Origin: an uncultured Solirubrobacteraceae bacterium
Lineage (GTDB): Bacteria > Actinomycetota > Thermoleophilia > Solirubrobacterales > Solirubrobacteraceae
Length of the DNA: 64,000 bases
NCBI GenBank assembly: GCA_902806175.1
Contig: CADCVQ010000054.1
Span: 62,001-126,000 of the forward strand
Direction: 5' to 3'
Below the pieces are notes generated by a model. The model saw only the letters and a list, made by a program, of their open reading frames with translations, was not told where the DNA came from and made no database searches. Shown one piece after another: positions 1-64,000 of the stretch. The translations under genes were made by a program, and so were the position numbers. How positions within the stretch are numbered: the stretch's first letter is position 1; every line of letters starts with the position of its first letter.

Positions 1-2
1 CG

Positions 3-1337
3 GCCGCGCGCAGCACGACCACCGTCGCAGGTGACGTGCGAGATGTCGCGTTCACCGACCCCGGCCTCGCGGTCGCACATCAGCCGCCGCGCGGCAGCCT
101 GACGGTCGAGCGGTTCGTCGCGGGCTCGCCGCCCCAGCCGCTGCTGGGCACGAGCCTGCGCGGCGCCGACGACCAGGTCCAGCTGGCCGGCTCGGCGCAG
201 GCGCTCGCTGTCGGACTGCTGCCCGACGGCGAGGACGGCACCGCCGCGAGCCGCGTCTTCGCCGGGCCCGCGAGCGGCCCGTTGCGCGAGGTCGCCGGCT
301 GCGAGGCCGGGCTGCTGCTGCCGCCCGTCGCGGTCACCGGCGCCCGGATCGCGTGGCGCGAGGGCGGCTGCGGCGATCCTCCCGCGCGCCCGACCGCGAC
401 GACTGCGGCGGCGATCGTGATCGCGGCAGCCGATCCGGCGATCGCGCCGACGCGCGTGGCGCTCGGCCCGGCGGTGCTGCCGGTCTCGATCGTGCTGGCC
501 GGCGCCGGCGGCCTCGTCGGTCTCATGCGGCCGTCGTTCTTCGCGCTCGACAGCGAGGTGCGCAGCTTCGGTCAGGGCGGGGCGGGCGCGACGCTGACCG
601 CGCAACGCGGCGCGCTCGTCCTGCCGGTCGGCGTGCTGGCGGACGGCACGAGGGTCCTGTCGCTCGCCCGGCTCGACCTCGAGGACAGCGACCGTGATGA
701 CGACGTCTGCGCCACCACGCTCTTCACGATCGCCGCCGGCTCGGCGCAGCGGCGCGAGCTGCCGACCGGCGGTTGCCTCGTCGCCGCCGATGCTCTCTCG
801 GATCCGCAGGCGGCGCGGGTGGCGGGCGACCGCGTCTACGCGCTCGTGCGCAACGCCGGGCGAGCTCGCAACGCACCGCCGCTGACCTCGCTCGTCAGCA
901 TGCGCGCCGACGGCGGCGACCGTCGCGTGCACGCCTCCGGCTCCTACCGGCAACCGCTGGGCGTCGCCGCAGATGGCGACCGCTTCGCGTTTTGGCACGC
1001 GCGCTGCAGCGACGCCGACACCGACCTCGTGGTCATCGACGGCGCCACGCAGGATGGTGGCCCGGCACAGATCGCGACGTGCCGCGCGCGGGTGCTCACG
1101 CGCGTCGCGCGCGTGCGCGGCGGAAGGATCTCGATCCGCGTGCGCTGCCCGGCGGGCTGTCGCGGCGTCGCCGTCTACGCCCGCGGCAACGGGTCGCGCC
1201 GGTTCGCGTTCGCGCCGGGCACGCACGCGCTGCGCCTTGCGGTGTCCAGGCGCACTCGCCGGCGCGGGCGCCTGCGCCTGACGCTGGCGGTCGAGGGGGC
1301 TCCCGGCACGTCAGCCGAGATCCGCCTGCGGCGCTGA
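3..1337 (+). CDS. Hypothetical secreted/surface protein, 5' end outside window
   Basis: The reading frame is open to the left edge, so the gene probably begins upstream; a GTG at 36 is only an internal candidate. About 440 residues are visible, rich in Ala, Gly, Asp and Arg, with repeated blocks of alternating hydrophobic and charged residues that resemble beta-propeller or WD/TolB-like blades (inference). The last ~90 residues form a compact Arg-rich beta module with a CPAGC-type cysteine pair (near residue 370 from the GTG), the kind of small C-terminal module seen on exported proteins of this lineage. It ends tail-to-tail with the TauE gene, overlapping it by 27 bases. Function unknown. 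Confidence 0.6.
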   Translation, partial: AARSTTTVAGDVRDVAFTDPGLAVAHQPPRGSLTVERFVAGSPPQPLLGTSLRGADDQVQLAGSAQALAVGLLPDGEDGTAASRVFAGPASGPLREVAGCEAGLLLPPVAVTGARIAWREGGCGDPPARPTATTAAAIVIAAADPAIAPTRVALGPAVLPVSIVLAGAGGLVGLMRPSFFALDSEVRSFGQGGAGATLTAQRGALVLPVGVLADGTRVLSLARLDLEDSDRDDDVCATTLFTIAAGSAQRRELPTGGCLVAADALSDPQAARVAGDRVYALVRNAGRARNAPPLTSLVSMRADGGDRRVHASGSYRQPLGVAADGDRFAFWHARCSDADTDLVVIDGATQDGGPAQIATCRARVLTRVARVRGGRISIRVRCPAGCRGVAVYARGNGSRRFAFAPGTHALRLAVSRRTRRRGRLRLTLAVEGAPGTSAEIRLRR

Positions 1338-1688
1338 CAGCGCGCGCCGCACGAGCTGCGACGCGACGAAGAGGATGAACAGCGCGAAGCTCACCTCGAG
1401 CGCGCGCTGCGCGACGGCGTTGGCAAGTGCCGCGCCGGCGACGGCGCCGGCCGCGCCGAAGAGCGCCAGAAGGGCGGCCGTCCGCAGGTGGACGTTGCCG
1501 CGCCCGCGCTGGCGCAGCGCGCCGACAAGCGCCACGGGGATGATCGCCAGCAGCGACGTCGCCTCCGCGTCGAGCTGGCTCAGGCCGAGGCCGATCGTCA
1601 GCGCGGGGACGAACAGCGCGCCGCCGCCGACGCCGAGCATCCCCGCGACGATGCCCGCCAGCAGGCCGATGAGGACCGCCTCGATCAT
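1311..1688 (-). CDS. Half-size TauE/SafE family membrane protein (second half)
   Basis: Sulfite-exporter TauE/SafE family, proposed to move sulfur-containing or organic anions across the inner membrane. The 125-residue product has about four hydrophobic segments and begins with the family signature GMLGVGGG. Typical members are about 250 residues made of two such halves, so this is one half only. Its ATG overlaps the stop of the preceding half-gene by one base (TGATG), which suggests translational coupling and a two-subunit transporter. The substrate cannot be read from sequence. Confidence 0.8.
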   Translation of the reverse strand: MIEAVLIGLLAGIVAGMLGVGGGALFVPALTIGLGLSQLDAEATSLLAIIPVALVGALRQRGRGNVHLRTAALLALFGAAGAVAGAALANAVAQRALEVSFALFILFVASQLVRRALSAPQADLG

Positions 1689-2050
1689 CAGGCGACCAGC
1701 AGATCGACAGCGACGATCGCCAGCAGCGCGGCGAAGACCAGCGAGATCGCCTTCGTCGTGATGCGCTGCTGCAGCTCGGTGCCGAGCAGCACGCCCGCGA
1801 CGGCGGGCACGCCGACGAGCAGGCCTTCCTGCAGGCGCACGTTGCCGTAGGCGCCGTGCGTCGCCGCCGCAACGCTCGCAAGCACGACGATCGCCGCGAG
1901 CGACGTGCCGATCGCGACGCGCTCGCCGAAGCCGCACCACACGACGAGCAGCGGGACGATGAGAACGCCGCCGCCCACGCCGAAGAGCCCGCTGAACAGC
2001 CCCGCGGCGGTGCCGATCGCCGCCAGCCTCAGCGTTCGGCGCGATGGCAT
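1688..2050 (-). CDS. Half-size TauE/SafE family membrane protein (first half)
   Basis: First of two consecutive half-size TauE/SafE genes; 120 residues with four hydrophobic stretches and the GLFGVGGG signature near residue 20. I chose the ATG at 2050 because a TAGTAT box (complement of 2058-2063) ends 7 bases upstream, fitting leaderless initiation; an in-frame ATG at 2059 is the alternative but would overlap that box. Divergent from otsB with only 19 bases between starts. The pair together reconstitutes one full-length TauE fold. Confidence 0.8.
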   Translation of the reverse strand: MPSRRTLRLAAIGTAAGLFSGLFGVGGGVLIVPLLVVWCGFGERVAIGTSLAAIVVLASVAAATHGAYGNVRLQEGLLVGVPAVAGVLLGTELQQRITTKAISLVFAALLAIVAVDLLVA

Positions 2051-2057
2051 GCGCGCC

Positions 2058-2064
2058 ATACTAA
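2058..2064. promoter_or_regulatory. Interleaved divergent -10 boxes for TauE pair and otsB
   Basis: The seven bases ATACTAA contain TAGTAT on the minus strand, 7 bases before the TauE ATG at 2050, and TACTAA on the plus strand, 5 bases before the otsB ATG. Neither gene has a Shine-Dalgarno sequence, so both transcripts are probably leaderless. The otsB box lacks the final T of TANNNT and is the weaker call. Confidence 0.4.
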
Positions 2065-2069
2065 AAGCC

Positions 2070-2870
2070 ATGTCCGCCGCCACGCTCGCCGAGGCACTCG
2101 AGCCGCTGCGTGCCGATCCGGCGCGCGCCGCGATCCTGCTCGACATCGACGGCACGCTGGCGCCGATCGTGCGCCATGCCGACGACGCGTCGGTTCCCGA
2201 GCCGACGCGCACGCAGCTGATCGCGGTCGCCAAGCGCTACGCCGTCGTCGGCTGCATCAGCGGCCGCCGTTCGACGACGGCGCGCCAGATGGTCTCGCTC
2301 GGCACGATCGCCTACGCCGGAAACCACGGCGCGGAGCTGCTGCCGGCAGGTGGCACGGAGGTCGAGATCGATCCCGAGATCGCGCCCTACGAGCGCACCG
2401 TGCGCGAGTTCGCCGAGGCGGCCTACACCCCCGACGTCCAGCGCCTGCGGGTACGGACGGAGGACAAGCAGGCGATCAAGGCCTTCCACTGGCGCGGCGC
2501 GCCGGACGAGGACGCCGCCGAGCGGGCGGTGCGCGCGATCGCCGAGCGCGCGGAGGCCGAGGGCTTGGCGATCCACTGGGGACGCAAGGTGCTCGAGGTC
2601 CGCCCGCCCGTCGAGATCAACAAGGGCCGCGGCGTTCGGCGCCTGCTCGACGGGCACGATCTTGCCGCCGGCCTGTACGTCGGCGACGACATGACCGACC
2701 TCGACGCGTTCGCCGGGCTGCGCGGTCTCGTCGAGGAGGGGCTGCTCGTGGCGGCCGTCTGCGTCGGCGTGCGCTCCGACGAGACGCCGCCCGCGATCGA
2801 GAAGCAGTCCGACCTGCTCGTCGACGGTCCGCTCGGGGTCCGCGGCCTGCTCATGGCGCTGGCGAGCTAA
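2070..2870 (+). CDS. otsB: Trehalose-6-phosphate phosphatase
   Basis: HAD-superfamily phosphatase that hydrolyses trehalose 6-phosphate to trehalose, the last step of the OtsA-OtsB pathway for a cytoplasmic osmo- and desiccation protectant. The 266-residue product has the nucleophile motif DIDGTLAP near residue 27, a GNHGAE cap-domain segment, and GDDMTDLDAF near residue 209 as the metal-binding acidic motif. Length is normal. The ATG was chosen because an upstream in-frame extension would run through the divergent promoter and into the TauE gene. No otsA is in the window. A 14-base gap leads to the next membrane-protein gene. Confidence 0.92.
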   Translation: MSAATLAEALEPLRADPARAAILLDIDGTLAPIVRHADDASVPEPTRTQLIAVAKRYAVVGCISGRRSTTARQMVSLGTIAYAGNHGAELLPAGGTEVEIDPEIAPYERTVREFAEAAYTPDVQRLRVRTEDKQAIKAFHWRGAPDEDAAERAVRAIAERAEAEGLAIHWGRKVLEVRPPVEINKGRGVRRLLDGHDLAAGLYVGDDMTDLDAFAGLRGLVEEGLLVAAVCVGVRSDETPPAIEKQSDLLVDGPLGVRGLLMALAS

Positions 2871-2884
2871 GGCCTGCGCAGAGG

Positions 2885-3412
2885 ATGCGGTTCGTCGACT
2901 TTCTGCGTGCCGCCGTCCTGCTGTGCGGCGGCTCGGCGACCGCGCTCGCGACGCTGACCGTGTTGTCTGCCGGCTCGACCGACGACACGGTGCTCGTCGG
3001 CTTCATCATCGGCTGGTGGGTCACCGCGGTGACGATCGGAATGTGGCTCGGCCGCCGCGCCGAGACGAACTCGCCGATCGCACGGCTGCTGGCGTCGGCG
3101 AAGTCGAGTACGTCGCTGCCCGAGCAGCGACCGAGCAGCCTGCTGCTCAACCGGACGTGGCCGCTGCTGCTGTCGACGATCCTCGCGCTGGGCCTCGGCC
3201 TGATCGCCCCGCAGATCCCCGCGATCGCGTGCGGCTTTGCGATCATCGGCGCGCTCGCGTGGCGCCGGCAGGAGGCGGCGGTCAGCGCGATCGAGGAGCG
3301 CGACGGCGTCGCCTTCTACGTCGAGCCGACCTCGCCGCTGAAGCCGATCAAGCTCGTCCGCGCGCCCGGCTTCCGGCGCGACCTGGTATCGGTCAACGGT
3401 GCAGCGCGCTGA
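2885..3412 (+). CDS. Hypothetical integral membrane protein
   Basis: 175 residues with about four hydrophobic segments (roughly residues 5-25, 35-55, 95-112 and 115-130) separated by a Ser-rich loop, then a soluble C-terminal tail of about 45 residues that includes FYVEPTSPL. I do not recognise the family. It follows otsB by 14 bases on the same strand and probably shares its transcript, so a role in envelope or glycan metabolism is possible but not shown. Confidence 0.7.
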   Translation: MRFVDFLRAAVLLCGGSATALATLTVLSAGSTDDTVLVGFIIGWWVTAVTIGMWLGRRAETNSPIARLLASAKSSTSLPEQRPSSLLLNRTWPLLLSTILALGLGLIAPQIPAIACGFAIIGALAWRRQEAAVSAIEERDGVAFYVEPTSPLKPIKLVRAPGFRRDLVSVNGAAR

Positions 3413-3610
3413 GCCGGCGGCGAACGCCACGCCCGCTCCCAACGGTCAGCGGACCGACGCAGAACAGCAGGCTCGCCGTGAAGAACGTCTCCCGCACGGT
3501 GGACGCGTCGCGCGGATCGCGCGCGCGGATGACACGGCCCTGCCGCCGATCGTCGACCCGCGCGAGGCGCGCCTCTATGCCGACCACGAGATGCGCCAGG
3601 ATGGCAGCCG
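3413..3610. other. 198-base gap with an undecided small ORF
   Basis: Between the membrane-protein gene and the glycosyltransferase. A plus-strand frame opening at a GTG at 3399 and a minus-strand frame of 64 codons from 3587 both have fairly G/C-rich third positions, so neither can be preferred from composition alone. No Shine-Dalgarno sequence supports either. I leave the stretch unassigned. Confidence 0.3.
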
Positions 3611-4600
3611 ATGGCCGCGGTCGACCTCCTCATCGTCTCGCTCGGGTCGACTGCGGGTCTGCGCGCCTCCGACGAGGAGCTCGCCGGTGCGCTGCGGCGG
3701 GCGGGCGCGCAGGTTCGGGTCGTCGCCGCGAAGGCGCCGCGCGAGGTGCCCACCTACGGCCTGACGGACCTGGCCTGGGCCCATGCGGCGCGGGTCGCGG
3801 CAACGGGCGCGATCGCCGCGCACGCCCCGCGCGCCGTCGTCTACTCCACGGTCACCGCGGCGCTGCTCTGGCCGCGCCCGGGAGCGATCCGCTACGACGC
3901 CCCCGCGGCCGCCAACCGTCCCGGGCGCCACGGCGCGTGGCAGCGCCCGCTGGAGCGCCGGCGCCTGTGCGAGGCGACGCTGCTCGTGGCCGTCGATCCC
4001 GGCACGCTCGACGAGACGCCGCGCCCGCACGCCGAGGCGATCGTCGTGCCGATCCCCGTCGAGCCGTCGCCGCCGACCGTCGCGCCGCGCGACATCGCGG
4101 CGATCACGTACGCCGCCAATCCGGAGAAGAAGGGCCTGGACCGCGTGCTCGCCGCCTGGTCGCGCGCCCGGATCGACGACGAGCAGCTCGTCGTGGCGGG
4201 CGCCGACCTGCGCCTCGATGCGCCCGGCGTGCGCGTAGCCGGGCGGCTGGCGCCCCAGACCTACCGCGCGCTGCTGCGCCGCGCGCGCGTGTTCGTCACG
4301 GCGCCGCGGCGCGAGGACTACGGGATCGCGCAGCTGGAGGCGCTCGCCGACGGCTGCGTGCTCGTGACGACCGCGGCACCGGGTCCCTACGCCGCGTTGC
4401 CGCTCGCCCGCGCCCTGGACCCGCGCCTCGTCGTGCGCCGCGACGACAGCGCAGCCGAACTCGCGCGCGCGCTGCGGATCGCGCTCGACACGACGCCGGC
4501 GGACTACGCGCAGCGCGCGGCGGCGGCGGTGGCGCCGTTTCGGCGCGCCTGCGTCGACGCCGTCGTTCGCGACGAGCTGCTGCCGCGACTGCTGCGCTGA
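3611..4600 (+). CDS. GT4-type glycosyltransferase
   Basis: GT-B fold glycosyltransferase, family 4 type. The 329-residue product has a Rossmann-like N-terminal half and a C-terminal nucleotide-sugar domain containing YAANPEKKGLDRVL (phosphate-binding region, near residue 170) and REDYGIAQLEALADGC near residue 238, matching the E-x7-E donor-binding signature. Such enzymes transfer a sugar from a nucleotide donor to a lipid, glycan or small acceptor in the cytoplasm. Acceptor and donor are not predictable. Slightly shorter than many family members. No close partner in a sugar operon is visible. Confidence 0.82.
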   Translation: MAAVDLLIVSLGSTAGLRASDEELAGALRRAGAQVRVVAAKAPREVPTYGLTDLAWAHAARVAATGAIAAHAPRAVVYSTVTAALLWPRPGAIRYDAPAAANRPGRHGAWQRPLERRRLCEATLLVAVDPGTLDETPRPHAEAIVVPIPVEPSPPTVAPRDIAAITYAANPEKKGLDRVLAAWSRARIDDEQLVVAGADLRLDAPGVRVAGRLAPQTYRALLRRARVFVTAPRREDYGIAQLEALADGCVLVTTAAPGPYAALPLARALDPRLVVRRDDSAAELARALRIALDTTPADYAQRAAAAVAPFRRACVDAVVRDELLPRLLR

Positions 4601-4603
4601 TCT

Positions 4604-4616
4604 GGAGCTCAGCTCC
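4604..4616. terminator. Weak inverted repeat between convergent genes
   Basis: GGAGC, a three-base loop, GCTCC in the 20-base space between the convergent glycosyltransferase and polX genes. The stem is only 5 bp and has no U-tract, so a terminator role is tentative. Confidence 0.25.
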
Positions 4617-4620
4617 GTGA

Positions 4621-6354
4621 TCAGCGCGCCCGCTTGCGCAGCGCCGCAAACTCCGCCCACGGGCGGGTGTTCGCCACCTGCTCGGGCGTCAGCCACGCGC
4701 GCCGCGCGGTCGCGACGCCCCAGCGCACGTGCTGCAGGCGGTCGGCACCGTGGGCATCGGAGTCGATCAGCACGAGCACGCCGTTCTCGGCGGCCGCGCG
4801 AGCATGGACGTCGTTGAGGTCGCGGCGGTCCGGCGCGGAGTTGATCTCGAGCATCGTGCCGGTCCGGGCGGCGGCCGCGATGACCTCGTCGATGTCCAGC
4901 GCATAGGGCTGGCGCGACTGGATCTTGCGACCCGTGGGATGGCCGATCGCGTCGATCCAGGGATGCTCGATCGCGGCGACCATGCGCTTGGTCATCTCCG
5001 ACGACGTCATGCCGAACGCGGTGTGCACCGATCCGATGACCCAGCCCAGTCGCGACAGCAGCTCGTCGTCGTAATCCGGCGAGCCGTCGGGCAGGATGTT
5101 CGTCTCGGTGCCGGCGAGCACGGTGATCGCGTCGAGCTGCGCGTCGACGTCGGCGATCCGCTCGATCTGTCGTTCGAGCTCGTCGGGCGGGATGTGGTTG
5201 CCGAAGCCGTGCGTCGCGGAGTGGTCGGTGATCGCGATGTACTCATAGCCGCGCGCGCGCGCCGCCAGCGCCATCTGCTCGATCGTGTTGCGCCCGTCCG
5301 AGGCGAGCGTGTGCATGTGCAGGTCACCGCGCAGGTCGTCGAGCGTGATCAGCCGCGGGGGCGTGAAGTCCGGCGACAGCTCGCCGCGGTTCTCGCGCAG
5401 CTCGGGTTCGGGGTAGGCGAGCCCGAGGCGTTCGTACACCGCCTCCTCGGTCGCGCAGCGCAGCGTCTCGCCGGTCTCGTCGTCGAGGATCCCGTACTCG
5501 CTGACGTGCAGCCCGCGCCGCACCGCCGCCTCGCGCAGCGCCATGTTGTGCGCCTGCGATCCGGTGAAGTGCTGCAGCAGGTTGCCGAAGTTCTCGGGCT
5601 CGACCACGCGCAGGTCGACCGGCAGCCCGGTATGCGTGCGCCCGCGCGCCGCGTTGTCGTTGGGCGCCGACGCGGATTCGATCAGCTCGAGCTCGCCCAG
5701 CGCGCGTGCCAACGCGGCCGGCTCGCTGGCCGTCGCGATGATGTCGAGGTCCTTGACCGAGTCGGCTTGGCGGCGCGCCGACCCGGCGAGCTCGACGCGG
5801 TCGGCGGCCGGATGCGCGCGCAGCGCCGCGACGATCTGCTCACCGACGCTCAGGGCGCGGTGCAGCAGCACGCGCTGCGCCGGCTTGTCACCGATGCCGG
5901 CGCCGATCGACGACAGCACGGACGCCTCGAACTTCGCGCCGAAGCCCTTGACCTCGCGCAGCTGCTCGCCCTCTGCGGCGGCACGCAGCGCTTGCAGCGA
6001 ATCGATTCCCAGCTCGTCGAAGAGCCGCCGGGCGCGCTTGGGACCGAGCCCCGGCAGGCGCGTCATCTCCAGCAGGCCGACGGGGTACTTCGCGCGCAGC
6101 TTGACCGCTGCGGGGATGTCGCCGGTCTCCAGCAGCGCGACGATCTTCTCCTCGAGCGTCTTGCCGACGCCGGCCAGCGTCGTGACCGTGCCGTTGCGCG
6201 TGAGCGCGGCCACCGAGACGGTCGCCTCGCGCGCGGCCTTCGCCGCCGACCGGTAGGCGAGCACGCGGTGGACGATCGCGCCGTCGAGCTCGTAGAGGTC
6301 GGCGAGCTCGTCGAAGGCGGCCGCGATCTGGAGGTTCGAGGGGTCCGACGCCAT
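4621..6354 (-). CDS. polX: Family X DNA polymerase with PHP exonuclease domain
   Basis: Bacterial PolX: an N-terminal Pol-beta-like gap-filling polymerase joined to a C-terminal PHP metal-dependent 3'-5' exonuclease, used in base-excision repair and end repair. The 577-residue product has helix-hairpin-helix segments (LPGLGPKRA near residue 105), the nucleotidyltransferase motif GSARR followed by KDLDII (near residue 190), and the PHP motifs DLHMHTLASDG (near 345) and ITDHS. Length is standard. The ATG at 6354 was chosen over earlier in-frame starts because those would extend across the divergent mannosyltransferase gene; a TACCCT box lies 9 bases upstream. Confidence 0.93.
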   Translation of the reverse strand: MASDPSNLQIAAAFDELADLYELDGAIVHRVLAYRSAAKAAREATVSVAALTRNGTVTTLAGVGKTLEEKIVALLETGDIPAAVKLRAKYPVGLLEMTRLPGLGPKRARRLFDELGIDSLQALRAAAEGEQLREVKGFGAKFEASVLSSIGAGIGDKPAQRVLLHRALSVGEQIVAALRAHPAADRVELAGSARRQADSVKDLDIIATASEPAALARALGELELIESASAPNDNAARGRTHTGLPVDLRVVEPENFGNLLQHFTGSQAHNMALREAAVRRGLHVSEYGILDDETGETLRCATEEAVYERLGLAYPEPELRENRGELSPDFTPPRLITLDDLRGDLHMHTLASDGRNTIEQMALAARARGYEYIAITDHSATHGFGNHIPPDELERQIERIADVDAQLDAITVLAGTETNILPDGSPDYDDELLSRLGWVIGSVHTAFGMTSSEMTKRMVAAIEHPWIDAIGHPTGRKIQSRQPYALDIDEVIAAAARTGTMLEINSAPDRRDLNDVHARAAAENGVLVLIDSDAHGADRLQHVRWGVATARRAWLTPEQVANTRPWAEFAALRKRAR

Positions 6355-6362
6355 CGGGCACG

Positions 6363-6369
6363 TAGGGTA
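6363..6369. promoter_or_regulatory. Divergent -10 candidates for polX and the GT2 gene
   Basis: TAGGGTA reads as TACCCT on the minus strand, 9 bases before polX, and as TAGGGT on the plus strand, 14 bases before the glycosyltransferase. No Shine-Dalgarno sequence is evident for either gene. This is the third head-to-head pair in the window with overlapping TANNNT boxes. Confidence 0.3.
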
Positions 6370-6382
6370 GGTAGTCGCGCGC

Positions 6383-7117
6383 ATGCCTGCGGCCGTCTGG
6401 CTCATCCTGCCCACGTACGACGAGGCCGAGAACATCGCGGCGATCGTCGCGGCTGTGCGCGCGGTGCTCGAAGAGGCGGCCCCAGGCGCGCATCGGATCC
6501 TCGTCGTCGACGACGGATCGCCCGACGGGACGGGTGACATCGCCGACGCCCTCGCGGCCGAGCACGAAGCCGTCGAGGTCCTGCACCGAACGACGCGCGA
6601 GGGGCTCGGACCGGCCTATCTCGCCGGTTTTGCGTACGCGCTCGGACGCGGCGCGCAGCTCGTCATGGAGATGGACGCCGACTTCTCGCACGACCCCGCC
6701 GACGTCGCGCGGCTGCTCGCCGCCGCGCGCGAGGCCGACCTCGTGCTCGGCTCGCGCTACGTCGCCGGCGGCGGGGTGACGGACTGGGGCCGCATCCGGC
6801 GGTTGGTCAGCCGCGGCGGCTCGTGGTACGCGCGGATCGTGCTCGGCCTCGACGTGCGCGACCTGACGGGCGGCTTCAAGTGCTTTCGCCGCGAGGTGCT
6901 CGAGGCGATCGACCTGCCGACGGTGCGCTCGCGCGGCTACGCCTTCCAGGTCGAGCTCACGCATCGGGCGCTGCACGCGGGCTTTCGCGTCGTCGAGCTG
7001 CCGATCGTCTTTCGCGACCGCCGGCTCGGGCACTCCAAGATGTCATGGCGGATCGCCGGCGAGGCGGCGCTGCTCGTCCCCCAGCTTCGCCTATCCGGCC
7101 AGCGTCGCCACCGCTGA
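6383..7117 (+). CDS. Polyprenol monophosphomannose synthase-like GT2
   Basis: GT-A fold, family 2 glycosyltransferase resembling dolichol/polyprenol-phosphate mannosyltransferase, which moves mannose from GDP-mannose to a lipid carrier for extracytoplasmic glycosylation or lipoglycan synthesis. Visible motifs in the 244-residue product: LPTYDEAENI at the N-terminus, VVDDGSPDGT near residue 42, the DxD-type MDADFSHDP near 94, and TGGFKCFRREVL near 164. It lacks the C-terminal membrane domain of some relatives and is therefore probably a peripheral enzyme. Substrate specificity is a family-level inference. Confidence 0.85.
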   Translation: MPAAVWLILPTYDEAENIAAIVAAVRAVLEEAAPGAHRILVVDDGSPDGTGDIADALAAEHEAVEVLHRTTREGLGPAYLAGFAYALGRGAQLVMEMDADFSHDPADVARLLAAAREADLVLGSRYVAGGGVTDWGRIRRLVSRGGSWYARIVLGLDVRDLTGGFKCFRREVLEAIDLPTVRSRGYAFQVELTHRALHAGFRVVELPIVFRDRRLGHSKMSWRIAGEAALLVPQLRLSGQRRHR

Positions 7118-7147
7118 CCCGGGCGCGGCGCCCGTCGCGCCGATGGC

Positions 7148-7849
7148 TTGTCTGTGCAGACATCCGATCTGGTACTCGTCCGCGGGCTCGCGGACACGCG
7201 CGCGACGCTCGCGGCCTGGCAAGAGCGTCCCGGTCCGGTCGTCGGCCGCTGGCTCGCCGGCGCGCTCGCGATCTCGCTGCTGCTGCTGAGCGCCGTCTGG
7301 CTCGTCGCTGTCGTATCGGTGCCGGACGTCACGCACTCCTTCGGCGTGACGTTCTCGCAGCAAGAGCTGGGCCACGTCGGGCGGATCCTGATGGCCAACT
7401 CGCTCGTGCTCGCGCTGCACGCGTTCGCCTGCGTCGCGGGCTTCATCGCCGGAAGCGCGCTCCCGCAGGAGGCCGCGCGCTACAGCGGCGCCTGGCGCTG
7501 GATCCACGACAAGGCGGGCCCCCTTGCGATCGCGTTCGTGATCGGAGCGACCGGCTTCTCGCTGGTGACACAGGCCTACGTTCTCGGCCAGCTCGCGTCG
7601 TCGCTGGCGTGGCGGCTGGACATCTCCTGCGGGCTGCTGCTGGTCGGCCTGCTGCCGCACGCGCTGCCCGAGCTCGTCGCGCTCTTCCTGCCGCTCGCGG
7701 CATGGATGATCGCCAGCCGCCAGAAGCAATGGCACGAGCTGCTCGCCGCAACGCTGATCACCGTGGTGCTCGCGGTTCCGGTGCTCGTCGCAGCCGCCTT
7801 CGTCGAGGTCTACGTGACGCCGGGCCTGCCGCGGTCGCTCGCCGGGTAG
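7148..7849 (+). CDS. SpoIIM/DUF95-like multipass membrane protein
   Basis: 233 residues with about five hydrophobic segments and the signature LLPHALPELVALF near residue 165, which resembles the conserved PHG-x-xEL element of stage II sporulation protein M/DUF95 proteins. No sporulation role need be implied, because the family is widespread in non-sporulating bacteria. The assigned start is a TTG; a GTG two codons later is equally possible and neither has a clear ribosome-binding site. It lies 30 bases behind the GT2 gene. Confidence 0.6.
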   Translation: MSVQTSDLVLVRGLADTRATLAAWQERPGPVVGRWLAGALAISLLLLSAVWLVAVVSVPDVTHSFGVTFSQQELGHVGRILMANSLVLALHAFACVAGFIAGSALPQEAARYSGAWRWIHDKAGPLAIAFVIGATGFSLVTQAYVLGQLASSLAWRLDISCGLLLVGLLPHALPELVALFLPLAAWMIASRQKQWHELLAATLITVVLAVPVLVAAAFVEVYVTPGLPRSLAG

Positions 7850-7887
7850 GGCGTAGCTGCGGACGGAGCCGATGGCGCTTCAGTTTG

Positions 7888-7893
7888 TATAGT
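7888..7893 (+). promoter_or_regulatory. Possible -10 element of trxA
   Basis: TATAGT in an unusually AT-rich patch of the 118-base gap before trxA. No convincing -35 hexamer is visible at 16-18 bases. It would give a leader of roughly 70 bases, which agrees with trxA having a strong Shine-Dalgarno sequence (AAGGAG at 7954-7959, 8 bases before the ATG), unlike the leaderless neighbours. Confidence 0.35.
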
Positions 7894-7967
7894 GGACACG
7901 AAGACTTTCGCCCCGCCGGTCACGCGACCGAGCGACCTGCGGGGACGTGACATAAGGAGAGTGCCGC

Positions 7968-8297
7968 ATGGCCGGATCCATCACCGATGTGACCGACGAC
8001 AGCTTCCAGGCCGAGGTTCTCGAGTCCGAGACACCGATCCTCGTCGACTTCTGGGCGCCGTGGTGCGGTCCCTGCCGCGCGATCGCCCCGCTGCTCGAGG
8101 AGATCGCCGGGGGGCGCGACGACGTCCGGATCGTCAAGGTCAACGTCGACGAGAACCAGCTCACCGCCGCCCAATACCAGATCCTCTCGATCCCGTCGCT
8201 GATCCTGTTCCAGAACGGCGTGGAGACCAAGCGCCTGCGCCCGACGCGCTCCAAGAGCCAGCTCGAGGAGCAGCTCGAGCTCGAGCCCGCCGCGTAA
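7968..8297 (+). CDS. trxA: Thioredoxin
   Basis: Small cytoplasmic dithiol oxidoreductase that reduces protein disulfides using electrons from thioredoxin reductase. The 109-residue product has the full WAPWCGPCR active site near residue 26 and the cis-proline loop SIPSLILF near residue 74, at the usual thioredoxin length. AAGGAG 8 bases upstream fixes the ATG. A strong hairpin follows the stop. Transcribed alone, convergent with ileS. Confidence 0.95.
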   Translation: MAGSITDVTDDSFQAEVLESETPILVDFWAPWCGPCRAIAPLLEEIAGGRDDVRIVKVNVDENQLTAAQYQILSIPSLILFQNGVETKRLRPTRSKSQLEEQLELEPAA

Positions 8298-8320
8298 CAC
8301 CAGGAGCTCGTAGAACTTCC

Positions 8321-8350
8321 GGGAGCCGGCTGCGTGCGCAGCCGGCTCTC
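8321..8350. terminator. Bidirectional hairpin between trxA and ileS
   Basis: A perfect 11-bp stem (GAGCCGGCTGC, loop GTGC, complementary arm) that can be extended to 13 bp with one G-U pair. It occupies most of the 63 bases between two convergent genes. There is no U-tract, as is usual for high-GC actinobacterial terminators. Confidence 0.75.
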
Positions 8351-8360
8351 GCCAGCCCGC

Positions 8361-11300
8361 TCACACCGCTGCCACGGAGATGCGCAGCTCGCGCCCTTCG
8401 ATGCTCGCGACCTGGTCGCTGCCGTTGGCGCTGTAGCGCACCGCGACGGCGAGCACCTCGCCGCTGAGGTAGGCCTCGTGCACGCGCGCGGCATCGAGCA
8501 GCAGCTCGTCGCCGTCGAGCGTGAGCACGATCCGGTCGGCGATCTCCAGGCCCGCCTCGCGGCGCGCGAGCTGGACGGCGTGCACGATCTCGCGCGCGAG
8601 CCCCTCGCGGCGCAGGTCGTCGTCGACCGTGAGCTCCAGCGCGACGGCGTGCGACCCCTCGCGCTCGAGCTGGTAGCCGGCCAGCGGCGCCATCGCGAGC
8701 TGCAGGTCATCGGGCCCGAGCGTGTGGTCGTGGCCGTCGATGAAGATGCCGACCGGCCGGCCGGCGCGCAGCGCGTCGGCGACGTGGTCGGCGTCGAGTC
8801 CCGCGACGGCCTCGGCGACCTGCGGCATCGCCCTGCCGAAGCGCGGCCCCAGCGTGCGGTAGTTGGGCTTCAGCGTGTACGAGCCCAGCTCGTCGGCCTG
8901 CGAGACGAAGCGCACCTGCTTGACGTTGAGCTCGTCGCGCACGACGTCGCCGAGGCGCTCGATCGCGTCACGCTCGCGCCCCGCGGCCACGACGACGGCC
9001 TCGTGCAGCGGCTGGCGGACCTTGATCCTCGCGCCGCCGCGCGCGGCGAGCCCCAGGCGCACGGTCTCGCGAGCGATCGCCATCGCCTCCTCGAGCGTCT
9101 CGTCGCGCGGCTCGGGCTGGGGCCAGTCGGTGAGATGCACGCTCGGCTCGCTGCCGTCGAGGTTGTCGTAGATCTCGTCGGCGACGAACGGCGTGAACGG
9201 CGCGAGCAGCTGGGCGACGGTCACGAGGCTGCGGCGCAGGGTCTCGAGCGCGACCGCATCGCCGTCCCAGAAGCGCGACCGCGAGCGGCGCACGTACCAG
9301 TTGGAGAGATCGTCGACGAACTCGCTCACGGCGCGACCGGCGACCGTCGCATCGTAGGCGTCCATTCGCTCGGTGACGACCGTGACCGTCGCGCTCAGGC
9401 GCGAGCGGATCCAGCGGTCGAGGTCGGTCTCGCCTGCGGCGGCCGTGTGCGCGGAGGGTTCGTACATCGTCGCCACTCGGTAGGTATTCCAGAGCTGGCG
9501 CAGGAACAGCCGCACGCCCTCGCCGACGGCCTCGGGCGAGAAGAGGTAGCCGTCCCACGGCAGCTTGGAGGTGAAGAAATACCACCGCAGGGCATCGGCG
9601 CCGAAGCGATCGATGATCTCGTCGGGTGCGACGACGTTGCCCTGAGACTTGGACATCTTCTTGCCGTCAGGGTCGAGGATCAGGCCCAGGCAGACGACGT
9701 GGTCATAGGCCAGCTCGCCCCCGCGCAGCAGCGCGCTGACGGCGAGCAGCGAGTAGAACCAGCCGCGCGTCTGGTCAAGGGCCTCGCAAATGAAGTCCGC
9801 CGGATAGAGGGCCTCGATCTCCGCCTCGCCCTCGAACGGCGCGTGGCGCTGGGCGAACGGCATCGCCCCCGAGTCAAACCAGACGTCGATCACCTCTGGC
9901 ACGCGGGTGGCGGTCTCGCCGCACTCGCCGCAGGGGAAGGTCACATCGTCTACGAACGGGCGGTGGGGATCCTCCAGGAGGACGCCGGAGAGTTGCTCGA
10001 GCTCGGTGAGCGAGCCCACCACGGTGATGTGCTCGTTGGCGCACCGCCACACCGGCAGCGGGGTGCCCCAGAAGCGCTCGCGCGACAGCGCCCAGTCGAT
10101 GTTGTTCTCGAGCCAGTTGCCGAAGCGCCCGTGCTTGATGTGCTCCGGATGCCACGTCACCTGCTCGTTTGACGCCAGCAGCTTGTCGCGGATCTGCGAC
10201 GTGGCGATGTACCACGAGGGCTTGGCGTAGTAGAGCAGCGGCGTGCCACAGCGCCAGCAGTGCGGATAGGAATGCTCGTAGACCTCGGCGCGTAGCAGCC
10301 GGCCGCGCTTGCGCAGGTCCTCGACGAGGTCCTCGTCGGCGTCCTTGACGAAGCGCCCCTCGTAGGGCCCGATGCGGTCGTCGTACGTGCCGTCCAGGCG
10401 CACCGGGTTGACGACGTTCAGGCCGTACTGTTGGCCCAGACGAAAGTCGTCCTCGCCGAAGGCGATCGCCGTGTGGACGAGCCCGGTGCCGTCGTCGGCG
10501 GTGACGAAGTCGCCCAGCAGCACCGTGTGGCCGCGCTCGCCGTACTCCTCGGCGCCGAGGTACGGAAACGGCGGCTCGTAGCGCACGCCGTCGAGCGCCG
10601 CACCCGGGAAGCGGTCGATGATCTGCACGCCGTCGCGGTCGCCGAGGACCTTCTCGATGAGCGCCTCGGCGAGCACGACGGGGGCCTCGAGCTTCCCGGT
10701 CTTCGCGCGGACGTAGACGAGCTCGGGGTCGACGGCGACCGCCGCGTTGGAGACGAGCGTCCACGGCGTCGTCGTCCAGATGAGCAGCTCGTCGCCCGCC
10801 TGCAGCGGGCCGCCGTCCTGCGCCACGCGGAAGCGCACGTAGACCGACGGGTCCTTTACGTTCTTGTAGCCTTGGGCGACCTCGTGACTGGACAGCGCGG
10901 TCCCGCAGCGAGGGCAGTACGGCACGACGCGATGGCCCTCGTACAGCAGCCCCTTGTCGGCGATCTGCTTCAGCGACCACCAGACCGACTCGATGTACGT
11001 CGGATCCAGCGTGCGGTAGGCGTTGTCGAGATCCAGCCAGAAGCCGATCCGCTCGGTCAGCGCGTTCCAGTCCGCGAGGAAGTCGAAGACCGACTCGCGG
11101 CACTGCGCGTTGAAGGCCTCGATCCCGTAGGCCTCGATCTCGGCCTTGGACTTGATTCCGAGCTTCTTCTCGACGGCGATCTCGACCGGCAGGCCGTGCG
11201 TGTCCCAGCCGCCGCGGCGCTCGACGTAGTAGCCGCGCATCGTGCGAAAGCGCGGAAAGATGTCCTTGAAGGCGCGGCTCAGGACGTGGTGCACCCCGGG

Positions 11301-11462
11301 CGGCCCGTTCGCCGTCGGCGGACCCTCCCAGAAGACCCACGGCGGCGCGCCTTCGCGGCGGCGCAGCGACTCGCGGAACACGTCGCGCTCGCGCCAGCGC
11401 GCGAGCACCTGCTCCTCGAGCTGCGGGAACGAGACCTGCGCGTCGACGGGCCGCTTCGCCAT
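8361..11462 (-). CDS. ileS: Isoleucyl-tRNA synthetase (long form)
   Basis: Class I aminoacyl-tRNA synthetase that charges tRNA-Ile and edits misactivated valine. The 1033-residue product belongs to the long subgroup. Visible motifs: a variant HIGH element in NGPPGVHHVL near residue 55, a zinc-type CPRCG cluster near residue 185, a CGECG cluster in the insertion, and KKMSKSQGNV near residue 600. The long 612-codon frame on the opposite strand is a shadow of this gene. The start is an ATG with TACACT ending 6 bases upstream and no Shine-Dalgarno sequence, so the mRNA is probably leaderless. Confidence 0.96.
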   Translation of the reverse strand: MAKRPVDAQVSFPQLEEQVLARWRERDVFRESLRRREGAPPWVFWEGPPTANGPPGVHHVLSRAFKDIFPRFRTMRGYYVERRGGWDTHGLPVEIAVEKKLGIKSKAEIEAYGIEAFNAQCRESVFDFLADWNALTERIGFWLDLDNAYRTLDPTYIESVWWSLKQIADKGLLYEGHRVVPYCPRCGTALSSHEVAQGYKNVKDPSVYVRFRVAQDGGPLQAGDELLIWTTTPWTLVSNAAVAVDPELVYVRAKTGKLEAPVVLAEALIEKVLGDRDGVQIIDRFPGAALDGVRYEPPFPYLGAEEYGERGHTVLLGDFVTADDGTGLVHTAIAFGEDDFRLGQQYGLNVVNPVRLDGTYDDRIGPYEGRFVKDADEDLVEDLRKRGRLLRAEVYEHSYPHCWRCGTPLLYYAKPSWYIATSQIRDKLLASNEQVTWHPEHIKHGRFGNWLENNIDWALSRERFWGTPLPVWRCANEHITVVGSLTELEQLSGVLLEDPHRPFVDDVTFPCGECGETATRVPEVIDVWFDSGAMPFAQRHAPFEGEAEIEALYPADFICEALDQTRGWFYSLLAVSALLRGGELAYDHVVCLGLILDPDGKKMSKSQGNVVAPDEIIDRFGADALRWYFFTSKLPWDGYLFSPEAVGEGVRLFLRQLWNTYRVATMYEPSAHTAAAGETDLDRWIRSRLSATVTVVTERMDAYDATVAGRAVSEFVDDLSNWYVRRSRSRFWDGDAVALETLRRSLVTVAQLLAPFTPFVADEIYDNLDGSEPSVHLTDWPQPEPRDETLEEAMAIARETVRLGLAARGGARIKVRQPLHEAVVVAAGRERDAIERLGDVVRDELNVKQVRFVSQADELGSYTLKPNYRTLGPRFGRAMPQVAEAVAGLDADHVADALRAGRPVGIFIDGHDHTLGPDDLQLAMAPLAGYQLEREGSHAVALELTVDDDLRREGLAREIVHAVQLARREAGLEIADRIVLTLDGDELLLDAARVHEAYLSGEVLAVAVRYSANGSDQVASIEGRELRISVAAV

Positions 11463-11468
11463 GCGAGC

Positions 11469-11474
11469 AGTGTA
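11469..11474 (-). promoter_or_regulatory. -10 box of leaderless ileS
   Basis: TACACT on the minus strand, separated by 6 bases from the ileS ATG. That spacing would place the transcription start at or within a base or two of the start codon. Confidence 0.5.
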
Positions 11475-11506
11475 GGTCGGGTGGCGTCAGGCGCGGCGCT
11501 GGCCCG

Positions 11507-11938
11507 TCAGGCCGCGAGCTTGCGGCAGATGCTCGCGAGCGAGCGCTTCTCGCCTTCGTCGAGGACGGCGAACGTCTGCGCGACGCGCTCGCTGTGCTCG
11601 GGAAACAGCCGGTCGACGATCTCCGCGCCACGGTCGGTGATCGCGACGCTCGCCGCGCGGCGGTCGCTCGGCAGGCGCCGGCGATCCACGAGGTCGCGGC
11701 CCTCGAGCGTCGTGACGACCTCGGTCGCGTTGGCCTTCGACGTGCGCAGGCGGGCGCGCAGCAGGCGCAGCTCGAGCTCGCCGCCGGCGGTCGTGAGGAT
11801 CACGAGAACGGAGAAGCCCGTCGCCGACAGCCCCTCGCGCTCGAGGTCGGCGCTCAGCCGGCGGCGCACGGAGGCCTCAGCGCGCAGAAGCGAATCGAGG
11901 GCGCGATGCGCAAGCGGGTCGCCGGGAACGAGCGTCAT
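11507..11938 (-). CDS. MarR-family transcriptional regulator
   Basis: 143-residue winged-helix repressor-type protein. The recognition region LRTSKANATEVVTTLEGRDLV (from about residue 66) is followed by the wing RRRLPSDRRAASVAITDRG, the most conserved MarR element. N- and C-terminal helices would form the dimer interface. MarR proteins usually respond to small aromatic ligands or oxidants and repress nearby transporter or redox genes; no obvious target is adjacent. A TACGGT box lies 11 bases upstream. Confidence 0.88.
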   Translation of the reverse strand: MTLVPGDPLAHRALDSLLRAEASVRRRLSADLEREGLSATGFSVLVILTTAGGELELRLLRARLRTSKANATEVVTTLEGRDLVDRRRLPSDRRAASVAITDRGAEIVDRLFPEHSERVAQTFAVLDEGEKRSLASICRKLAA

Positions 11939-11989
11939 CCTGGCGCCGGACCGTACCGGCAGGAGCGGACGTGTCTGCCGGCCCCGCGC

Positions 11990-12865
11990 CTACGAGACCT
12001 GTGCCAGACCAGGACGACGGCGCACCGTCGCCTCGCGCGCGTTCAGGCGCGCCAGCAGGAGGTCGCGCGCGCCGATCGCGCTCGCGCCGAGCCGCGCTAC
12101 CGTCGACTGGTCGGACTCCGGCAGGGCGCCGCGAAAGTCGAGGATCTCGACATGTTCGGAGGCGCGCCGCGACTGGTAGGCGATCCTGCCCAGCGCGTCG
12201 AGCCATGCGCGGCGGCCGGTCAGGACGACGAGGCGCGGGTTGAGCGCCTGCAGGACGTGAGTCAGGCGCCCGGCGTCGAGCTCGGCGGTCAGCATGAGCG
12301 TCCGGATGCCGGCGCGCCGCAGGCAGAGCTCGAGCGCCTGGGCGTGCAGCGCGTCGATGTCACAGGGCGCGCTCGCGTCGAAGATCAGGACGCCCTCCAG
12401 CCGCGTGGCCCCGGGCGCCACGCGCTTGGCGGCGGCCAGCCAGCCGGTCGCCCAGCGACAGGCGAAGCCGAGCTCGGCGGAGGGCGGCTCGCCCTCGGGG
12501 CCGCCGAGGCCGTCGACCGCCGGCAGCAGCACCTCCTCCACGGTGCGCTCGACGGAGCGCACGGCAAGGCTCTCCTCGAGGATCCGGTCGGCCTCGATCT
12601 CCTCGAAGCGGCGCAGCGCGGAGCGCAGGCGCGTCGGCGAGGATGGGCCGCTGCCACGCTCGCGTGCGATCGAGATCGCCGACGACACGTTGTGCGTCTC
12701 CTCGAATGCCTGGCGCAGCGCTTCGAGCTCGGTGAGGTCGAATTGGCGGTGACCGCCCGCCGTGCGACGCGGCGTCGGATAGCCGAACCTGCGCTCCCAG
12801 GACCGCAGGGTGTTCGGGCTGACGCCCAACATGGCCGCGGCGGCATGGGTGCGTAGGACACTCAT
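11990..12865 (-). CDS. MerR-type regulator with degenerate B12-fold domain (paralogue 1)
   Basis: 291 residues. The N-terminal MerR helix-turn-helix is clear (VSPNTLRSWERRFGYP, residues 15-30, then GGHRQF). The rest resembles the helical cap plus Rossmann domain of CarH/LitR-type cobalamin photoreceptors. However, the cap reads ELGFACRWATGWL where CarH proteins carry the Glu-His pair, and the D/E-x-H-x-x-G cobalamin loop is replaced by CDIDAL. It therefore probably does not bind B12 through histidine. It shares FAxRWAxGWLxxAxRVAP with the second paralogue 0.6 kb away. Likely a transcription factor sensing something else. Confidence 0.8.
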   Translation of the reverse strand: MSVLRTHAAAAMLGVSPNTLRSWERRFGYPTPRRTAGGHRQFDLTELEALRQAFEETHNVSSAISIARERGSGPSSPTRLRSALRRFEEIEADRILEESLAVRSVERTVEEVLLPAVDGLGGPEGEPPSAELGFACRWATGWLAAAKRVAPGATRLEGVLIFDASAPCDIDALHAQALELCLRRAGIRTLMLTAELDAGRLTHVLQALNPRLVVLTGRRAWLDALGRIAYQSRRASEHVEILDFRGALPESDQSTVARLGASAIGARDLLLARLNAREATVRRRPGLAQVS

Positions 12866-12961
12866 CGTGAGTTGTTATCGAGGCTTGCCTACCGTTGCGC
12901 AGGCGGCCACGAGACCTCCTGCGGGCAAGTCGATTGCTGGAGGTTACGCGATTGCGGCCAA

Positions 12962-13447
12962 CTAAGAAAGTATGAGTAGCGCGGCGTGCGGGGGACCACA
13001 GGGGCCGATGCGCGCCTTGAAGCGCACACCGAACTCCTGGCGCGGGCGCACGACCGTGCTGCGCGGCTCCCCTGAGCCGCTCGCAACCTCGACCAGCAGC
13101 GCCAGCAGGTTCTCCGCGCTGGGTGCATTGGCGTCCGCCGGGACGAGAAAGTCGGCGACGTGCTTGTTGACCGCGTGTGTCTCGTCGATGCCGAGCAGGT
13201 CCTCGGCTGCGGCGGAGACCGCGCAGACCGACAGCGTCGTGTCGATCACGAGAAACGGCTCGTCGCGGCGGGGCGCGAGATCGGCGCTCGCCTGCAGCAC
13301 GAGGCCGAGGCCGCAGTGCCCGCAGACACGCGAGGGCGCCGCGCTCCCAACGGGTGCGGGCGGTAGCGCGCAGTGCCCGCAGAACGACACGACGTCGAGC
13401 CCGCGCTCGTCGACTTCGACCGGGCGCAGTGCGCGCAGGCGCCTCAT
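12962..13447 (-). CDS. Zinc-ribbon plus PAS-like sensor protein
   Basis: 161 residues. Two CGHC knuckles (Cys23/Cys26 and Cys42/Cys45) form a probable zinc ribbon, followed by a region (residues 60-160) with the strand-helix pattern of a PAS fold, including FLVIDTTLSVCAVS and AAEDLLGIDE. No kinase or output domain is attached, so it may act as a protein partner. Its ATG overlaps the stop of the upstream MerR gene (ATGA), implying coupled translation and joint function. The ligand is unknown. Confidence 0.7.
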   Translation of the reverse strand: MRRLRALRPVEVDERGLDVVSFCGHCALPPAPVGSAAPSRVCGHCGLGLVLQASADLAPRRDEPFLVIDTTLSVCAVSAAAEDLLGIDETHAVNKHVADFLVPADANAPSAENLLALLVEVASGSGEPRSTVVRPRQEFGVRFKARIGPCGPPHAALLILS

Positions 13448-14349
13448 CCCTGCGCCTCCCGGCGCTCGTCGTCAGCATCGAGGACCGACACGGCGGCGAC
13501 CTCGAGCACGCGCGTGACCTGGCGGTCGTCGATCATGGCCAGCAGCTGGCGGTGTGCGGCGAACGGGGGGTCGGGCAGCATCCGGGTGCCGGTCGTGCGG
13601 ACCTTCGCGCCGTGCTGTGAGCGGCGAAAGAGGGCCACCGGCAGCGGCCCGGCAGCAGCGCGCACGCGGTAGGCCCAGAGAGCGACGTCGTCGTCGGGCA
13701 GGTGCGCGCCGGCGATCACCACCGCGTCGGGTGACACCGACTCGACGACGTCGGACAGGCCCGAGACGCCGCCGACGGGCAGCGCCATGATCCGCGCGCC
13801 CGAGCGGCCGCAGAACAACTCGAACGCGCGCACGGCCAGCGCGTCGGGATCGAGCTCGTTGCGCGTGGCATCGCCGACGAGGATCGCCAGGCCGCGTACG
13901 GGGGGTGGCGCCACGCGCTGCGCGCGGCGCAGCCAGCCGTCCGCCCAGCGCGCCGCGAACGCCCACGGCGCGCTGTCGGTGCCATAGCGCTGCCCGAGCT
14001 CGGCGAGCGAGGGCAGCAGCACCTCCTCGACCGCGCGCTCGACCGAACGCAGCGCCAGCGCGGACTCCATCGCGCTGTCGGCCCGATCGAGCTCGAAGCC
14101 GCCCAGCGCGCCGACGAGCGTATGGGTGTCGGTGCTGAGCGCCTCGCGCGCCCGGCTGATGGCGGAGGAGATCGAGAGGCCTTGCTGGAGGGCGTCGCGC
14201 AGCGCCGCGACCTCACCGTGCGTGTACAGACGGTGGCGTCCCGCGGACCGCTGCGGCTTGGGGTAGCCGAAGCGGCGCTCCCAGGCACGGAGCGTGTTCG
14301 GGCTCACGTTCAGCAGCGCAGCCGCCTCACTCGTCTTCAAGGTCCGCAT
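13444..14349 (-). CDS. MerR-type regulator with degenerate B12-fold domain (paralogue 2)
   Basis: 301 residues. MerR DNA-binding helices at the N-terminus (VSPNTLRAWERRFGYP, residues 15-30) and a C-terminal half of the same build as paralogue 1. The cobalamin loop is replaced by NELDPDAL and the cap Glu-His is missing (WAFAARWADGWL). Coupled by a 4-base overlap to the zinc-ribbon/PAS gene. An inverted repeat just upstream of the start is a possible autoregulatory site. Alternative reading: a B12-independent relative of CarH that has kept only the dimer/tetramer scaffold. Confidence 0.8.
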   Translation of the reverse strand: MRTLKTSEAAALLNVSPNTLRAWERRFGYPKPQRSAGRHRLYTHGEVAALRDALQQGLSISSAISRAREALSTDTHTLVGALGGFELDRADSAMESALALRSVERAVEEVLLPSLAELGQRYGTDSAPWAFAARWADGWLRRAQRVAPPPVRGLAILVGDATRNELDPDALAVRAFELFCGRSGARIMALPVGGVSGLSDVVESVSPDAVVIAGAHLPDDDVALWAYRVRAAAGPLPVALFRRSQHGAKVRTTGTRMLPDPPFAAHRQLLAMIDDRQVTRVLEVAAVSVLDADDERREAQG

Positions 14350-14359
14350 GCCAGAACAT

Positions 14360-14383
14360 CATCGGGGCTAGCCCAACCCGATG
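14360..14383. promoter_or_regulatory. Inverted repeat upstream of MerR paralogue 2
   Basis: CATCGGG and CCCGATG form 7-bp arms, and nested inside is the palindrome GGGCTAGCCC (14365-14374). It begins 10 bases before the regulator's start codon on the minus strand. Position and dyad symmetry suit an operator for a MerR dimer, possibly autoregulation; binding is inferred. Confidence 0.45.
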
Positions 14384-14708
14384 CAAACCTGCCACGGTGC
14401 CTTTGCACACCTTCAGAGGGCAAATAACGCTCGTACCCCGTGGTGTTGCGTAAAGCCGGACGATTGTCGTCGTCAGCGCCACTCGCGGCGGGTTGGCGAC
14501 CGGCGGGCGGCAGTGGCCGCGACGTTCGCGGCACGCCATCGCGCGATGGCCGAAGGCGCAGCCGCCGCAGCGTCTTTAGGCCGCAAACCGATGCACTTTG
14601 ATCGACGCTCGTTACCCGCCCGCGGAAGGTCCCGGCGAAAAGAGCTGGGCTTCAGATCGCTGGTCTACTTTAGGCGCCCGTTCACTGTCAACACCCCCGG
14701 AGGTCGAG
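14384..14708. other. Intergenic region, regulatory but gene-free
   Basis: 325 bases between the divergent MerR gene and the small peptide. I see no coding frame with biased third positions. It is lower in G+C than its surroundings in its first 80 bases, which suits promoter DNA for the MerR operon. TACTTT at 14666-14671 inside CTACTTTAGG is a candidate -10 for the peptide gene; the same CTTTAGG string recurs at about 14574 and 14834. No known riboswitch consensus was recognised. Confidence 0.4.
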
Positions 14709-14801
14709 ATGACCCGCTTCAAGAGCCGCCTGTACCAGCCCGCCCTCGTTGCCGCGATCGCCGTCCTCGCCGCCAACGGCGGTGCCTTCCGCATCACCTG
14801 A
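14709..14801 (+). CDS. 30-residue membrane-active peptide with strong SD
   Basis: A 30-codon ORF preceded by GGAGG (14699-14703) at 5 bases' spacing. The peptide has a basic start (MTRFKSRLYQ) and a hydrophobic alanine-rich segment (PALVAAIAVLAANGGAF), i.e. a possible single-span micro-protein or leader peptide. Codon third positions are almost all G/C. It sits 41 bases before the HD-GYP gene on the same strand. I do not recognise a family. Confidence 0.55.
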   Translation: MTRFKSRLYQPALVAAIAVLAANGGAFRIT

Positions 14802-14830
14802 TCCTCAGGCCTACGGGCCACTCCGGCAGC

Positions 14831-14836
14831 TACCTT
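14831..14836 (+). promoter_or_regulatory. -10 box of leaderless HD-GYP gene
   Basis: TACCTT separated by 6 bases from the GTG start. It resembles the CTACTTTAGG element upstream of the small peptide, so both genes may use the same sigma factor. Confidence 0.45.
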
Positions 14837-14842
14837 TAGGAC

Positions 14843-16231
14843 GTGGAGGACCCTCCGAAGGCCGCGCACCCCGGGGTCGCCGTCGCGGCGTCGCTGCTGC
14901 TGTTGCTTGCCGCGCTGCCGGTCCTGCTGCTCTCCTCGACCGCGGCGCTGTTCGAGCCGCTGACGTTCGTGCTCATGGGTGGCGCGATCGTCAGCGTGCT
15001 GTACGCGTCCGATTGGGAGGGGATCGTCGACATCTCGGCGGCGTTCGTGTGCTTCATGCTCGCCGCAGCGTTCGTCGGACCGATCGCCGCGTTCTCGATC
15101 GCGATCATCGCCGAGGCGATCACCTGGGCCGTGCGGCGCTACCGGCTGGTCGCGCTGCCGGTCAACCTCGCCGCGACCGCGGTTCCGAGTCTGACCGCCG
15201 CGCTCGCCTTCCAAGGGCTCACCGGCGGGCTCGAAGAGGGGAGCCTGCGCGACATCGCGCTGCTGGCGGCCGTCGCGATCGGCTTTCTCGTGTTCAACTA
15301 CGCGCTGCTCAGCGCGCTTGCGACGCTGCTTGACGGCGGCCGCCTGCGCGACGCGCTGCGCCCGCCGCGGGCGCTGCTTCCGTCGCTGGCGATCACGGTG
15401 GCGCTCACGGTCTCGATCGCCGCCGTGTTCGCGCAGTTCGGTCTCGCCGCGGGCGTCTTCCTCGTGCTGATCATCGTCGCCTTCAGCTACATGTCGCGCC
15501 TGGTCGTCATCGCGCGCGAGCGCACGGCGCAGTACGCGGCGTTGTCGTGGGGCGTGCTGTCCTCGCTCGTGCGCTCGCTGGACCGGCGCGACGACCGCAC
15601 CGCGCGCCACAGCGCCGCGGTCGCTGCCTTCGCGCGCGACATCGCGCTCGAGTGCGGGATGAGCAAGCGCGAGGCCGAGCTGGCGCACACCGCCGGGCTG
15701 CTGCACGACATCGGCCGCTTCGCGCTGCCCGACCGCGTGATGGAGCGCCACGGGACGTTGACGTCAGCCGACTGGGATGCGATCCACCAGCACCCCGAGC
15801 TCGGTGCCGAGATGCTGCGCGATCTCGGCGTCTATGGCCCGGTCGCCCAGATCGTCCGCGCGCACCACGAACGGATCGACGGCCGCGGGTATCCCAACCG
15901 CCTGAAGGGCGACGAGATCCCCGAGATCGCGCGGATCGTCGCGGTTGCGGAGGTCTACGACACGCTGACCGCCGAGGACACCTACCGCGACCGTATGACC
16001 TCCTTTCAGGCGATGACCGAGCTGCGGCGCGTCGCCGGACGTCAGCTCGACGAGCGCTTCGTCGAGGCGCTCGCCGAGCTGCTGGCCGGCCGCGACCTCG
16101 AGTATCGCCACGCCGACACCGCCGACTTCGACACCGAGCTTGCGATCGAGGGGCGCATCGCCGACTCGGTGGCGACGGACTCCGCCGCCGGCTCGGGCGG
16201 CACGAGCGCCATGACGAGCAAGCCGGCGTAG
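14843..16231 (+). CDS. Membrane-bound HD-GYP domain phosphodiesterase
   Basis: 462 residues. The N-terminal ~220 residues contain about six to eight hydrophobic segments (MASE-like sensor). The cytoplasmic HD-GYP domain follows, with RTARHSAAVA near residue 253, GLLHDIGRFALPD near 282, and HHERIDGRGYP near 337, so the HD metal pair and the GYP motif are intact. HD-GYP proteins hydrolyse cyclic di-GMP to GMP and control lifestyle switching. The start is a GTG 6 bases after a TACCTT box. The C-terminal tail is Ser/Ala-rich and disordered-looking. Confidence 0.88.
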   Translation: MEDPPKAAHPGVAVAASLLLLLAALPVLLLSSTAALFEPLTFVLMGGAIVSVLYASDWEGIVDISAAFVCFMLAAAFVGPIAAFSIAIIAEAITWAVRRYRLVALPVNLAATAVPSLTAALAFQGLTGGLEEGSLRDIALLAAVAIGFLVFNYALLSALATLLDGGRLRDALRPPRALLPSLAITVALTVSIAAVFAQFGLAAGVFLVLIIVAFSYMSRLVVIARERTAQYAALSWGVLSSLVRSLDRRDDRTARHSAAVAAFARDIALECGMSKREAELAHTAGLLHDIGRFALPDRVMERHGTLTSADWDAIHQHPELGAEMLRDLGVYGPVAQIVRAHHERIDGRGYPNRLKGDEIPEIARIVAVAEVYDTLTAEDTYRDRMTSFQAMTELRRVAGRQLDERFVEALAELLAGRDLEYRHADTADFDTELAIEGRIADSVATDSAAGSGGTSAMTSKPA

Positions 16232-16319
16232 CGTCGGCCGCCTGGACGAGCTCGACCTCTCGCTGCGCCTGTCGCACGCGCAGGAGCAGGAGCGCGCGTG
16301 AAGGTGATGGAGACGACGA

Positions 16320-17679
16320 TCAGCGCGATCGAGGACGGGCTGCGCGAGCGGGCGCACGAGCCACCGCCGCTCCTGTGACCGCCCAGGAGCCGCCGGCAAA
16401 GCGCCAGCCGAGCGTGATCAGGCGCACGCCGACGAGCGCCAGCAGCCCGGCCCAGACGCCGGTCAGGCCCCACTCCAGCGCGAGCGCGAGCAGCGCGATC
16501 GGGACGTAGACGCACAGCCCGGCGAGCAGCATCGACGCCGCGAGATAGCGCGTGTCGCCCGCGCCGATGAGGATCCCGTCGAGGCCGAAGACGACGGCGG
16601 CGGCGGGCTGCATGAGCGCAAGCAGCGTCCAGATCGCGCGGGCGCGCTCGATCACGGCAGGATCGTCGGTGAAGGCCTGCGGCAGCGCGTGCCAGCGCGA
16701 GGAGCAGCGCGCCGAACAGGCAGCCCGCGGCGAGCGACCAGGCGAGCGAGCGCAGCCCCACGGCGCGCGCCGCGCCGGCGTCGCCGGCCCCGAGCGCGCG
16801 ACCGACGAGCACCTGCGCCGCGATCGCGATCGCGTCGAGCACGAGCGCGGCGAAGACGAACAGGCCCATCGCGATCTGGTGCGCGGCCAGCGAGCTCTCG
16901 CCGATGCGTGCGATGACCGCGCTCGCCGTCGCAAACGCCGTCAGCAACGCGGCCGACCGCACGAAGAGCTCGCCGGAGATGCGGACGAGCGGCTGCATGA
17001 GCAGGCGGCGCGGTCGGCGGCTGCTGCGCGTGCCGGCGCCTGATTGCCGCGGGCGCAGCAGCAGCCAGGCGAACGCCGCGCCCATGCCGAGCTGCGCGAT
17101 CACCGTTCCCGCCGCCGAGCCGTCGAGGCCGAGCTCGAGGCCGTAGACGAACCACACCTCGAGCCCGACGTTCGCGAGCTGCGCGGCGACGACGATCAGC
17201 AGCGGCGTGCGCAGGTCGCCGACCCCGCGCAGGTAGCCCTGGCCCGCGAGTGCGATCAGCGCCATCGGCAGGCCGAGCGCGCTGATGCGCAGGTAGCGCT
17301 CGGCCATCGCTGCCGTCTCCCCCGCACCGCCGAACACCGCGACGAGCGGCGCCGCGAGCACGGCGCAGGCGAGCGCGAGCGCGACACCGATCGCGCTCGC
17401 AAGCCAGAGCGCCTGCGCTGCGAGCTCGCCGGCGCGAGCGTGGTCGCCGGCACCGTGCAGCCGCGCGACCTGCGCCGTGGTGGCGTAGGTGAGAAAGACG
17501 CAGAGCGAGACGAGCGTCGTGAGCACGGTCGCGGCGATCGCGAGCGCCGCGAGCTGCGGGGTACCGAGGTGTCCGACGATGGCCGTGTCGACGAGCAGGT
17601 ACAGGGGCTCCGCCGCGAGCGCGCCGAGTGCCGGGATCGCCAGGCGCCGGATCTCGCGATCGTGAGGCGATCGCAGCAC
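16320..17679 (-). pseudogene. MATE family efflux transporter, frameshifted
   Basis: Drug/metabolite:cation antiporter of the MATE family. The first ~330 residues from the GTG at 17679 read in one frame (TAIVGHLGTPQLAAL near residue 30, GQGYLRGVGDLRTP near 140). Around 16686-16690 the homology jumps to the neighbouring frame and resumes with LPQAFTDDPAVIERARAIWTL, ending at 16320. One extra base (or two missing) in the GCGCG context explains it. This is either a genuine disabling mutation or a sequence error; the rest of the gene looks well preserved, so the lesion is recent or artefactual. Confidence 0.8.
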
Positions 17680-17702
17680 GCGCCGGACTCTACGATCCCG
17701 CC

Positions 17703-18179
17703 GTGGGTCAAACCGCAAGAGCGCGTCGCGCCGCGTCACGCACGCTCGCCGTCCTCGGCCTGCTGCTGCTCGGCGGCTGCGGGAAGGAGCGCGAGCCGGT
17801 TCCACAGGCGTGCTTCGGCGAGCCGGCAGCGATGCTGTCGACGCTGCGCCAGGGCCCGCCGATCGTGCTCGAGGGCCGAACGCGGGTGTCGCGCTGTGTC
17901 AGCGCCGCCCGCACGGAGGGCGACCTGCAGTCGCTCGGCGTGCTGTTCGTACGCGTCGCCGACATGCTGCGCGCGCAGGCCTCGGCCGACCCTGAGGCGG
18001 CGTTCGCGCTCGGGTATCTCACGGGCGCCGTGACGCGCGGCTCGGCGTCGAGCAGCGGCAGCATCGCCGCGCAGCTCGCGCGCCGCGTCGACCAGGTCGC
18101 GAGCCTCGACCCGGGCGCGAGCGCCGCCGCCGTCTCGGCCCTGGCCCGCGGGCGCCTTGCCGGGGCACGCGACGGATGA
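17703..18179 (+). CDS. Hypothetical lipoprotein
   Basis: 158 residues from a GTG. The N-terminus has Arg residues, a hydrophobic stretch and the lipobox LLLGGC (Cys26), so it should be lipid-anchored outside the membrane. The mature part is mostly helical with two further cysteines (CFGEP near residue 37 and SRCVSAARTEGDL near 64). Its stop overlaps the start of the alpha/beta-hydrolase-like gene (ATGA), indicating coupled expression. It diverges from the MATE gene with 23 bases between starts. Function unknown. Confidence 0.72.
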   Translation: MGQTARARRAASRTLAVLGLLLLGGCGKEREPVPQACFGEPAAMLSTLRQGPPIVLEGRTRVSRCVSAARTEGDLQSLGVLFVRVADMLRAQASADPEAAFALGYLTGAVTRGSASSSGSIAAQLARRVDQVASLDPGASAAAVSALARGRLAGARDG

Positions 18180-19015
18180 AGCTTCGCCTGTATCACCACC
18201 GCGACGGCGCGCGCATCGCCTACCGCGAAGCGGGTGTCGGACCGGGCCTGTGCCTCGTGCACAGCGCGGCCCTGTCGCACCGCGAGTTCGCGCCGCTCGT
18301 CGAGCACCTGGCCGATCGCTTCCGGGTCGTGCTGCCCGACCTGCCGCTGCACGGCGACTCCGAGGATCGCCCGCGCCACCCCTACACGCAGGCCTGGCTC
18401 GCGGAGGTGATGGCCGCGTTCTGCCGCGAGACGTGCGGGCCGCATCCGATCGTCGGCGGTCATGGCGCCGGCGCCGAGATCCTCCTGCGCGCGACGGTCA
18501 CCGGCCAGATCGCGCCCTCGCGCCTGGTGCTCATGCCCAACCGCCTGCACCGCCCGCCGATCCGGTCGCGGATGGCCGTGCCGCTGCGCGCACTGGCGCC
18601 CGCGGCAGCGCTGCCCGGGCTGGACCGCGCCGCCTCGCGGGCGGTGCGGCTCGCCTACCGCCCCGAGCACGGGATGAAGCTCACCGCGCGCGGCAATCCC
18701 GCGGCCCGCGACCTGCTGCGCCACGCGACGGCGGACGTCGCCGGCAACGCGAACCTCGCGCGCTCGTGGTCGCGCTGGGTGCGCCGCTGGCCGGGCGGCG
18801 CGCAGAGCGACCTGCTCGAGGCCTATGGCCGGATCGAGGCGCGCGTCCTGCTGCTGTGGGCCGACCGCGACCGCTACCACCCGCTCGCCGGCGCCGAGGA
18901 GGCGCTGGACCTGCTGCCAGACGCGCAGCTGCGCGTGCTGCCCGGCACCGGCTTTCTCATCGCCTACGACGACCCCGTCGGCGTCGCGCGCGAGCTGACG
19001 GCGTTCTGCCTGTAG
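18176..19015 (+). CDS. Alpha/beta-hydrolase fold protein lacking catalytic residues
   Basis: 279 residues with the canonical fold pattern: oxyanion strand LCLVHSAALSHREF near residue 26, LPDLPLHGDSE near 54, and LLLWADRDRYHP near 225. The nucleophile elbow reads VGGHGAGAE, so Gly97 stands where Ser should be, and the catalytic-His region reads GTGFLIAYDDP with Phe in place of His. Both key residues are lost while the rest is conserved, suggesting a non-enzymatic or binding role. Translationally coupled to the upstream lipoprotein. Confidence 0.78.
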   Translation: MKLRLYHHRDGARIAYREAGVGPGLCLVHSAALSHREFAPLVEHLADRFRVVLPDLPLHGDSEDRPRHPYTQAWLAEVMAAFCRETCGPHPIVGGHGAGAEILLRATVTGQIAPSRLVLMPNRLHRPPIRSRMAVPLRALAPAAALPGLDRAASRAVRLAYRPEHGMKLTARGNPAARDLLRHATADVAGNANLARSWSRWVRRWPGGAQSDLLEAYGRIEARVLLLWADRDRYHPLAGAEEALDLLPDAQLRVLPGTGFLIAYDDPVGVARELTAFCL

Positions 19016-19029
19016 GCGCCGCCTAAGGC

Positions 19030-20355
19030 TCAGGCGGCCGAGCCGCGCGCCATCTTGCGCAGGTCCATCGCCTCGTCGAACGTCGCCTCGTCGACGCCGT
19101 GCTCGAGCGCGACCTCGCGCAGCATCCGTCCCGAGGCGGCTGCCTCCTTGACGATCGCGCCGGCCTTGTCGTAGCCGATGTACGGGTTCAGCGCGGTGGC
19201 GGCGGCGAGCGTCGACTCGGCCGAGCGCCGGCAGCCGTCGAGGTTGGCCTCGATGCCCACGACGCACTTGTCGGCGAACAGGCGGCTCGTCGTCGAGAGC
19301 AGGTGGATCGAGGCCAGCAGGTTGCGCGCGATCAGCGGGATGCGGACGTTGAGCTCGAAGTTGCCCTGCAGGCCGCCGATCGTGATCGCGGTGTCGTTGC
19401 CGATGACCTGGGCGCCGACCTGCATCACGACCTCGGGAATGACCGGGTTGACCTTGCCCGGCATGATCGACGAGCCCTTCTGCAGCTCGGGCAGGAGGAT
19501 CTCGCCGATCCCGGCGCGCGGCCCCGAGCCCATCAGCGCGAGGTCCTGGGCGATCTTCGTCAGCGAGACCGCGACGACCTTCAGCGCGCCCGACAGCTCG
19601 ACGAGCGCGTCGCGATTGGCCTGCGCCTCGAAGGGATCCTCCGGCGGCGCGACCTCGAGGCCGCTGGACTCGGTCAGCCGCGCGCGGATGCGCTCGGCGA
19701 ACTGCGGGTGCGTGTTCAGCCCGTTGCCGACGGCGGTACCACCGAGCGGGATCTGAGCGACCTGAGGCAGGGCGTTGCGCACGCGGCGGGCGCCGAGGCG
19801 CACCTGCGCGGCGTAGCCGGCGAACTCCTGGCCGAGCGTGACGGGGACGGCGTCCATGAGGTGCGTGCGGCCGGACTTCACGACGCCCTCGAACTCCGTG
19901 GCCTTGCCCGCGAACGCCTGCTCGAGGTACTCGAGCGCGGGCAGCAGCGCGTTCGTCGCCTCGTCGAGCGCGGCGAGGTGCACGGCGCTGGGGAACACGT
20001 CGTTGGACGACTGGCCCATGTTCACGTGGTCGTTGGGATGCGCGCCCGCGCCCGCGAGGTTCGCGATGACCTCGTTGGCGTTCATGTTCGTGGAGGTGCC
20101 CGAGCCGGTCTGGAAGACGTCGATCGGAAACTGGTCGTCGTGGTTGCCGGCGGCGATCTCGTCGGCGCTGCGCCCGATGCGCTCCGCGAGCTCGCCGTCG
20201 AGCTTGCCGAGGTCGGCGTTCACGCGCGCCGCGGCCCCTTTGATCGCGGCGAGCCAGCGCACGACGCTGACCGGCACGCGCTCGCCGGAGACGGGGAAGT
20301 TCTCGACCGCCTTGGCCGTCTCGCCACCCCACAACTGCTGGTCAGCCACGCTCAT
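19030..20355 (-). CDS. fumC: Fumarate hydratase, class II
   Basis: Iron-independent fumarase of the citric-acid cycle (fumarate to L-malate), a homotetramer. The 441-residue product shows GSGTSTNMNANEV near residue 83, SGRTHLMDAVP near 160, and the superfamily signature GSSIMPGKVNP near 295. It is about 20 residues shorter than common FumC, mainly at the ends, with all motifs intact. A Shine-Dalgarno-like GGAGGA lies about 10 bases upstream. Convergent with the hydrolase gene, 14 bases apart. Confidence 0.95.
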   Translation of the reverse strand: MSVADQQLWGGETAKAVENFPVSGERVPVSVVRWLAAIKGAAARVNADLGKLDGELAERIGRSADEIAAGNHDDQFPIDVFQTGSGTSTNMNANEVIANLAGAGAHPNDHVNMGQSSNDVFPSAVHLAALDEATNALLPALEYLEQAFAGKATEFEGVVKSGRTHLMDAVPVTLGQEFAGYAAQVRLGARRVRNALPQVAQIPLGGTAVGNGLNTHPQFAERIRARLTESSGLEVAPPEDPFEAQANRDALVELSGALKVVAVSLTKIAQDLALMGSGPRAGIGEILLPELQKGSSIMPGKVNPVIPEVVMQVGAQVIGNDTAITIGGLQGNFELNVRIPLIARNLLASIHLLSTTSRLFADKCVVGIEANLDGCRRSAESTLAAATALNPYIGYDKAGAIVKEAAASGRMLREVALEHGVDEATFDEAMDLRKMARGSAA

Positions 20356-20432
20356 CTCTGCGTCCTCCGCGATCGCGAGTCATCGGCCGCCAACGCTATC
20401 GAGCCGCGCGCGCCGGCCACATCTCCGATCCT

Positions 20433-20662
20433 GTGCCGATGACGACGACCGAGCAGCTCGTTGCCGCCGACGACGGGGTCCGCCTTGGGCGTCCACGTCT
20501 GGCGCGGGGCCCGCGGTCGTGCTGTGCCACGGCGGTCCCGGCATCGCGGGTGACCTCGAGCCGGTCGCCGAGATGCTGCAGGACCTCGCCACGGTGCACC
20601 GCTTCGATCAGCGCGGCGCGCGCGGCTCGGCTAGCGACCCTCGGCGGCGGCCTGCGCGGTGA
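20433..20662 (+). pseudogene. Relic of an alpha/beta hydrolase (proline iminopeptidase-like)
   Basis: The frame starting at the ATG at 20439 gives MTTTEQLVAADDGVRL, a typical hydrolase N-terminus. A different frame then continues with GAGPAVVLCHGGPG and later VHRFDQRGARGSAS, both classical peptidase S33 elements. At least one frameshift lies near 20490-20510. The gene then runs into the 3' end of the convergent GH2 gene, so the catalytic serine and all later parts are absent. A clear gene remnant. Confidence 0.75.
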
Positions 20663-22544
20663 AGCGCCCGCTGACGACCTTCACCGCGGGCTTGGCGTCG
20701 TTGCGCACGTCGAACAGGCCCTTCTGGTTGAGGCCGCGCACGAGCTTGATGTCGGGCACCTGGGTCTTGATCGAGCCGCCGTAGAAGGTCGGCGCCACGG
20801 CGAAGTCGCGCAGGTTCCAGACGAGCGCGCCCGCGAGATTGGGGATCGAGCCGTACGTCGAGAGGTGCAGGTCGAGCAGGTGCGATTGGAAGGCGTAGCC
20901 GCCGGGCTTCGTCGTCGTGTTGCGGCCGTTGGCCTCGGCGCCGAACTCCGTCACCGCGATGACCTTGTCGGGGAAGACCTCGCGCAGCTTGGCCAGCCGC
21001 GTGCGGATCAACTTGCGCAGCTGCGAGGCGGGCGCGTGCGTCGCCTCGTACCAGCCGATGTAGTTCGTCCAGCCGATCATGTCGATGTTGCTGTAGATCT
21101 GCGACCTCTTGCGCGGCGGGTGCGCCCCCCAGATGTCCAGCGCGACCGGGCGGCTGGGGTCGATCCGGTGAAGCTCCTCGGCCATCGAGTCGACGTACGG
21201 GATCTGGCCCTCGGGATGGCCGCCGCCCGCGACCTCGTTGGCGAGGTTCCAGGTGATGATCGACGGATGCATCTGGGTCTGGCGAAACGTCGTGCGCACG
21301 CGATCCTTCGCGACCCGGACGCGCCGCTCACCGCGCGATGTCCAGGCACCGGGGGCGTCGGTCGGGCCGATCCCCTGCCAGACCATGATCCCGGCTGCGT
21401 CGAAGCGCTCGAGCAGGCCCGGGTCGAGCGGGTGCTGCGTGCGCGTGGCATTGGCATCGATCGCCTTGAGCTGCTCGACGATGCGGTCCTGGTCGGAGGG
21501 GCGCAGGCCGTCGCCGCGGCCGAAGACGTCCTCGTGGATCGACGCCCCGCGCAGGCGCACGGGCGCGTCGTTGAGCAGCAGCCGGCTGCCTTGCGCCTTG
21601 AGCTCGCGCAGGCCGACGCGGGCGCGGTAGCTCGACTCGCCCGGGACCTCGAGCGCAAGCTCCCAGAGGTCCGGCGATCCGGGCGACCACAGCGCGGGAT
21701 CGGGGATCCGCACCGACGTCTCGAGGACGGCCGTCTCCTCCTTGGCGACGGTGCCGGCCGGGAACTCGAAGGCGACCTTCCGGTCGCCCCGGCTGAGCGT
21801 GCCCTTCACGGGCAGCGCGCGCGACTCGCCGTTGTTGTGCACGTGCACCGTCACGTTGACGAGCGCCGCGCCGCCGTCAACGCGCGTGCGGATCGTCGGA
21901 TGCAGCATCTCGCTGGGGCCGATCCGGCGGATGCTGACGCCGCGGTTGATGCCGCCGAAGTTGAACCACAGGCGATGCCAGCCGTCGCGCTTCATCGCGG
22001 TCGGCCCGCGGTAGTCGGCGCGCACCACGAGCGAGTGCCGCGTGCCAGCCTTCAGGAAGGTCTTGGTCTCGAACGGCAGGTACTCGCCTTTGTGCTCGGC
22101 GACCCGCTTGCCGTCGATGAAGACCTGCGCCTTGTGGTTGACCGATTCGAAACGGATCGCGTAGGTGCCGTCGACGGGCACGTCGACCTTCGTCCGGTAC
22201 CAGGCGACGGTGCCGCGGAAGTACGGGATGCCGCGCCGGCCGCTGATCTTCGTCGCATCGGGCACGTAGGGCGTGCGAACGAGCTCGCCGCCGAACTTGC
22301 CCGTGTGAAAGCCCCTCTGGAGGCCGCGATCCTCGCGATCGCGGCGAACGCGCCACAGGCCGTCGAGCTGCGCGCGGTCGCCCGGTCCGGCGTAGATCGT
22401 CGGCGCGCCGCCGTGGGGAGCCAGGACGACCGGCGGGACCGCGGCCTCGGACTCCGCCGAGGAGACCATGACGAGGACGCCGGCGAGCACGGCGAGGAGC
22501 GCACAGACAGCACCGATCACGGCCCGCATCACCAGCTTCGTCAC
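20631..22544 (-). CDS. Secreted glycoside hydrolase family 2-like enzyme
   Basis: 637 residues. N-terminal signal/anchor (residues ~6-30), then a sugar-binding jelly roll (VAWYRTKVDVP), immunoglobulin-like domain and TIM barrel of GH2 (beta-galactosidase, mannosidase or glucuronidase type). Probable acid/base is Glu437 in NLANEV and nucleophile Glu533 in TEFGAE. Substrate unknown. The GTG start overlaps a five-codon micro-ORF (ATG at 22558) that has GGAGG 7 bases upstream, so translation may be coupled; an ATG five codons later is the alternative. A membrane-anchored paralogue lies 12 kb away. Confidence 0.85.
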   Translation of the reverse strand: MTKLVMRAVIGAVCALLAVLAGVLVMVSSAESEAAVPPVVLAPHGGAPTIYAGPGDRAQLDGLWRVRRDREDRGLQRGFHTGKFGGELVRTPYVPDATKISGRRGIPYFRGTVAWYRTKVDVPVDGTYAIRFESVNHKAQVFIDGKRVAEHKGEYLPFETKTFLKAGTRHSLVVRADYRGPTAMKRDGWHRLWFNFGGINRGVSIRRIGPSEMLHPTIRTRVDGGAALVNVTVHVHNNGESRALPVKGTLSRGDRKVAFEFPAGTVAKEETAVLETSVRIPDPALWSPGSPDLWELALEVPGESSYRARVGLRELKAQGSRLLLNDAPVRLRGASIHEDVFGRGDGLRPSDQDRIVEQLKAIDANATRTQHPLDPGLLERFDAAGIMVWQGIGPTDAPGAWTSRGERRVRVAKDRVRTTFRQTQMHPSIITWNLANEVAGGGHPEGQIPYVDSMAEELHRIDPSRPVALDIWGAHPPRKRSQIYSNIDMIGWTNYIGWYEATHAPASQLRKLIRTRLAKLREVFPDKVIAVTEFGAEANGRNTTTKPGGYAFQSHLLDLHLSTYGSIPNLAGALVWNLRDFAVAPTFYGGSIKTQVPDIKLVRGLNQKGLFDVRNDAKPAVKVVSGRFTAQAAAEGR

Positions 22545-22715
22545 CCGCTCCCGATCATCGTCATACCTCCGGCCCCTGCTGCCGCAATGCGCGCGACGTA
22601 GCGCGCGGGCGCGGACAACCCTGCCACTCCCCACGCAAGCGACCGGCAGAATGTAGCGTTCCGGGCCGGGTCATACGCCACCCATACGGGGGTGTCTGAC
22701 GCGCGCCCGCTCCTC

Positions 22716-23306
22716 ATGGCCCGCCAGTACGACACGATCGACGACCATCTCGCCGGCTGGATCGCGCGCCAGCCGCTGTTCTTCGTCGGCAGCGCGCCGC
22801 TCGCGGAGGACGGCCACGTGAACATCTCGCCCAAGGGTCCGATCGGGTCCCTGCGCGTGCTCGGGCCGACGACGGTCGCATACCTCGACATCTACGGCAG
22901 CGGGGCAGAGACGATCGCGCATCTTCGTGAGAACGGACGAATCGTCGTGATGTTGTGCGCGTTCTCCGGTCCGCCGCGGATTGTTCGGCTGCACGGCCGC
23001 GGCGAGCTGCTGCGACCGGGCGACGACGGCTTCGATGCGTTGCTCGAGCAGGCCGCCTTCGAGGACCCGGCGATCCCCGAGGCGCGGCGCGCGATAGTCC
23101 GTGTCGACGTGTCGCGGATCGGCGACTCGTGCGGCTACGGCGTGCCGCTCATGGAGTACGAGGGCCAGCGGCCGCACAGCACGCTCTCGGCGCAGAAGCG
23201 CCTGCGCACGCAGGGTCCCCAGGGCTACGCGGAGTTCGTGGCCAGGCGCAACGCCTCCAGCCTCGACGGGCTGCCGGCGGTCGATCCGCCGCCGACCGGC
23301 GCCTGA
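22716..23306 (+). CDS. PPOX-class flavin-binding protein
   Basis: 196 residues of the pyridoxamine 5'-phosphate oxidase-like split-barrel superfamily, which binds FMN or related flavins. The start region RQYDTIDDHLAGWI and HVNISPKGPIGSLRVL (near residue 34) match a subgroup of predicted oxidoreductases whose substrates are not known. I prefer the ATG at 22716, at the conserved N-terminus; a GTG eight codons upstream is possible. Divergent from the GH2 gene. Confidence 0.78.
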   Translation: MARQYDTIDDHLAGWIARQPLFFVGSAPLAEDGHVNISPKGPIGSLRVLGPTTVAYLDIYGSGAETIAHLRENGRIVVMLCAFSGPPRIVRLHGRGELLRPGDDGFDALLEQAAFEDPAIPEARRAIVRVDVSRIGDSCGYGVPLMEYEGQRPHSTLSAQKRLRTQGPQGYAEFVARRNASSLDGLPAVDPPPTGA

Positions 23307-23332
23307 ACCTTCGGCTACGGTGCGCGCGAGGC

Positions 23333-23848
23333 TCAGCGCAGCCGGATGCGGTCGCCGGGCTGCAGCTTCGTCGGCTTGAGCTTGGGGTTCAGCGCCTGCA
23401 GCCTGCCGATCGGCTTGCCGGTCTTCGCAGCGACCGACCCGAACGAGTCGCCGCTGCGCAGGGTCACCCACTTCGGCCCCAGCGGCTTGGGCTTGGGCTT
23501 GGGCAGGTTCTTGCGCAGCTTCAGGCGCTGACCGGGCTGGATCGTCGAGGGGTCGACGTACGGGTTGAACGTCTCGAGCTCGTCCACGGTGAGTCCCGTG
23601 CGCCGCGCGATCCGGACGTACGTGTCACCGCGGCGCACGGTCCAGTAGACCGGCAGGTTGCGAGTCTGCGCCCGGCGCTCGTCAGACGCGCGCGCGGGAT
23701 CGTCGTCGCCGTCGAACGACGTGACCGCCACCACGATGATGACCAAGAGCAGGACCACCAGCCCGCCGAGGATGAGATACACGAGGTACCGGCGGCCGTC
23801 GTCTGCGACGCCGTCGGTCCCATCGGGTGCTCCGGCAAACCCTGGCAT
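23333..23848 (-). CDS. Membrane-anchored protein with two LysM domains
   Basis: 171 residues. A single hydrophobic helix (about residues 22-43) precedes a short linker, then two LysM repeats: YWTVRRGDTYVRIARRTG from about residue 68 and a second beginning WVTLRSGDSFGSVAAKTG near 127, separated by a Lys-Pro-rich spacer. LysM binds N-acetylglucosamine in peptidoglycan. No catalytic domain is present, so the protein probably tethers the membrane to the wall or partners another enzyme. Confidence 0.88.
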   Translation of the reverse strand: MPGFAGAPDGTDGVADDGRRYLVYLILGGLVVLLLVIIVVAVTSFDGDDDPARASDERRAQTRNLPVYWTVRRGDTYVRIARRTGLTVDELETFNPYVDPSTIQPGQRLKLRKNLPKPKPKPLGPKWVTLRSGDSFGSVAAKTGKPIGRLQALNPKLKPTKLQPGDRIRLR

Positions 23849-23907
23849 GGTCGTCCTCTGCGCGTGTCCCCCGCAAGCAGCATCTCACGCCCAACGTCTA
23901 CAACGGG

Positions 23908-25389
23908 TTAATCCGTTGCAAGGGCCACGTACTTCGTGTCCAGGTACTCCGCGATCCCCTCCGGCCCGCCCTCGCGGCCGATGCCGGACTGCTTGATGCC
24001 GCCGAAGGGCGCGCCCGCGTTTGACACGAATCCCTGGTTGAGGCCGACCATCCCGGCCTCGATGCGCTCGGTGACGCGCAGCGCGCGCTTGACGTCAGCG
24101 GTGTAGACGTACGCGACGAGCCCGAACTCGGTGTCGTTGGCGGCGGCGATCGCCTCGTCCTCCGAAGCGAACGCGCGGATCGGCGCGACGGGGCCGAAGA
24201 CCTCCTCCTCGAGCAGGCGCGCGCCGGCCGGGACGTCGACGAGCACCGTCGGCTTGTAGAAGTGCCCTGGACCCGCGACCCGCTCTCCGCCGCAGAGCAG
24301 GCGCGCGCCCTTGGCAACCGCGTCCTGCACGAGCTCGTCGACCTTCTCGAGCTGCTCCTCGTCGATCAGCGGGCCGACGCCGACGCCCTCCTCGGTGCCG
24401 CGGCCGATCTTCAGCCCCTCCATCTTGGCCGCGAGCTTGCGCGCGAACTCGTCGGCGATCGGCTGCGCGACGTGGAAGCGGTTGGCCGCCGTGCACGCCT
24501 CGCCCACGTTGCGCATCTTCGCGACCATCGCGCCCTTGACCGCGTCGTCGACGTCGGCGTCGTCGAACACGACGAACGGCGCGTTGCCGCCGAGCTCCAT
24601 CGAGACGCGCAGAACCCGCTCGGCAGACTGGGCGATGAGCTTGCGGCCGACCTCCGTCGAGCCCGTGAACGAGAGCTTGCGCGTGCGCGGGTCGCGGATG
24701 ACCGGCTCCATGACCGGCCCCGACGAGCGCGCGGTGACGACGTTCAGCACACCGCCCGGAAGGCCGCACCCCTCGAGGATCTTCGCGAGCATGAGCATCG
24801 AGAGCGGGGTCAGCTTCGCGGGCTTGACGACCATCGTGCAGCCCGCCGCGACCGCCGGCCCGATCTTGCGCGTGCCCATCGCGAGCGGGAAGTTCCACGG
24901 CGTGATGAAGACGCACGGGCCGACGGGCTGCTTCATCGTCAGCAGCCGTCCGCTGCCGGTCTCGTGCATCGTGAAGCGCCCGTCAAGGCGCACCGCTTCC
25001 TCCGAATACCAGCGCAGAAAGCTCGCGCCGTAGGCGATCTCGGCCTTGGACTCCCCCAGCGGCTTGCCCATCTCGAGCGTCATGAGCAGCGCGAGGTCGT
25101 CGGCGCGATCCGTGATCGCCTCGTAGGCGCGGCGCAGGATGTCGCTGCGATCGCGCGGCGCGCTGTCGCGCCAGCCCCCGTACCAGGTGTCGTGGGCCGC
25201 GCCGAGCGCGGCCAACGCGTCCTCTGGCGTCGCGTCGGCGACCTCGGCGATCGTCTCGCCCGTCGCCGGATCGTCGACGGCGACGGTCTCCCCGCCGGCG
25301 CCGTCGCGCCACTCGCCGGCGATGTAGAGCTGCTTGGGAACCGCGTCGAGCACGACCTGCTCGGCGGCCGGACGCTGCGTGGTGCTCAT
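23908..25389 (-). CDS. NAD(P)-dependent aldehyde dehydrogenase, succinate-semialdehyde type
   Basis: 493 residues with all ALDH elements: TPWNFPLAMGTRKI (oxyanion Asn) near residue 162, FTGSTEVGRKL near 240, MELGGNAPFVVF (general base Glu) near 262, and NVGEACTAANRFHV with the nucleophilic Cys near 296. The closest known class by motif is succinate/glutarate-semialdehyde dehydrogenase (GabD type), which feeds 4-aminobutyrate carbon into the citric-acid cycle. Substrate is an inference. The ATG at 25389 is preceded by a purine-rich GGAGAGGAG about 15 bases upstream. Confidence 0.9.
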   Translation of the reverse strand: MSTTQRPAAEQVVLDAVPKQLYIAGEWRDGAGGETVAVDDPATGETIAEVADATPEDALAALGAAHDTWYGGWRDSAPRDRSDILRRAYEAITDRADDLALLMTLEMGKPLGESKAEIAYGASFLRWYSEEAVRLDGRFTMHETGSGRLLTMKQPVGPCVFITPWNFPLAMGTRKIGPAVAAGCTMVVKPAKLTPLSMLMLAKILEGCGLPGGVLNVVTARSSGPVMEPVIRDPRTRKLSFTGSTEVGRKLIAQSAERVLRVSMELGGNAPFVVFDDADVDDAVKGAMVAKMRNVGEACTAANRFHVAQPIADEFARKLAAKMEGLKIGRGTEEGVGVGPLIDEEQLEKVDELVQDAVAKGARLLCGGERVAGPGHFYKPTVLVDVPAGARLLEEEVFGPVAPIRAFASEDEAIAAANDTEFGLVAYVYTADVKRALRVTERIEAGMVGLNQGFVSNAGAPFGGIKQSGIGREGGPEGIAEYLDTKYVALATD

Positions 25390-25533
25390 CTGCGGATCAC
25401 CGTCTCCTCTCCAGGCTGCGCCGATGCGGGCGTGCGTGTCGGCGAAGATGTCTAGGCTCGTCTGGCCCGCATGCGACGTACCCTTCAGCTCAGCAGACGC
25501 AACTCGCTGCGCGCCGGCGTGTCCGGACAGGCG

Positions 25534-26964
25534 ATGAGGCGCACGCTTCTGCTCCTGACGCTGCTCGCGGCGTTCGCGGCCGCCCCGGCGCAGGGGGCGT
25601 CGCGGCTCGTCATCGACGGCGCCGGCTTCGGGCACGGTGTCGGCATGAGCCAGTACGGCGCGTACGGCTTCGCCGAGAAGGGCGCAGACCACGCGAAGAT
25701 CCTGCGCCACTACTACACGGGCACGCAGATCGGCAGGCTCGACGGCGGCGGCAGCCAGGTGCGGGTGCTGCTCAAGAGCGCCGGGCGGATCGTGTTGACG
25801 AACGCGGCGAGCGTGTCCGGCGAGCGGCGGCTGGATCCGGGCAGGCGCTACATCGCGACGGGCGGGCTTGGCGACGCCGTCACGCTGCGCAGCGCAACCG
25901 GCCGCCACCTTGGCAGCTACGGCTCGCCGCTGACGATCACCGGCGCCGGCGGCGGCTTTCAGATCAACGGGCGCAGCGGGCACGCCGCCAGCGACGGCCG
26001 CTACCGCGGGGAGTTGCAGATCCGCGCCACGCTCGGCGGCGTGTCGGCGATCAACGCCGTCGCGCTCGACGACTACATCCGCGGTGTCGTCGCCGGCGAG
26101 ATGCCCTCCGGCTGGCCGCAGGAGGCGTTGCGCGCGCAGGCGGTCGCGGCCCGCACGTACGCGCTGGCGACGAGCAAGCAGGGCGACGGCTTCGACCAGT
26201 ACGCCGACACGCGCTCGCAGGTCTACAACGGCATCGCCGGAGAGACGGCGGCGACCGACGAGGCCGTCGCGGCGACGAGCGGCGAGGTCGTGACCTATCA
26301 GGGCAAGCCGATCGTCACGTACTACTTCTCGACATCCGGCGGGCGCACGGAGGACCTCGAGAACTCCTTCCTCGGCGCCAGCCCGGTGCCGTACCTGCGC
26401 TCGGTCGACGATCCCTACGACTCCGCGTCGCCGCGCCACCGCTGGACGCGGCAGATGAGCCTGCGCTCCGCCCAGCGGCGCCTCGGCCGGCTCGTGCAAG
26501 GACGGCTGCGGCGAATCAAGGTGCTGCGCCGCGGCGCATCGCCGCGCGTCGTGAGCGCGCAGGTGATCGGCAGCGGCGGGCGCACGAACGTCAGCGGGCC
26601 GACGCTGCGCCGCAAGCTCGGCCTGTACGACACGTGGGCGCGCTTCACGGTCATCACCGCCAGCGGCCGGCGCGGCGACGGCAACACCCCGTCCGCCGCG
26701 GCGACGCCGTCCGGCGGAGCGACGCCGCGGCTCGCGCGGGCAGCATCACTGGGGATGCGCGTCGGCACGATCGCCGGGCGCGTCGATCCGGTGACCGCGG
26801 GACGAAGCTGGGTCTCCGTCCAGCACTGGGACGGCAGGCGCTGGCGGGCGCGCTTCGATCTCCCCGTCCGCGCGAGCGGCCGCTACGCGGGGCGCGTGCG
26901 AGCGACCGGGCTGTACCGCGTGCTGTACCGCGGCGTCGTCGGGCCGCGCGTGCTCGTCCGCTGA
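25534..26964 (+). CDS. Secreted SpoIID/LytB domain protein
   Basis: 476 residues. Signal peptide MRRTLLLLTLLAAF...AQGA, then GFGHGVGMSQYGAYG near residue 28 and the SpoIID core YIRGVVAGEMPSGWPQEAL near 186 and QAVAARTYAL near 206. SpoIID enzymes are lytic transglycosylases acting on denuded peptidoglycan; in non-sporulating bacteria LytB-like members act in wall remodelling. The C-terminal ~100 residues are a separate beta-rich module. I chose the ATG at 25534, which gives a clean signal peptide; an ATG at 25471 would add 21 Arg-rich residues. Confidence 0.86.
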   Translation: MRRTLLLLTLLAAFAAAPAQGASRLVIDGAGFGHGVGMSQYGAYGFAEKGADHAKILRHYYTGTQIGRLDGGGSQVRVLLKSAGRIVLTNAASVSGERRLDPGRRYIATGGLGDAVTLRSATGRHLGSYGSPLTITGAGGGFQINGRSGHAASDGRYRGELQIRATLGGVSAINAVALDDYIRGVVAGEMPSGWPQEALRAQAVAARTYALATSKQGDGFDQYADTRSQVYNGIAGETAATDEAVAATSGEVVTYQGKPIVTYYFSTSGGRTEDLENSFLGASPVPYLRSVDDPYDSASPRHRWTRQMSLRSAQRRLGRLVQGRLRRIKVLRRGASPRVVSAQVIGSGGRTNVSGPTLRRKLGLYDTWARFTVITASGRRGDGNTPSAAATPSGGATPRLARAASLGMRVGTIAGRVDPVTAGRSWVSVQHWDGRRWRARFDLPVRASGRYAGRVRATGLYRVLYRGVVGPRVLVR

Positions 26965-26997
26965 GCTGAGCCGACGGCCGATGCGAACCGCAGCGCC

Positions 26998-27456
26998 TCA
27001 GCCGGCGGTGTAGACCCGCGTCAGCTGCTCGGCGACGCAGACGGGCTTCAGCGCGCCCTCGCCCTCGAAGGTCAGCTTCATCGTGATCTGCGCGCCGCCG
27101 ACGACGTCTTCGACGTCGACGAGCGCGGCGCGCATGCGCACGCGGTTACCGACCGGCAGCGGGGCGGGAAAGCGCACCTTGTTGAGGCCGTAGTTGACCG
27201 CGAACGCGAAGCCGGCGAAGGCGACGATCTGCGCCGCGCAGCGCGGGTGCAGCGAAAGGGTGTAGTAGCCGTGGGCGATCGTGCCGCCGAAGGGCGTCTG
27301 CGTCGCGCGGGCGGGATCGGTGTGGATCCACTGGTGGTCGCCGGTGACCTCGGCGAACGCGTCGACGTCCTCCTGCGTGACGTCGTGCCAGTCGCTGACG
27401 CCGAGCTCCTCGCCGACCTTCGCGCGCATCTCGTCAAGCCCCGTGATCGTGAGCAT
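26998..27456 (-). CDS. MaoC-like (R)-specific enoyl-CoA hydratase
   Basis: 152 residues of the hot-dog fold. The hydratase-2 motif is intact: VTGDHQWIHTDPARA near residue 41 (catalytic Asp and His) and FGGTIAHGYYTLSL near 60. Family members hydrate enoyl-CoA thioesters in fatty-acid or polyester metabolism. Transcribed away from the exonuclease gene with overlapping -10 boxes (TATGCT 8 bases before this ATG). Confidence 0.87.
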   Translation of the reverse strand: MLTITGLDEMRAKVGEELGVSDWHDVTQEDVDAFAEVTGDHQWIHTDPARATQTPFGGTIAHGYYTLSLHPRCAAQIVAFAGFAFAVNYGLNKVRFPAPLPVGNRVRMRAALVDVEDVVGGAQITMKLTFEGEGALKPVCVAEQLTRVYTAG

Positions 27457-27464
27457 GGCGCGGG

Positions 27465-27474
27465 AGCATAGCCT
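27465..27474. promoter_or_regulatory. Overlapping divergent -10 boxes, MaoC gene and exonuclease gene
   Basis: On the minus strand TATGCT (27465-27470) ends 8 bases before the MaoC ATG; on the plus strand TAGCCT (27469-27474) ends 7 bases before the exonuclease ATG. The hexamers share two bases, so RNA polymerase could occupy only one at a time. Both genes lack Shine-Dalgarno sequences. Confidence 0.45.
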
Positions 27475-27481
27475 TAGCGCA

Positions 27482-28351
27482 ATGGCTTCCCCGCTGCTCG
27501 CCGTCGACGCTCCGTCGCTGATGTACCGGGCGTTCTTCGCGCTGCCCAAGAGCATCGCCGACGACGACGGCCACCCCGTCAACGGCCTGCTCGGCACCGC
27601 GAACCTCATCCTGTTCGTCATCGAGCGCTACGCGCCGCGCGCGGTCGTGCTCTGCTGGGGCGCCGAGGCGGCGCACTACCGCACCGAGCTGTTCGAGCCC
27701 TACCACGCCGACCGCCCGCCGATGCCGCCCGAGCTCGAGCGCCAGTGGAGCGACGCCCCGGAGTTCTTCGCCGCGTTCGGCTGGCAGAGCCTGTCGGCCG
27801 GTGATCTGGAGGCCGACGACCTGCTCGGCTCGCTCGCGCAGGTCGAGACCGCCGCGGCCGGCGAAGTGCTGCTGTTCACCGGCGACCGCGACATGTTCCA
27901 GTGCGTCGGCGAGAGCGTGACCGTGCTCTTCCCGCGCGGCGGCAAGGACGGCCCCGAGGTCGTCGACGCCGCCGGGGTGCGCGAGCGCTACGGCATCGAG
28001 CCCGAGCAGGTGCCCGACTTCATCGCGCTGCGCGGCGATCCGTCCGACGGGCTGCCCGGGGCCAAGGGGATCGGCGCGAAGACCGCGCGCGACCTGCTGC
28101 GCGAGCACGGCACGCTGGAGGGTGTCATCGCGGCAGCCGCAAAGCCCGGCAGGATGACGCCGCGCCAGGCGGGCGCGCTGAGCGGCGATCCGAATGCCCT
28201 GCGCGCGTTCAAGGACATCGCGACGCTGCGCGCGATCGAGCTCGAGCGGCCCGCCGACGCGCCGCTCGACGGCCATGGCGCCGCGGCCGCCGCGCGCAAG
28301 CGCGGCATGAACCGCCTCGCCGAGCGGCTCGAGGCCTGGCCGAGGGGCTAG
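27482..28351 (+). CDS. 5'-3' exonuclease (FEN/Pol I-type)
   Basis: 289-residue stand-alone flap/5'-exonuclease related to the N-terminal domain of DNA polymerase I. Acidic metal-binding motifs are visible: LLAVDAPSLMYRAFF at the N-terminus, DLEADDLLGS near residue 105, and FTGDRDMFQ near 133. The H3TH DNA-binding element GLPGAKGIGAKTARDLL follows near residue 190. It removes RNA primers or flaps during lagging-strand and repair synthesis. Confidence 0.9.
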   Translation: MASPLLAVDAPSLMYRAFFALPKSIADDDGHPVNGLLGTANLILFVIERYAPRAVVLCWGAEAAHYRTELFEPYHADRPPMPPELERQWSDAPEFFAAFGWQSLSAGDLEADDLLGSLAQVETAAAGEVLLFTGDRDMFQCVGESVTVLFPRGGKDGPEVVDAAGVRERYGIEPEQVPDFIALRGDPSDGLPGAKGIGAKTARDLLREHGTLEGVIAAAAKPGRMTPRQAGALSGDPNALRAFKDIATLRAIELERPADAPLDGHGAAAAARKRGMNRLAERLEAWPRG

Positions 28352-28369
28352 TACACGCGCCCACAAGGC

Positions 28370-29134
28370 TCAGAGGATCTCGACCGGCGTGCCGATCGGC
28401 ATGAGCCGCGCGAGCTGCTTGATCTTGTCGTTGGGCACCCGGATGCAGCCGTGCGATGGGCGGCCGGGGATGAGCTGCGGCTGGTTCGTGCCGTGGATGC
28501 CGACGACGCCGCCGCCGGGCCAGTCGCTGAGCACCGAGTACGCGGCGGTGCCGAACGCCCACGGCCCGTAGATCGTGCCGCCGCCGAGGTTGCGCAGGCG
28601 CTCGCGGATCCAGAAGTGGCCGGCCGGCGTCGGCGTCGCGGGCGTCCCGACGCCGATCCGCGAGGACCAGATCTTCAGGCCGCCGCGGTACAGCGTCGCG
28701 CGCAGCGTCCTGCGGTTGACGCGCAGCTTCGTCGTCACCGCGCGCAACTCGCCGAGCGCGTCGCGAGCCACCCATCCGGTGCGGCCGTTGGGGCGCATCG
28801 GCAGGCGCACCCGCAGCCACACGCGCCCGCGCGAATCGCGATGACTCGCGAGCACGAGGTAGATCTCGAGCGGCCCGTCCTCGGTCTGGTAGCGCAGACG
28901 CGTGACGACCCGGGACGCCTTCGTCGGCCGCGCGTGCACCGGCGAGCGCTGCACCGCGTTGGCAAATCGCGTGAGGCGCTCCTCGTCAGACAGCCGCTCG
29001 TCGCCAAACGGCGTCAGCGACACGAGCGGGCGCACCGGCCGCTGGTCGGGGGCGGCTGCCGCACGAGCCGCGCCCCCGCCCAAGAGGGCAAGGGCGCAAC
29101 TCGTCGCGACGGCTGTGCGGATAGCGCCGGTCAC
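28370..29134 (-). CDS. L,D-transpeptidase (YkuD domain)
   Basis: 254 residues. Signal peptide at the N-terminus, an SH3-like or linker region (residues 50-130), and a C-terminal YkuD domain with HGTN near residue 215 and SHGCIRVPN (catalytic Cys) near 228. Such enzymes make 3-3 peptidoglycan crosslinks or attach proteins to the wall. It sits 1 base downstream of the giant surface-protein gene on the same strand, so the two are probably one transcript; it could attach that protein or adjust the wall around it. Confidence 0.92.
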   Translation of the reverse strand: MTGAIRTAVATSCALALLGGGAARAAAAPDQRPVRPLVSLTPFGDERLSDEERLTRFANAVQRSPVHARPTKASRVVTRLRYQTEDGPLEIYLVLASHRDSRGRVWLRVRLPMRPNGRTGWVARDALGELRAVTTKLRVNRRTLRATLYRGGLKIWSSRIGVGTPATPTPAGHFWIRERLRNLGGGTIYGPWAFGTAAYSVLSDWPGGGVVGIHGTNQPQLIPGRPSHGCIRVPNDKIKQLARLMPIGTPVEIL

Positions 29135-29135
29135 G

Positions 29136-32100
29136 TCACCCGGTGAACTTCGGCGCCGTGCGCGCGCAGCCCAGGTAGACGAACCGCAGCGTGCGATCCC
29201 GCGTCCTGGTGGCGGCTTTGAACGTCACCTGCGCGGTGATGCGGTGCGCCTTGCTGTGCTGACCGCGCGGGTCGATCCGCACCGCGAACACCGTCCGCGT
29301 CGCGCTGCCCATGACGGTCTTGACCTTCTTGCCGTCGAGCAGGAACCGCACCTTCGCGATCCCGCGGCCGGTCACCTTGGCCTGGAACGGCCCGGAGACA
29401 CAGCGCCTGGGCCCGCTCAGCCCGGCCGTCGCCACGGCGGCCGGCAGGGCGACCGGCTTGACCTGCTCCGGCACGCCCGACGGCGCCAGCGGGACAGGCG
29501 GCGGCGGCGGCGGTGCGACCGGCGGCTGCGTCAGCTGCGTCGTCGCCGGATCGTCGTCGCTGACGTCGCGGCCGCCGTAGCTGTCCGTCCCCGTGACGGT
29601 GGCGACGTTGTTGACGACCGTCTGGCCGACGAGCGTCTGCACCGTGCACGTGTACGTCCACGTGTCGCCCGGATCGAGCTGGCCCGGCGTCGCGTCGCCG
29701 TTCTTCGTGGTCAGCATCGGCGGAGCCTGGCACAGCGCATCGGCCACGTTGACGTTCGGCGCCAGGAACGGCGCGTCGCCGGGGTTGGTGACGACGAGCG
29801 TGTACCGGACCGGCTGCCCGGCCTGCGCGGTTGCAGGACCCGTCTTGTCGACCGCGATCGCCGGATGGATCAGCAGCGTCGAATGCTGGTCGGTGTCGGA
29901 CACCGGCCGCTGGAACTCGTCCAGCCCGCTGACGGCGACGGTGTTCACGAGCGGGTTGGTCTCACCCGCCGTGTGGGCCGGCGCCGGCATCGAGCACTCG
30001 TAGATCCACGTGTCGGTCAGGTCGAGCACGTTGGGTGTCGTGTCCGCGTTGGCGTTGATGTCGCGCTTCTCTCTCAGCGTGACGGGCGCGCAGCGATCGT
30101 CGCTGACGACCACATTCGTCAGCGGGCCCTGGCCCGAGTTGTCGACGGTGAACGTGAACGTCAGCGTGTCGCCGTGGTAGGCCCACTCGTTGCCGGCCTT
30201 CACGACCACCGCGTTGGCGCTGATCGTGCGGTTGAGGAAGGTGCAGATGACGGTCTCACCGGGCGCGATGTGGAACGTCGCGGTGCGGGACGGCTTGTCG
30301 CCGGTGCTGTCGGCGTCGTCGCACGAGACCTGGTCGAGGCGATAGCCCGCTGCCGCAGCCTCGGTCGCCGTGTAGGTGCCCGGCTTGACGTCGCGGCCAT
30401 CGGTCTGCCCGTCAGACAGCTTGAACGAGGGCGCGCCGGCGGCGTTCGTCGCGAAGTCGAACTGGGCCGGGTCGCCGTCGGGCAGCGTCTGCTTCTCGAC
30501 GATCAGCCTGCCGTCCTTCGTGTTCGTGAACGTGCACGTGACCGTCTCGCCCGCCGAGATGTCGAACGTCGCGGTGCGGGTGTCCTTGTCGGTGCTGCTG
30601 TTCTGATCGCTGCAGGACAGGCCGGTCAGCTGCCAGCCGGCCTTGACGTTCTCCGTCGCCGTGTACGTGCCGGGGACGACGTCACGTGACTCCTGGCCGT
30701 CGTCGGTCAGCGAGAACGTGCCCGCGCCGGTGGCCGTCGTCTCGAAGCCGAACGAGGCGCCGTCGCCGTCGGGCAGCGTCTGCTTCTCGACGATCAGCCT
30801 GCCCTCCTTCGTGTTGGTGAACGTGCACGTGACGTGCTCGCCGGGCGACACGTCGAACGTGGCAGTGCGGTTGGGCTGGTCGGTCGTGCTGTTCTGATCG
30901 CTGCAGGACAGGCCCGTCAGCTCCCAGCCGCTCTTCAGGCCCTCGCTCGCCGTGTAGGTGCCGGGCTTGACGTCGCGGCTCTCGGTCGCGTTGTCGCCAA
31001 GGGCGAACGTGCCCGCGCCGGGCGCGGTGGTCTCGAAGCTGAACGTGGCCGGATCGCCGTCGGGCAGCGTCTGCTTCTCGACGGTGAGGCGCGCGTCCTT
31101 CGTGTTGACGAACGTGCAGGTCACGGTCTCGCCGGCGGAGATGTCGAACGTCGCGGTGCGCGTGAGCTTGTCGGTGCTGCTGTTCTCGTCGTCGCAGGTC
31201 AGGCCGGTCAGGTCCCAGCCGCCCTTGACGTCCTCCGTGGCGGTGTACGTGCCGGGCATGACGTCACGCGACTCGGTGGCGCCGTCGGTGAGCGAGAACG
31301 TGCCGGCGCCCGTCGCCGTCGTCGTGAAGCCAAACGAGGCCGCGTCACCGTCGGGCAGCGTCTGCTTCTCGACGATCAGCCTCCCGTCCTTCGTGTTGAC
31401 GAACGTGCACGTGACCATCTCCCCGGGCGCGATGTCGAACGTCGCGACCCGGCCCGCCCTGTCGGTCGTACTGTTCTGATCGCTGCAGTACAGGCCCGTC
31501 AGCTCCCAGCCGGCCTTTGCGTTCTCGGTCGCGGTGTATGTGCCGGGCTTGACGTCGCGCGCCTGCTCGCCGCCGTCGACCAGCGAGAACGTGCCGGCGC
31601 CCGTCGCCGTCGTCGTGAAGCCAAACGAGGCCGCGTCGCCGTCGGGCAGCGTCTGCTTCTCGACGATCAGCCTGCCCTCCTTGGTGTTCGTGAACGTGCA
31701 CGTCACCATCTCGCCGGGCGCGATGTCGAACGTCGCGGTCCGGCCCGGCTTGTCGGTCGTGCTGTTCTGATCGCTGCACGACAGCGAGGTGAGCTCCCAG
31801 CCCGCCTTGATGTTCTCCGTCGCCGTGTACGTGCCCGGTTTGACGTCGCTCGCCTCGGACCCGCCGTCCGTCAGCGAGAACGTGCCCGCGCCAGTCGCGG
31901 TGGTCGTGAAGCCAAAGGAGGCGTTGTCGCCGTCGGGCAGCGTCTGCTTTTCGACGATCAGCTTGCCGTCCTTGGTGTTCGTGAACGTGCACGTCACGAT
32001 CTCGCCGGGCGAGACGTCGAACGTGGCGGTGCGCGTCAGCTTGCTCGCGACGCTGTTCTGGTCATCGCAGGACAGCGTCGTGAGCTCCCAGCCGCTGTTG

Positions 32101-33827
32101 AGATCCTCGGTCGCGGTGTAGCTGCCGGGCGTGACGTCACGCGACTCCGTGGCGCCGTCGGTCAGCGAGAAGGTGCCGTTGCCCGCCGCGGTCGTCGTGA
32201 AGCCGAACGAGGCCGCGTCGCCGTCGGGCAGCGTCTGCTTCTCGACGATCAGCCTGCCGTCCTTCGTGTTGGTGAACGTGCAGCGGACGATCTCGCCTGC
32301 GGCGATCCGGACGGTCGCGCTGTGCGCGGCCCGGTCCACCGTGCTGTCGGCGTCGTCGCAGGTGAGGTTCGACAGCGACCAGCCCCTCTTGGCGTCCTCC
32401 GCCACCCCGTACGTGCCGGGCGCGACGTCGATCGTCTTGGTCTGGCCATCCGTCAGCGAGAACGGGTCCGTGCCGGTCGTGAAGCCGAAGGAGGTGAGAT
32501 CGCCGTCGGGCAGCGTCTGCTTCTCGACGATCAGCTGGCCGCGGCGCGTGTTCGTGTACGTGCAGGTGACCTCCTCGCCCGAGTCGACCCTGAGCGTCGC
32601 GGTGCGCGTGACAAGCGACGTCGTCGTGGCGACGTTCGAGACGGCGCCGCTCTCCATGCAGGTCAAGCCGGTCAGGTCGTAGCCCTTCGCCGTCGGGTCG
32701 GTCTCGGCGAGCGAGTAGGTCCCCGGCTGCACCTTCACGACGGTCTCGGTGTCGCCGCCGGCGAGCTGGAACGCCGCCGGGCTCGTGTCGGGCATGCCCT
32801 CGGCGACCGCGTTGAAGTCGGCGGTGAAGTCGAACTTCGTCGGCGGGACGGTCACCGTCCCGACGGTGGTCTTCTTGATGACCACGCGGCCGCAGTTGTT
32901 GACGCCGATCTTGCTGGGCGCGATGAAGTCAGAGGGGTCGGAGGTGATCGAGCCGGACTGGCGGGAGCGCACCCAGAAGGCGCCGAAGTCCGCACACGGG
33001 GCCTGGCCGGGACCGCCGAGGTTCAAGGCCGAGGTGAGGTCGATGGCCGCCTCGCCGAACTGGCCGGCGGCGAGCGTGCCGCCGCCCTGGAGGAAGTTCG
33101 TGATCGGGAAGGTGAGGTTCGTCTCGGCCTGCGCCAGGCCGCTCGCGGTCAGGTCGGTGCAATTCGACCACGTGCCCTCGAGGTGCGCGTCGGCGGGATC
33201 GGTCGGCAGCCAGCGACACAGCTTGATGACGACGCTCGAGTTGCCCGTGCGGTCGTAGGCGATGAGGAGGTCACCCGCCTTGCGCTTGATGACGGTCGCG
33301 CCCTGCGAGGTGGTGAACGTCTCGCTCGGCGGGTTCTGGTTGAGCTCGAAGCTGTAGTTGACCGATCCGGTCGCGTCCTGGCGAGCGAAGGCGAGGTAGA
33401 GGAAGAGGTGGTTGGGCTGCGCGTCGGGGTAGCCCCAGGCGGCCAGGATGTTCGTCTTGTTGTTGGGGAAGTCGCTCGTGAAGCCCCAGTTCTCGGGCTC
33501 CTGCTCCTTGGAGCCACCCTTGAAGACGTTCAGGCCCGTCGCGGTGTCGCTGTCGACGAGCGTCGTGCCGCCGCCGGTGCCGAAGCCGCCGTCGGCGACG
33601 ATCTTCTGCCAGTCATAGCTGCCCGCGGTCCCCGTGATGTTGCACTGGTCGCCGTCGGCGCCCTGAAAGCTCGAGAACGGCAGCGGGCCGAGCATGGCGC
33701 CAGGACGACACTCGTCGGCGGCCTGGGCCGGCGCGGCCGCGAGGAGGACGGCAAGCGCGAGCGATGCGCACGCGGCGATGAGCGCCGTCGACGTACGCCG
33801 ACGGGCAACTGATGCGGTGGCTTCCAT
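29136..33827 (-). CDS. Giant secreted repeat protein (SpaA-like beta domains)
   Basis: 1563 residues. Signal peptide ending at AQAAD (residue ~37); N-terminal domain to ~320; a first divergent repeat; eight repeats (residues ~430-1195) beginning LIVEKQTLPDGD and ending VTCTFTNTK, each resembling prealbumin/SpaA-type beta sandwiches; two DUF11-like domains (1200-1430); a Pro-rich linker (PPVAPPPPPPVP); and a basic C-terminal module. No LPXTG sorting signal or C-terminal membrane helix is present, so attachment is non-covalent or via another route. AGGAAGG 6 bases upstream fixes the start. Likely an adhesin, stalk or matrix component. Confidence 0.82.
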   Translation of the reverse strand: MEATASVARRRTSTALIAACASLALAVLLAAAPAQAADECRPGAMLGPLPFSSFQGADGDQCNITGTAGSYDWQKIVADGGFGTGGGTTLVDSDTATGLNVFKGGSKEQEPENWGFTSDFPNNKTNILAAWGYPDAQPNHLFLYLAFARQDATGSVNYSFELNQNPPSETFTTSQGATVIKRKAGDLLIAYDRTGNSSVVIKLCRWLPTDPADAHLEGTWSNCTDLTASGLAQAETNLTFPITNFLQGGGTLAAGQFGEAAIDLTSALNLGGPGQAPCADFGAFWVRSRQSGSITSDPSDFIAPSKIGVNNCGRVVIKKTTVGTVTVPPTKFDFTADFNAVAEGMPDTSPAAFQLAGGDTETVVKVQPGTYSLAETDPTAKGYDLTGLTCMESGAVSNVATTTSLVTRTATLRVDSGEEVTCTYTNTRRGQLIVEKQTLPDGDLTSFGFTTGTDPFSLTDGQTKTIDVAPGTYGVAEDAKRGWSLSNLTCDDADSTVDRAAHSATVRIAAGEIVRCTFTNTKDGRLIVEKQTLPDGDAASFGFTTTAAGNGTFSLTDGATESRDVTPGSYTATEDLNSGWELTTLSCDDQNSVASKLTRTATFDVSPGEIVTCTFTNTKDGKLIVEKQTLPDGDNASFGFTTTATGAGTFSLTDGGSEASDVKPGTYTATENIKAGWELTSLSCSDQNSTTDKPGRTATFDIAPGEMVTCTFTNTKEGRLIVEKQTLPDGDAASFGFTTTATGAGTFSLVDGGEQARDVKPGTYTATENAKAGWELTGLYCSDQNSTTDRAGRVATFDIAPGEMVTCTFVNTKDGRLIVEKQTLPDGDAASFGFTTTATGAGTFSLTDGATESRDVMPGTYTATEDVKGGWDLTGLTCDDENSSTDKLTRTATFDISAGETVTCTFVNTKDARLTVEKQTLPDGDPATFSFETTAPGAGTFALGDNATESRDVKPGTYTASEGLKSGWELTGLSCSDQNSTTDQPNRTATFDVSPGEHVTCTFTNTKEGRLIVEKQTLPDGDGASFGFETTATGAGTFSLTDDGQESRDVVPGTYTATENVKAGWQLTGLSCSDQNSSTDKDTRTATFDISAGETVTCTFTNTKDGRLIVEKQTLPDGDPAQFDFATNAAGAPSFKLSDGQTDGRDVKPGTYTATEAAAAGYRLDQVSCDDADSTGDKPSRTATFHIAPGETVICTFLNRTISANAVVVKAGNEWAYHGDTLTFTFTVDNSGQGPLTNVVVSDDRCAPVTLREKRDINANADTTPNVLDLTDTWIYECSMPAPAHTAGETNPLVNTVAVSGLDEFQRPVSDTDQHSTLLIHPAIAVDKTGPATAQAGQPVRYTLVVTNPGDAPFLAPNVNVADALCQAPPMLTTKNGDATPGQLDPGDTWTYTCTVQTLVGQTVVNNVATVTGTDSYGGRDVSDDDPATTQLTQPPVAPPPPPPVPLAPSGVPEQVKPVALPAAVATAGLSGPRRCVSGPFQAKVTGRGIAKVRFLLDGKKVKTVMGSATRTVFAVRIDPRGQHSKAHRITAQVTFKAATRTRDRTLRFVYLGCARTAPKFTG
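30237..32545 (-). repeat. Eight tandem ~291-bp coding repeats
   Basis: The marker GGGCAGCGTCTGCTTCTCGA recurs at 30480, 30771, 31062, 31353, 31644, 31935, 32226 and 32508. The first six spacings are exactly 291 bp (97 codons) and the last is 282. Constancy at the DNA level points to recent duplication or ongoing gene conversion. Such repeats often vary in number between strains. Confidence 0.9.
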
Positions 33828-34109
33828 GCCGACCTTCCTTGGTGTTCGCTGGGCGGTTCCGGCACCCGTTCTCGCGAGCTGTCAGTAGTCCACGAGGTCA
33901 AGTGAGCGTCCGTGTGTGCACAGGTTGTAGCGGATCTGCGCGCGAAAGCCTCGCCTTTTGTCATACGACATTCGTCCAAGATCAACTGGGACGCGACAGG
34001 TTTGGGTAGGTCGCGCCGACTCAAGCGCCCAGCCGGCGGGCCGGATGGTGATGTCGTCCGTGCCGGGACCGGACGTTCCGGCGTGCGCTTCGGGCATCAT
34101 GTCGCCGCA

Positions 34110-36128
34110 GTGCGCCTCCTCTCCGCCCTCGCGGTGGTCATCGCGCTCGTGCTCGCCCTCCCGGGCGGCGCGCTTGGCGCCGACCCGCCCGGACCGGTCT
34201 CGCTCGCGCAGGGCTGGGACTTCGCCGCCGATCCCGCCGACCGGGGCACGACCCAGAACTGGCAGAGCGGCGTGCGCGGCACGGCGTGGGAGCCCGCGAC
34301 GATCCCGCACGTGCTCGACGCGCGCACGCAGCCCCACGTCTTCTACGGCTCGATCGGCTGGTATCGCCTCACCTTCCAGGGCCCGCAGACGCGGGCCGGC
34401 TTGGGCTGGGCGCTGCGCTTCGAGCAGGTGCGCCGGATCGCGCGTGTCTGGCTCAACGGGCAGGAGCTCGGGGTTCATCGCGATCCCTACACGCCCTTCG
34501 AGCTACCCGCGACGGGTCTGCGTCCCGGGGCTCCGAACACCCTGGTCGTGCGCGTCGACTACCGCCGCAGCCCCGCCCTGCGCGAGGGCTGGTGGAACTG
34601 GGGCGGGATCACGCGCCCGGTCGCGCTCGTCGCGCGCGGGCCCGTCGTGATGCACGACGCCGGCCTGCTGCCGCGGCGCGTCTGCACCGAGTCCACGTGC
34701 GCCTGGAACGTGCTCGTCGACGGCTGGCTCGAGAACTCCAGCGCCAGCGCGCGGTCACCGGCGGTGTCCGTGCGGCTGCAATCGCCCGACGGCACGGTCT
34801 CCGAGGCGAGCACGATCCCGCGCCGGCTGCAGCCGGGCGAGCGCGTGCGGGTGCGCTTGACGGTGCCCGTGCGCGGCGACCCCAAGCTCTGGTCGCCCGA
34901 GAGCCCGAACCTCTACGCGGCGGCCGTCGCCACGCGCGCCGGCGGGCAGAGCGTGCAGATCGATCACCGCCGCATCGGCCTGCGCACCGTCGCGGTCGTC
35001 GACGGGATGCTGCGGCTCAACGACCGCGTGCTGGATCTGCGCGGCGCGTCGGTACAGGAGGACATCCCGGGGCGCGGGCCGGCGCTGACGGACGCCGACA
35101 TCGACAACACCGTCGAGGAGCTCAAGACGCTGGGCGCGAACGTGACGCGCGCGCACTACCTGCTCGACCAGCGCCTGCTGGATCGCCTCGATCAGGAGGG
35201 GATCCTCGTCTGGGCGCAGTCGCCGGTCTATCACCGCGACAGGCAGCTGCGCACGCCGCGCCAGCGCTCCTACGAGCTCGACGTCGTGCGCGAGACGATC
35301 CTCGAGGCCCGCAACCACCCCTCGGTCATCACGCACTCGGTCGGCAACGAGCTCACGGCGCTGCCCGACGAGCACCGCACGTCGGAGGTCTGGATGCGCA
35401 ACGCGGCCGCGCTGGCGCGCGATCTCGACCCGACGCTGCCCGTCTCGATCGACATCCTCTCCTACCCCGGCGTCCCGCGCCAGAGGACCTACGAGGCCTT
35501 CGACATGCTCGGTGTCAACTCGTACTACGGCTGGTACGAGGGCCCGTCGAACCGCTCGACGGCCGACATCGACGACCTCGCGCCCTACCTGCGCGCGATG
35601 CGCGACAAGTATCCGGGCAAGGCGCTGGTGATCACCGAGTTCGGCGCCGAGGCGACGGAGCCCGGACCGGCTGACGTCAAGCAGACCTACGCCTTCCAGA
35701 CGCAGTACCTCGAGCGCAACCTCGACATCATCGACCGCCTCGGCTTCATGGGCGGCGCGATCTACTGGACGGCGCGCGAGTTTGCGGTGAAGCCGGAGTG
35801 GGACGGCGGCGCGCACCCGCGCGTGCGCGACGCGATCCACAACAAGGCGCTGATCAGCTACGACGGCAAGATCAAGCCCGCGTTCACCGCCGCCCAGAAG
35901 GCGTTCAAGGCGACTCCGCTGTACCGCGACGATCCCGAGGCGGTGGTGCGGGCGCAGCTCTCCGCCGGCGGGTCGCTGCTTTCGCGCGGCCTGCTGTTCA
36001 TCGCGGCCGTCGGCTTCATCCTGGCGCTACTGGCACTCGATGCGTGGTGTCTGCGCGACATCTGGCGCACATGGCGGCCGCCGGGTGAGGGGCAGGTCGT
36101 GGAGCTGCCGGCGCGGCGCGTGGCCTGA
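34110..36128 (+). CDS. Membrane-anchored GH2-like glycoside hydrolase
   Basis: 672 residues, paralogous to the GH2 gene at 20.6-22.5 kb. Signal sequence after a GTG start (an in-frame GTG nine codons earlier is possible); jelly-roll domain (IGWYRLTFQGP); TIM barrel with probable acid/base Glu414 (SVGNEL) and nucleophile Glu510 (ITEFGAE). Unlike its paralogue it ends with a transmembrane helix (about residues 630-650) and a short basic tail, so the enzyme is held outside the membrane. The 282 bases upstream separate it from the divergent giant surface-protein gene and hold no other gene. Substrate unknown. Confidence 0.85.
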   Translation: MRLLSALAVVIALVLALPGGALGADPPGPVSLAQGWDFAADPADRGTTQNWQSGVRGTAWEPATIPHVLDARTQPHVFYGSIGWYRLTFQGPQTRAGLGWALRFEQVRRIARVWLNGQELGVHRDPYTPFELPATGLRPGAPNTLVVRVDYRRSPALREGWWNWGGITRPVALVARGPVVMHDAGLLPRRVCTESTCAWNVLVDGWLENSSASARSPAVSVRLQSPDGTVSEASTIPRRLQPGERVRVRLTVPVRGDPKLWSPESPNLYAAAVATRAGGQSVQIDHRRIGLRTVAVVDGMLRLNDRVLDLRGASVQEDIPGRGPALTDADIDNTVEELKTLGANVTRAHYLLDQRLLDRLDQEGILVWAQSPVYHRDRQLRTPRQRSYELDVVRETILEARNHPSVITHSVGNELTALPDEHRTSEVWMRNAAALARDLDPTLPVSIDILSYPGVPRQRTYEAFDMLGVNSYYGWYEGPSNRSTADIDDLAPYLRAMRDKYPGKALVITEFGAEATEPGPADVKQTYAFQTQYLERNLDIIDRLGFMGGAIYWTAREFAVKPEWDGGAHPRVRDAIHNKALISYDGKIKPAFTAAQKAFKATPLYRDDPEAVVRAQLSAGGSLLSRGLLFIAAVGFILALLALDAWCLRDIWRTWRPPGEGQVVELPARRVA

Positions 36129-36222
36129 CCTGGATTCACCGAAGATCGTACATCGGCCGCGGGCGCAGGCGCTCGCTGACGAGCGATGTGGATCATGCTC
36201 GCGGCGGGGGTAGCCGCACGAG

Positions 36223-36984
36223 ATGGAGGTCGCGGCCCTGATCGCAGCGCTCGCGCTCGGCGCGGTTCACCTGTTCGGCCAGCGGCTGAGATTCCTCACG
36301 CTCGTGCCCCGCAGCCGCTGGCTGTCGCTCGCGGGCGGCGTGTCGGTGGCGTACGTCTTCGTGCACCTGCTGCCGGAGCTGGCCGAGGGCCAGGCGACGA
36401 TCGAGGGCGAGGGCAAGGGCGAGGGCGCGGCAGCGGCCCGCGAGCCACTCCTCGGCTTCCTCGAGGCCCACGTCTACCTCGTCGCGCTCGTCGGCCTCGC
36501 CGTCTTCTACGGCGTCGAGAAGCACTCGCTGTCCTCGCGGCGCCGCAACGAGGAGCAGACGGGACAGGATCACACGACCGACAGCGCGTTCTGGCTGAGC
36601 ATCGCGTCCTTCGCGATCTACAACGCGGTGATCGGCTATCTGCTGCTGCGCTCAGAGCTCGAGCAGCTCAGCCAGCTCGTCCTCTACACCCTCGCGCTGG
36701 GCGTGCACTTCCTCATCAACGACTTCGCGCTGAGCGAGCATCACCGGCACGCCTACCACCGTCTGGCTCGCTGGATCATCGCCGCCGCCGTGCTCGTCGG
36801 CTGGGTTGTCGGCACCATCACCGACGTCCCGGAGCGCGCCGTCGCGCTGATCATCGCGTTCATCGCCGGCGGCGTTGTCCTGAACGTCCTCAAGGAAGAG
36901 CTGCCGGGCGAGCGGCTCGCGCAGTTCTGGCCCTTCGCGGGCGGCGCGCTCGCCTACACGGTGCTGCTGCAGCTCGCCTCCTGA
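36223..36984 (+). CDS. ZIP-like integral membrane protein
   Basis: 253 residues with about seven or eight hydrophobic segments. VAYVFVHLLPELAEG near residue 44 resembles the H-x-L-P-E element of ZIP metal transporters, and HFLINDFALSEHHRHAYHRL near 165 is His-rich. The overall pattern is only remotely ZIP-like and the second metal motif is unclear, so transport of zinc or another cation is a hypothesis. Confidence 0.55.
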   Translation: MEVAALIAALALGAVHLFGQRLRFLTLVPRSRWLSLAGGVSVAYVFVHLLPELAEGQATIEGEGKGEGAAAAREPLLGFLEAHVYLVALVGLAVFYGVEKHSLSSRRRNEEQTGQDHTTDSAFWLSIASFAIYNAVIGYLLLRSELEQLSQLVLYTLALGVHFLINDFALSEHHRHAYHRLARWIIAAAVLVGWVVGTITDVPERAVALIIAFIAGGVVLNVLKEELPGERLAQFWPFAGGALAYTVLLQLAS

Positions 36985-36996
36985 CCTGTCAACTGT

Positions 36997-37020
36997 ACGA
37001 CCGCAGAGCCGCGTGGTCGT
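36997..37020. terminator. Hairpin between convergent genes
   Basis: ACGACC and GGTCGT arms with a 12-base interior that can add two further G-C pairs with a bulge. It lies between the ZIP-like gene and the convergent DUF2294 gene. No U-tract. Confidence 0.4.
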
Positions 37021-37030
37021 CTGGACGCGC

Positions 37031-37408
37031 TCATCCGCTCGCCTCGCCCGCGGGCGCGAGCAGAAAGACCTCGACGGCGGTGTCGGGGTCGATGTGGTTG
37101 TCGCTCATGAACGCGGTGACCGTGCGCCCGAGGATCGTCTCGATGCCGGTGATGAGGTCGTCGCGCATCGTGCTCTGATAGGCCTTGCGCATCGCGAGCA
37201 CGAGGTCGTCGAGCTCATCCGCCACGAGGCTGCGCTCGCCCTTCGTCAGGGTGTCCCGCAGGATGCAGGTGACGACGTCGTCGTTGAGGTAGGTGCGCGC
37301 CTTCGTGGGCCCGCGCCCGGTGTACTCGCTGATGGTGCGGACGATGTGATTGGAGATCGCGGCGGACTTCGAGCCGCTGAGGGAAGCTCCGGTCTGTGTA
37401 CTGGCCAT
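37031..37408 (-). CDS. DUF2294 family protein
   Basis: 125 residues matching the DUF2294 pattern: ISNHIVRTISEYTGRGPTKA from residue 18, ARTYLNDDVVTCILRDTLTKGE, and a C-terminal VFLL strand. The family is small and soluble, without established biochemical function. GGAGG about 5 bases upstream supports the ATG at 37408. It diverges from a small membrane peptide gene that has a stress-sigma-like promoter. Confidence 0.85.
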   Translation of the reverse strand: MASTQTGASLSGSKSAAISNHIVRTISEYTGRGPTKARTYLNDDVVTCILRDTLTKGERSLVADELDDLVLAMRKAYQSTMRDDLITGIETILGRTVTAFMSDNHIDPDTAVEVFLLAPAGEASG

Positions 37409-37640
37409 GCCAGCCTCCGTCCTCGCCTCCCTCCTGGAAGCGGGCTCGCGCGAAAAGCAGGAGGGAAACGAAAGAGGATCCGTCCACGCGGCCCACGCCT
37501 CCCTCCCCTCCCGAACGCGGGCGGATCGAGACTCGCGTGCCAGCAGACTACCCACAACCGGCTCGTGCGCCCGACCAGGCGAACCTCGGTGAGCACGACG
37601 CCGAGTTCTCACGCGCACAAGCACGTACTCGCGACCGGCG

Positions 37641-37667
37641 GTTTGCATCTGCTTCGTCGGAGGGTAC
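37641..37667 (+). promoter_or_regulatory. SigB/SigF-like promoter
   Basis: GTTT (37641-37644, preceded by G), a 17-base spacer, then GGGTAC (37662-37667). This matches the GTTT/GGGTA consensus known for actinobacterial general-stress sigma factors. It lies about 50 bases upstream of the small repeat peptide. The rest of the 308-base gap 37409-37716 holds purine-rich DNA near the DUF2294 ribosome-binding site and no coding frame I would defend. Confidence 0.5.
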
Positions 37668-37716
37668 GGGGCACTTCGCTATGGACATCGACAACGAACA
37701 CGAAGGAGCGACCGCA

Positions 37717-37938
37717 ATGGATGCTGACGAGACGCAGGAGCGAATTCACGCGCTGGAGACGGCGCAGGCGACGCAGACCGCTACGACCGCCGGCATGCAG
37801 GCGACGCAGACCGCTACGACGGCGGGGCTGCAGGCCGCCCAGGCTGCTGCGCAGGTCGGAACGTGGGCGGTCATGGCGACCGGCTTCGTCGCCCTCATCG
37901 TGGGCATCTTCATGGGGATGACGATCTCCAAGGACTGA
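37717..37938 (+). CDS. Small membrane-anchored repeat peptide
   Basis: 73 residues. An acidic coiled-coil-like start (DADETQERIHALETAQ), two exact-frame copies of an 11-residue repeat (QATQTATTAGM/L, encoded by 33-bp units at 37765 and 37798), then a single membrane helix near the C-terminus (WAVMATGFVALIVGIFMGM). GAAGGAG 8-9 bases upstream selects this ATG over one at 37681. Possibly a stress-induced membrane peptide because of the SigB-like promoter; function unknown. Confidence 0.7.
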   Translation: MDADETQERIHALETAQATQTATTAGMQATQTATTAGLQAAQAAAQVGTWAVMATGFVALIVGIFMGMTISKD

Positions 37939-37999
37939 TCCGCGCCGGCCGTCGGTGACAACAGTGGGGGGCGTCAGGTGCTGAGAGGTGAACGATGCC

Positions 38000-39079
38000 C
38001 TAAGGCGTGAACTTCACCGTCATCACGTCACCGTCACGCATCTGGTAGTCACGGCCCTCCAGGCGCAGCGTTCCGCGGTCGCGCCCGCCGGCGTAGCCGC
38101 CGGCATCGACGAGCTCCTGCCAGCCGATGACCTCGGCGCGCACGAAGCCACGCTGGATGTCCGAGTGGATCTCGCCGGCGGCGTGCCAGGCGGTACGGCC
38201 GCGGCGCAGGTGCCAGGACTGCGCGGGCTTGTCCTCGCCGGCGGTGAAGAACGCGATCAGGTCAAGCAGCGAGAACGCGCCGCCGACGACGCGCTGCAGG
38301 CCGGTCTCCGAGAGCCCGAGGTCGGCGCGCATCGCGGCGGCGTCCTCGTCGTCGAGCTCGGCGAGCTCTGATTCGATCCGGCTGGAGACCGCGACCGCGA
38401 CGGCGCCCTGTGCGGCGGCGTGCTCGGCGACCGCGGGCGGCACCTCGTGGGAGCCCTCGTCGACGTTGGCGACGAACAGCACCGGCTTGGCCGTCAGCGG
38501 GCCGAGGTCGCGCAGCGCGTGCGGCGCGTCGTCGGGCGGCGGCACGGTGCGCGCCGGGCGGCCGGACTGCAGCGCGCCGATCAGCTCGCGCAGCCACGCC
38601 TCCTCGGCGATCGCCGCGCGCTCGCCCGAGCGCGCTGTGCGCACGACGCGATCGTGGCGGCGCTCGGCCTGTTCGAGGTCGGCGTAGATGAGCTCGGTCT
38701 CGATCGTCTCGATGTCGGCGAGCGGGTCGACGCGGCCGTCGGGATGGATGATCGACTCGTCGTGGTGCGCGCGGACCACGTGCACGATCGCGTCGGTCTC
38801 GCGGATGTTCGCCAGAAAGCGGTTGCCCAGGCCCTCGCCGCTGTGCGCGCCGGCGACGAGCCCGGCGATGTCGTGGAAGTCGATCGTGTCCGGGACGATC
38901 TCGCAGGCGCGCACGACGCGCGCGACGGCATCCAGGCGCTCGTCGGCGACCGCCACGACCGCGACGTTCGGCTCGATCGTCGTGAACGGGTAGTTCGCGG
39001 CGTCGACGCCCGCCCGCGTCAGCGCGTTGAACAGCGAGGACTTGCCGGCGTTCGGCATCCCCACGATCCCGACCTTCAC
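38000..39079 (-). CDS. ychF: Redox-regulated ATPase YchF (Obg-like)
   Basis: 359-residue P-loop protein of the TRAFAC class that prefers ATP over GTP and associates with ribosomes; linked to oxidative-stress control. Motifs: GMPNAGKSSLFNAL (P-loop) at residue 7, DIAGLV (G3) near 68, NVDE (the altered G4) near 200, and a C-terminal TGS-like domain. The start is a GTG overlapping the stop of the PAP2 gene by 4 bases. Length is the family norm. Confidence 0.95.
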   Translation of the reverse strand: MKVGIVGMPNAGKSSLFNALTRAGVDAANYPFTTIEPNVAVVAVADERLDAVARVVRACEIVPDTIDFHDIAGLVAGAHSGEGLGNRFLANIRETDAIVHVVRAHHDESIIHPDGRVDPLADIETIETELIYADLEQAERRHDRVVRTARSGERAAIAEEAWLRELIGALQSGRPARTVPPPDDAPHALRDLGPLTAKPVLFVANVDEGSHEVPPAVAEHAAAQGAVAVAVSSRIESELAELDDEDAAAMRADLGLSETGLQRVVGGAFSLLDLIAFFTAGEDKPAQSWHLRRGRTAWHAAGEIHSDIQRGFVRAEVIGWQELVDAGGYAGGRDRGTLRLEGRDYQMRDGDVMTVKFTP

Positions 39080-39657
39080 GGGGTCGCCCGGCCCGTGCTG
39101 CCGACGAGGATGCCGAGCAGCGCGCCGGCCGCGATGTCCGACGGATAGTGCACGCCGAGGTAGACGCGCGACAGCGCCATCGCCGTGGCTGCGGGATACA
39201 GCGGCGCCGCTGCCGGCAGCAGCCCCGAGTACGCGCGCGCCGCGGCGAACGACGACGAGGCGTGCGCCGACGGGAAGCTCAGCGACGTCGGCGTCGAGAT
39301 CAGCGCGGGCAACTTCTCCAGGTGCGGGCGCTTGCGGCGCACGACGGTCTTCAGCACCGTGTTGAGCACATAGGCGACGAGCACCGAGCGGGTCGCGCGC
39401 AGCCAGTGACCGCGCTGCGGGCCGTCGAGCAGCGCGCCGGCGAGCCCGAGCGCCAGCCAGATCGCCGCATGCTCGCCGAGGCTCGAGAAGCGGCGGATCG
39501 GCGTCTCGAGCGCGGGGTCGTGGCCGTGCTCGCGCAGCACGCGGTACAGAGCCACGTCGACCTTGGCGATCGCGCGGGCGAGCGGCCCGCCGCGCAGGCG
39601 GGCCCGCAGCGACTGGCGTGCCGCGGGATCGGGGACGGGCGGCACGGGGGCATTCAC
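39076..39657 (-). CDS. PAP2-family membrane phosphatase
   Basis: 193 residues with about four hydrophobic segments and the three PAP2 motifs: KTVVRRKRP near residue 105, SFPSAHA near 125, and SRVYLGVHYPSD near 162. These enzymes dephosphorylate phosphatidate, diacylglycerol pyrophosphate or undecaprenyl pyrophosphate on the outer membrane face. The start is a GTG. The divergent neighbours (diacylglycerol-kinase-like and phospholipase D) suggest a local lipid-headgroup module. Confidence 0.9.
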   Translation of the reverse strand: MNAPVPPVPDPAARQSLRARLRGGPLARAIAKVDVALYRVLREHGHDPALETPIRRFSSLGEHAAIWLALGLAGALLDGPQRGHWLRATRSVLVAYVLNTVLKTVVRRKRPHLEKLPALISTPTSLSFPSAHASSSFAAARAYSGLLPAAAPLYPAATAMALSRVYLGVHYPSDIAAGALLGILVGSTGRATP

Positions 39658-39758
39658 GGCGAGGGACGATAGCCGCGCGGCTGCGGTCGGCCGGCGGCGC
39701 GAATCGGACGCTCGTCCACCGCGCTCCCATGCAGCCTGCGATAGGGGAGACTCCCCGC

Positions 39759-40652
39759 GTGCGGCTGGCCCTGATCGCGAACCCACGCTCGGGGACCGCC
39801 CCCGAGCCCGACGAGCTCGAGGCGCTGCTGGGCGCCGACGGCGCGGCCGTCTCCTGCGTCGCGATCGAGCAGATCGCCGACCGCGACGGCGGCAACCTGC
39901 AGGACCGGGCGCTGGAGGCCCTGCGCGCCGCGGGCCCGCCGGATCGCGTCGTGGTTGCCGGCGGCGACGGCTCGGTCGGGCCGGCCGCGCTCTGCGCCGC
40001 ACAGTTGCGCGTCCCGCTCGCCGTCATCGCGGTCGGCACCGCCAACGACTTCGCCCGCGCGAAGGAGCTGCCGTTCGGCGACCTCGAGGCCGCGTGCGCG
40101 CTCGCCCGCGACCCATCCGCGCCGACGGGCCGCGCCGAGCTCGGCCTGGCCGGCGAGCGGCCCTTCGTCAATGCCGCCTCGGCCGGGCTGTCGGTTGCCG
40201 CGGCGCAGGCCGCCAAGCCGCACAAGTCGCGCCTGGGCCCGCTCGCCTACGCACTTGGCGCCATCAAGGCCGGCGTCACCGCGACGCCGCTGCACTGCAC
40301 CGTCGCGACCGACGGCGCATGCCGCTACGAGGGCGACGCGTGGCAGGTCGTCGTCGCCGTGACCGGCGCGTTCGGCGGCGGCAGCGAGATCGGTGGCACG
40401 AGCGCGCAGGACGCGATGCTCGACGTCGCCGTCGTGCCGGCGGGTTCGCGCGTCGGCCTCGTGCGTCGCGCCTATGGCATGAAGACCGGTCGTCTGACCG
40501 CGCAGGCAGACGTCGCGCACGAGCGCGGCGCGCAGATCCACGTCGAGGTCGCAGGCCACCGGACGTTCAACGTCGACGGCGAGACCTGCCGCTGCGAGCC
40601 TGCGCACTTCACGTTGCATCCAGGCGGCTTCGACGTCGTGATCGCGCCGTGA
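39759..40652 (+). CDS. Diacylglycerol kinase-like lipid kinase
   Basis: 297 residues of the DAGK catalytic/sphingosine-kinase-like family. RLALIANPRSG at the N-terminus and VVAGGDGSVGPAAL near residue 64 form the nucleotide site; VGTANDFAR near 91 is conserved. It phosphorylates diacylglycerol or a related lipid. I chose the GTG at 39759 because AGGGGAG lies 8 bases upstream; an ATG ten codons earlier is possible. Its stop overlaps the next start (GTGA). Confidence 0.87.
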   Translation: MRLALIANPRSGTAPEPDELEALLGADGAAVSCVAIEQIADRDGGNLQDRALEALRAAGPPDRVVVAGGDGSVGPAALCAAQLRVPLAVIAVGTANDFARAKELPFGDLEAACALARDPSAPTGRAELGLAGERPFVNAASAGLSVAAAQAAKPHKSRLGPLAYALGAIKAGVTATPLHCTVATDGACRYEGDAWQVVVAVTGAFGGGSEIGGTSAQDAMLDVAVVPAGSRVGLVRRAYGMKTGRLTAQADVAHERGAQIHVEVAGHRTFNVDGETCRCEPAHFTLHPGGFDVVIAP

Positions 40653-41923
40653 ACAAGCGCTGGCCGACGGCGATCGCGGCCGGCGCCGCCGCCTGGTATG
40701 CGAGCGACTCGCTGCGCCACCGCCGCGAGCAGGGCCAGGGCTACGAGCTGCGCGGCAAGGACATCGAGGTCGGCTCCGCGGAGTTCCTGCGCGCGACCGA
40801 GGCGATCACGATGGCGCCGATCACGCACGGCAACGACATCGAGCTGTTCATCAACGGAGACCAGATCTTCCCGGCGATGATCGAGACGATGCGCGGCGCG
40901 CAGCAGACGCTGAACTTCCTGTCCTACCTGTACTGGAGCGGCGACATCGCCGGTGAGATCGCTGCCGCGCTGTGCGACCGCGCGAAGGCCGGCATCGAGG
41001 TGAACGTCCTGCTCGACGCGGTCGGCAGCGCGAAGATGGACCGCCGGCTCGTCAAGAAGATGGACGAGTCGGGCGTGACGTTCGCGTACTTCCGCCCGCC
41101 CAAGCCCTACGCGGTGCGCCGCCTGAACAACCGCACGCACCGCAAGCTGCTGATCGTCGACGGCGAGGTCGGGATGGTGGGCGGCGTCGGGATCGCCGAC
41201 CAGTGGACCGGCAACGCGCAGGACCCCGAGCACTGGCGCGACACCCATGTGCGCGTGCGCGGCCCAATCGTGCGCGGGCTGCAGGGCGCGTTCGCCGAGA
41301 ACTGGCTCGAGGCGACCGGCGACGTGCTGGTCGGCGAGCAGTACCTGCCCGAGCTCAAGCCGAGCAGCGACGACGCAGCGATGCAGGTCGTGCGCTCGAC
41401 CGCGACGGTCGGCGACACGAACATCGAGGCGCTCTACTTCCTCGCGATCGAGTGCGCGCGCACGAGCCTGCACCTCACCTCCGCCTACTTCGCGCCGCGG
41501 CCCGCGTTCAGCAAGGCGCTGACCGACGCCGCGCAACGCGGGGTCGACGTGCGCGTGCTCGTCCCGGGGCGCCACACCGACAAGGAGTTCGTGCGCCAGG
41601 CGGGGCGCGCGACCTACGAGGAGCTGCTCGAAGGCGGCGTGAAGATCTTCGAGTTCGCCCCGACGATGATCCATGCGAAGACGCTGACGATCGACGGCGT
41701 CTGGTCCTCCGTCGGCTCGGTGAACTTCGACAATCGCTCCTTTCAGCTGCAGGACGAGGTCACGCTGTGCATCAGCTCGCGCGAGTTCGGCGGCCTGCTC
41801 GACGAGCAGTTCGAGCGCGACCTCGACCGCTCCGATCAGATCGACCTCGAGCGCTGGAACGGCCGCGTCGCCGGGGCGAAGGCCAAGGAGGCGCTGACGA
41901 AGCTCGCCAGACGCGAGCTGTAG
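40649..41923 (+). CDS. Cardiolipin synthase / phospholipase D family
   Basis: 424 residues with both HKD catalytic motifs: THRKLLIVDG near residue 165 and IHAKTLTIDG near 342, each complete (H-x-K-x4-D). The N-terminus is weakly hydrophobic (IAAGAAAWYAS) and could touch the membrane. ClsB-type enzymes join phosphatidylglycerol with another phospholipid to make cardiolipin. The GTG start overlaps the kinase stop, so the two enzymes are probably made together. Confidence 0.9.
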   Translation: MNKRWPTAIAAGAAAWYASDSLRHRREQGQGYELRGKDIEVGSAEFLRATEAITMAPITHGNDIELFINGDQIFPAMIETMRGAQQTLNFLSYLYWSGDIAGEIAAALCDRAKAGIEVNVLLDAVGSAKMDRRLVKKMDESGVTFAYFRPPKPYAVRRLNNRTHRKLLIVDGEVGMVGGVGIADQWTGNAQDPEHWRDTHVRVRGPIVRGLQGAFAENWLEATGDVLVGEQYLPELKPSSDDAAMQVVRSTATVGDTNIEALYFLAIECARTSLHLTSAYFAPRPAFSKALTDAAQRGVDVRVLVPGRHTDKEFVRQAGRATYEELLEGGVKIFEFAPTMIHAKTLTIDGVWSSVGSVNFDNRSFQLQDEVTLCISSREFGGLLDEQFERDLDRSDQIDLERWNGRVAGAKAKEALTKLARREL

Positions 41924-42007
41924 GGAGTCGCCGCGACACACCGCGGGTAGGGCATGTGTTCGGTCGCCCACCCGGCGGCGGCCAGCGCGAGAACGAGGAG
42001 GTGGATC

Positions 42008-42190
42008 GTGGCGATCATGTCCAAGCTGTCTGAGTTCGTGCGGTCGTTGACGTCCGACAAGGCCAACACGGATGTGCCGCCGGGCGCTGACGTGCCGCCG
42101 ACCGAAAGCGCAGCGGTGCCGATGCCCGATCGCGACCCCCAGGTCGGCTTCGAGCCCGAGCCCCCCGACTCGGAGGCGACGCGCGGCTGA
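42008..42190 (+). CDS. Small acidic proline-rich protein
   Basis: 60 residues from a GTG with a strong GAGGAGG 6 bases upstream; an ATG three codons later is also possible. A short amphipathic helix (MSKLSEFVRSLTS) is followed by a disordered, Pro/Asp/Glu-rich tail (VPPGADVPPTE, EPEPPDSE). No family recognised. The good ribosome-binding site and third-position bias make it likely real. Confidence 0.6.
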   Translation: MAIMSKLSEFVRSLTSDKANTDVPPGADVPPTESAAVPMPDRDPQVGFEPEPPDSEATRG

Positions 42191-42196
42191 GATCGC

Positions 42197-42299
42197 CGTA
42201 GAGCGCCGCCCTCACGGCGGGATGTCCGCGAGGGCGGACGGGCGTCCCAGGGAGGACGAGCGGACGCGCTCTACGAGCCAGGCACGCGCTCTGGCCTGG
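42197..42299 (+). ncRNA. Candidate structured RNA / 5' leader of the ERCC4 gene
   Basis: A perfect 10-bp outer helix (42197-42206 with 42266-42275) encloses three hairpins: 42207-42210 with 42216-42219, 42224-42229 with 42234-42239 (loop GAGG), and 42243-42247 with 42254-42258. A further hairpin, CCAGGC with GCCTGG, follows at about 42278-42299. It fills the 181-base gap before the ERCC4 nuclease. It lacks a T-loop and anticodon arm, so it is not a tRNA. High G+C makes chance stems likely, hence low confidence. Confidence 0.35.
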
Positions 42300-42371
42300 A
42301 CTTGCCGCGCCCTGATTCCCGCGCCGCGCGCGGTGCAAACAGCCCGCCCGCAGGGGAAGGACTGCATCCAC

Positions 42372-43019
42372 ATGGACGACGCGCCGTCATTTCTCTATGA
42401 CCACCGTGAAGCGCGCTCGGGCATCCCCGACGCGCTGAGGCGAGCCGGCTTCGAGGCGACGGCGAGCCAGCTTCCGGTCGGCGACTACGTGCTGTCCGAG
42501 CGGGTCGTCGTCGAGCGCAAGACGGGATCGGACCTCGCGGCATCGATCAAGGACCGCCGGCTCTTCGAGCAGGTGCAGCGCCTCGCCGAGGCCTACGAGA
42601 CCGTCGTCGTGATCGTCGAAGGCACGCCGGTCCACATCGCGCCGAGCAGCTGGCGGGGAAGCCTCGCCCGCGTGCTGCTGAGCGGTGCCGCGGTGCTCGT
42701 CACCGAGGACGCCGACGACACGGCGCGCTGGCTCGGACGGCTGCTGACGCTCGAGCGCCGCGGCCCGACCGAGGCGCGTGGCAGGCCGCGCCCGCGACGC
42801 CCGACCGAGGACCGCGCGCGCGTGGCGCAGGACGTCCTGACCTGCCTGCCCGGGATCGCCGCTGTCGGCGCGCGCCGGCTGCTCGAGCACTTCGGCTCGC
42901 TCGCGGCGGTGTTCGGCGCCAGTGGCGACGAGCTGCGCCGGGTTCCCGGGATCGGACCGGTGCGCGCGGGCGCGCTGGCTGCCCTGTTCGCAGACCTCGA
43001 TGTCGGCGGAGGCTGGTAA
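42372..43019 (+). CDS. ERCC4-domain (XPF/Mus81-type) nuclease
   Basis: 215 residues. The nuclease core has VGDYVLSERVVVERKTGSD (ERK-x3-D motif, residues ~36-54) with the upstream Asp in YDHREARSG, and the C-terminus carries two helix-hairpin-helix elements (LPGIAAVGARRLLEHFG near 155 and VPGIGPVRAGAL near 190). This is the architecture of archaeal/eukaryotic structure-specific flap or fork endonucleases without the helicase. In bacteria such stand-alone proteins are uncommon. Probable role: cutting branched DNA at stalled forks. Ends 4 bases from the convergent phosphatase gene. Confidence 0.9.
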   Translation: MDDAPSFLYDHREARSGIPDALRRAGFEATASQLPVGDYVLSERVVVERKTGSDLAASIKDRRLFEQVQRLAEAYETVVVIVEGTPVHIAPSSWRGSLARVLLSGAAVLVTEDADDTARWLGRLLTLERRGPTEARGRPRPRRPTEDRARVAQDVLTCLPGIAAVGARRLLEHFGSLAAVFGASGDELRRVPGIGPVRAGALAALFADLDVGGGW

Positions 43020-43023
43020 CAGA

Positions 43024-44691
43024 TCAGCTCGCGGACGGCGCCTTCGGCGCCACGTCCAGCGACACGATCGGGTGCAGGCGTGGAGCCTGCCAATCCTCGG
43101 GAACGGTCTTCTCGATCGCCAGCTGGGCGTCGCGCCCGCGCAGGTCCAGGCGCGCGATCTGGTTGTCGAAGGTGGGCTCCTGGGCGAACGCCCACTGCAT
43201 CGGCGACGGCGCTACGCCGGCGGCGCGCGACATGCGGCGCGCGAACGCGGCCACGGGTCGCGTGAAGGCCGCCCGCAGCGCCCGGCGCTCGCGCTTGTCG
43301 AGCGGGTTGCGGATCGGCGAGCACGTCGCCTGCAGCACGCGGCTGGACACGTCGCGGCCGGGAAACCAGGCCTCCGCGACGTAGGCGTGATGCACGTCGC
43401 CCGACAGCAGCATGATCGTCGCCGGGGCGGGCCCGCGGCGGCCCGCGGCGACGTCCTCGAGCAGCACCGACAGGCGGCCGAAGCAGTGCTGGAAGGCGGC
43501 CCAGTGCTCGAGGTCGAGCGCCTGGCGGACCTTCTCGCTCAGCCGTGCGGCGAGGCCGCCCCATGCGCCGTCGCAGACGGCTTCGTTCCACGCCTCGAGG
43601 TGGTGCATCCCGGGGCCGAGCATGACCGGCAGGGAGGTTCCGATGATCAGGTGGTCGAAGTCGCCAGAGCAGCGGTCCTCGACCCACTCCCACTCCGTGT
43701 CGGACAGCATCTGGCGCCGGCCCTCCGACAGCACGCGCCCCGCGCGCGAGTCGACCACGAGCAGGCGGTTGCGGCCGAAGTCGCGGTGAAAGCTCCAGCG
43801 CGCGCCGGCGATCTCGCGCGCGACGGTGCGCGCGAAGTCACGGACGAGCTCGAAGGCATCTCCCTCGTGCTGTTGCACGGCGCAGAAGATCGGGTCGTCG
43901 TAGAGGCGCGCGGGCGAGAGGTTTCCGAGGTGCTGGTAGATCCAGTAGGACATGTACGCGCCCAGGATGCGGTCCTCCCACCACGGCTCGGCGCGCATCA
44001 TCTCGACCCAGGCCTCGGAGATGTTCCAGTCGTCGTGGACGTCGTGGTCGTCGAAGATCATCGCGCTGGACACCGTCGAGAGCAGCCAGCGCAGCGCGGG
44101 GTCGCTCCAGCTCTCGCAGTACAGCGACGTGTACTCCTCGAAGTCGCCGACCTCGTCGGGCGGCGGGCCGGCCTCGCCGCGACGCGACTCGATCAGCTCC
44201 TTCGTACCGGGCGAGACCTCGTCGGCGTAGACCTGATCGCCGAGCAGCAAGAACGCGTCGGGCCACTCCGAGCACGGCTCGGCGCGCATGCGCTCGACGA
44301 GCGCCAGCAGCGCATCCACCTCACGCCCGCGCGAGTCCTCGTCCTTGCTGAGCACGTACGGCTTGGTGTGCGGCAGCGACACGCGGCAGGAGCCGAACGC
44401 CAGCCGCAGCGACTCGTCGTGGCTGTGGGTGCGGATGATGCAGGGCGGATACGGATCGTCGGGCAGCGGCCAGCACGACACGCCGTCGAGATGGACCTCG
44501 TAGGGCAACGTGCTGGCCGGGGCGAGGCCATCGAGCACGACAAGCGCGTAGTGATGCCCGCCGACGGTGAAGGTCGACGCGGTGCGGTCGAGCACCGTGA
44601 CCTGGCACGGAGCGTCGGTCTCCACCCAGACGGTCGCCTCCGTGTCGGAGACGTAGCGCAGCAGCGGGCCGAGCTTCAGGCGGGGCATCAC
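43024..44691 (-). CDS. PhoD-like metallophosphatase
   Basis: 555 residues of the PhoD/alkaline phosphatase D superfamily. An N-terminal beta-sandwich (EATVWVETDAP) precedes the metallophosphoesterase core with FGSCR near residue 98, LLLGDQVYADE near 148, FDDHDVHDDWN near 212, and LLSGDVHHAYV near 405. The metal ligands look complete. No Tat or Sec signal is visible at the N-terminus, unlike secreted PhoD, so it may act in the cytoplasm. Physiological substrate unknown. Confidence 0.88.
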   Translation of the reverse strand: MMPRLKLGPLLRYVSDTEATVWVETDAPCQVTVLDRTASTFTVGGHHYALVVLDGLAPASTLPYEVHLDGVSCWPLPDDPYPPCIIRTHSHDESLRLAFGSCRVSLPHTKPYVLSKDEDSRGREVDALLALVERMRAEPCSEWPDAFLLLGDQVYADEVSPGTKELIESRRGEAGPPPDEVGDFEEYTSLYCESWSDPALRWLLSTVSSAMIFDDHDVHDDWNISEAWVEMMRAEPWWEDRILGAYMSYWIYQHLGNLSPARLYDDPIFCAVQQHEGDAFELVRDFARTVAREIAGARWSFHRDFGRNRLLVVDSRAGRVLSEGRRQMLSDTEWEWVEDRCSGDFDHLIIGTSLPVMLGPGMHHLEAWNEAVCDGAWGGLAARLSEKVRQALDLEHWAAFQHCFGRLSVLLEDVAAGRRGPAPATIMLLSGDVHHAYVAEAWFPGRDVSSRVLQATCSPIRNPLDKRERRALRAAFTRPVAAFARRMSRAAGVAPSPMQWAFAQEPTFDNQIARLDLRGRDAQLAIEKTVPEDWQAPRLHPIVSLDVAPKAPSAS

Positions 44692-44756
44692 GAGACATTC
44701 TCCCCTGTCGGTGCAACGGGCGCCACCGATAGGTTGCGTCGGTCCCGCCGAGAGGT

Positions 44757-44975
44757 CTACGCGGCGCCGAAGCCCACCTTGTGCTCGTCGAGCGTCGTGC
44801 GCACGTACAGCACCTGGCTGAGGTTCAGCCTGATCGTGCCGTCCTCGACGGTGAGGTCGTGCCAGTCGCCGCCCTTGACCGCCTCCAACAGCGCGTCGAG
44901 CACGTCGTCCTCGATGCGCACGGCGAGCAGCTGCGCGTGGGCCGTCATGCCGATCGTGACACGTTGCAGAGCCAT
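44757..44975 (-). CDS. Hypothetical 72-residue protein coupled to the epimerase
   Basis: Small soluble protein with a beta-rich pattern; contains GGDWHDLTVEDGTIRLNLSQ near residue 35 and VLYVRTTLDEHKVGF at the end. Family not recognised. Its ATG shares one base with the stop of the methylmalonyl-CoA epimerase gene (TGATG), so the two are translated together. Confidence 0.6.
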   Translation of the reverse strand: MALQRVTIGMTAHAQLLAVRIEDDVLDALLEAVKGGDWHDLTVEDGTIRLNLSQVLYVRTTLDEHKVGFGAA

Positions 44976-45385
44976 CAGTGCAGCTCCGCCGGCTGGACGA
45001 TCTCGGTCAGCAGCCCGCCCGCCGTCTTCGGGTGCAGGAAGGCGACCCGCGAGTTGCGGATCCCGGTCCGCGGGGTTTCGTCGATGAGCTTCAAACCGGC
45101 CTCCTTGAGCGCCGCGAGCGCCGCTTCGATGTCGTCGACCTGGTAGGCGACGTGGTGCATGCCTGGGCCCTTCTTGGCGATGAACTTGCCGACGGGCGTG
45201 TCGGGCCCGGTCGCTGCCAGCAGCTCGATGTGGTTCTCGCCGACGTCCAGCAGCACGGCCTCGACACCCTGCTCGGCGACGGTCTCGCGATGCACGAGCG
45301 TCATGCCGTAGTCGCGCTCGTAGAGCTCCAGCGACGCGTCGATGTCCTCGACGGCGACGCCGATGTGGTCGACGCGGTTGAACAT
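44975..45385 (-). CDS. mce: Methylmalonyl-CoA epimerase
   Basis: 136-residue VOC/glyoxalase-fold metalloenzyme that interconverts (S)- and (R)-methylmalonyl-CoA in propionate and odd-chain/branched-chain catabolism. Motifs: RVDHIGVAVEDID at the N-terminus (metal His), ENHIELL near residue 50, and GPGMHHVAYQVDDIEAAL near 74. Length is standard. A TAGGAT box ends 6 bases before the ATG. No methylmalonyl-CoA mutase is in the window. Confidence 0.93.
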   Translation of the reverse strand: MFNRVDHIGVAVEDIDASLELYERDYGMTLVHRETVAEQGVEAVLLDVGENHIELLAATGPDTPVGKFIAKKGPGMHHVAYQVDDIEAALAALKEAGLKLIDETPRTGIRNSRVAFLHPKTAGGLLTEIVQPAELH

Positions 45386-45391
45386 GCGCGC

Positions 45392-45397
45392 ATCCTA
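45392..45397 (-). promoter_or_regulatory. -10 box of leaderless mce
   Basis: TAGGAT on the minus strand, 6 bases before the ATG, inside the 26-base gap behind ftsH. The short gap means mce can also be reached by ftsH read-through. Confidence 0.45.
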
Positions 45398-45411
45398 TTG
45401 GCGCGACCGTG

Positions 45412-47001
<1,590 letters not shown>

Positions 47002-47043
47002 GCGTTTGAGCCTTCGGCGTTCATGCCTGTGTGCCTTTGATCA

Positions 47044-47838
47044 TCAGCCGGTTGGCGGGGGTGACTCGACCCGCAGGATCTCGGCGAGCGCGGCGCGCCC
47101 GACCTCGAGCTGGCGCTCGCTCGGCTCGCGCGTGCCGAGCAGGCGCTGCAGCTCGTGTCCGGGGCGGCGCAGCGCGCGCGCGGCGGCGCTGCCGGCGTGC
47201 TTCTCGCTCCAGACGAACACCTCGACGGCGATGCCCAGCGACGCCACGCCGACGGCGAACTGCGCGGCCGGCCCGGGCCGGCCGAGCGTGTGGCGCAGCA
47301 GCGCGGCGCCGGCGAGGTTGGAGGCCAGCAGGGGCGTCATGAGGTGCGAGCCGCAGCGGTCGTGCTCCTTGGCGGCGTCGGCGGCGTCGGGCTTGTCGTC
47401 CTCGTAGGCGGCGATCGCCTTGTGCTCGACGCCGTGGTACTCGGCGAGCTCGCCGCCGCGCAGGGCGACGATGCTCGGCAGCAGCGATACCGCGGCGAGT
47501 ACGGCCTCGGCACCGGTGCCGGACTTCAGGCGGCTGCGCAGCAGGCGCCCGCCCCCGGCCGCGGCGAGCATCGAGCCGAGCACGCGGACGTCCTGAAACG
47601 GAAGCCTTGCCTCGGGCAGTGCGCGCTTGACGAGCGGGATGACGACCATCGCCTCGCCGAGCCGCACGACGCCGCGCACGCCGGCGAGCTTCTCGACGCC
47701 AGGCACGCGCGGCTTGCGGCCTGAGGCCGTGGCGATCGATCCGTCGCGGCGGCGCACCGAGGCAGCCCAGTGCGTCGGGCCGTGGACGAGCAGTCCGTTG
47801 CGCAGCGCCATCCCGCCGAGTCGCAGCTTGTCAGCCAC
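47044..47838 (-). CDS. DUF1385 family membrane protein
   Basis: 264 residues. LRLGGMALRNGLLVHGP at the N-terminus and YHGVEHKAIAAYE plus HDRCGSHLM (residues ~135-170) are the DUF1385 hallmarks, with conserved His, Glu and Cys that could bind a metal. Two or three hydrophobic segments. The GTG start was chosen at the conserved N-terminus and overlaps the M20 peptidase gene by 8 bases. Confidence 0.85.
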   Translation of the reverse strand: MADKLRLGGMALRNGLLVHGPTHWAASVRRRDGSIATASGRKPRVPGVEKLAGVRGVVRLGEAMVVIPLVKRALPEARLPFQDVRVLGSMLAAAGGGRLLRSRLKSGTGAEAVLAAVSLLPSIVALRGGELAEYHGVEHKAIAAYEDDKPDAADAAKEHDRCGSHLMTPLLASNLAGAALLRHTLGRPGPAAQFAVGVASLGIAVEVFVWSEKHAGSAAARALRRPGHELQRLLGTREPSERQLEVGRAALAEILRVESPPPTG

Positions 47839-49159
47839 CGAGCAGCTCCTTGCAGATGTCGTGGAAGAAGGTCGCCGCGAAGCCGAGGTCACGTGCGTCG
47901 ATGCGCTCGTCGGCGGCGTGGATCAGGGGTGATGTCTCGTAGAGGTTCATGTGGCGCTGCGGGAAGAATCCGTAGGCGACGCATTCGGGGAACGCGTCGC
48001 GAAACGTGCGCGAGTCCGTGAAGCCGGGCAGGATCGTCGGAACAACGCGGCAGCCCGGGTCGTTCACCCGCAGCCAGCCCTCGATCGCGTCCATCAGCGG
48101 TGAGCTGACGGGCGACGCGTTGCCGACGACCTGCTCGGTGAACTCCAGGCGGTAGCCGTCGTCGCCGAGCACCTCGCGGATTCGGGTGAGCGCATGCTCC
48201 TCGCCGAGGCCGGGCGGGACGCGGCAGTCGACGCGCAGCTCGGCGCTCGCGGGGATGACGTTGATCTTCTCCGAGCCCCAGATCCGCGTCGGCGCGAGCG
48301 TCACGCCGAGCATCGGCTCGACGAGCAGCGCGAGGCCCGGATCGTTCGCGCGCAGGCGCTCCAGCGCGAATTCGACCCCGCCCACGCCGCCGTTGACCTC
48401 GAGGCCCAGGCCCTCCAGCAGCGCCCGCGGACCCTCGGTCAGGTCATAGCCGGGCTGGCGCTCGCCCATCCGCGCCAGCAGCGGCGCCATCTTCAGCAGC
48501 GCGTTGTCGCCGATCTTCGGGATCGACGCGTGCCCGGCGATCCCGTCGGTCAGGACGCGGAAGCGAAAGACGCCCTTCTCGGCGACACAGACGCCGTACA
48601 GCCGCTCGCCGTCGTAGGGGATGACGGCACCGGCGCCCTCGTTGAGCAGGTAGTCGCAGCGCACGAGGTCGGGGTGGTGCTCGCACATCCAGATCGCTCC
48701 GAGCTCGCCGCCGACCTCCTCGTCGACGACGACGACGACGAGCAGGTCGCCGCGCGCGGGTCGCCAGCCCGAGCGCGCGAGCGACAGCGCCGCGGCCACC
48801 TCGGCCGCGGTCTGGGACTTCATGTCCTGCGCGCCGCGGCCCCAGACGAAGCCGTCGGCGAGGTCGCCAGACCACGGGTCGTGCGTCCAGTCCGCCGGCG
48901 TCGCGAGAACGGTGTCGACGTGCGAGAGCAGGCAGAGGGTCGGGCCGTCGGCGATGCCGCGCAGGCGCGCCACGAGGTTCGGGCGCTCGGGCTGCGCCCC
49001 GCGCAGCGCGACGTCGAAGCCGGCATCGCGCAGATCGGCGGCGAGCTGCTCCTGCAGCACGCGCTCGTTGCCGGGCGGGTTGACCGTGTTGCAGCGGATC
49101 AGCCGCTGCAACAGCTCGGTCGCGTCCTGCTGGAGATCCTCGGCCACGATCGCGTTCAT
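47831..49159 (-). CDS. M20/M25/M40 family zinc peptidase
   Basis: 442 residues. Metal-binding motifs: LLSHVDTV near residue 77, GRGAQDMKS near 107, and VDEEVGGELGA near 145 (catalytic Glu). The dimerisation domain follows, and a late metal His is in SPLIHAADERID near 412. Such enzymes remove N-acyl groups or split dipeptides (succinyl-diaminopimelate desuccinylase and acetylornithine deacetylase relatives). Substrate undetermined. Overlaps the downstream DUF1385 gene. Confidence 0.88.
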   Translation of the reverse strand: MNAIVAEDLQQDATELLQRLIRCNTVNPPGNERVLQEQLAADLRDAGFDVALRGAQPERPNLVARLRGIADGPTLCLLSHVDTVLATPADWTHDPWSGDLADGFVWGRGAQDMKSQTAAEVAAALSLARSGWRPARGDLLVVVVVDEEVGGELGAIWMCEHHPDLVRCDYLLNEGAGAVIPYDGERLYGVCVAEKGVFRFRVLTDGIAGHASIPKIGDNALLKMAPLLARMGERQPGYDLTEGPRALLEGLGLEVNGGVGGVEFALERLRANDPGLALLVEPMLGVTLAPTRIWGSEKINVIPASAELRVDCRVPPGLGEEHALTRIREVLGDDGYRLEFTEQVVGNASPVSSPLMDAIEGWLRVNDPGCRVVPTILPGFTDSRTFRDAFPECVAYGFFPQRHMNLYETSPLIHAADERIDARDLGFAATFFHDICKELLGG

Positions 49160-49235
49160 GTTACGGCGCGGCGGGCGCGGCCTCGATCGGGTGCGGGCCC
49201 CATCTGCCGCGCGCCAGGCCGTGCAACCCGGTCGA

Positions 49236-50621
49236 CTACGACACGAGCCCCGCGCCGCGCAGGCAGCTGCGCGCGTGGCGCCCGCTGACCTTGCGACAGC
49301 GCGCGGTCAGCGCCTGCTCAATCGGCTCGAGTGCGGCCAGCACCGAGCCGACGCCCTCGTAGCAGTACGCGCGGTGGCGCGCCGGGGCGCGCGCACACAG
49401 GCGCCCGCCGCGCTCGCCCTCGGCATCGGCGTTGACGATCTCGCGCGCGACGCCGTACAGGCAGTCGCCCTCGTTGGCCTCGGCCAGGCGGCAGCCTGCC
49501 AGCGCCTTGCTCGCGCTCTTGCCGGCGATCCCGGAGACGTCGCGGCCGAAGGACTCAAAGCACGTCTTGACCCACGGCTTCTCGCTGCGCCGGCAGAGGT
49601 CCGCCGTCTTGGCCTGATCGTAGTTGGTGACGCGCAGGAGGTTGGCGGTCACGAGCAGATAGCAGTAGAGCTTGTGGCGCTCGACGACGCTGTTGCAGGG
49701 GTAGATCGGGTCGGTCTTGCGCAGATACTTCGACGTCACGCCATAGGAGGAGTTGAAGTTCTCCATGAAGACGCCGCCGGTGCAGGAGACGCGGTCAAAG
49801 CCCGTGCGCAGGTCGTCGCAGATCTTCAGCGACCCCGGCAGGTCATAGCCCGTGTAGATCATCAGCCCGTGGCCGAGGCCGTGGATGCACTGGTAGAAGA
49901 GAAAGCGCTGCTCGGTGATCTGCGGATCGCTGCACAGCTGGCGCGCGACGACGGCGAGCCTGGCGGTGGGTTGGCCGAGGAACGCCCGCTCGACGATGCC
50001 GTGGTAGTAGCCCGACGCGCAGACCGCGCTGCCGGCGACGAACGCCGGCGCGACCTTGTCCTTGAAGCGCGCCAGCGCGGCCGACCCCATCCGGTGCGCG
50101 ATGCGGTGACAGTCGCCTGCGACCGCCGCGTCGGACGTCATCATCGACTGCAGCCTGTCGAGCGCGGGCTTCGGGCCGTCGTTGAAGACGAGGTTGCCGA
50201 ACGCCTGCTCGAGGCACTCCGTGTTGCCGTCGCGGCAGTCGGCCAGCCGCTTGTCGTCGGGGGCGAACGGCTCTGCGACGGCCTTGCCCGAGGCGTTGCC
50301 GGCGCCGACAAAGGCGGCCAGGTCGGCCTTCTCGTCATCTGACAGCTTGTCGGCGAAGCTCGGCATGATCCCGCCCGGCTTGCGCAGCTGCGCGAGGACG
50401 CGGCGCGGGTTGGGGCTCGCGTCGTCGAGGTCGGGGCCGACGGTGCCCTTGGAACCGGCCGCCTTGAACGTGTGACAGCCGTCGCAGCCCTGCGCCGCGA
50501 ACAGTCGCTTGCCCGCGACGGGGTCGCCGTTGGCGGCCTGCTCGTCGCTCGAGCAGGACACCGGTGCCAGCGCCGCGAGGACGATCAGTGCCAGCCCCGG
50601 CAGCAGGCGCGCGCGCTTCAT
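49236..50621 (-). CDS. Lipoprotein: cytochrome c fused to cysteine-pair repeat domain
   Basis: 461 residues. A lipobox-like VSCSS (Cys23) indicates export and lipidation. Residues ~32-105 are a class I cytochrome c: heme-binding CDGCH near 46 and axial Met in GGIMPSFADKL near 86. The remaining ~350 residues hold about 18 cysteines, with seven pairs spaced C-x9-14-C and usually followed by xxG, plus His motifs YYHGIVE and CIHGLGHGL. I do not recognise this domain. It may be a disulfide-stapled helical repeat or bind further metal or heme. Probably an electron-transfer protein outside the membrane. Confidence 0.8.
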   Translation of the reverse strand: MKRARLLPGLALIVLAALAPVSCSSDEQAANGDPVAGKRLFAAQGCDGCHTFKAAGSKGTVGPDLDDASPNPRRVLAQLRKPGGIMPSFADKLSDDEKADLAAFVGAGNASGKAVAEPFAPDDKRLADCRDGNTECLEQAFGNLVFNDGPKPALDRLQSMMTSDAAVAGDCHRIAHRMGSAALARFKDKVAPAFVAGSAVCASGYYHGIVERAFLGQPTARLAVVARQLCSDPQITEQRFLFYQCIHGLGHGLMIYTGYDLPGSLKICDDLRTGFDRVSCTGGVFMENFNSSYGVTSKYLRKTDPIYPCNSVVERHKLYCYLLVTANLLRVTNYDQAKTADLCRRSEKPWVKTCFESFGRDVSGIAGKSASKALAGCRLAEANEGDCLYGVAREIVNADAEGERGGRLCARAPARHRAYCYEGVGSVLAALEPIEQALTARCRKVSGRHARSCLRGAGLVS

Positions 50622-50696
50622 CGACGCGACGATAGCCGCGCCGCCACACGCCGTGTCGCAGCTGCGCTACCCGACGGATCGATCCGTGGACACCGC

Positions 50697-51872
50697 TCAG
50701 GAGTCGGCGGGAGCCTCGTAGTCGGTCAGCGTGTAGTTCGTCGCCAGCAGGGTCAGCGCGGTGAGCCAGGCGGTGCGCGCGCGCCGGTCGCCGACCGCGC
50801 CCGCAAGCGGCGGCAGCGCGATGACGGCAGGCGCCGACGCCAATTCGAGCCAGCCGTGGATCCGCATCGGGATCAGCCGCTTCAGGGCCACCGGATGGTC
50901 GGTGAGCGCGTTGATCGTGCCCTGCGTCGCCGCCACCGCCCAGCTGATGTTGCGGATCCGCGGGTTGAGCTTCAGCAGGACGGGGCCGGCGGTCATCAGC
51001 GCGAAGAAGCCATAGTCGATGACGCCGTGGGCGGTCGCCTTGATCGGCTGCGGGGGGAACTTGCGCTTCAGCTGCTCTGCCCCGCCGGGCTTTGCCATCA
51101 GCGCGTGCGCCCGCGCCTTGGCGGCGTCGGGCAGCAGGCGGCTCATGCGCCCCTGCATCTTCGTGGTCATCGAGGCCGACACGACGCGTTCCTTGCCGGC
51201 CATCAGCGCCTCGAAGCCGTCGCGCGCGACGTCGGCCGGATCGTCCTGCGGGCCGGCGCCGACGGGCGTGTCGGTCATGTCGGCGCGCTCGAAGAACTCC
51301 GTCTCGGTGGGGCCCGGCATCAGCGACGTCACGGTGACGCCGGTGTCCTTGAGCTCCGCGCGCAGCGCGAGGGCGAAGGACTGCACGAAGGACTTCGACG
51401 CGTTGTAGACGGCCTGGAACGTGCCGGGCATCGTCGACGCGATCGACGAGGTCAGCAGGATCCGCCCCTCGCCGCGCTCGACCATGTCGCGCACGACGTG
51501 CTTGGCGAGGTGCACGGTCCCGCGCACGTTGAGGTCGACGACGCGCAGCTCGTCCTCCAGGTCGGTGCCGTTGGCGAACTCGCCGCCCGCTCCGACCCCC
51601 GCGTTCAGCGCGACCGCGGCGACCGGGCGGCCGGCGGCGGTCATCCGGCGGTGCAGCTCGTCCACGCCGGCCTCCGTGCTGAGGTCGACCTGCACCGCGT
51701 CGACCGCTGCGCCGAGTTGCTCGAGCTCGCGCGCCGCGCTCTGCAGCTCGCCGTCCTCCGCCGCGATGATCAGGTCGAAGTCGTTCGAGGCGAATTGCTT
51801 GGCCAGCTCGCGCCCGATGCCGGAGGACGCTCCGGTGACGACGGCGAGCGGGCGTGATGTGGTGGTAGCCAT
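50697..51872 (-). CDS. Short-chain dehydrogenase fused to a C-terminal membrane domain
   Basis: 391 residues. Residues 1-255 are a classical [11 protein letters not shown] near residue 14, NAG in LNAGVG, and the catalytic YNASK near 162. Residues ~285-390 contain about four hydrophobic segments ([47 protein letters not shown]). The fusion suggests a membrane-attached oxidoreductase acting on a lipid-soluble substrate. Diverges from rarA with 100 bases between starts. Confidence 0.82.
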
Positions 51873-51972
51873 GGGGCGCGGGTGCCCGCTGATCGCGGCG
51901 CGGTAACGGCCGATCCTCCGATCGGCCCGGACGGCCCGTGATACTTGGCACATCGCCGACCAGCTCTTCGAC

Positions 51973-53259
51973 ATGGGCGACGAGCCCGTTCCGGTCACCG
52001 CCACGCCCGTCCCGCCCGCCGATGCGCCGCTGGCCGTCCGCATGCGCCCGCGCACGCTGGACGAGCTCGTCGGCCAGGAGCACCTGCTCGGCACGCCCGA
52101 GGAGCCGACGACGCTGCGCCGCGCGATCGCCGACGGGCGCCCGCACTCGATGGTCCTGCACGGACCGCCGGGCAGCGGCAAGACGACGCTCGCGCGGATC
52201 GTGGCGAACTCGGCGCGCGCCGCCTTCGAGGAGCTCAGCGCGGTGCAGGCCGGGCGCGCCGAGGTGCGCGGCGTGATCGATCGCGCGGCGCACCGGCGCC
52301 GGTCAAGCGGCGAGCCGACGGTTTTCTTCCTCGACGAGATCCACCGCTTCAACAAGGCCCAGCAGGACGCGCTGCTGCCCGCCGTCGAGGAGGGCCTCGT
52401 CACGCTGATCGGGGCGACGACGGAGAACCCGTACTTCGAGGTCAACTCGGCGCTGCTGAGCCGCTGCCAGGTCTATGAGCTGCACGAGCTGCTCCCGCGC
52501 GACATCGAGTCGCTGCTGCGCCGTGCGCTGAGACAAGGCGAGTGCGCCGCGGCAGCCGTGCCCGACGAGGTGCTCGAGTTCCTCGCCGCGCGCGCCGGCG
52601 GCGACGCGCGGACTGCGCTGGCGGCGCTCGAGCTCGCCTGCGAGACGGCGGGCGCGGGCGAGAGCGTCACGCAGGCTGGCGCCGAACAGGCGCTGCAGCG
52701 CAAGGCGCTGCGCTTCGATCGCGCCGGCGACCAGCACTACGACTACATCTCGGCGTGGATCAAGGCCACGCGCGCCTCCGATCCCGACGCCGCGCTGTAC
52801 TACCTGGCGGTCATGCTCGAGGGCGGCGAGGACGCGCGCTTTCTCGTGCGGCGGATGGTGATCCTGGCGTCAGAGGACATCGGCAACGCCGACCCGCAGG
52901 CGCTCGTGATCGCGGTCGCGGCCGCAGCGGCGGTCGAGCATGTCGGCCTGCCGGAGTGCATCCACGCGCTGTCGCAGGCGACGATCTACCTCGCGCTCGC
53001 GCCGAAGTCCAAGGCGGCGACGAAGTCGATCGGCGCGGCGATGCACCACGTGCGCCAGTTCGGCGCGGCCGCGCCGCCGCCGCAGATCCGCTCGCAGGCC
53101 GTCGGCTACGACAGCCCGCACGACCATCCCGGCCATCTCGGGCCACAGGAGGTGGTCCCCGACGAGGTCGTCGGCGCTCGCTTCTACGAACCCGACGAGA
53201 TGGAGGCAGCGCTGCGCGAGCGGTTGGCGGAGATCCGGCGGGCGCGCGGGCGCGAGTGA
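51973..53259 (+). CDS. rarA: Replication-associated recombination protein A (RarA/MgsA)
   Basis: 428-residue AAA+ clamp-loader-like ATPase that acts at stalled replication forks and gaps. Motifs: [18 protein letters not shown] near residue 23, Walker [10 protein letters not shown] near 64, Walker [16 protein letters not shown] near 118, [19 protein letters not shown] (sensor 1 and Arg finger) near 147, and the C-terminal tetramerisation region with [10 protein letters not shown] and [16 protein letters not shown]. Length and motifs are typical. A few bases separate it from the aldehyde-dehydrogenase homologue. Confidence 0.95.
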
Positions 53260-53273
53260 GACAATCCGCAGCG

Positions 53274-54869
53274 ATGCCGGCGCACGCCACCGCGGCCACG
53301 ACGATCGCCTGCGTGAGCCCGATCGACGGGACGCGCCTGGGCAGCGTCGCGGTGACCGCGCCCGCGGACGTGCCCGCCGCGGTCGCCGAAGCGGCCGAGG
53401 TCCAGCACCTGTGGGCGCAGCTGCGCTACGCCGACCGCGCGCGCTACCTGTCGCGCGCCGCGCAGGCGATCATCGACGAGTGGGACGAGCTTGTGCGGAT
53501 CATCGTCAACGAGCAGGGGCGACCGGTCGCCGAGGCCCAGACGATGGAGTTGCTGCCCGCCGTCGAGACGCTGCTCTGGCTCGCCGAGCACGGGCCGCGA
53601 ATCCTCGGTCCCGAGCGCGTCGGGCTGTCACGCTCGCTGCAGCCGGTCAAGCGCGCGCGGCTGACGTTCGAGCCGCTCGGCGTCGTCGCCGTCCTGACGC
53701 CGGGCGCCGAGCCGTTCGCGACCCCCTGCGGCGACATCGCGATCGCGTTGATGGGTGGAAACGGCGTCGTGCTGCATCCGTCCCCGCTGGCAGCCCTGGC
53801 CGCCGAGCGGATCGCACGCGCGTTCATGCGCGCGGGGCTCCCGGAGGGCCTGCTGCAGGTCGTGCACGGCGCGCCCGAGACGGCGCGCGCGCTCGTCTCC
53901 GCGCCGGATATCGCGCACGTGCGCTTCACCGGCTCCTCGCAGGCCGGTCGCGACGTCGGCGAGGCGTGCGCGCGCGAGCTCAAGCGCGCGACGATCGAGG
54001 TCGGCGGCAAGGACGCGATGCTCGTGCTCGCCGACGCCAACATCCCGCGCGCGGTGGCCGGCGCGATCTGGGGCGCGTTCGCCAACGCCGGCCAGTCGGG
54101 CGGCAGCCTCGCCCGCGCCTACGTTCTGGAGGAGCGCCTCGAGCGATTTCTCGCGGGTGTCGTGGTGCGGGCGCGCGAGCTGCGCGTCGGCCATCCCGGT
54201 GACGCCCGCACGGAGATCGGGCCGCTGCTGGCGGCCGACCGCGTGCAGCGGCTCGTCGTGTTCATCGACGAGGCCGTCGCGGCGGGCGCGACGCTGCACT
54301 GCGGCGGCGCGGTGACGGCGGCCGGGCGCACGGGCAGGTACTTCGCCCCCGCCGTCCTGTCGGGCGTCCCGCACGACGCGCGGCTGCTGCGCGAGGACGC
54401 ACCCGGGCCCTGGCTGGCGGTCGAGGCGGTCGGTTCCGAGCAGGCGGGCATCGCGCTGTGCAACGCGGGGATCGGCGGGCTGGGCGCATCGGTCTGGACG
54501 GCGGATCAGTACAAGGGCGCCCGCGTGGCGCGCGAGATCCGCGCCGGGATGGTCTGGATGAACGACCACGTCGTCACGCGCAGCGAGCCGCAGCTGCCGT
54601 GGGGCGCCGTGCACGGCAGCGGGATCGGCCGCGCGCGCGGCGTCGTCGCGCTGCGCGCGATGGTGGAGCCGAAGCTCGTCACGTGGGACCCGCCGGCCGG
54701 GCGGATGGCGTGGTGGCAGCCCTACGACGGCACGCTCGTCGCCGCCTGGCGGGCGCTCGCGCGGCTACGCTCGGCGCGCGACGCCGACCGCGAGCGCGGG
54801 TGGCGCAAGGGAGCGCTGCCGCTGGCGCGGGTGGCGGGGCGGTCGCTGCGCGCGGTGCGGCGGCGCTGA
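53274..54869 (+). CDS. Aldehyde dehydrogenase-like protein without catalytic cysteine
   Basis: 531 residues, ALDH fold throughout (FTGSSQAGRDV near 218, IEVGGKDAML near 241). The nucleophile region reads NAGQSGGSLA: Gly276 occupies the Cys position. The oxyanion loop TPWNF is TPGAEPF, the cofactor Lys in KPS is replaced by HPS, and the E-E-x-F-G-P element is EDAPGP. Several independent catalytic positions are changed, so it is probably not a dehydrogenase. There is a ~50-residue basic C-terminal extension. It lies 14 bases behind rarA and is likely cotranscribed. Confidence 0.85.
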   Translation: MPAHATAATTIACVSPIDGTRLGSVAVTAPADVPAAVAEAAEVQHLWAQLRYADRARYLSRAAQAIIDEWDELVRIIVNEQGRPVAEAQTMELLPAVETLLWLAEHGPRILGPERVGLSRSLQPVKRARLTFEPLGVVAVLTPGAEPFATPCGDIAIALMGGNGVVLHPSPLAALAAERIARAFMRAGLPEGLLQVVHGAPETARALVSAPDIAHVRFTGSSQAGRDVGEACARELKRATIEVGGKDAMLVLADANIPRAVAGAIWGAFANAGQSGGSLARAYVLEERLERFLAGVVVRARELRVGHPGDARTEIGPLLAADRVQRLVVFIDEAVAAGATLHCGGAVTAAGRTGRYFAPAVLSGVPHDARLLREDAPGPWLAVEAVGSEQAGIALCNAGIGGLGASVWTADQYKGARVAREIRAGMVWMNDHVVTRSEPQLPWGAVHGSGIGRARGVVALRAMVEPKLVTWDPPAGRMAWWQPYDGTLVAAWRALARLRSARDADRERGWRKGALPLARVAGRSLRAVRRR

Positions 54870-54921
54870 GAGCTCTGCCCTGCGGCTGCACACGCGCAGC
54901 GCCCAACCGCGGCGGCCGCCC

Positions 54922-55167
54922 TCACGTGCTCACGACGGGCGTCGGCGATGCCGATAAGGCGATCGCGACGGCGACGAGGTTGACGAGGGGCGCCAGCAGC
55001 GCGCGGAAGTACAGGCCGACCGCAAACCAGGACGAACGGGCCCGGCCGCCGCACGGCCGGTACCCATCGCCGCCGCGCGCGACGCCGCGGCTCACGCGCG
55101 ACGTCAGCCGCCTGACCACCGCGTTCTGGCGCAGGCGGCCGCAGGGAAGGCAGCCGGCGTGAGGCAT
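54922..55167 (-). CDS. Possible small membrane protein
   Basis: 81 codons with strongly G/C-biased third positions and a hydrophobic C-terminal half (SWFAVGLYFRALLAPL followed by NLVAVAIAL). No Shine-Dalgarno sequence and no recognised family; the composition is the main support. It faces away from the DUF3105 gene, whose start is 9 bases off. Confidence 0.4.
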   Translation of the reverse strand: MPHAGCLPCGRLRQNAVVRRLTSRVSRGVARGGDGYRPCGGRARSSWFAVGLYFRALLAPLVNLVAVAIALSASPTPVVST

Positions 55168-55175
55168 CGGTCACG

Positions 55176-55763
55176 ATGAGGGAGCGCCCTCATGCCCGGG
55201 AAGCGCGGCGCGACGAGTTGTATCCGTCTCCTCCGCCACACCGGCGAGCGCTCCTGCGGTACGTCGGTCTGTGGCTTGCGGCAGGCGCCGCCGTCGCGGC
55301 GCTCGGGCTGCAGCTGCTTCGCGGAGCGGGTGACGAAGTCAGCCTGCCGCCCGTACGCGAGACTGAGCTTGTGAGCGCGTCGACGGCCGCGAGATGCGAG
55401 CTGCGACGCGAGAGCGCGGAAGGGGTACTGCAGCCTGCCGCCAGCGGACGCGCGGGCAGCGCGAGCCGCCCGGGCATCTACGAACAGACGCCGCCGCAGC
55501 CGGCGCTGATCGGAGCGATCCGCCGCGGGATCATCGTGATCCACTACCGCCCTTCGCTCGACGAAGAACAGATCGAGCAGCTGCAGCGCGTACAGGAGGC
55601 CGTCCCGCTCGCGACGATCGTCACGCCGAACGAGAACATGCCCTTCGCGGTAGCCGTGACAGCTTGGCGACGACTGCTCGGCTGTCACAGCTTCCGCGCG
55701 GCGAGCGTCGACGCGATCCGCTTCTTCCGCGGGCGGTACATCGGCTCTGGCCCGGATCGATGA
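55176..55763 (+). CDS. DUF3105 family membrane-anchored protein
   Basis: 195 residues. Basic cytoplasmic N-terminus, one membrane helix (about residues 28-48), then an extracytoplasmic DUF3105 domain: IYEQTPPQPALIGAIRRG, IVIHYRPSL near residue 120, and ATIVTPNENMPFAVAVTAW near 145. The family has no established function. An insertion rich in Ser/Ala precedes the domain. Confidence 0.82.
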   Translation: MRERPHAREARRDELYPSPPPHRRALLRYVGLWLAAGAAVAALGLQLLRGAGDEVSLPPVRETELVSASTAARCELRRESAEGVLQPAASGRAGSASRPGIYEQTPPQPALIGAIRRGIIVIHYRPSLDEEQIEQLQRVQEAVPLATIVTPNENMPFAVAVTAWRRLLGCHSFRAASVDAIRFFRGRYIGSGPDR

Positions 55764-55922
55764 GGCGCCGGCGGGCGGTGATTCGCGCCGGATGAGGGTC
55801 ACAGACGGGCTCTATGGGGGTCGCCACCCAGGTTGCTCGGTCAAGCGCCGGAGAGAACCACCGGTACGGAGGGCGGCGAAAGCCTGCCGACACGATCGAC
55901 CGATCAAAGACCGGGTGACCGC

Positions 55923-56741
55923 ATGGGAGCAGCGATACCACTGGCAACGACGAGTCCTGCCGCGCGTCGCGATGCGGTGGCCGGCAGGGCCGTCAGCAGG
56001 CTGCCGTCGCGACCGGGGGCGCCGTCGCCGCACGACGGCGGGTGGACGGGCGACTTCGTGCGGGTGTTCGACGAGGACCCCGACCTGCTCAGCGGCCTGG
56101 ACAGGACCACGACAGACCTGCTGCGCCGCGGCGTGGTGGCACCGAAGCTGTGGATCGATCCGGGTTCGTGGGTGCCGCCGCCATGCCCGATGGGCCCGGG
56201 AAACTGCTTCGGGTTGCTCGTCCTCGACGGGCTGATCATGCGCGCGCTGTGCTTTGAGGGTCGCAACTGCCCTGAGCTGATCGGGGCCGGAGACGTGCTG
56301 CGCCCGTGGGATCCGGAGGAGCAGAGCTCGATCGCGGCTGCGGTGTCGTGGACGGCGCTGCAGCGCAGCACGGTCGCGATGCTCGACGAGCGTTTCGTGG
56401 CCGCCGTGCGGCGCTGGCCGAGCATCATGTCGCAGTTGCTGTCACGCACGGTGCAGCGGTCGCGGACGCTCGCCTTTCAGCTGGCGATCGTCCACGTGCG
56501 ACACGCGGACACGCGCATGCGCATGCTGCTGTGGCACCTCGCCGATCGTTGGGGTCGCGTCACGACCGGCGGCGTTCATGTGCCGCTTGCTCTCACGCAC
56601 GAGACGCTCGCCGACCTCACGTGCATGCGCCGCCCGACGGCCTCGACGGCGCTGCGGCGCCTGACGCGCAACGGCGAGCTCGAACGCAGGCGCGACGGCA
56701 GCTGGCTGCTCACCGGTGACGCACCGCAGCCGCCGGCGTGA
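55923..56741 (+). CDS. Crp/Fnr-family transcriptional regulator
   Basis: 272 residues. A cyclic-nucleotide-binding-like beta-barrel (LIGAGDVLRPWDPEEQ near residue 122), a dimerisation helix (RWPSIMSQLLSRTVQRSRTL), and a C-terminal winged helix with LTHETLADLTCMRRPTASTA near 222. The Arg and Glu that bind cAMP in Crp are not obvious, nor is an Fe-S cysteine set, so the signal is unknown. I chose the ATG at 55923; upstream in-frame starts run into low-complexity sequence. Convergent with the response regulator, 3 bases apart. Confidence 0.85.
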   Translation: MGAAIPLATTSPAARRDAVAGRAVSRLPSRPGAPSPHDGGWTGDFVRVFDEDPDLLSGLDRTTTDLLRRGVVAPKLWIDPGSWVPPPCPMGPGNCFGLLVLDGLIMRALCFEGRNCPELIGAGDVLRPWDPEEQSSIAAAVSWTALQRSTVAMLDERFVAAVRRWPSIMSQLLSRTVQRSRTLAFQLAIVHVRHADTRMRMLLWHLADRWGRVTTGGVHVPLALTHETLADLTCMRRPTASTALRRLTRNGELERRRDGSWLLTGDAPQPPA

Positions 56742-56744
56742 CCC

Positions 56745-57398
56745 TCACGGCTCGATCAGGCCGCGGCGCACGGCGTAGCGCGTCAGCGCGACGCGGTCGC
56801 GCAGCCCGAGCTTTTCCAGCACGTTTGATCGGTGCCGGTCGACGGTCTTTTCGCTGATGACGAGGATGTCGGCGATCTCCTTGGCGGTCAGGCCTTCGGC
56901 GATGAGCTTGACGACCTCCGATTCGCGTGCGGTCAGCGGATCTTCCGGCTGGCCATCGGGTCCGCGTTCGAGGTACTCGCGGATCAGCGCCGTCAGCGCG
57001 CTGGGGTAGACGAACGACTGCCCGCCGATGGCGGCGCGGCAGGCGACGACGAGATCCTCGTGCGCCGCGGACTTGAGCACGTAGCCGCAGGCGCCGGCCC
57101 GCAGCGCCTCGAAGAAGAACTGCTCGTTGTCGTGCATCGACAAGATCAGCACGCGCAGGTCGGGCCGGTGCTCGCGCAGCTGACGCGCCGCTTGCAGACC
57201 GGTCAGGCGCGGCATGGACACGTCGAGGACGGCCAGATCAAGCTCGGTCGACAACGCGACCTGCAGCGCCTCGCTCCCATCCGAGGCTTCGGCGACCACT
57301 TCGAAATCCGGCTCCTCGTCGAGCAGGCGCTTGACGCCATGGCGCAAGATCGCGTGATCGTCGGCGACCAGCACGCGACTCTTGCGCTGCGTCGTCAT
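56745..57398 (-). CDS. NarL/LuxR-type response regulator
   Basis: 217 residues. Receiver domain with VADDHAILRHGV at the N-terminus, phospho-acceptor Asp in LAVLDVSMPRLTG near residue 59, and KSAA near 109. The C-terminal LuxR helix-turn-helix contains LTARESEVVKLIAEGLTAKE near 154 and SEKTVDRHRSNVLEKL. It forms a pair with the kinase just upstream (ATGA overlap) and should activate transcription when phosphorylated. Target genes are not identifiable; the RTX, STAS and DUF2231 genes are close candidates. Confidence 0.95.
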   Translation of the reverse strand: MTTQRKSRVLVADDHAILRHGVKRLLDEEPDFEVVAEASDGSEALQVALSTELDLAVLDVSMPRLTGLQAARQLREHRPDLRVLILSMHDNEQFFFEALRAGACGYVLKSAAHEDLVVACRAAIGGQSFVYPSALTALIREYLERGPDGQPEDPLTARESEVVKLIAEGLTAKEIADILVISEKTVDRHRSNVLEKLGLRDRVALTRYAVRRGLIEP

Positions 57399-58297
57399 CG
57401 CGAGCGTTGCTCGCTCGACACCCGCAGACGGACCTGGGTTCCGCGTCCGCTGGCACCGGTCGTGATCCTCAGGTCGCCACCCACCATGACGGCGCGCTCG
57501 CGCATGAAGCGCAGACCCCCGTTGCCCGCCGGCTCGCCATCCATGCCGCGCCCGTCGTCGCGGACGGCCAGCACCACACCCTCGGGATCGTTCTTGAGCG
57601 TCACCTCGGCGTGCGTGGCGCGGGCGTGCCGGATGACGTTCGTCAGGCTCTCCTGTGCCACGCGGTAGAGCACGAGCTCGGCATCCGGAGCAAGCGGCGC
57701 GAGACTGCGTTCGAGGTCGCGCTCGATGACCAGCCCGGTGCGCGCCGACAGGCGCTCGATGAGGTTCGTCAGGGCGGGCACGAGGCCAAGTTCGTCGAGT
57801 GCCTCGGGACGCAGCTGGCGGGCAAGCGATCGGACATCGTCGACGAGCTGCAGTGCCGAGTCCCGCGCGTCGATCGCCTCCGCGCGCGTACCGTCGGAAG
57901 AGCGCTCCGCCAGGCGGTTGAGCTGCAGTGCCATGGCCGTCAGCGACTGGCCGATCTCGTCGTGCAACTCGCCTGCCAGGCGACGGCGCTCATCCTCTTG
58001 TGCGGCCGACGCGCGCCGGGCGCTGTCGCGCCGCTCGGTCTCGAGTCGGTCGAGCATCGCGTTGAACGACTGCGCCAGCAGCGTGACCTCCGAGGCGGGG
58101 CCCGGAGACTCGAGTCGCTGCCCGGGCCGCAACGGGTCGACGCGGGCCATGAGCGTCGTCAGCTTCGACAGGGGCGCGAACGCGCGGCGCATCAGCAGCA
58201 CGTTGATGACGAGGGTCGCGACCAGGCCGGCGCTCAGCACGAGGACGCGCCCGTTGGCCGGCTCGACGGTCAGGACGAGGCAGACGACCGCGAGCAC
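57395..58297 (-). CDS. Membrane sensor histidine kinase (NarL partner type)
   Basis: 300 residues from the GTG at 58297: membrane segments, HAMP-like region (APLSKLTTLMARVD), HisKA_3 domain with LAGELHDEIGQSL (phospho-His near residue 112), and HATPase_c with NVIRHARATHAEV and VRDDGRGM. The frame continues upstream through PFIPLFWRLFIPNATVL, which matches the usual N-terminus of such kinases, yet contains no ATG, GTG or TTG before a stop; CTG at 58318 is the only near-cognate start. The annotated start may therefore be too short. Confidence 0.88.
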   Translation of the reverse strand: MLAVVCLVLTVEPANGRVLVLSAGLVATLVINVLLMRRAFAPLSKLTTLMARVDPLRPGQRLESPGPASEVTLLAQSFNAMLDRLETERRDSARRASAAQEDERRRLAGELHDEIGQSLTAMALQLNRLAERSSDGTRAEAIDARDSALQLVDDVRSLARQLRPEALDELGLVPALTNLIERLSARTGLVIERDLERSLAPLAPDAELVLYRVAQESLTNVIRHARATHAEVTLKNDPEGVVLAVRDDGRGMDGEPAGNGGLRFMRERAVMVGGDLRITTGASGRGTQVRLRVSSEQRSR

Positions 58298-58375
58298 GGT
58301 CGCGTTGGGGATGAACAGACGCCAGAAGAGCGGGATGAACGGACGCGTGGCCCCCTCAGCGTAGTGGCCTCACGG

Positions 58376-58406
58376 GCGGGCGGGCGGCTTGTCGCCGCCC
58401 GCCCGC
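58376..58406 (-). terminator. Perfect 13-bp hairpin downstream of the RTX gene
   Basis: GCGGGCGGGCGGC, loop TTGTC, and the exact complement. It lies 51 bases past the stop of the RTX-like gene and just ahead of the kinase gene on the same strand, so it should insulate the two-component operon from RTX transcription. Confidence 0.75.
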
Positions 58407-58425
58407 TGTCGCACCCGCCGCCTAG

Positions 58426-58459
58426 TAGTGGGTCGCCCAGGTTCGTGGGCGGTCCACTA
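58426..58459 (-). terminator. Nested hairpin overlapping the RTX stop codon
   Basis: An outer stem TAGTGG/CCACTA and inner stem CGCCCA/TGGGCG separated by small internal loops. It includes the stop codon, followed within 20 bases by the 13-bp hairpin; together they form a tandem terminator or a 3'-end stabilising structure. Confidence 0.55.
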
Positions 58460-59290
58460 GCCCTGCGTGACCAGGCGTAGCCGGAAGACGCGCTCGCAGC
58501 CGATCACGCGGTCGGTTGCGTCGGCGCGGACGGTGTCGCTGCCCGTCCCGCAGTTGATCGTCTCGACGCTGCCGTTGGCTGCATCGATGACGTCGCGCCC
58601 CGCACCGCCGGAGTAGCGGTTGCGTCCGTCGCCGCCGTCGATCAGGTCGTTGCCGGCACCGCCGATCAGTCGGTCGCTTTCCAGGCCGCCGGCGAGGCGG
58701 TCGTTGCCGTCGCCGCCTCTGATCGTGTCGTCGTCGTCGCCGCCGGACAAGCGATCTGACTGATCGCCGCCATCGAGCTCGTCGTCTCCCAGGCCACCCT
58801 CGAGAAAGTCGACTCCGCTGCCACCATCAAGCTCGTCCGCGCCGCGACCGCCGTTGATGTCGTCGGGGCCGTCCTCGCCGAGCAGCTCGTCGTCTCCCAG
58901 GCCGCCGGACACGAAGTCAAAGCCGTCGCCGCCCAGGACGCGGTCGGCATCGGCGCCACCGCTCAGGTCGTCGGGACCCTCCTCGCCGAAGATCGTGTCG
59001 CGGCCGGATCCGCCCTGGATCTCGTCAAAGCCGCCGCCGCCGCGCACGCAGTCATTGGCCTGCAGCGCGTTGACGAGGTCGTCACCGGCACCGGCCAGGA
59101 TGCGATCGGCACCCGCCGTTCCATTCAGCGTCTCGCCAGCCGCCGTCCCCATGATCGGAGCCTGCGCCTCGTTCGGACACGCCTGCGAACCGCCGCCCTG
59201 CGCACCCACCGACACACCAAGCACGAGCGACAGGCCGACGGCAAGGCCGCCACTGCACATCACACGAGACCGTCGAGAAGTAACTGGCAT
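58457..59290 (-). CDS. Secreted RTX-like calcium-binding repeat protein
   Basis: 277 residues. Signal peptide (to about residue 30, SVGAQG), then roughly a dozen nonapeptide repeats of the GGxGxDxLx type (for example GGDGNDRLAGG and GGAGNDLIDGG) spanning residues 55-240. A C-terminal segment with two Cys (INCGTG and IGCERV) may close a disulfide. Such repeats fold as a calcium-bound beta-roll after export. The protein is small and has no enzymatic domain. GAAAGG lies about 8 bases upstream, and an 18-bp palindrome precedes the promoter region. Confidence 0.9.
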   Translation of the reverse strand: MPVTSRRSRVMCSGGLAVGLSLVLGVSVGAQGGGSQACPNEAQAPIMGTAAGETLNGTAGADRILAGAGDDLVNALQANDCVRGGGGFDEIQGGSGRDTIFGEEGPDDLSGGADADRVLGGDGFDFVSGGLGDDELLGEDGPDDINGGRGADELDGGSGVDFLEGGLGDDELDGGDQSDRLSGGDDDDTIRGGDGNDRLAGGLESDRLIGGAGNDLIDGGDGRNRYSGGAGRDVIDAANGSVETINCGTGSDTVRADATDRVIGCERVFRLRLVTQG

Positions 59291-59365
59291 CAGAGCCTTT
59301 CACTCGGATGAACGAGAACAGCAACTCGGCATCCGATACCCACACCCCCGAGCACCAGCAGCACC

Positions 59366-59383
59366 GTGTCAGCCAGCTGACAC
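59366..59383. promoter_or_regulatory. 18-bp palindrome upstream of the RTX gene
   Basis: GTGTCAGC, two bases, GCTGACAC: perfect 8-bp arms. Located about 76 bases before the RTX start on the minus strand, and 24 bases upstream of GGGTAT (complement of 59336-59341), a possible -10 of the stress-sigma type although no GTTT box is at the expected distance. Suits a dimeric repressor or activator. Confidence 0.5.
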
Positions 59384-59430
59384 GCGCTTCGTCGGCGCAC
59401 CCGCTCGTGCCGCCGACCGGCGGCTGCGGT

Positions 59431-59802
59431 TCAGTCGGCGAACGGCAGTTGATCTTCCAGGCCCGTGAGCTGCAGCACGCGCTGAACCGCCGCGCCTCCC
59501 CGCAGCAGCACGAAGCGGTCGGCGTCCGCACGTGACCGCGCGGCGGCGCTGACGAGCAGCCGGATGCCCGTGGAGTCGATGAACGTCACGCCCGAGAGGT
59601 CGAGGAGGATCGAATCGGCGTCGCCGGCTTCCGCGCGCACAAGCTCGTCCTGGACCGCGTCGGCATTGGCCAGGTCGAGCTCGCCGAACAGGCAGATGCT
59701 GTGAACAGCGCCTTCGCGCTCGGCCGTCAGCGTCAGGTCGCCGAGCCTGACGAGGTCGCGGGCTCGCACCGGCGCGCGATCCGCAGGAACGGCATTGATC
59801 AT
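59431..59802 (-). CDS. STAS-domain anti-sigma factor antagonist-like protein
   Basis: 123 residues of the SpoIIAA/RsbV type: ICLFGELDLANADAVQ near residue 36 and SGVTFIDSTGIRLLV near 70, where the Ser of DSTG is the usual phosphorylation site. Unphosphorylated STAS proteins bind anti-sigma kinases and free a stress sigma factor. No anti-sigma kinase is nearby. GGGAGG 7 bases upstream fixes the start. Confidence 0.9.
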   Translation of the reverse strand: MINAVPADRAPVRARDLVRLGDLTLTAEREGAVHSICLFGELDLANADAVQDELVRAEAGDADSILLDLSGVTFIDSTGIRLLVSAAARSRADADRFVLLRGGAAVQRVLQLTGLEDQLPFAD

Positions 59803-59924
59803 GACAACCTCCCTGGTTCGCGAGTCCTCTCGCTGCCACGTCGTGGCGGCAATGTCCTCGCGGGAGCGGCCCCCGCCGTGCGCCTTGCTGTCGGAGCGCT
59901 TGGCGACGCGGATGATACAGGGCT

Positions 59925-59941
59925 GTCCATCACAGATGGAC
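59925..59941. promoter_or_regulatory. 17-bp dyad upstream of the STAS gene
   Basis: GTCCATC, three bases, GATGGAC. On the minus strand it lies 7 bases upstream of TATCAT (complement of 59912-59917), a candidate -10, so it would overlap the -35 region. The 201-base gap around it holds no gene. Confidence 0.45.
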
Positions 59942-60003
59942 GGTGTGGCGCGTTTGTCCCCAGAGCCCGCAATGCACACGCGCGTGCTCGCGCGGCCGCC
60001 GTC

Positions 60004-60678
60004 CTACAACCGGTACCTGGCGGCCTGAGAGGCGGCGTGCGCCCGCGTCGACACCTCGGGCTCAGCCGGCTCCCCCCGCGCGTCGGAACTCGTGTCCGTC
60101 CCCGCGGGCGCGGCGACCGGCTGCTCAACGGGCGCCACCCCAACCTCGCGCTGCGAGTGGCGACTGGCGGCGGCCTGCTCCTCGATTCGCCCGGGGATCA
60201 GCGCGTCGGCGACGGACACGTCCTGCTTGACGACCCGCACGCCGTACACGTACGCGAGCGCGCCGCCGAGCGTTCCGCCGACGACGAGCAGGCCGAACGC
60301 CACGAGCCCGAGCAGCAAGCCCAGCGCCGTGACCTCGCCCTCCAGGTAGCCCGGGCGCTGCGCGAACCATGCTGCGGCGAACACGGCCGTCCCCGCCAGC
60401 ATCACCGCGAGGTGGACGTTCGCGATCTTGCGCTTGGCCGTCCCCTTGGCGAGGTCAGACCAGTCGAGCAGCCCGGTCAGGGACGTCGGCACGGCAACGA
60501 TCAGCCCGCCCGATATCGCCAGCAGGCCCCCCTTTGCCATAGCCTCTTGCTCGAAGCCCAGGGCGCCGACGACGAGCATCGCGACGCCGACGGTATAGGC
60601 GCCGACGCTGACGTCGGTCAGCGGCGCGTGCGACGGTTTGCCGGGGAATCCCTTGACGAGCGAGACGAGGGAACTCAT
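60004..60678 (-). CDS. DUF2231 family membrane protein
   Basis: 224 residues. SHAPLTDVSVGAYTVG near residue 16 is the DUF2231 start signature, followed by four hydrophobic segments (GLLAISGGLIVAVPTSLTG, ANVHLAVMLAGTAVFAAAW and others) and a disordered Ala/Glu-rich tail of ~60 residues. His residues in the first and third helices (SHAPL and NVHLAV) suggest heme or metal binding, not proven. AAGGAG about 10 bases upstream supports this ATG. Confidence 0.85.
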   Translation of the reverse strand: MSSLVSLVKGFPGKPSHAPLTDVSVGAYTVGVAMLVVGALGFEQEAMAKGGLLAISGGLIVAVPTSLTGLLDWSDLAKGTAKRKIANVHLAVMLAGTAVFAAAWFAQRPGYLEGEVTALGLLLGLVAFGLLVVGGTLGGALAYVYGVRVVKQDVSVADALIPGRIEEQAAASRHSQREVGVAPVEQPVAAPAGTDTSSDARGEPAEPEVSTRAHAASQAARYRL

Positions 60679-60909
60679 GGGCCACGACTCCTTCCGGACG
60701 CGTTTGCGCGCGTGTGCGGGCACGCGCCCGCATCGACCGCCACTACGCGCCGGCGCGCCGCGCGGATCAGGGCGGCGCAGCGCCCGGCGCGCCGCCGCTC
60801 GGACTCACCGCGGAACCCGCATCCGGGCCGCGGGCGCATGTCGGCCGTCGACGCCTCTCGTCCTGACGGTGAATGATCTGCTCGCGCGTGAGCGGCGCAA
60901 TAGCTGTCG

Positions 60910-61317
60910 ATGTCCAAGCCGCTTTCACAACGTCTTGATCGCGGCCTCGCGCTCCTCGGCGCAGCCCTCATCGTTGCGACCGGCGTCGTGTTCGTCGCCC
61001 ACGACGGGGCGCCCAGCGCGGCGGAAACCCAGCGAGCGGCCAGCCCCGCGAAGGCGATCGACGCGGTGCAGATCAAGACCTTCCTGTACGAGCCCGCGGC
61101 GATCACCGTCCCGGTCGGCACGAAGATCACGTTCACCAACGAAGACAGCGCGCCGCACACGGCGACGTCCGGGCCGTCGCCCAACCCCGACGGCGTGTTC
61201 GACACCGACATCCTGAAGAAGGGTCAGAGCACGGCCGTCAAGCTGACGAAGGCCGGCACGTTTGCCTATTACTGCACCCTGCACCCGTTCATGAAGGCGA
61301 CCGTGACCGTCAGATGA
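60910..61317 (+). CDS. Membrane-anchored cupredoxin
   Basis: 135 residues. An N-terminal hydrophobic helix (about residues 12-30) acts as signal or anchor. The beta-barrel carries a complete type-1 copper site: His83 (SAPHTATS), Cys122, His125 and Met128 (YYCTLHPFM). Blue copper proteins of this size shuttle electrons outside the membrane. Translationally coupled (ATGA) to the next membrane protein. Confidence 0.9.
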   Translation: MSKPLSQRLDRGLALLGAALIVATGVVFVAHDGAPSAAETQRAASPAKAIDAVQIKTFLYEPAAITVPVGTKITFTNEDSAPHTATSGPSPNPDGVFDTDILKKGQSTAVKLTKAGTFAYYCTLHPFMKATVTVR

Positions 61318-61718
61318 GGCGTGCGCGCGCCGTCACCGTCCTGCGCTACCTCGGCGCGCTTGCGACCATCGTCGTGGGCGCGGTGCACCTGCAGCAGTAC
61401 GCCGACTTCATCGCAGACGTTCCGACGATCGGCGTGCTGTTTGCGCTCAACGGCCTCGCGGCGGGCGTCGTCACGATCCTGCTGGCGACCCGCCGCGCCG
61501 CTCTGGGCGCGGTCGCCGCCGTCGCGCTGTCGGCGGGCGCCCTCGTCGCTGTGCTGATCTCGATGACCGACACCGGCCTGTTTGACTACACCGAGCCGAC
61601 GTTCCGCACGGCGGTCGTCATCGCCGTCGTGGCCGAGGTGGCCGCGGTCGTGCTGCTGCTCGCCTACCTCGCGCTGCGGCGAGCGGGCGGTGGCACACGC
61701 GCCGACCGGACCGCGTAA
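61314..61718 (+). CDS. Four-helix membrane protein coupled to cupredoxin
   Basis: 134 residues, four hydrophobic helices (YLGALATIVVGAVHL, GVLFALNGLAAGVVTILL, a third near residue 70, and VVAEVAAVVLLLAYLAL). VGAVHLQQY in the first helix has a His that could contact copper or heme. Not a recognised family. The 4-base overlap with the cupredoxin gene suggests they work together, for example as membrane dock or electron donor. Confidence 0.7.
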   Translation: MRRARAVTVLRYLGALATIVVGAVHLQQYADFIADVPTIGVLFALNGLAAGVVTILLATRRAALGAVAAVALSAGALVAVLISMTDTGLFDYTEPTFRTAVVIAVVAEVAAVVLLLAYLALRRAGGGTRADRTA

Positions 61719-61811
61719 TACCGAGTCGCAGCAACCGTGTCGCCCGGCGCGGCGCCGTGACGCCGCGCGGCCGGGGTGCAGGCGCCGCCGCGCGGGGCGT
61801 ACGCTGCCCGG

Positions 61812-62156
61812 ATGCCCGGGCTCGAAGCTCCCGACGAGATCGACGTCATCGCCGAGGACGCCGACGGCAGCGCGCTGCTGTCGATCATCCAGACCGGCCG
61901 CTGGTCCAAGGACGGCGGGCGCGAGCGCAATCGGCTCAAGCGCAAGCTCGGCGTGTACCTGCGCTACGCGCTGGAGGGTCAGATGGTGGCGGCCTACCCG
62001 AGCCTCGAAGGGCGGCCGGTCGTCATCGCGCTGATGTACGACGAGCCGCCGCCACAGCCCCTGCTCGAGTACTGGCGCCGTCGCGGCGAGAGCGCCGCGC
62101 GCGACGGCGTGACGCTCAAGACGCAGGCGCTGGGCGACACCGTCTGGCGCGCCTAG
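61812..62156 (+). CDS. DUF6572-like small protein
   Basis: 114 residues. The start EIDVIAEDADGSALLSI, followed by RLKRKLGVYLRYALEGQ near residue 45, resembles DUF6572 proteins, small soluble proteins of unknown function. No membrane or signal sequence. Ends 8 bases from a convergent gene. Confidence 0.6.
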   Translation: MPGLEAPDEIDVIAEDADGSALLSIIQTGRWSKDGGRERNRLKRKLGVYLRYALEGQMVAAYPSLEGRPVVIALMYDEPPPQPLLEYWRRRGESAARDGVTLKTQALGDTVWRA

Positions 62157-62164
62157 CGCCCGCG

Positions 62165-62965
62165 CTACCTGGCCCGCGCGCCCGACACGAAGCGCAGCCG
62201 CTCGGGCGCGAGCGGCACGAGCACGCGCTTTGCGTACTCGGCGCCGCCGCGCAGCATGAGCGAGCGCAGCGGGTCCCAGGACAGGCCGAACTGGCGGCGC
62301 AGCTTGACGGGCAGCAGCCCGACGGTGATGAAGTTCACGACCTCGAGGACCGGGCGCTTGGCCAGGCCCACCGGCGGGCGCATGACGATCTGCAGCGCGA
62401 GCTCGCGCGCGGCCGACGTGACGAACAGGTCGCTGCCCGTGAGCATGTCCTGCATGTAGTCGTCGAAGTCGCGGATGTCGACGGGCATCTCGGAGTCCTT
62501 CAGCCCGAACAGCCGGCCGATCACGCGGTAGTCCTGCCAGTAGGCGTCGCGCTCGGGCTCTGACAGCGAGGCGACGTACTTGTCATAGAAGACGAGGGCG
62601 GAGTCCACAAGCGACGCCAGCACCCACAGCAGCAGCTCCGGATCGTCGGCGGCAAAGCGCGTGCCGGCCGGAAAGCGCCCGGCCGGGCGCTTGAGCTCGC
62701 CGCGCACCTTGGAGTGCATCACCCGCACGCGGCGGGTCGCGCGATCGGCTTCCGCGCGCGAGCCGAAGGCGATCGTGTTCATCACGGCGGCCGTCCGCGC
62801 GAGGCGCTCGTAGGGCTCGTCGAGCGCGCCCGTGTGCGCGAAGAACCCCTCGAAGGCGACCGGGTGGGCGGCCTGCATGAGCAACGCGCGCGGGCCCGAG
62901 AGGGCAACCGCGAACTCGCGGTGCACGCGGCGAAGCATCGAGTTGTCGTCGAAGTAGGAGTCCAT
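62165..62965 (-). CDS. DUF2236/MpaB-like oxygenase family protein
   Basis: 266 residues. [26 protein letters not shown] near residue 15 and the conserved [23 protein letters not shown]-type region near 68 (here [14 protein letters not shown]), plus [15 protein letters not shown] near 110, match the DUF2236 family that includes latex-clearing protein and MpaB-type heme or metal oxygenases. The conserved His residues are present. Substrate unknown. The ATG at 62965 could be preceded by a longer frame. Confidence 0.82.
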
Positions 62966-63025
62966 CAGGCGGTCCGCAACGGTGGACGAGTCACCTCTCG
63001 AAGTACGCGTATTACCCTTGGATGG

Positions 63026-63766
63026 ATGCCTGCACAGGCCTATACCGGCAAGGATTGCGTCTGCCAGCTGCGCAAGGGCATCTGCGACCAGTCCTGCGTG
63101 CAGGGGATGCTCGACACGCCGTTCTACATCGCGTGCCTGAAGCTCTCGGGCCGCAGGTGCCTCGTCGTCGGCGGCGGCGAGATCGGCCTGGAGAAGGTCG
63201 AGGGCCTGCTCGCCTGCGACGCCGACGTGACGCTCGTCGCGCCCGCGGCCAACGCCGAGCTGCGCGCGCTGGCCGCCGACGGCTCGATCGCCTGGGAGCA
63301 GCGCGAGTACGTCCCCTCTGACCTGGAGGGCACGTTCATGGTCATCGCCTGCACCGACGACACGGAGATCAACATCCGCGTCTTCGACGACGCCGAGAAG
63401 CGCGCGATGCTCGTGAACATCGTCGACGTCCCGCCGCTGTGCAACTTCATCCTGCCGGCGATCGTGCGCACCGGCCCGCTGGCGATCGCGATCTCCACGG
63501 CGGGCGCGTCGCCGGCGCTCGCCAAGCGGATGAAGCGCGAGGTGTCCGAGCTCTTCGGCGAGGAGTACGCGCGCCTGGCGATCATGCTCAACGACGCGCG
63601 CGGCTGGGCGAAGGGGACGCTGCCGACCTACCAGGACCGCAAGGCCTTCTTCGAGTCGATCGTCAACGGCGAGCCCGACCCGGTCGCGCTGCTGCGCGCC
63701 GGCGACGAGCAGGCCGTGCTGGATCTGATCGCGGCGGCGCAGCGCACGCACGCCTCCGCGTACTGA
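63026..63766 (+). CDS. Precorrin-2 dehydrogenase with four-Cys N-terminal extension
   Basis: 246 residues. From residue 28 it is a CysG N-terminal/Met8-like enzyme that oxidises precorrin-2 to sirohydrochlorin with [20 protein letters not shown] near residue 45, [17 protein letters not shown] near 130, and [16 protein letters not shown] near 157. Ahead lies an extra segment with Cys11, Cys13, Cys20 and Cys24 that has coding-type third positions. Starting at residue 28 instead would leave AGGGG directly abutting the ATG, too close to work. Probably feeds siroheme or cobalamin synthesis. Confidence 0.87.
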
Positions 63767-64000
63767 GCCCGCGGGCGGCCATCACGGCGGTCTTCGCCGC
63801 CAACGGCGCCGCGTTCGCGAGCTTCGCGTCGCGCCTGCCCGACCTGCAGCGCAAGCACGACCTCGGCGACGGCGGCCTCGGCATCGTGCTGCTCGTCGGC
63901 GCGATCGCGCTCATGGCAGCGCAGCCGCTGGCGGGCGCGCTGGCGGTGCGGATCGGCAGCCGGCCGGTGACCGTCGTCGGTGGCCTCGCCTATACCGCGG
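63763..64000 (+). CDS. MFS transporter, 3' end outside window
   Basis: About 79 residues of a major facilitator N-terminus: [21 protein letters not shown], then a hydrophobic helix ([21 protein letters not shown]) and [13 protein letters not shown], the loop 2-3 region. The frame has no ATG, GTG or TTG ahead of the first conserved residues; a CTG at 63763, overlapping the upstream stop, is the most likely start. Substrate unknown. Confidence 0.72.

What the first reader, a model, noticed from the sequence alone, without database searches (positions are those of the whole stretch)
11990..14349. Twin MerR regulators with ligand-less B12 folds around a zinc-ribbon/PAS protein
Both regulators keep the MerR helices and the CarH/LitR-like C-terminal architecture but lack the histidines that bind cobalamin, and share their own signature FAxRWAxGWLxxAxRVAP. 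Paralogue 2 is translationally coupled to a protein with two CGHC knuckles and a PAS-like domain. A repurposed B12-photoreceptor scaffold with a separate sensor partner would be a new type of regulatory module.
Basis: partly seen in the sequence, partly recalled or inferred. Interest (0 to 1): 0.6.

Follow-up and report, generated by a model that had tools for sequence, protein, structure and literature searches.

The report
B12-less CarH regulators with PAS partner
A soil-type actinobacterium carries two gene regulators built like a vitamin-B12 light sensor but missing the residues that hold B12, with a separate zinc-and-PAS protein beside them that probably does the sensing; the plan resembles known Pseudomonas and E. 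coli light switches, but the partner and the linked HD-GYP gene look new.

Summary
R2 (301 aa), ZP (161 aa) and R1 (291 aa) are real genes; R2 and ZP overlap by ATGA. The R2 model matches full-length CarH (Z 15.3 over 255 residues). None of 44 aligned R1/R2 proteins has CarH's W131, E141 or H142, and 1 of 44 has H177. ZP has four invariant zinc-ribbon cysteines and a PAS fold. ZP directly follows R2 in 30 of 30, but sits elsewhere in 4 of the 6 others. So the tight unit is HD-GYP / R2, usually with ZP. R1 is an older paralogue that also occurs alone, or with ZP and no R2. A TGCA-N21/22-TGCA box lies 82-85 nt before R2 in 18 of 29 relatives and marks mainly that promoter genome-wide, suggesting local autoregulation; the window has a variant. 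Best reading: R2 is a B12-independent CarH-type regulator and ZP its sensor partner, an inference. Precedents exist (class II LitR with short LOV, BluR with BluF), so this is a new variant, not a new type. The signal, the ZP-R2 contact and the output are untested.

The parts
13444..14349 (-). R2: MerR regulator with CarH-like four-helix bundle and Rossmann-like C-terminal fold, lacking cobalamin residues (301 aa)
   Evidence: ORF; Pfam; model pLDDT 85.9, pTM 0.70; CarH 5c8d_F Z 15.3, 255 aligned, rmsd 6.2; residues
12962..13447 (-). ZP: zinc ribbon (C23-x2-C26, C42-x2-C45) plus PAS domain (161 aa), ATGA overlap with R2
   Evidence: cysteines invariant in 16 rows; invariant in 27 rows; model pLDDT 86.9, pTM 0.82; PAS folds Z about 9 to 10.7
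11990..12865 (-). R1: older CarH-like MerR paralogue, also without cobalamin residues (291 aa)
   Evidence: separate clade
14843..16231 (+). Divergent membrane-anchored HD-GYP protein (462 aa), strongest genomic partner of R2
   Evidence: Pfam HD_5 E 6e-39; HD at 288 and HHERIDGRGYP at 341, four hydrophobic segments before residue 227; adjacency
14382..14407 (-). Operator-like TGCA-N18-TGCA element 58 nt upstream of R2 (TGCAAA...TTTGCA arms); window-genus variant of a conserved box
   Evidence: family box
13444..13447 (-). ATGA overlap of R2 stop and ZP start
   Evidence: identical-coordinate overlap in 11 of 15 named loci with both genes, short gaps in the other 4 (L077 set by hand)

Best explanation
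HD-GYP / R2-ZP is a small signalling module in Solirubrobacteraceae. R2 is a CarH/LitR-scaffold transcription factor that no longer uses cobalamin; its old cofactor face is closed by aromatic residues (inferred). It binds a TGCA-type site in the R2-HD-GYP divergent region and controls its own operon and probably HD-GYP (inferred from a conserved, position-fixed site). ZP, made from the same mRNA, is a dedicated partner: its PAS and zinc ribbon receive a signal and alter DNA binding by R2 through direct contact (inferred, by analogy with PmSB-LOV on PmlR2 and BluF on BluR). HD-GYP, with the canonical motif, would turn this into a change in c-di-GMP (inferred). R1 is an older paralogue with its own conserved promoter element, usually at the fumC-ileS locus; in a second family it pairs with ZP without R2. 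Shown here: gene structure, folds, residue loss, co-occurrence, site conservation. Not shown: binding, signal, direction of regulation.
For: R2 fold like full-length CarH without its cobalamin residues. ZP PAS fold and invariant cysteines. R2-ZP adjacent in 30 of 30 R2 genomes among 151. In those 151 genomes a strict ZP (44 genomes, E up to 1.1e-8) lies within 300 bp of R2 or R1 in 41, within about 2.3 kb in 2 and on a separate contig in 1, while about 30 genomes have R1 or R2-like proteins without ZP: ZP goes with the MerR, not the reverse. HD-GYP divergent in 29 of 30 and in 6 of 6 further R2 genomes. In G025, HD-GYP/R2-ZP and R1 are at different places. Box upstream of R2 in 18 of 29, all 82-85 nt before the start; shuffles mean 0.245, max 3. 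Genome-wide pattern in 15 genomes: 9 genomes hit the R2 promoter, only 2 sites lie elsewhere. Precedents: PMC9758184, PMC3509220.
Against: No contact, ligand or regulation was measured, and no complex could be modelled. In 4 of 6 g25 R2 genomes ZP is not next to R2 but elsewhere, and g22/g25 genomes carry ZP paralogues with no MerR neighbour, so ZP may have other partners. The exact box is absent in 11 of 29, including the window genus (a relaxed variant is in 3 of those 5), and in all four relocated-ZP loci, L177 and L178. An unanchored inverted-repeat scan was mostly no better than shuffles. The box pattern was chosen after seeing the alignment. G034 has R2 without the divergent HD-GYP.
Confidence: 0.5

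Rival explanations
1. R2 and R1 still sense a small molecule of their own in the altered groove (heme, bilin or another ligand), and ZP is a co-transcribed accessory or target, not their sensor.
For: The two-domain B12 fold is fully kept, which pure protein-partner regulation would not need. [quoted passage not shown] 21 of 28 R1 rows keep a His near the loop. R1 often occurs without any ZP.
Against: W131, H132, E141 and H142 positions are gapped or replaced in 44 of 44 and H177 in 43 of 44; R2 has no His within 5 columns of 142 in 16 of 16. It does not explain why strict ZP nearly always sits beside such a MerR.
Confidence: 0.22
2. ZP acts on the HD-GYP protein or on another target, and R2 merely controls expression of both.
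For: The HD-GYP/R2 link outlasts the ZP/R2 link (four g25 loci). ZP paralogues exist without a MerR neighbour. PAS proteins have many partners.
Against: Family f2 has ZP next to R1 with no HD-GYP in the fetched neighbourhood, so ZP does not need HD-GYP; 10 of 13 f2 ZP genes without R2 lie within 300 bp of R1.
Confidence: 0.18
3. R1 and R2 bind cobalamin through non-canonical residues and are ordinary B12 light sensors.
For: Overall fold and NCBIfam CarH similarity (69.9 and 67.7 bits). Some CarH-like proteins vary at H132 (PMC11796333, passages).
Against: The residues reported there as proven AdoCbl ligands (W131, E141, H142, H177) are lost; CarH score is far under the cut-off of 400.
Confidence: 0.05

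Closest known systems
Class II LitR PmlR2 with short-LOV PmSB-LOV (Pseudomonas mendocina; PMC9758184)
   Same: LitR/CarH-type MerR without B12 use, adjacent gene for a small PAS-superfamily sensor (LOV); there the lit sensor binds the regulator and blocks DNA binding.
   Different: ZP has a zinc ribbon and matches general PAS folds; it was not shown to be LOV. R2 keeps a clear Rossmann-like fold. The neighbour is HD-GYP, not the light-response genes reported there.
BluR with BluF, and MlrA with YdaM/YciR (Escherichia coli; PMC3509220)
   Same: MlrA/BluR-type MerR regulators controlled by a separate protein, with links to c-di-GMP domain proteins.
   Different: Partners are BLUF-EAL and GGDEF/EAL proteins; here a zinc-ribbon PAS protein, with the c-di-GMP-type enzyme encoded divergently.
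Thermus CarH (class I LitR; PDB 5c8d)
   Same: Domain order and fold.
   Different: All cobalamin-contact residues tested are lost.
AppA SCHIC with PpsR; AerR with CrtJ (PMC9144470; PDB 4hh3)
   Same: B12-type fold and a PAS-containing regulator bind each other.
   Different: There the PAS protein binds DNA; here the B12-type protein does.

Membership tests
CarH / class I LitR (AdoB12 photoreceptor) | N-terminal MerR DNA-binding domain | tested here: met
   Pfam MerR above cut-off in R1 and R2
CarH / class I LitR (AdoB12 photoreceptor) | Four-helix bundle plus Rossmann B12-binding fold | tested here: met
   R2 model against 5c8d_F Z 15.3, rmsd 6.2, 255 aligned; Pfam B12-binding_2 only sub-threshold
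CarH / class I LitR (AdoB12 photoreceptor) | AdoCbl residues W131, E141, H142, H177 | tested here: not met
   0, 0, 0 and 1 of 44 rows; residues named in PMC11796333
CarH / class I LitR (AdoB12 photoreceptor) | NCBIfam CarH equivalog cut-off 400 bits | tested here: not met
   69.9 and 67.7 bits
CarH / class I LitR (AdoB12 photoreceptor) | Binds AdoCbl and responds to light | not testable with these tools
   needs purified protein
Class II LitR with short LOV | B12-less LitR gene next to a small PAS/LOV sensor gene | tested here: met
   R2-ZP in 30 of 30 R2 genomes among 151
Class II LitR with short LOV | Partner is an FMN-binding LOV domain with adduct cysteine | tested here: inconclusive
   ZP gives sub-threshold general PAS hits; PYP and other PAS folds rank first, two LOV structures at Z 9.0; adduct position not tested
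Class II LitR with short LOV | Sensor binds regulator and changes DNA binding | not testable with these tools
   no complex prediction available
MlrA / BluR | NCBIfam MlrA cut-off 417 bits | tested here: not met
   29 and 36.1 bits
MlrA / BluR | Partner with BLUF-EAL or GGDEF/EAL domains | tested here: not met
   ZP is zinc ribbon plus PAS only
PAS domain proteins | PAS fold | tested here: met
   5iu1_A Z 10.7, 96 aligned, rmsd 2.7; PYP about 10
HD-GYP phosphodiesterases | HD and GYP motifs | tested here: met
   window protein, and 23 of 23 loci checked; enzyme activity not tested

The most novel reading that the evidence does not exclude
A CarH scaffold with its cofactor pocket filled has become a protein-sensing regulator. 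A zinc-ribbon PAS anti-repressor (ZP), sometimes one of several ZP paralogues acting in trans, carries a redox, metal or ligand signal to it, and the regulator sets c-di-GMP through a divergent HD-GYP enzyme. This would be an actinobacterial counterpart, with a new kind of partner, of the LOV/LitR and BluF/BluR switches.
Probability: 0.27. Interest if true: 0.65.

Novelty: new variant of a known kind. Interest (0 to 1): 0.5.

Why it matters
It would be a further case of the B12-photoreceptor scaffold losing its cofactor and passing to control by a separate sensor protein, with a partner type (zinc ribbon plus PAS) that I did not find described in 7 literature searches. It gives a concrete four-gene module, a candidate operator and natural variants (ZP moved away, R1 absent, HD-GYP absent) with which the partner model can be tested.

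Tried and rejected
Cobalamin photoreceptor: rejected on residues and profile score. Three-gene cassette as the unit: rejected because R1 is dispensable or elsewhere. Operator as an RNA hairpin: inner arms matched no better than re-dealt arms (48 of 108 against a mean of 48.3), so read as a DNA site. An unanchored inverted-repeat scan was uninformative: only L010 and L021 beat all 60 shuffles. A first regulon pattern with spacer 20-24 was mis-spaced for genus g22; with 18-20 replaced it. Both promoter patterns (R2 box; R1 TGC-N9-TGC-N5-TTGC, 14 of 25) were chosen after seeing the alignments, so the shuffle counts are optimistic. No box was found before R2 in L173-L178. A natural MerR-PAS fusion was not searched for by a dedicated query. 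The tree (quick method) has a very long CarH branch, so its root is unsure; only the R1/R2 split (99) is used. A wider search with A3 gave full-length (strict) ZP only in f1 and f2 among the listed rows of the class sample (399 genomes) and in 4 of 296 in the phylum sample, all f1; the rest of the 232 class hits are a shorter, weaker match (about 36-50 bits in the rows listed) to a different zinc-ribbon/PAS family.

Full report
What is there. Three minus-strand genes, R2 (13444-14349), ZP (12962-13447) and R1 (11990-12865), are as described. R2 and ZP overlap by ATGA. The window lies in a 4.12 Mb draft genome of 183 contigs; its nearest named relatives are Solirubrobacteraceae, Conexibacter and Paraconexibacter.

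R1 and R2. Pfam gives MerR above cut-off and B12-binding_2 just below it; NCBIfam CarH gives about 70 bits against a cut-off of 400. The AlphaFold model of R2 (26-row alignment, pLDDT 85.9, pTM 0.70) aligns to full-length CarH 5c8d_F at Z 15.3 (rmsd 6.2, 255 residues) and to photocobilins, AerR, the AppA SCHIC domain and methionine synthase. Thermus CarH was fetched, and W131, H132, E141, H142 and H177 were confirmed in its sequence. In 28 R1 and 16 R2 rows, W131 and H132 fall in a gap in all; E141 is W in all R2 and mostly L, Y or F in R1; H142 is A or S in R2 and mostly G or E in R1; H177 is His in 1 of 44. The signature helix (FAxRWAxGWL) is the helix that carries E141/H142 in CarH, so aromatic filling of the cofactor site is likely, though I had no coordinates to measure it. 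R1 and R2 are separate clades (support 99).

ZP. Four cysteines of a zinc ribbon are invariant in 27 rows across two families. C75 and C150 are further invariant cysteines in the 16 rows; C150 stays nearly invariant in the wider set, C75 does not. The model (pLDDT 86.9, pTM 0.82) matches PAS domains (Z 9 to 10.7). Zinc binding is inferred from the cysteine pattern.

Neighbourhood. Among 151 genomes (own plus 150 relatives), 30 hold a close R2 (E up to 2.5e-94). All 30 have ZP next to it, and in 23 of 30 an R1-like gene follows directly, as I read the coordinates. A full-length HD-GYP orthologue faces R2 in 29 of 30 (split over two contigs in G079; G062 read coordinates; the exception is G034). 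Outside these 30, one genome (G073) has the orthologue; its contig ends just where R2 would start. Six further R2 genomes of genus g25, outside the first set, all have the HD-GYP gene facing R2, but in four of them ZP is not between R2 and R1 and is found elsewhere in the genome. A seventh g25 genome with ZP, G403, has only R1. In family f2 the ancestral-looking order is fumC, ZP-R1, often marR, then ileS, without R2 or HD-GYP; f3 and many f1 genomes have R1 alone. In G025 the HD-GYP/R2-ZP unit and R1 lie on different contigs.

Candidate operators. Upstream of R2, TGCA-N21/22-TGCA occurs in 18 of 29 regions (of the 30 R2 loci, L016 was not picked up by the script), always starting 82-85 nt before the start codon (shuffle mean 0.245, max 3). 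The window genus lacks it; with spacing relaxed to 17-23, 21 of 29 match (shuffle mean 0.63, max 5), three of the five g1 members among them, with TGCA 57-58 nt upstream. In 15 genomes the stricter pattern TTGCA-N18-20-TGTGCAA hits the R2 promoter in 9 and only two other places, one of them 0.5 kb beyond HD-GYP in G078 (reversed-pattern controls 7 hits in all). R1 promoters carry a different element, TGC-N9-TGC-N5-TTGC, 55-58 nt upstream in 14 of 25, present also where ZP is absent. These fit local autoregulation by each protein, but which protein binds which site is inferred.

Mechanism and precedent. PMC9758184 (abstract and passages read) shows that lit PmSB-LOV binds the class II LitR PmlR2 and removes it from DNA, and counts E. 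coli BluR with BluF as another MerR light system. PMC3509220 (passages) describes BluF contacts with both domains of BluR, and links of MlrA to c-di-GMP enzymes. PMC9144470 (passages) describes B12-type folds binding a PAS-containing regulator. By analogy, ZP is best read as the protein-borne sensor of R2 and, in f2, of R1. The dependence runs one way: strict ZP is almost always beside such a MerR, whereas R1 often lacks ZP. The signal is unknown; redox, zinc or a PAS ligand are all open.

Novelty. The general idea, a CarH-type MerR freed from B12 and run by a separate sensor, is known. New here, as far as searches show, are the zinc-ribbon PAS partner, its conserved coupling with R2 and the divergent HD-GYP link in Solirubrobacterales. 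That library lacks most subscription journals, and the main LitR classification paper (PMC6256028) was not held.

Noticed in passing
G genomes of the class sample; examples L127:2787-3233 and L128:2862-3308: A related, shorter zinc-ribbon/PAS family (HFICPQCGN...) gives a weak match, usually once per genome, in most of the 232 of 399 class genomes with a hit; it may be the stock from which ZP arose.
   Followed up: partly
L119, L120, L122-L125, L136, L155-L157, L160-L162, L164: ZP paralogues with no MerR neighbour in genera g22 and g25.
   Followed up: partly
G000:C77:8009-8668, G000:C160:45099-45872, G000:C129:4549-5403 (L003-L005): Three more distant CarH-like MerR proteins in the same genome (E 3e-10 to 1e-7); whether they keep cobalamin residues was not checked.
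   Followed up: no
L033 and L044 (G128): A genome assigned to family f2 carries an f1-type HD-GYP/R2-ZP unit, suggesting transfer or misplacement.
   Followed up: no
L178:6231-8570: In G025 a second, different HD-GYP-like ORF lies tail to tail with ZP.
   Followed up: no
G078:C53:114338-114369 (L142): A second copy of the R2-type box about 0.5 kb beyond the HD-GYP gene.
   Followed up: no
window 8361-20379: The fumC to ileS stretch (fumC, alpha/beta hydrolase, MATE, HD-GYP, R2-ZP-R1, MarR, ileS) is conserved across the family.
   Followed up: yes

What the first reader, a model, noticed from the sequence alone, without database searches (positions are those of the whole stretch)
49236..50621. 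Cytochrome c fused to an unrecognised cysteine-pair repeat domain
After a normal CDGCH cytochrome, about 350 residues contain at least seven C-x9-14-C pairs, most followed by xxG, and conserved-looking His motifs (YYHGIVE, CIHGLGHGL). Regular Cys pairs outside the membrane suggest a stack of disulfide-bonded helical hairpins or additional redox cofactors. I know of no described family with this pattern.
Basis: partly seen in the sequence, partly recalled or inferred. Interest (0 to 1): 0.65.

Follow-up and report, generated by a model that had tools for sequence, protein, structure and literature searches.

The report
Cysteine-stapled helical domain, probably copper-binding
The gene makes an exported protein in which an ordinary cytochrome c is joined to a coiled stack of disulfide-stapled helices that no domain library describes, and because relatives of that domain are joined to copper-handling proteins and carry five almost unvarying histidines, it probably binds copper (not tested at the bench).

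Summary
On the minus strand (50621-49236) lies a 461-aa exported protein: a class I cytochrome c followed by a ~340-aa domain with 18 Cys, including exactly seven C-x9-14-C pairs. The domain has no Pfam, NCBIfam or PDB sequence match. I found 111 distinct domain copies, mostly in Actinomycetota and Patescibacteria, with single finds in Chloroflexota and Gemmatimonadota. The Cys pairs are conserved. Five His (CHxxxH, GYxHG, CxHGxGH) are conserved even more strongly, including where a Cys pair is missing. AlphaFold2 folds the domain alone confidently (pLDDT 89.8, pTM 0.84) as an alpha/alpha solenoid. Every recognised fusion partner is copper- or electron-related: cytochrome c (12), a Cys-less cupredoxin (16), CopC-CopD (7). 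Best reading: an undescribed extracytoplasmic, disulfide-stapled solenoid that binds metal, most likely copper, at a His cluster; in this version the cytochrome c exchanges electrons with it. Fold, export and conservation are supported. The metal, its identity and the electron transfer are inferred. The Cys co-loss and the Met/His exchange at 286 are one event each on the tree, so the copper case rests mainly on fusions.

The parts
49236..50621 (-). Whole gene: 461-aa cytochrome c / disulfide-stapled solenoid protein, stop included
   Evidence: 67-79% identity of the domain to orthologues in three genomes of the same genus
50556..50621 (-). N-terminal export signal (residues 1-22); Cys23 follows it as a possible lipobox Cys (PVSC here is not canonical; LTSC in the orthologue L006)
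   Evidence: sequence; no signal-peptide program was available
50307..50519 (-). Class I cytochrome c domain, residues 35-105
   Evidence: Pfam PF13442 E 3.2e-10, PF00034 E 1e-6; NCBIfam SorU-like 1.1e-16, below its cut-off
50472..50486 (-). Heme-binding CDGCH (residues 46-50)
   Evidence: CxxCH present in all 12 cytochrome c fusions found
50364..50366 (-). Met86, the probable sixth heme ligand (GGxMP)
   Evidence: MP kept in all 12 cytochrome c fusions
49239..50261 (-). Undescribed domain, residues 121-461: disulfide-stapled alpha/alpha solenoid
   Evidence: no Pfam/NCBIfam/PDB sequence match; AlphaFold2 pLDDT 89.8, pTM 0.84
50094..50111 (-). CHRIAH, residues 171-176: first His motif (His172, His176); Cys171 probably bonded to Cys201
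   Evidence: His172 108 of 109 letters, His176 111/111; Cys171/201 never lost singly
50001..50021 (-). CASGYYH, residues 201-207: second His motif (His207)
   Evidence: His207 105/111, otherwise Met
49869..49889 (-). CIHGLGH, residues 245-251: third His motif (His247, His251)
   Evidence: both His 111/111
49761..49784 (-). CTGGVFME, residues 280-287: Met286 (Met or His in 102 of 111) and Glu287 (Glu, Gln or Asp in 102 of 111), possible further ligands
49263..49934 (-). The seven C-x9-14-C hairpins, residues 230-453; second Cys at 245, 280, 320, 354, 387, 420, 453 (period 33-40)
   Evidence: in the model one Cys lies near the end of a short helix and the next early in the following long helix

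Best explanation
The protein is exported and membrane- or lipid-anchored. Its N-terminal His/Met cytochrome c carries one electron at a time. The rest is an extracytoplasmic alpha/alpha solenoid whose short and long helices are stapled by disulfides, so it is stable outside the cell. Its first repeats bring five almost invariant His (172, 176, 207, 247, 251; perhaps also Met/His286 and Glu/Asp/Gln287) together to bind metal, most likely copper. In relatives the same module is attached to CopC-CopD (copper uptake) or to a His-rich cupredoxin, so it is best seen as a copper-handling or copper-enzyme module. In this gene the cytochrome c would give electrons to, or take them from, the bound copper, for instance to interconvert Cu(II) and Cu(I) or to drive a reaction there. 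Supported by the data: export signal, intact cytochrome c motifs, conserved Cys pairs and His, confident solenoid model, fusion partners. Inferred: clustering of the His in space, metal binding, copper identity, electron transfer, its direction and any substrate.
For: (1) His conservation: His176, 247, 251 in 111/111 domains, His172 108 of 109 letters, His207 105/111 (6 Met), while Cys171/201 are missing in 17 domains that keep the His. In the 66-domain table the columns at 90% or more are Cys, His and Gly only, which suits a metal site better than a hydrolase. (2) Partners: 12 domain copies behind a cytochrome c, 16 with a cupredoxin, 7 behind CopC or CopD; no other partner type seen among 111; Pfam confirms Cupredoxin_1, CopC, CopD and cytochrome c. 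CopC ligand positions (His after AHT, DGH) are intact in all seven CopC sequences read. (3) The tree needs one origin for the cytochrome c fusion, one for CopC-CopD, and at least five gains or losses for the N-terminal cupredoxin; one protein has the cupredoxin at the C terminus. (4) Neighbours: a separate cupredoxin ORF of the same type overlaps the end of a lone-domain ORF (L109); CtaG is next to the Kitasatospora copy (PF09678, 7.2e-74) and SCO1/SenC lies about 3 kb from a cytochrome c fusion. (5) Fold: pLDDT 89.8, pTM 0.84.
Against: No metal was measured, and the tools do not give coordinates, so I could not check that the five His meet. Two thirds of the copies have no recognised partner. 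The pairwise Cys losses and the Met-to-His change at 286 are each one event on the tree, so their counts overstate the support. The Cys-less cupredoxin is not a blue electron carrier, so it argues for copper binding more than for electron transfer. Most neighbourhoods, the window's included (M20 peptidase, DUF1385-like, FtsH-like AAA protein; names from my reading of the ORFs), are not copper operons. Patescibacteria, which often lack respiratory chains (own knowledge), carry up to nine copies.
Confidence: 0.5

Rival explanations
1. The His site binds another metal (non-heme iron, possibly dinuclear, or zinc) or a heme, and the cytochrome c is the electron partner of an iron enzyme; the copper partners in relatives are incidental.
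For: Position 287 is Glu, Asp or Gln in 102 of 111, which suits iron or zinc as well as copper. Deoxyhypusine hydroxylase is a HEAT-type solenoid with a di-iron site (own knowledge). In six genomes the cytochrome c fusion lies antisense within or beside the suf iron-sulfur assembly cluster.
Against: The partners CopC, CopD and cupredoxin are copper-type; no carboxylate is invariant.
Confidence: 0.2
2. A copper store or scavenger without redox work: it loads Cu in the CopC-CopD and cupredoxin versions for import or detoxification, and the cytochrome c version is a lineage-specific oddity.
For: CopC-CopD fusions match the plan of Bacillus YcnJ, a proposed copper importer with a C-terminal YtkA domain (PMC8424229); the partner cupredoxin lacks the Cys ligand of blue copper sites.
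Against: The cytochrome c fusion is kept in at least 12 genomes of one class with heme motifs intact.
Confidence: 0.22
3. A stable extracytoplasmic scaffold for protein-protein contacts, as with other solenoids; the conserved His hold helices together or bind a structural metal, and the fusions only place it next to redox proteins.
For: The model is a plain alpha/alpha solenoid, and fold comparison returns generic HEAT/ARM-type solenoids at low scores.
Against: Five His in the first three repeats are nearly invariant across phyla, while the later repeats keep little beyond Cys and Gly; a scaffold would not need that.
Confidence: 0.15
4. The Cys bind additional redox cofactors (hemes or iron-sulfur clusters).
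For: High Cys content next to a cytochrome c.
Against: No CxxC or CxxCH in the domain; Cys mostly spaced 9-14 apart in a helical-hairpin pattern; pairs kept or missing together; exported location favours disulfides.
Confidence: 0.03

Closest known systems
Hcp / Sel1-like-repeat proteins (HcpB, HcpC of Helicobacter)
   Same: Alpha/alpha repeat solenoids of 36-38 residues per repeat, in Hcp tied by disulfides between repeats; one relative (c5321) even binds a metal ion between repeats (PMC3851747).
   Different: No Sel1 match by profile; period here mostly 33-35 with 9-14 residues between the paired Cys; five conserved His; copper and cytochrome partners.
YcnJ-type CopC-CopD-YtkA copper importers
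   Same: Same order in the CopC-CopD members: CopC, membrane CopD, then an extra C-terminal domain (PMC8424229).
   Different: The extra domain is a Cys-rich helical solenoid and not YtkA; the window protein has a cytochrome c in place of CopC-CopD.
[quoted passage not shown]
   Same: A copper core naturally tethered to cytochrome c in one enzyme and to a cupredoxin (azurin) in another (PMC9358711).
   Different: No NirK-type cupredoxin core; all-helical; the tethered cupredoxin here is Cys-less; no activity known.
Deoxyhypusine hydroxylase (HEAT solenoid di-iron enzyme)
   Same: Helical repeat solenoid with a His-based metal site (own knowledge).
   Different: Cytosolic, His-Glu motifs, no disulfides, no fusion to redox carriers (own knowledge).

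Membership tests
Class I cytochrome c (N-terminal part) | CxxCH heme motif, distal Met and Pfam cytochrome c match | tested here: met
   PF13442 E 3.2e-10; CDGCH and GGIMP
Any Pfam or NCBIfam family (C-terminal domain) | Match above the curated cut-off | tested here: not met
   P0001, two further relatives and all 25 members of alignment A2: best E 0.026 (Pfam) and 0.0054 (NCBIfam), scattered hits in one or two members
Hcp / Sel1-like repeats | Sel1 repeat profile match (Pfam) | tested here: not met
   No Sel1 hit at E up to 10 in 25 members
Hcp / Sel1-like repeats | Sel1-type superhelix geometry | tested here: inconclusive
   Foldseek and VIA-align return only low-scoring generic solenoids
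Hcp / Sel1-like repeats | Disulfide-stapled alpha/alpha repeats | tested here: inconclusive
   Pattern and model agree, but bonds were not measured and pair co-loss is one event per pair
GLG1-type Cys-rich repeats | Cys-rich GLG1 repeat profile match (Pfam) | tested here: not met
   Not among the hits of 25 members at E up to 10
Copper proteins | Measured copper binding | not testable with these tools
   Needs purified protein
Copper proteins | Conserved His/Met ligands able to bind Cu | tested here: inconclusive
   Five near-invariant His, Met/His at 207 and 286; spatial clustering not tested
Redox-partner-linked copper nitrite reductase | Cupredoxin-type catalytic core with type 1 and type 2 copper | tested here: not met
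   Domain is all-helical in the model and has no cupredoxin match
CopC-CopD-YtkA (YcnJ) | CopC and CopD domains | tested here: not met
   Not in the window protein; seen in seven relatives, by Pfam in those scanned

The most novel reading that the evidence does not exclude
The domain is an undescribed class of extracytoplasmic copper oxidoreductase: a five-His copper centre built on a disulfide-stapled alpha-solenoid, fed with or drained of electrons by a fused cytochrome c, and coupled to copper import in the CopC-CopD versions.
Probability: 0.3. Interest if true: 0.85.

Novelty: new variant of a known kind. Interest (0 to 1): 0.62.

Why it matters
A domain absent from Pfam, NCBIfam and PDB sequences was found in 111 distinct copies, mostly from Actinomycetota and Patescibacteria, in some Patescibacteria as families of up to nine copies per genome. 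If it binds copper, it adds an all-helical module to the known copper-handling proteins, offers a counterpart of YtkA in CopC-CopD importers, and gives Patescibacteria, whose metal physiology is little known, a testable copper protein. The prediction is specific (five His, one site) and can be tested with one purified domain.

Tried and rejected
Library matches: Pfam, NCBIfam and PDB sequence searches gave nothing for the domain; scattered weak hits (Aegyptin_C, DUF7872, DUF7495, DUF7273) fell on one or two members and were treated as chance. Fold search: no Foldseek hit at E <= 0.001; best VIA-align Z 7.1-7.5 to large helical solenoid proteins, within the range for unrelated repeats, so neither a known relative nor a new fold is claimed. 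Viral contigs: no relative. Chloroflexota: only the one already known genome in 301. Sequence motifs in papers: nothing relevant; no paper found on this domain. Cys-bound cofactors: rejected, see rivals. Statistical overreach: Fisher p-values for paired Cys loss (3.6e-20, 1.9e-14) were set aside because the tree needs only one change for each. The full-length model left the cytochrome c and linker at low confidence (pLDDT under 50; only four of the 17 sequences cover it), so no docking is claimed. The suf-cluster location was considered as a functional link (copper excess induces sufU in Bacillus, PMC7999369) but is antisense and restricted to one family, so it is only noted.

Full report
WHAT IS THERE. 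The gene runs on the minus strand from 50621 to 49236 and encodes 461 residues. Residues 1-22 look like an export signal followed by Cys23; orthologue L006 has a canonical lipobox there (LTSC) and another (L008) has no such Cys, so the anchor may be a lipid or a membrane helix. Residues 35-105 are a class I cytochrome c (PF13442 E 3.2e-10) with CDGCH and a distal Met86. Residues 121-461 hold 18 Cys, a density with P 1.8e-8 at a 1% background and 2.2e-4 at 2%, including exactly seven C-x9-14-C pairs. The window belongs to a Solirubrobacteraceae-like genome: contigs of genomes of the same genus carry the title 'Solirubrobacteraceae bacterium'.

THE DOMAIN IS REAL AND UNDESCRIBED IN THE LIBRARIES. 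No Pfam, NCBIfam or PDB sequence match covers it, whether one sequence, 25 relatives one by one, or (for the PDB) a profile is used. Relatives were found in 17 of 396 sampled Actinomycetota, 30 of 248 sampled genomes of the window's class with a better profile, 14 of 287 sampled Patescibacteria, 10 of 45 in one order of the latter with up to nine copies in a genome, one Dehalococcoidia found by a pattern scan and no other in 301 Chloroflexota, and on plasmid records of Gemmatirosa and Kitasatospora. These samples are not a census.

CONSERVATION. In 111 distinct domains His176, His247 and His251 are always present, His172 in 108 of 109 letters and His207 in 105 (Met in the other six). Position 286 is Met (86) or His (16); 287 is Glu (70), Gln (16) or Asp (16). 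Most core Cys are invariant or nearly so. Cys171 and Cys201 are missing together in 17 domains and never singly; Cys343 and Cys354 together in 10 and never singly. This fits disulfides, but on the 63-row tree each loss needs only one event, as does the Met/His difference at 286, so the counts must not be read as independent tests. Members without Cys171/201, such as the Gemmatirosa protein (GHVVAH in place of CHxxxH), still keep the His, which separates the His site from the disulfides.

FOLD. AlphaFold2 on the domain alone, with 17 sequences, gives mean pLDDT 89.8 and pTM 0.84 and only helices. Repeats consist of a short and a long helix; one Cys falls near the end of the short helix and the next one early in the long helix, and the His motifs sit in the first turns of long helices of the early repeats. 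Second-Cys spacing is 35, 40, 34, 33, 33, 33. Fold comparison finds only low-scoring generic solenoids. Coordinates are not returned, so the distance between the His could not be measured.

PARTNERS. Among the 111 copies, 12 follow a cytochrome c, 16 lie in proteins with an N-terminal cupredoxin, one (L073) has it at the C terminus, and 7 follow CopC or CopD (six labelled by the script, plus L045 confirmed by Pfam); no other partner type was recognised (Pfam checks). The cytochrome c fusions all keep CxxCH and Met-Pro. The cupredoxins carry WPASDxHPTH-like and HDH-like motifs but no Cys ligand, so they are not blue type 1 sites. CopC ligand positions are intact in the seven read. In the tree the cytochrome c fusion and the CopC-CopD fusion each form one group, and the N-terminal cupredoxin needs at least five gains or losses. 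A separate cupredoxin ORF of the same type overlaps the end of a lone-domain ORF in one Patescibacteria genome. CtaG adjoins the Kitasatospora copy, and SCO1/SenC lies about 3 kb from a cytochrome c fusion. The window gene itself lies next to M20 peptidase, DUF1385-like, FtsH-like and glyoxalase-like genes (named from my reading of the ORFs), an order kept in the orthologue L016, which tells nothing about copper.

MECHANISM. I take the domain to be an extracytoplasmic copper-binding module: the solenoid is stiffened by disulfides, the five His (with Met/His286 and the residue at 287) bind the metal, and the cytochrome c exchanges electrons with it in this version. The nearest parallels in plan are copper nitrite reductases tethered to azurin or cytochrome c (PMC9358711) and the CopC-CopD-YtkA importer YcnJ (PMC8424229); the nearest in architecture are Hcp / Sel1-like-repeat proteins, where disulfides tie repeats and one member of the wider family binds metal (PMC3851747). 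It is not shown to belong to any of them: the sequence tests were negative, and the geometry test was inconclusive. My confidence: solenoid with disulfides about 0.9, metal site about 0.8, copper about 0.6, electron partner about 0.6; 0.5 for the explanation as stated.

VERDICT. Novelty: an undescribed domain family, filed as a new variant of a known kind (exported disulfide-stapled alpha-solenoid; redox-partner-linked metal protein), since nothing here shows a new chemistry.

Noticed in passing
L186-L191 (six genomes of one family in the window's class): The cytochrome c-solenoid gene lies antisense within or beside the suf iron-sulfur assembly cluster (SufB/SufD on one side, SufS, SufU, Rieske protein on the other); L186 also has a DsbD-type protein nearby. 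The window's genus does not share this.
   Followed up: partly
L099, L102 (Patescibacteria G1066, G1063) and G1356: Seven to nine copies of the domain per roughly 1-Mb genome, many in tandem arrays, some proteins with a cupredoxin followed by two domains.
   Followed up: partly
L020, L037, L038, L050, L072, L084, L109 and others: A Cys-less cupredoxin with WPASDxHPTH-like and HDH-like motifs, fused to or next to the domain; possibly a His-only copper or other metal site.
   Followed up: partly
L105, L107 (Patescibacteria): The lone-domain gene sits between a phospholipase D-like gene and secD-secF-like genes in two genomes from different branches of the tree.
   Followed up: no
G000:C67 (L002, L003): Elsewhere in the window's genome: an ORF joining a cytochrome c to a plastocyanin-like end with a Cys ligand, and an ORF that looks like cytochrome oxidase subunit II joined to a cytochrome c.
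   Followed up: no
L022, L026, L027 (Solirubrobacter): An M14 zinc carboxypeptidase-like gene is found just upstream of the lone-domain gene in Solirubrobacter; the Pfam match was checked in L022 only.
   Followed up: no
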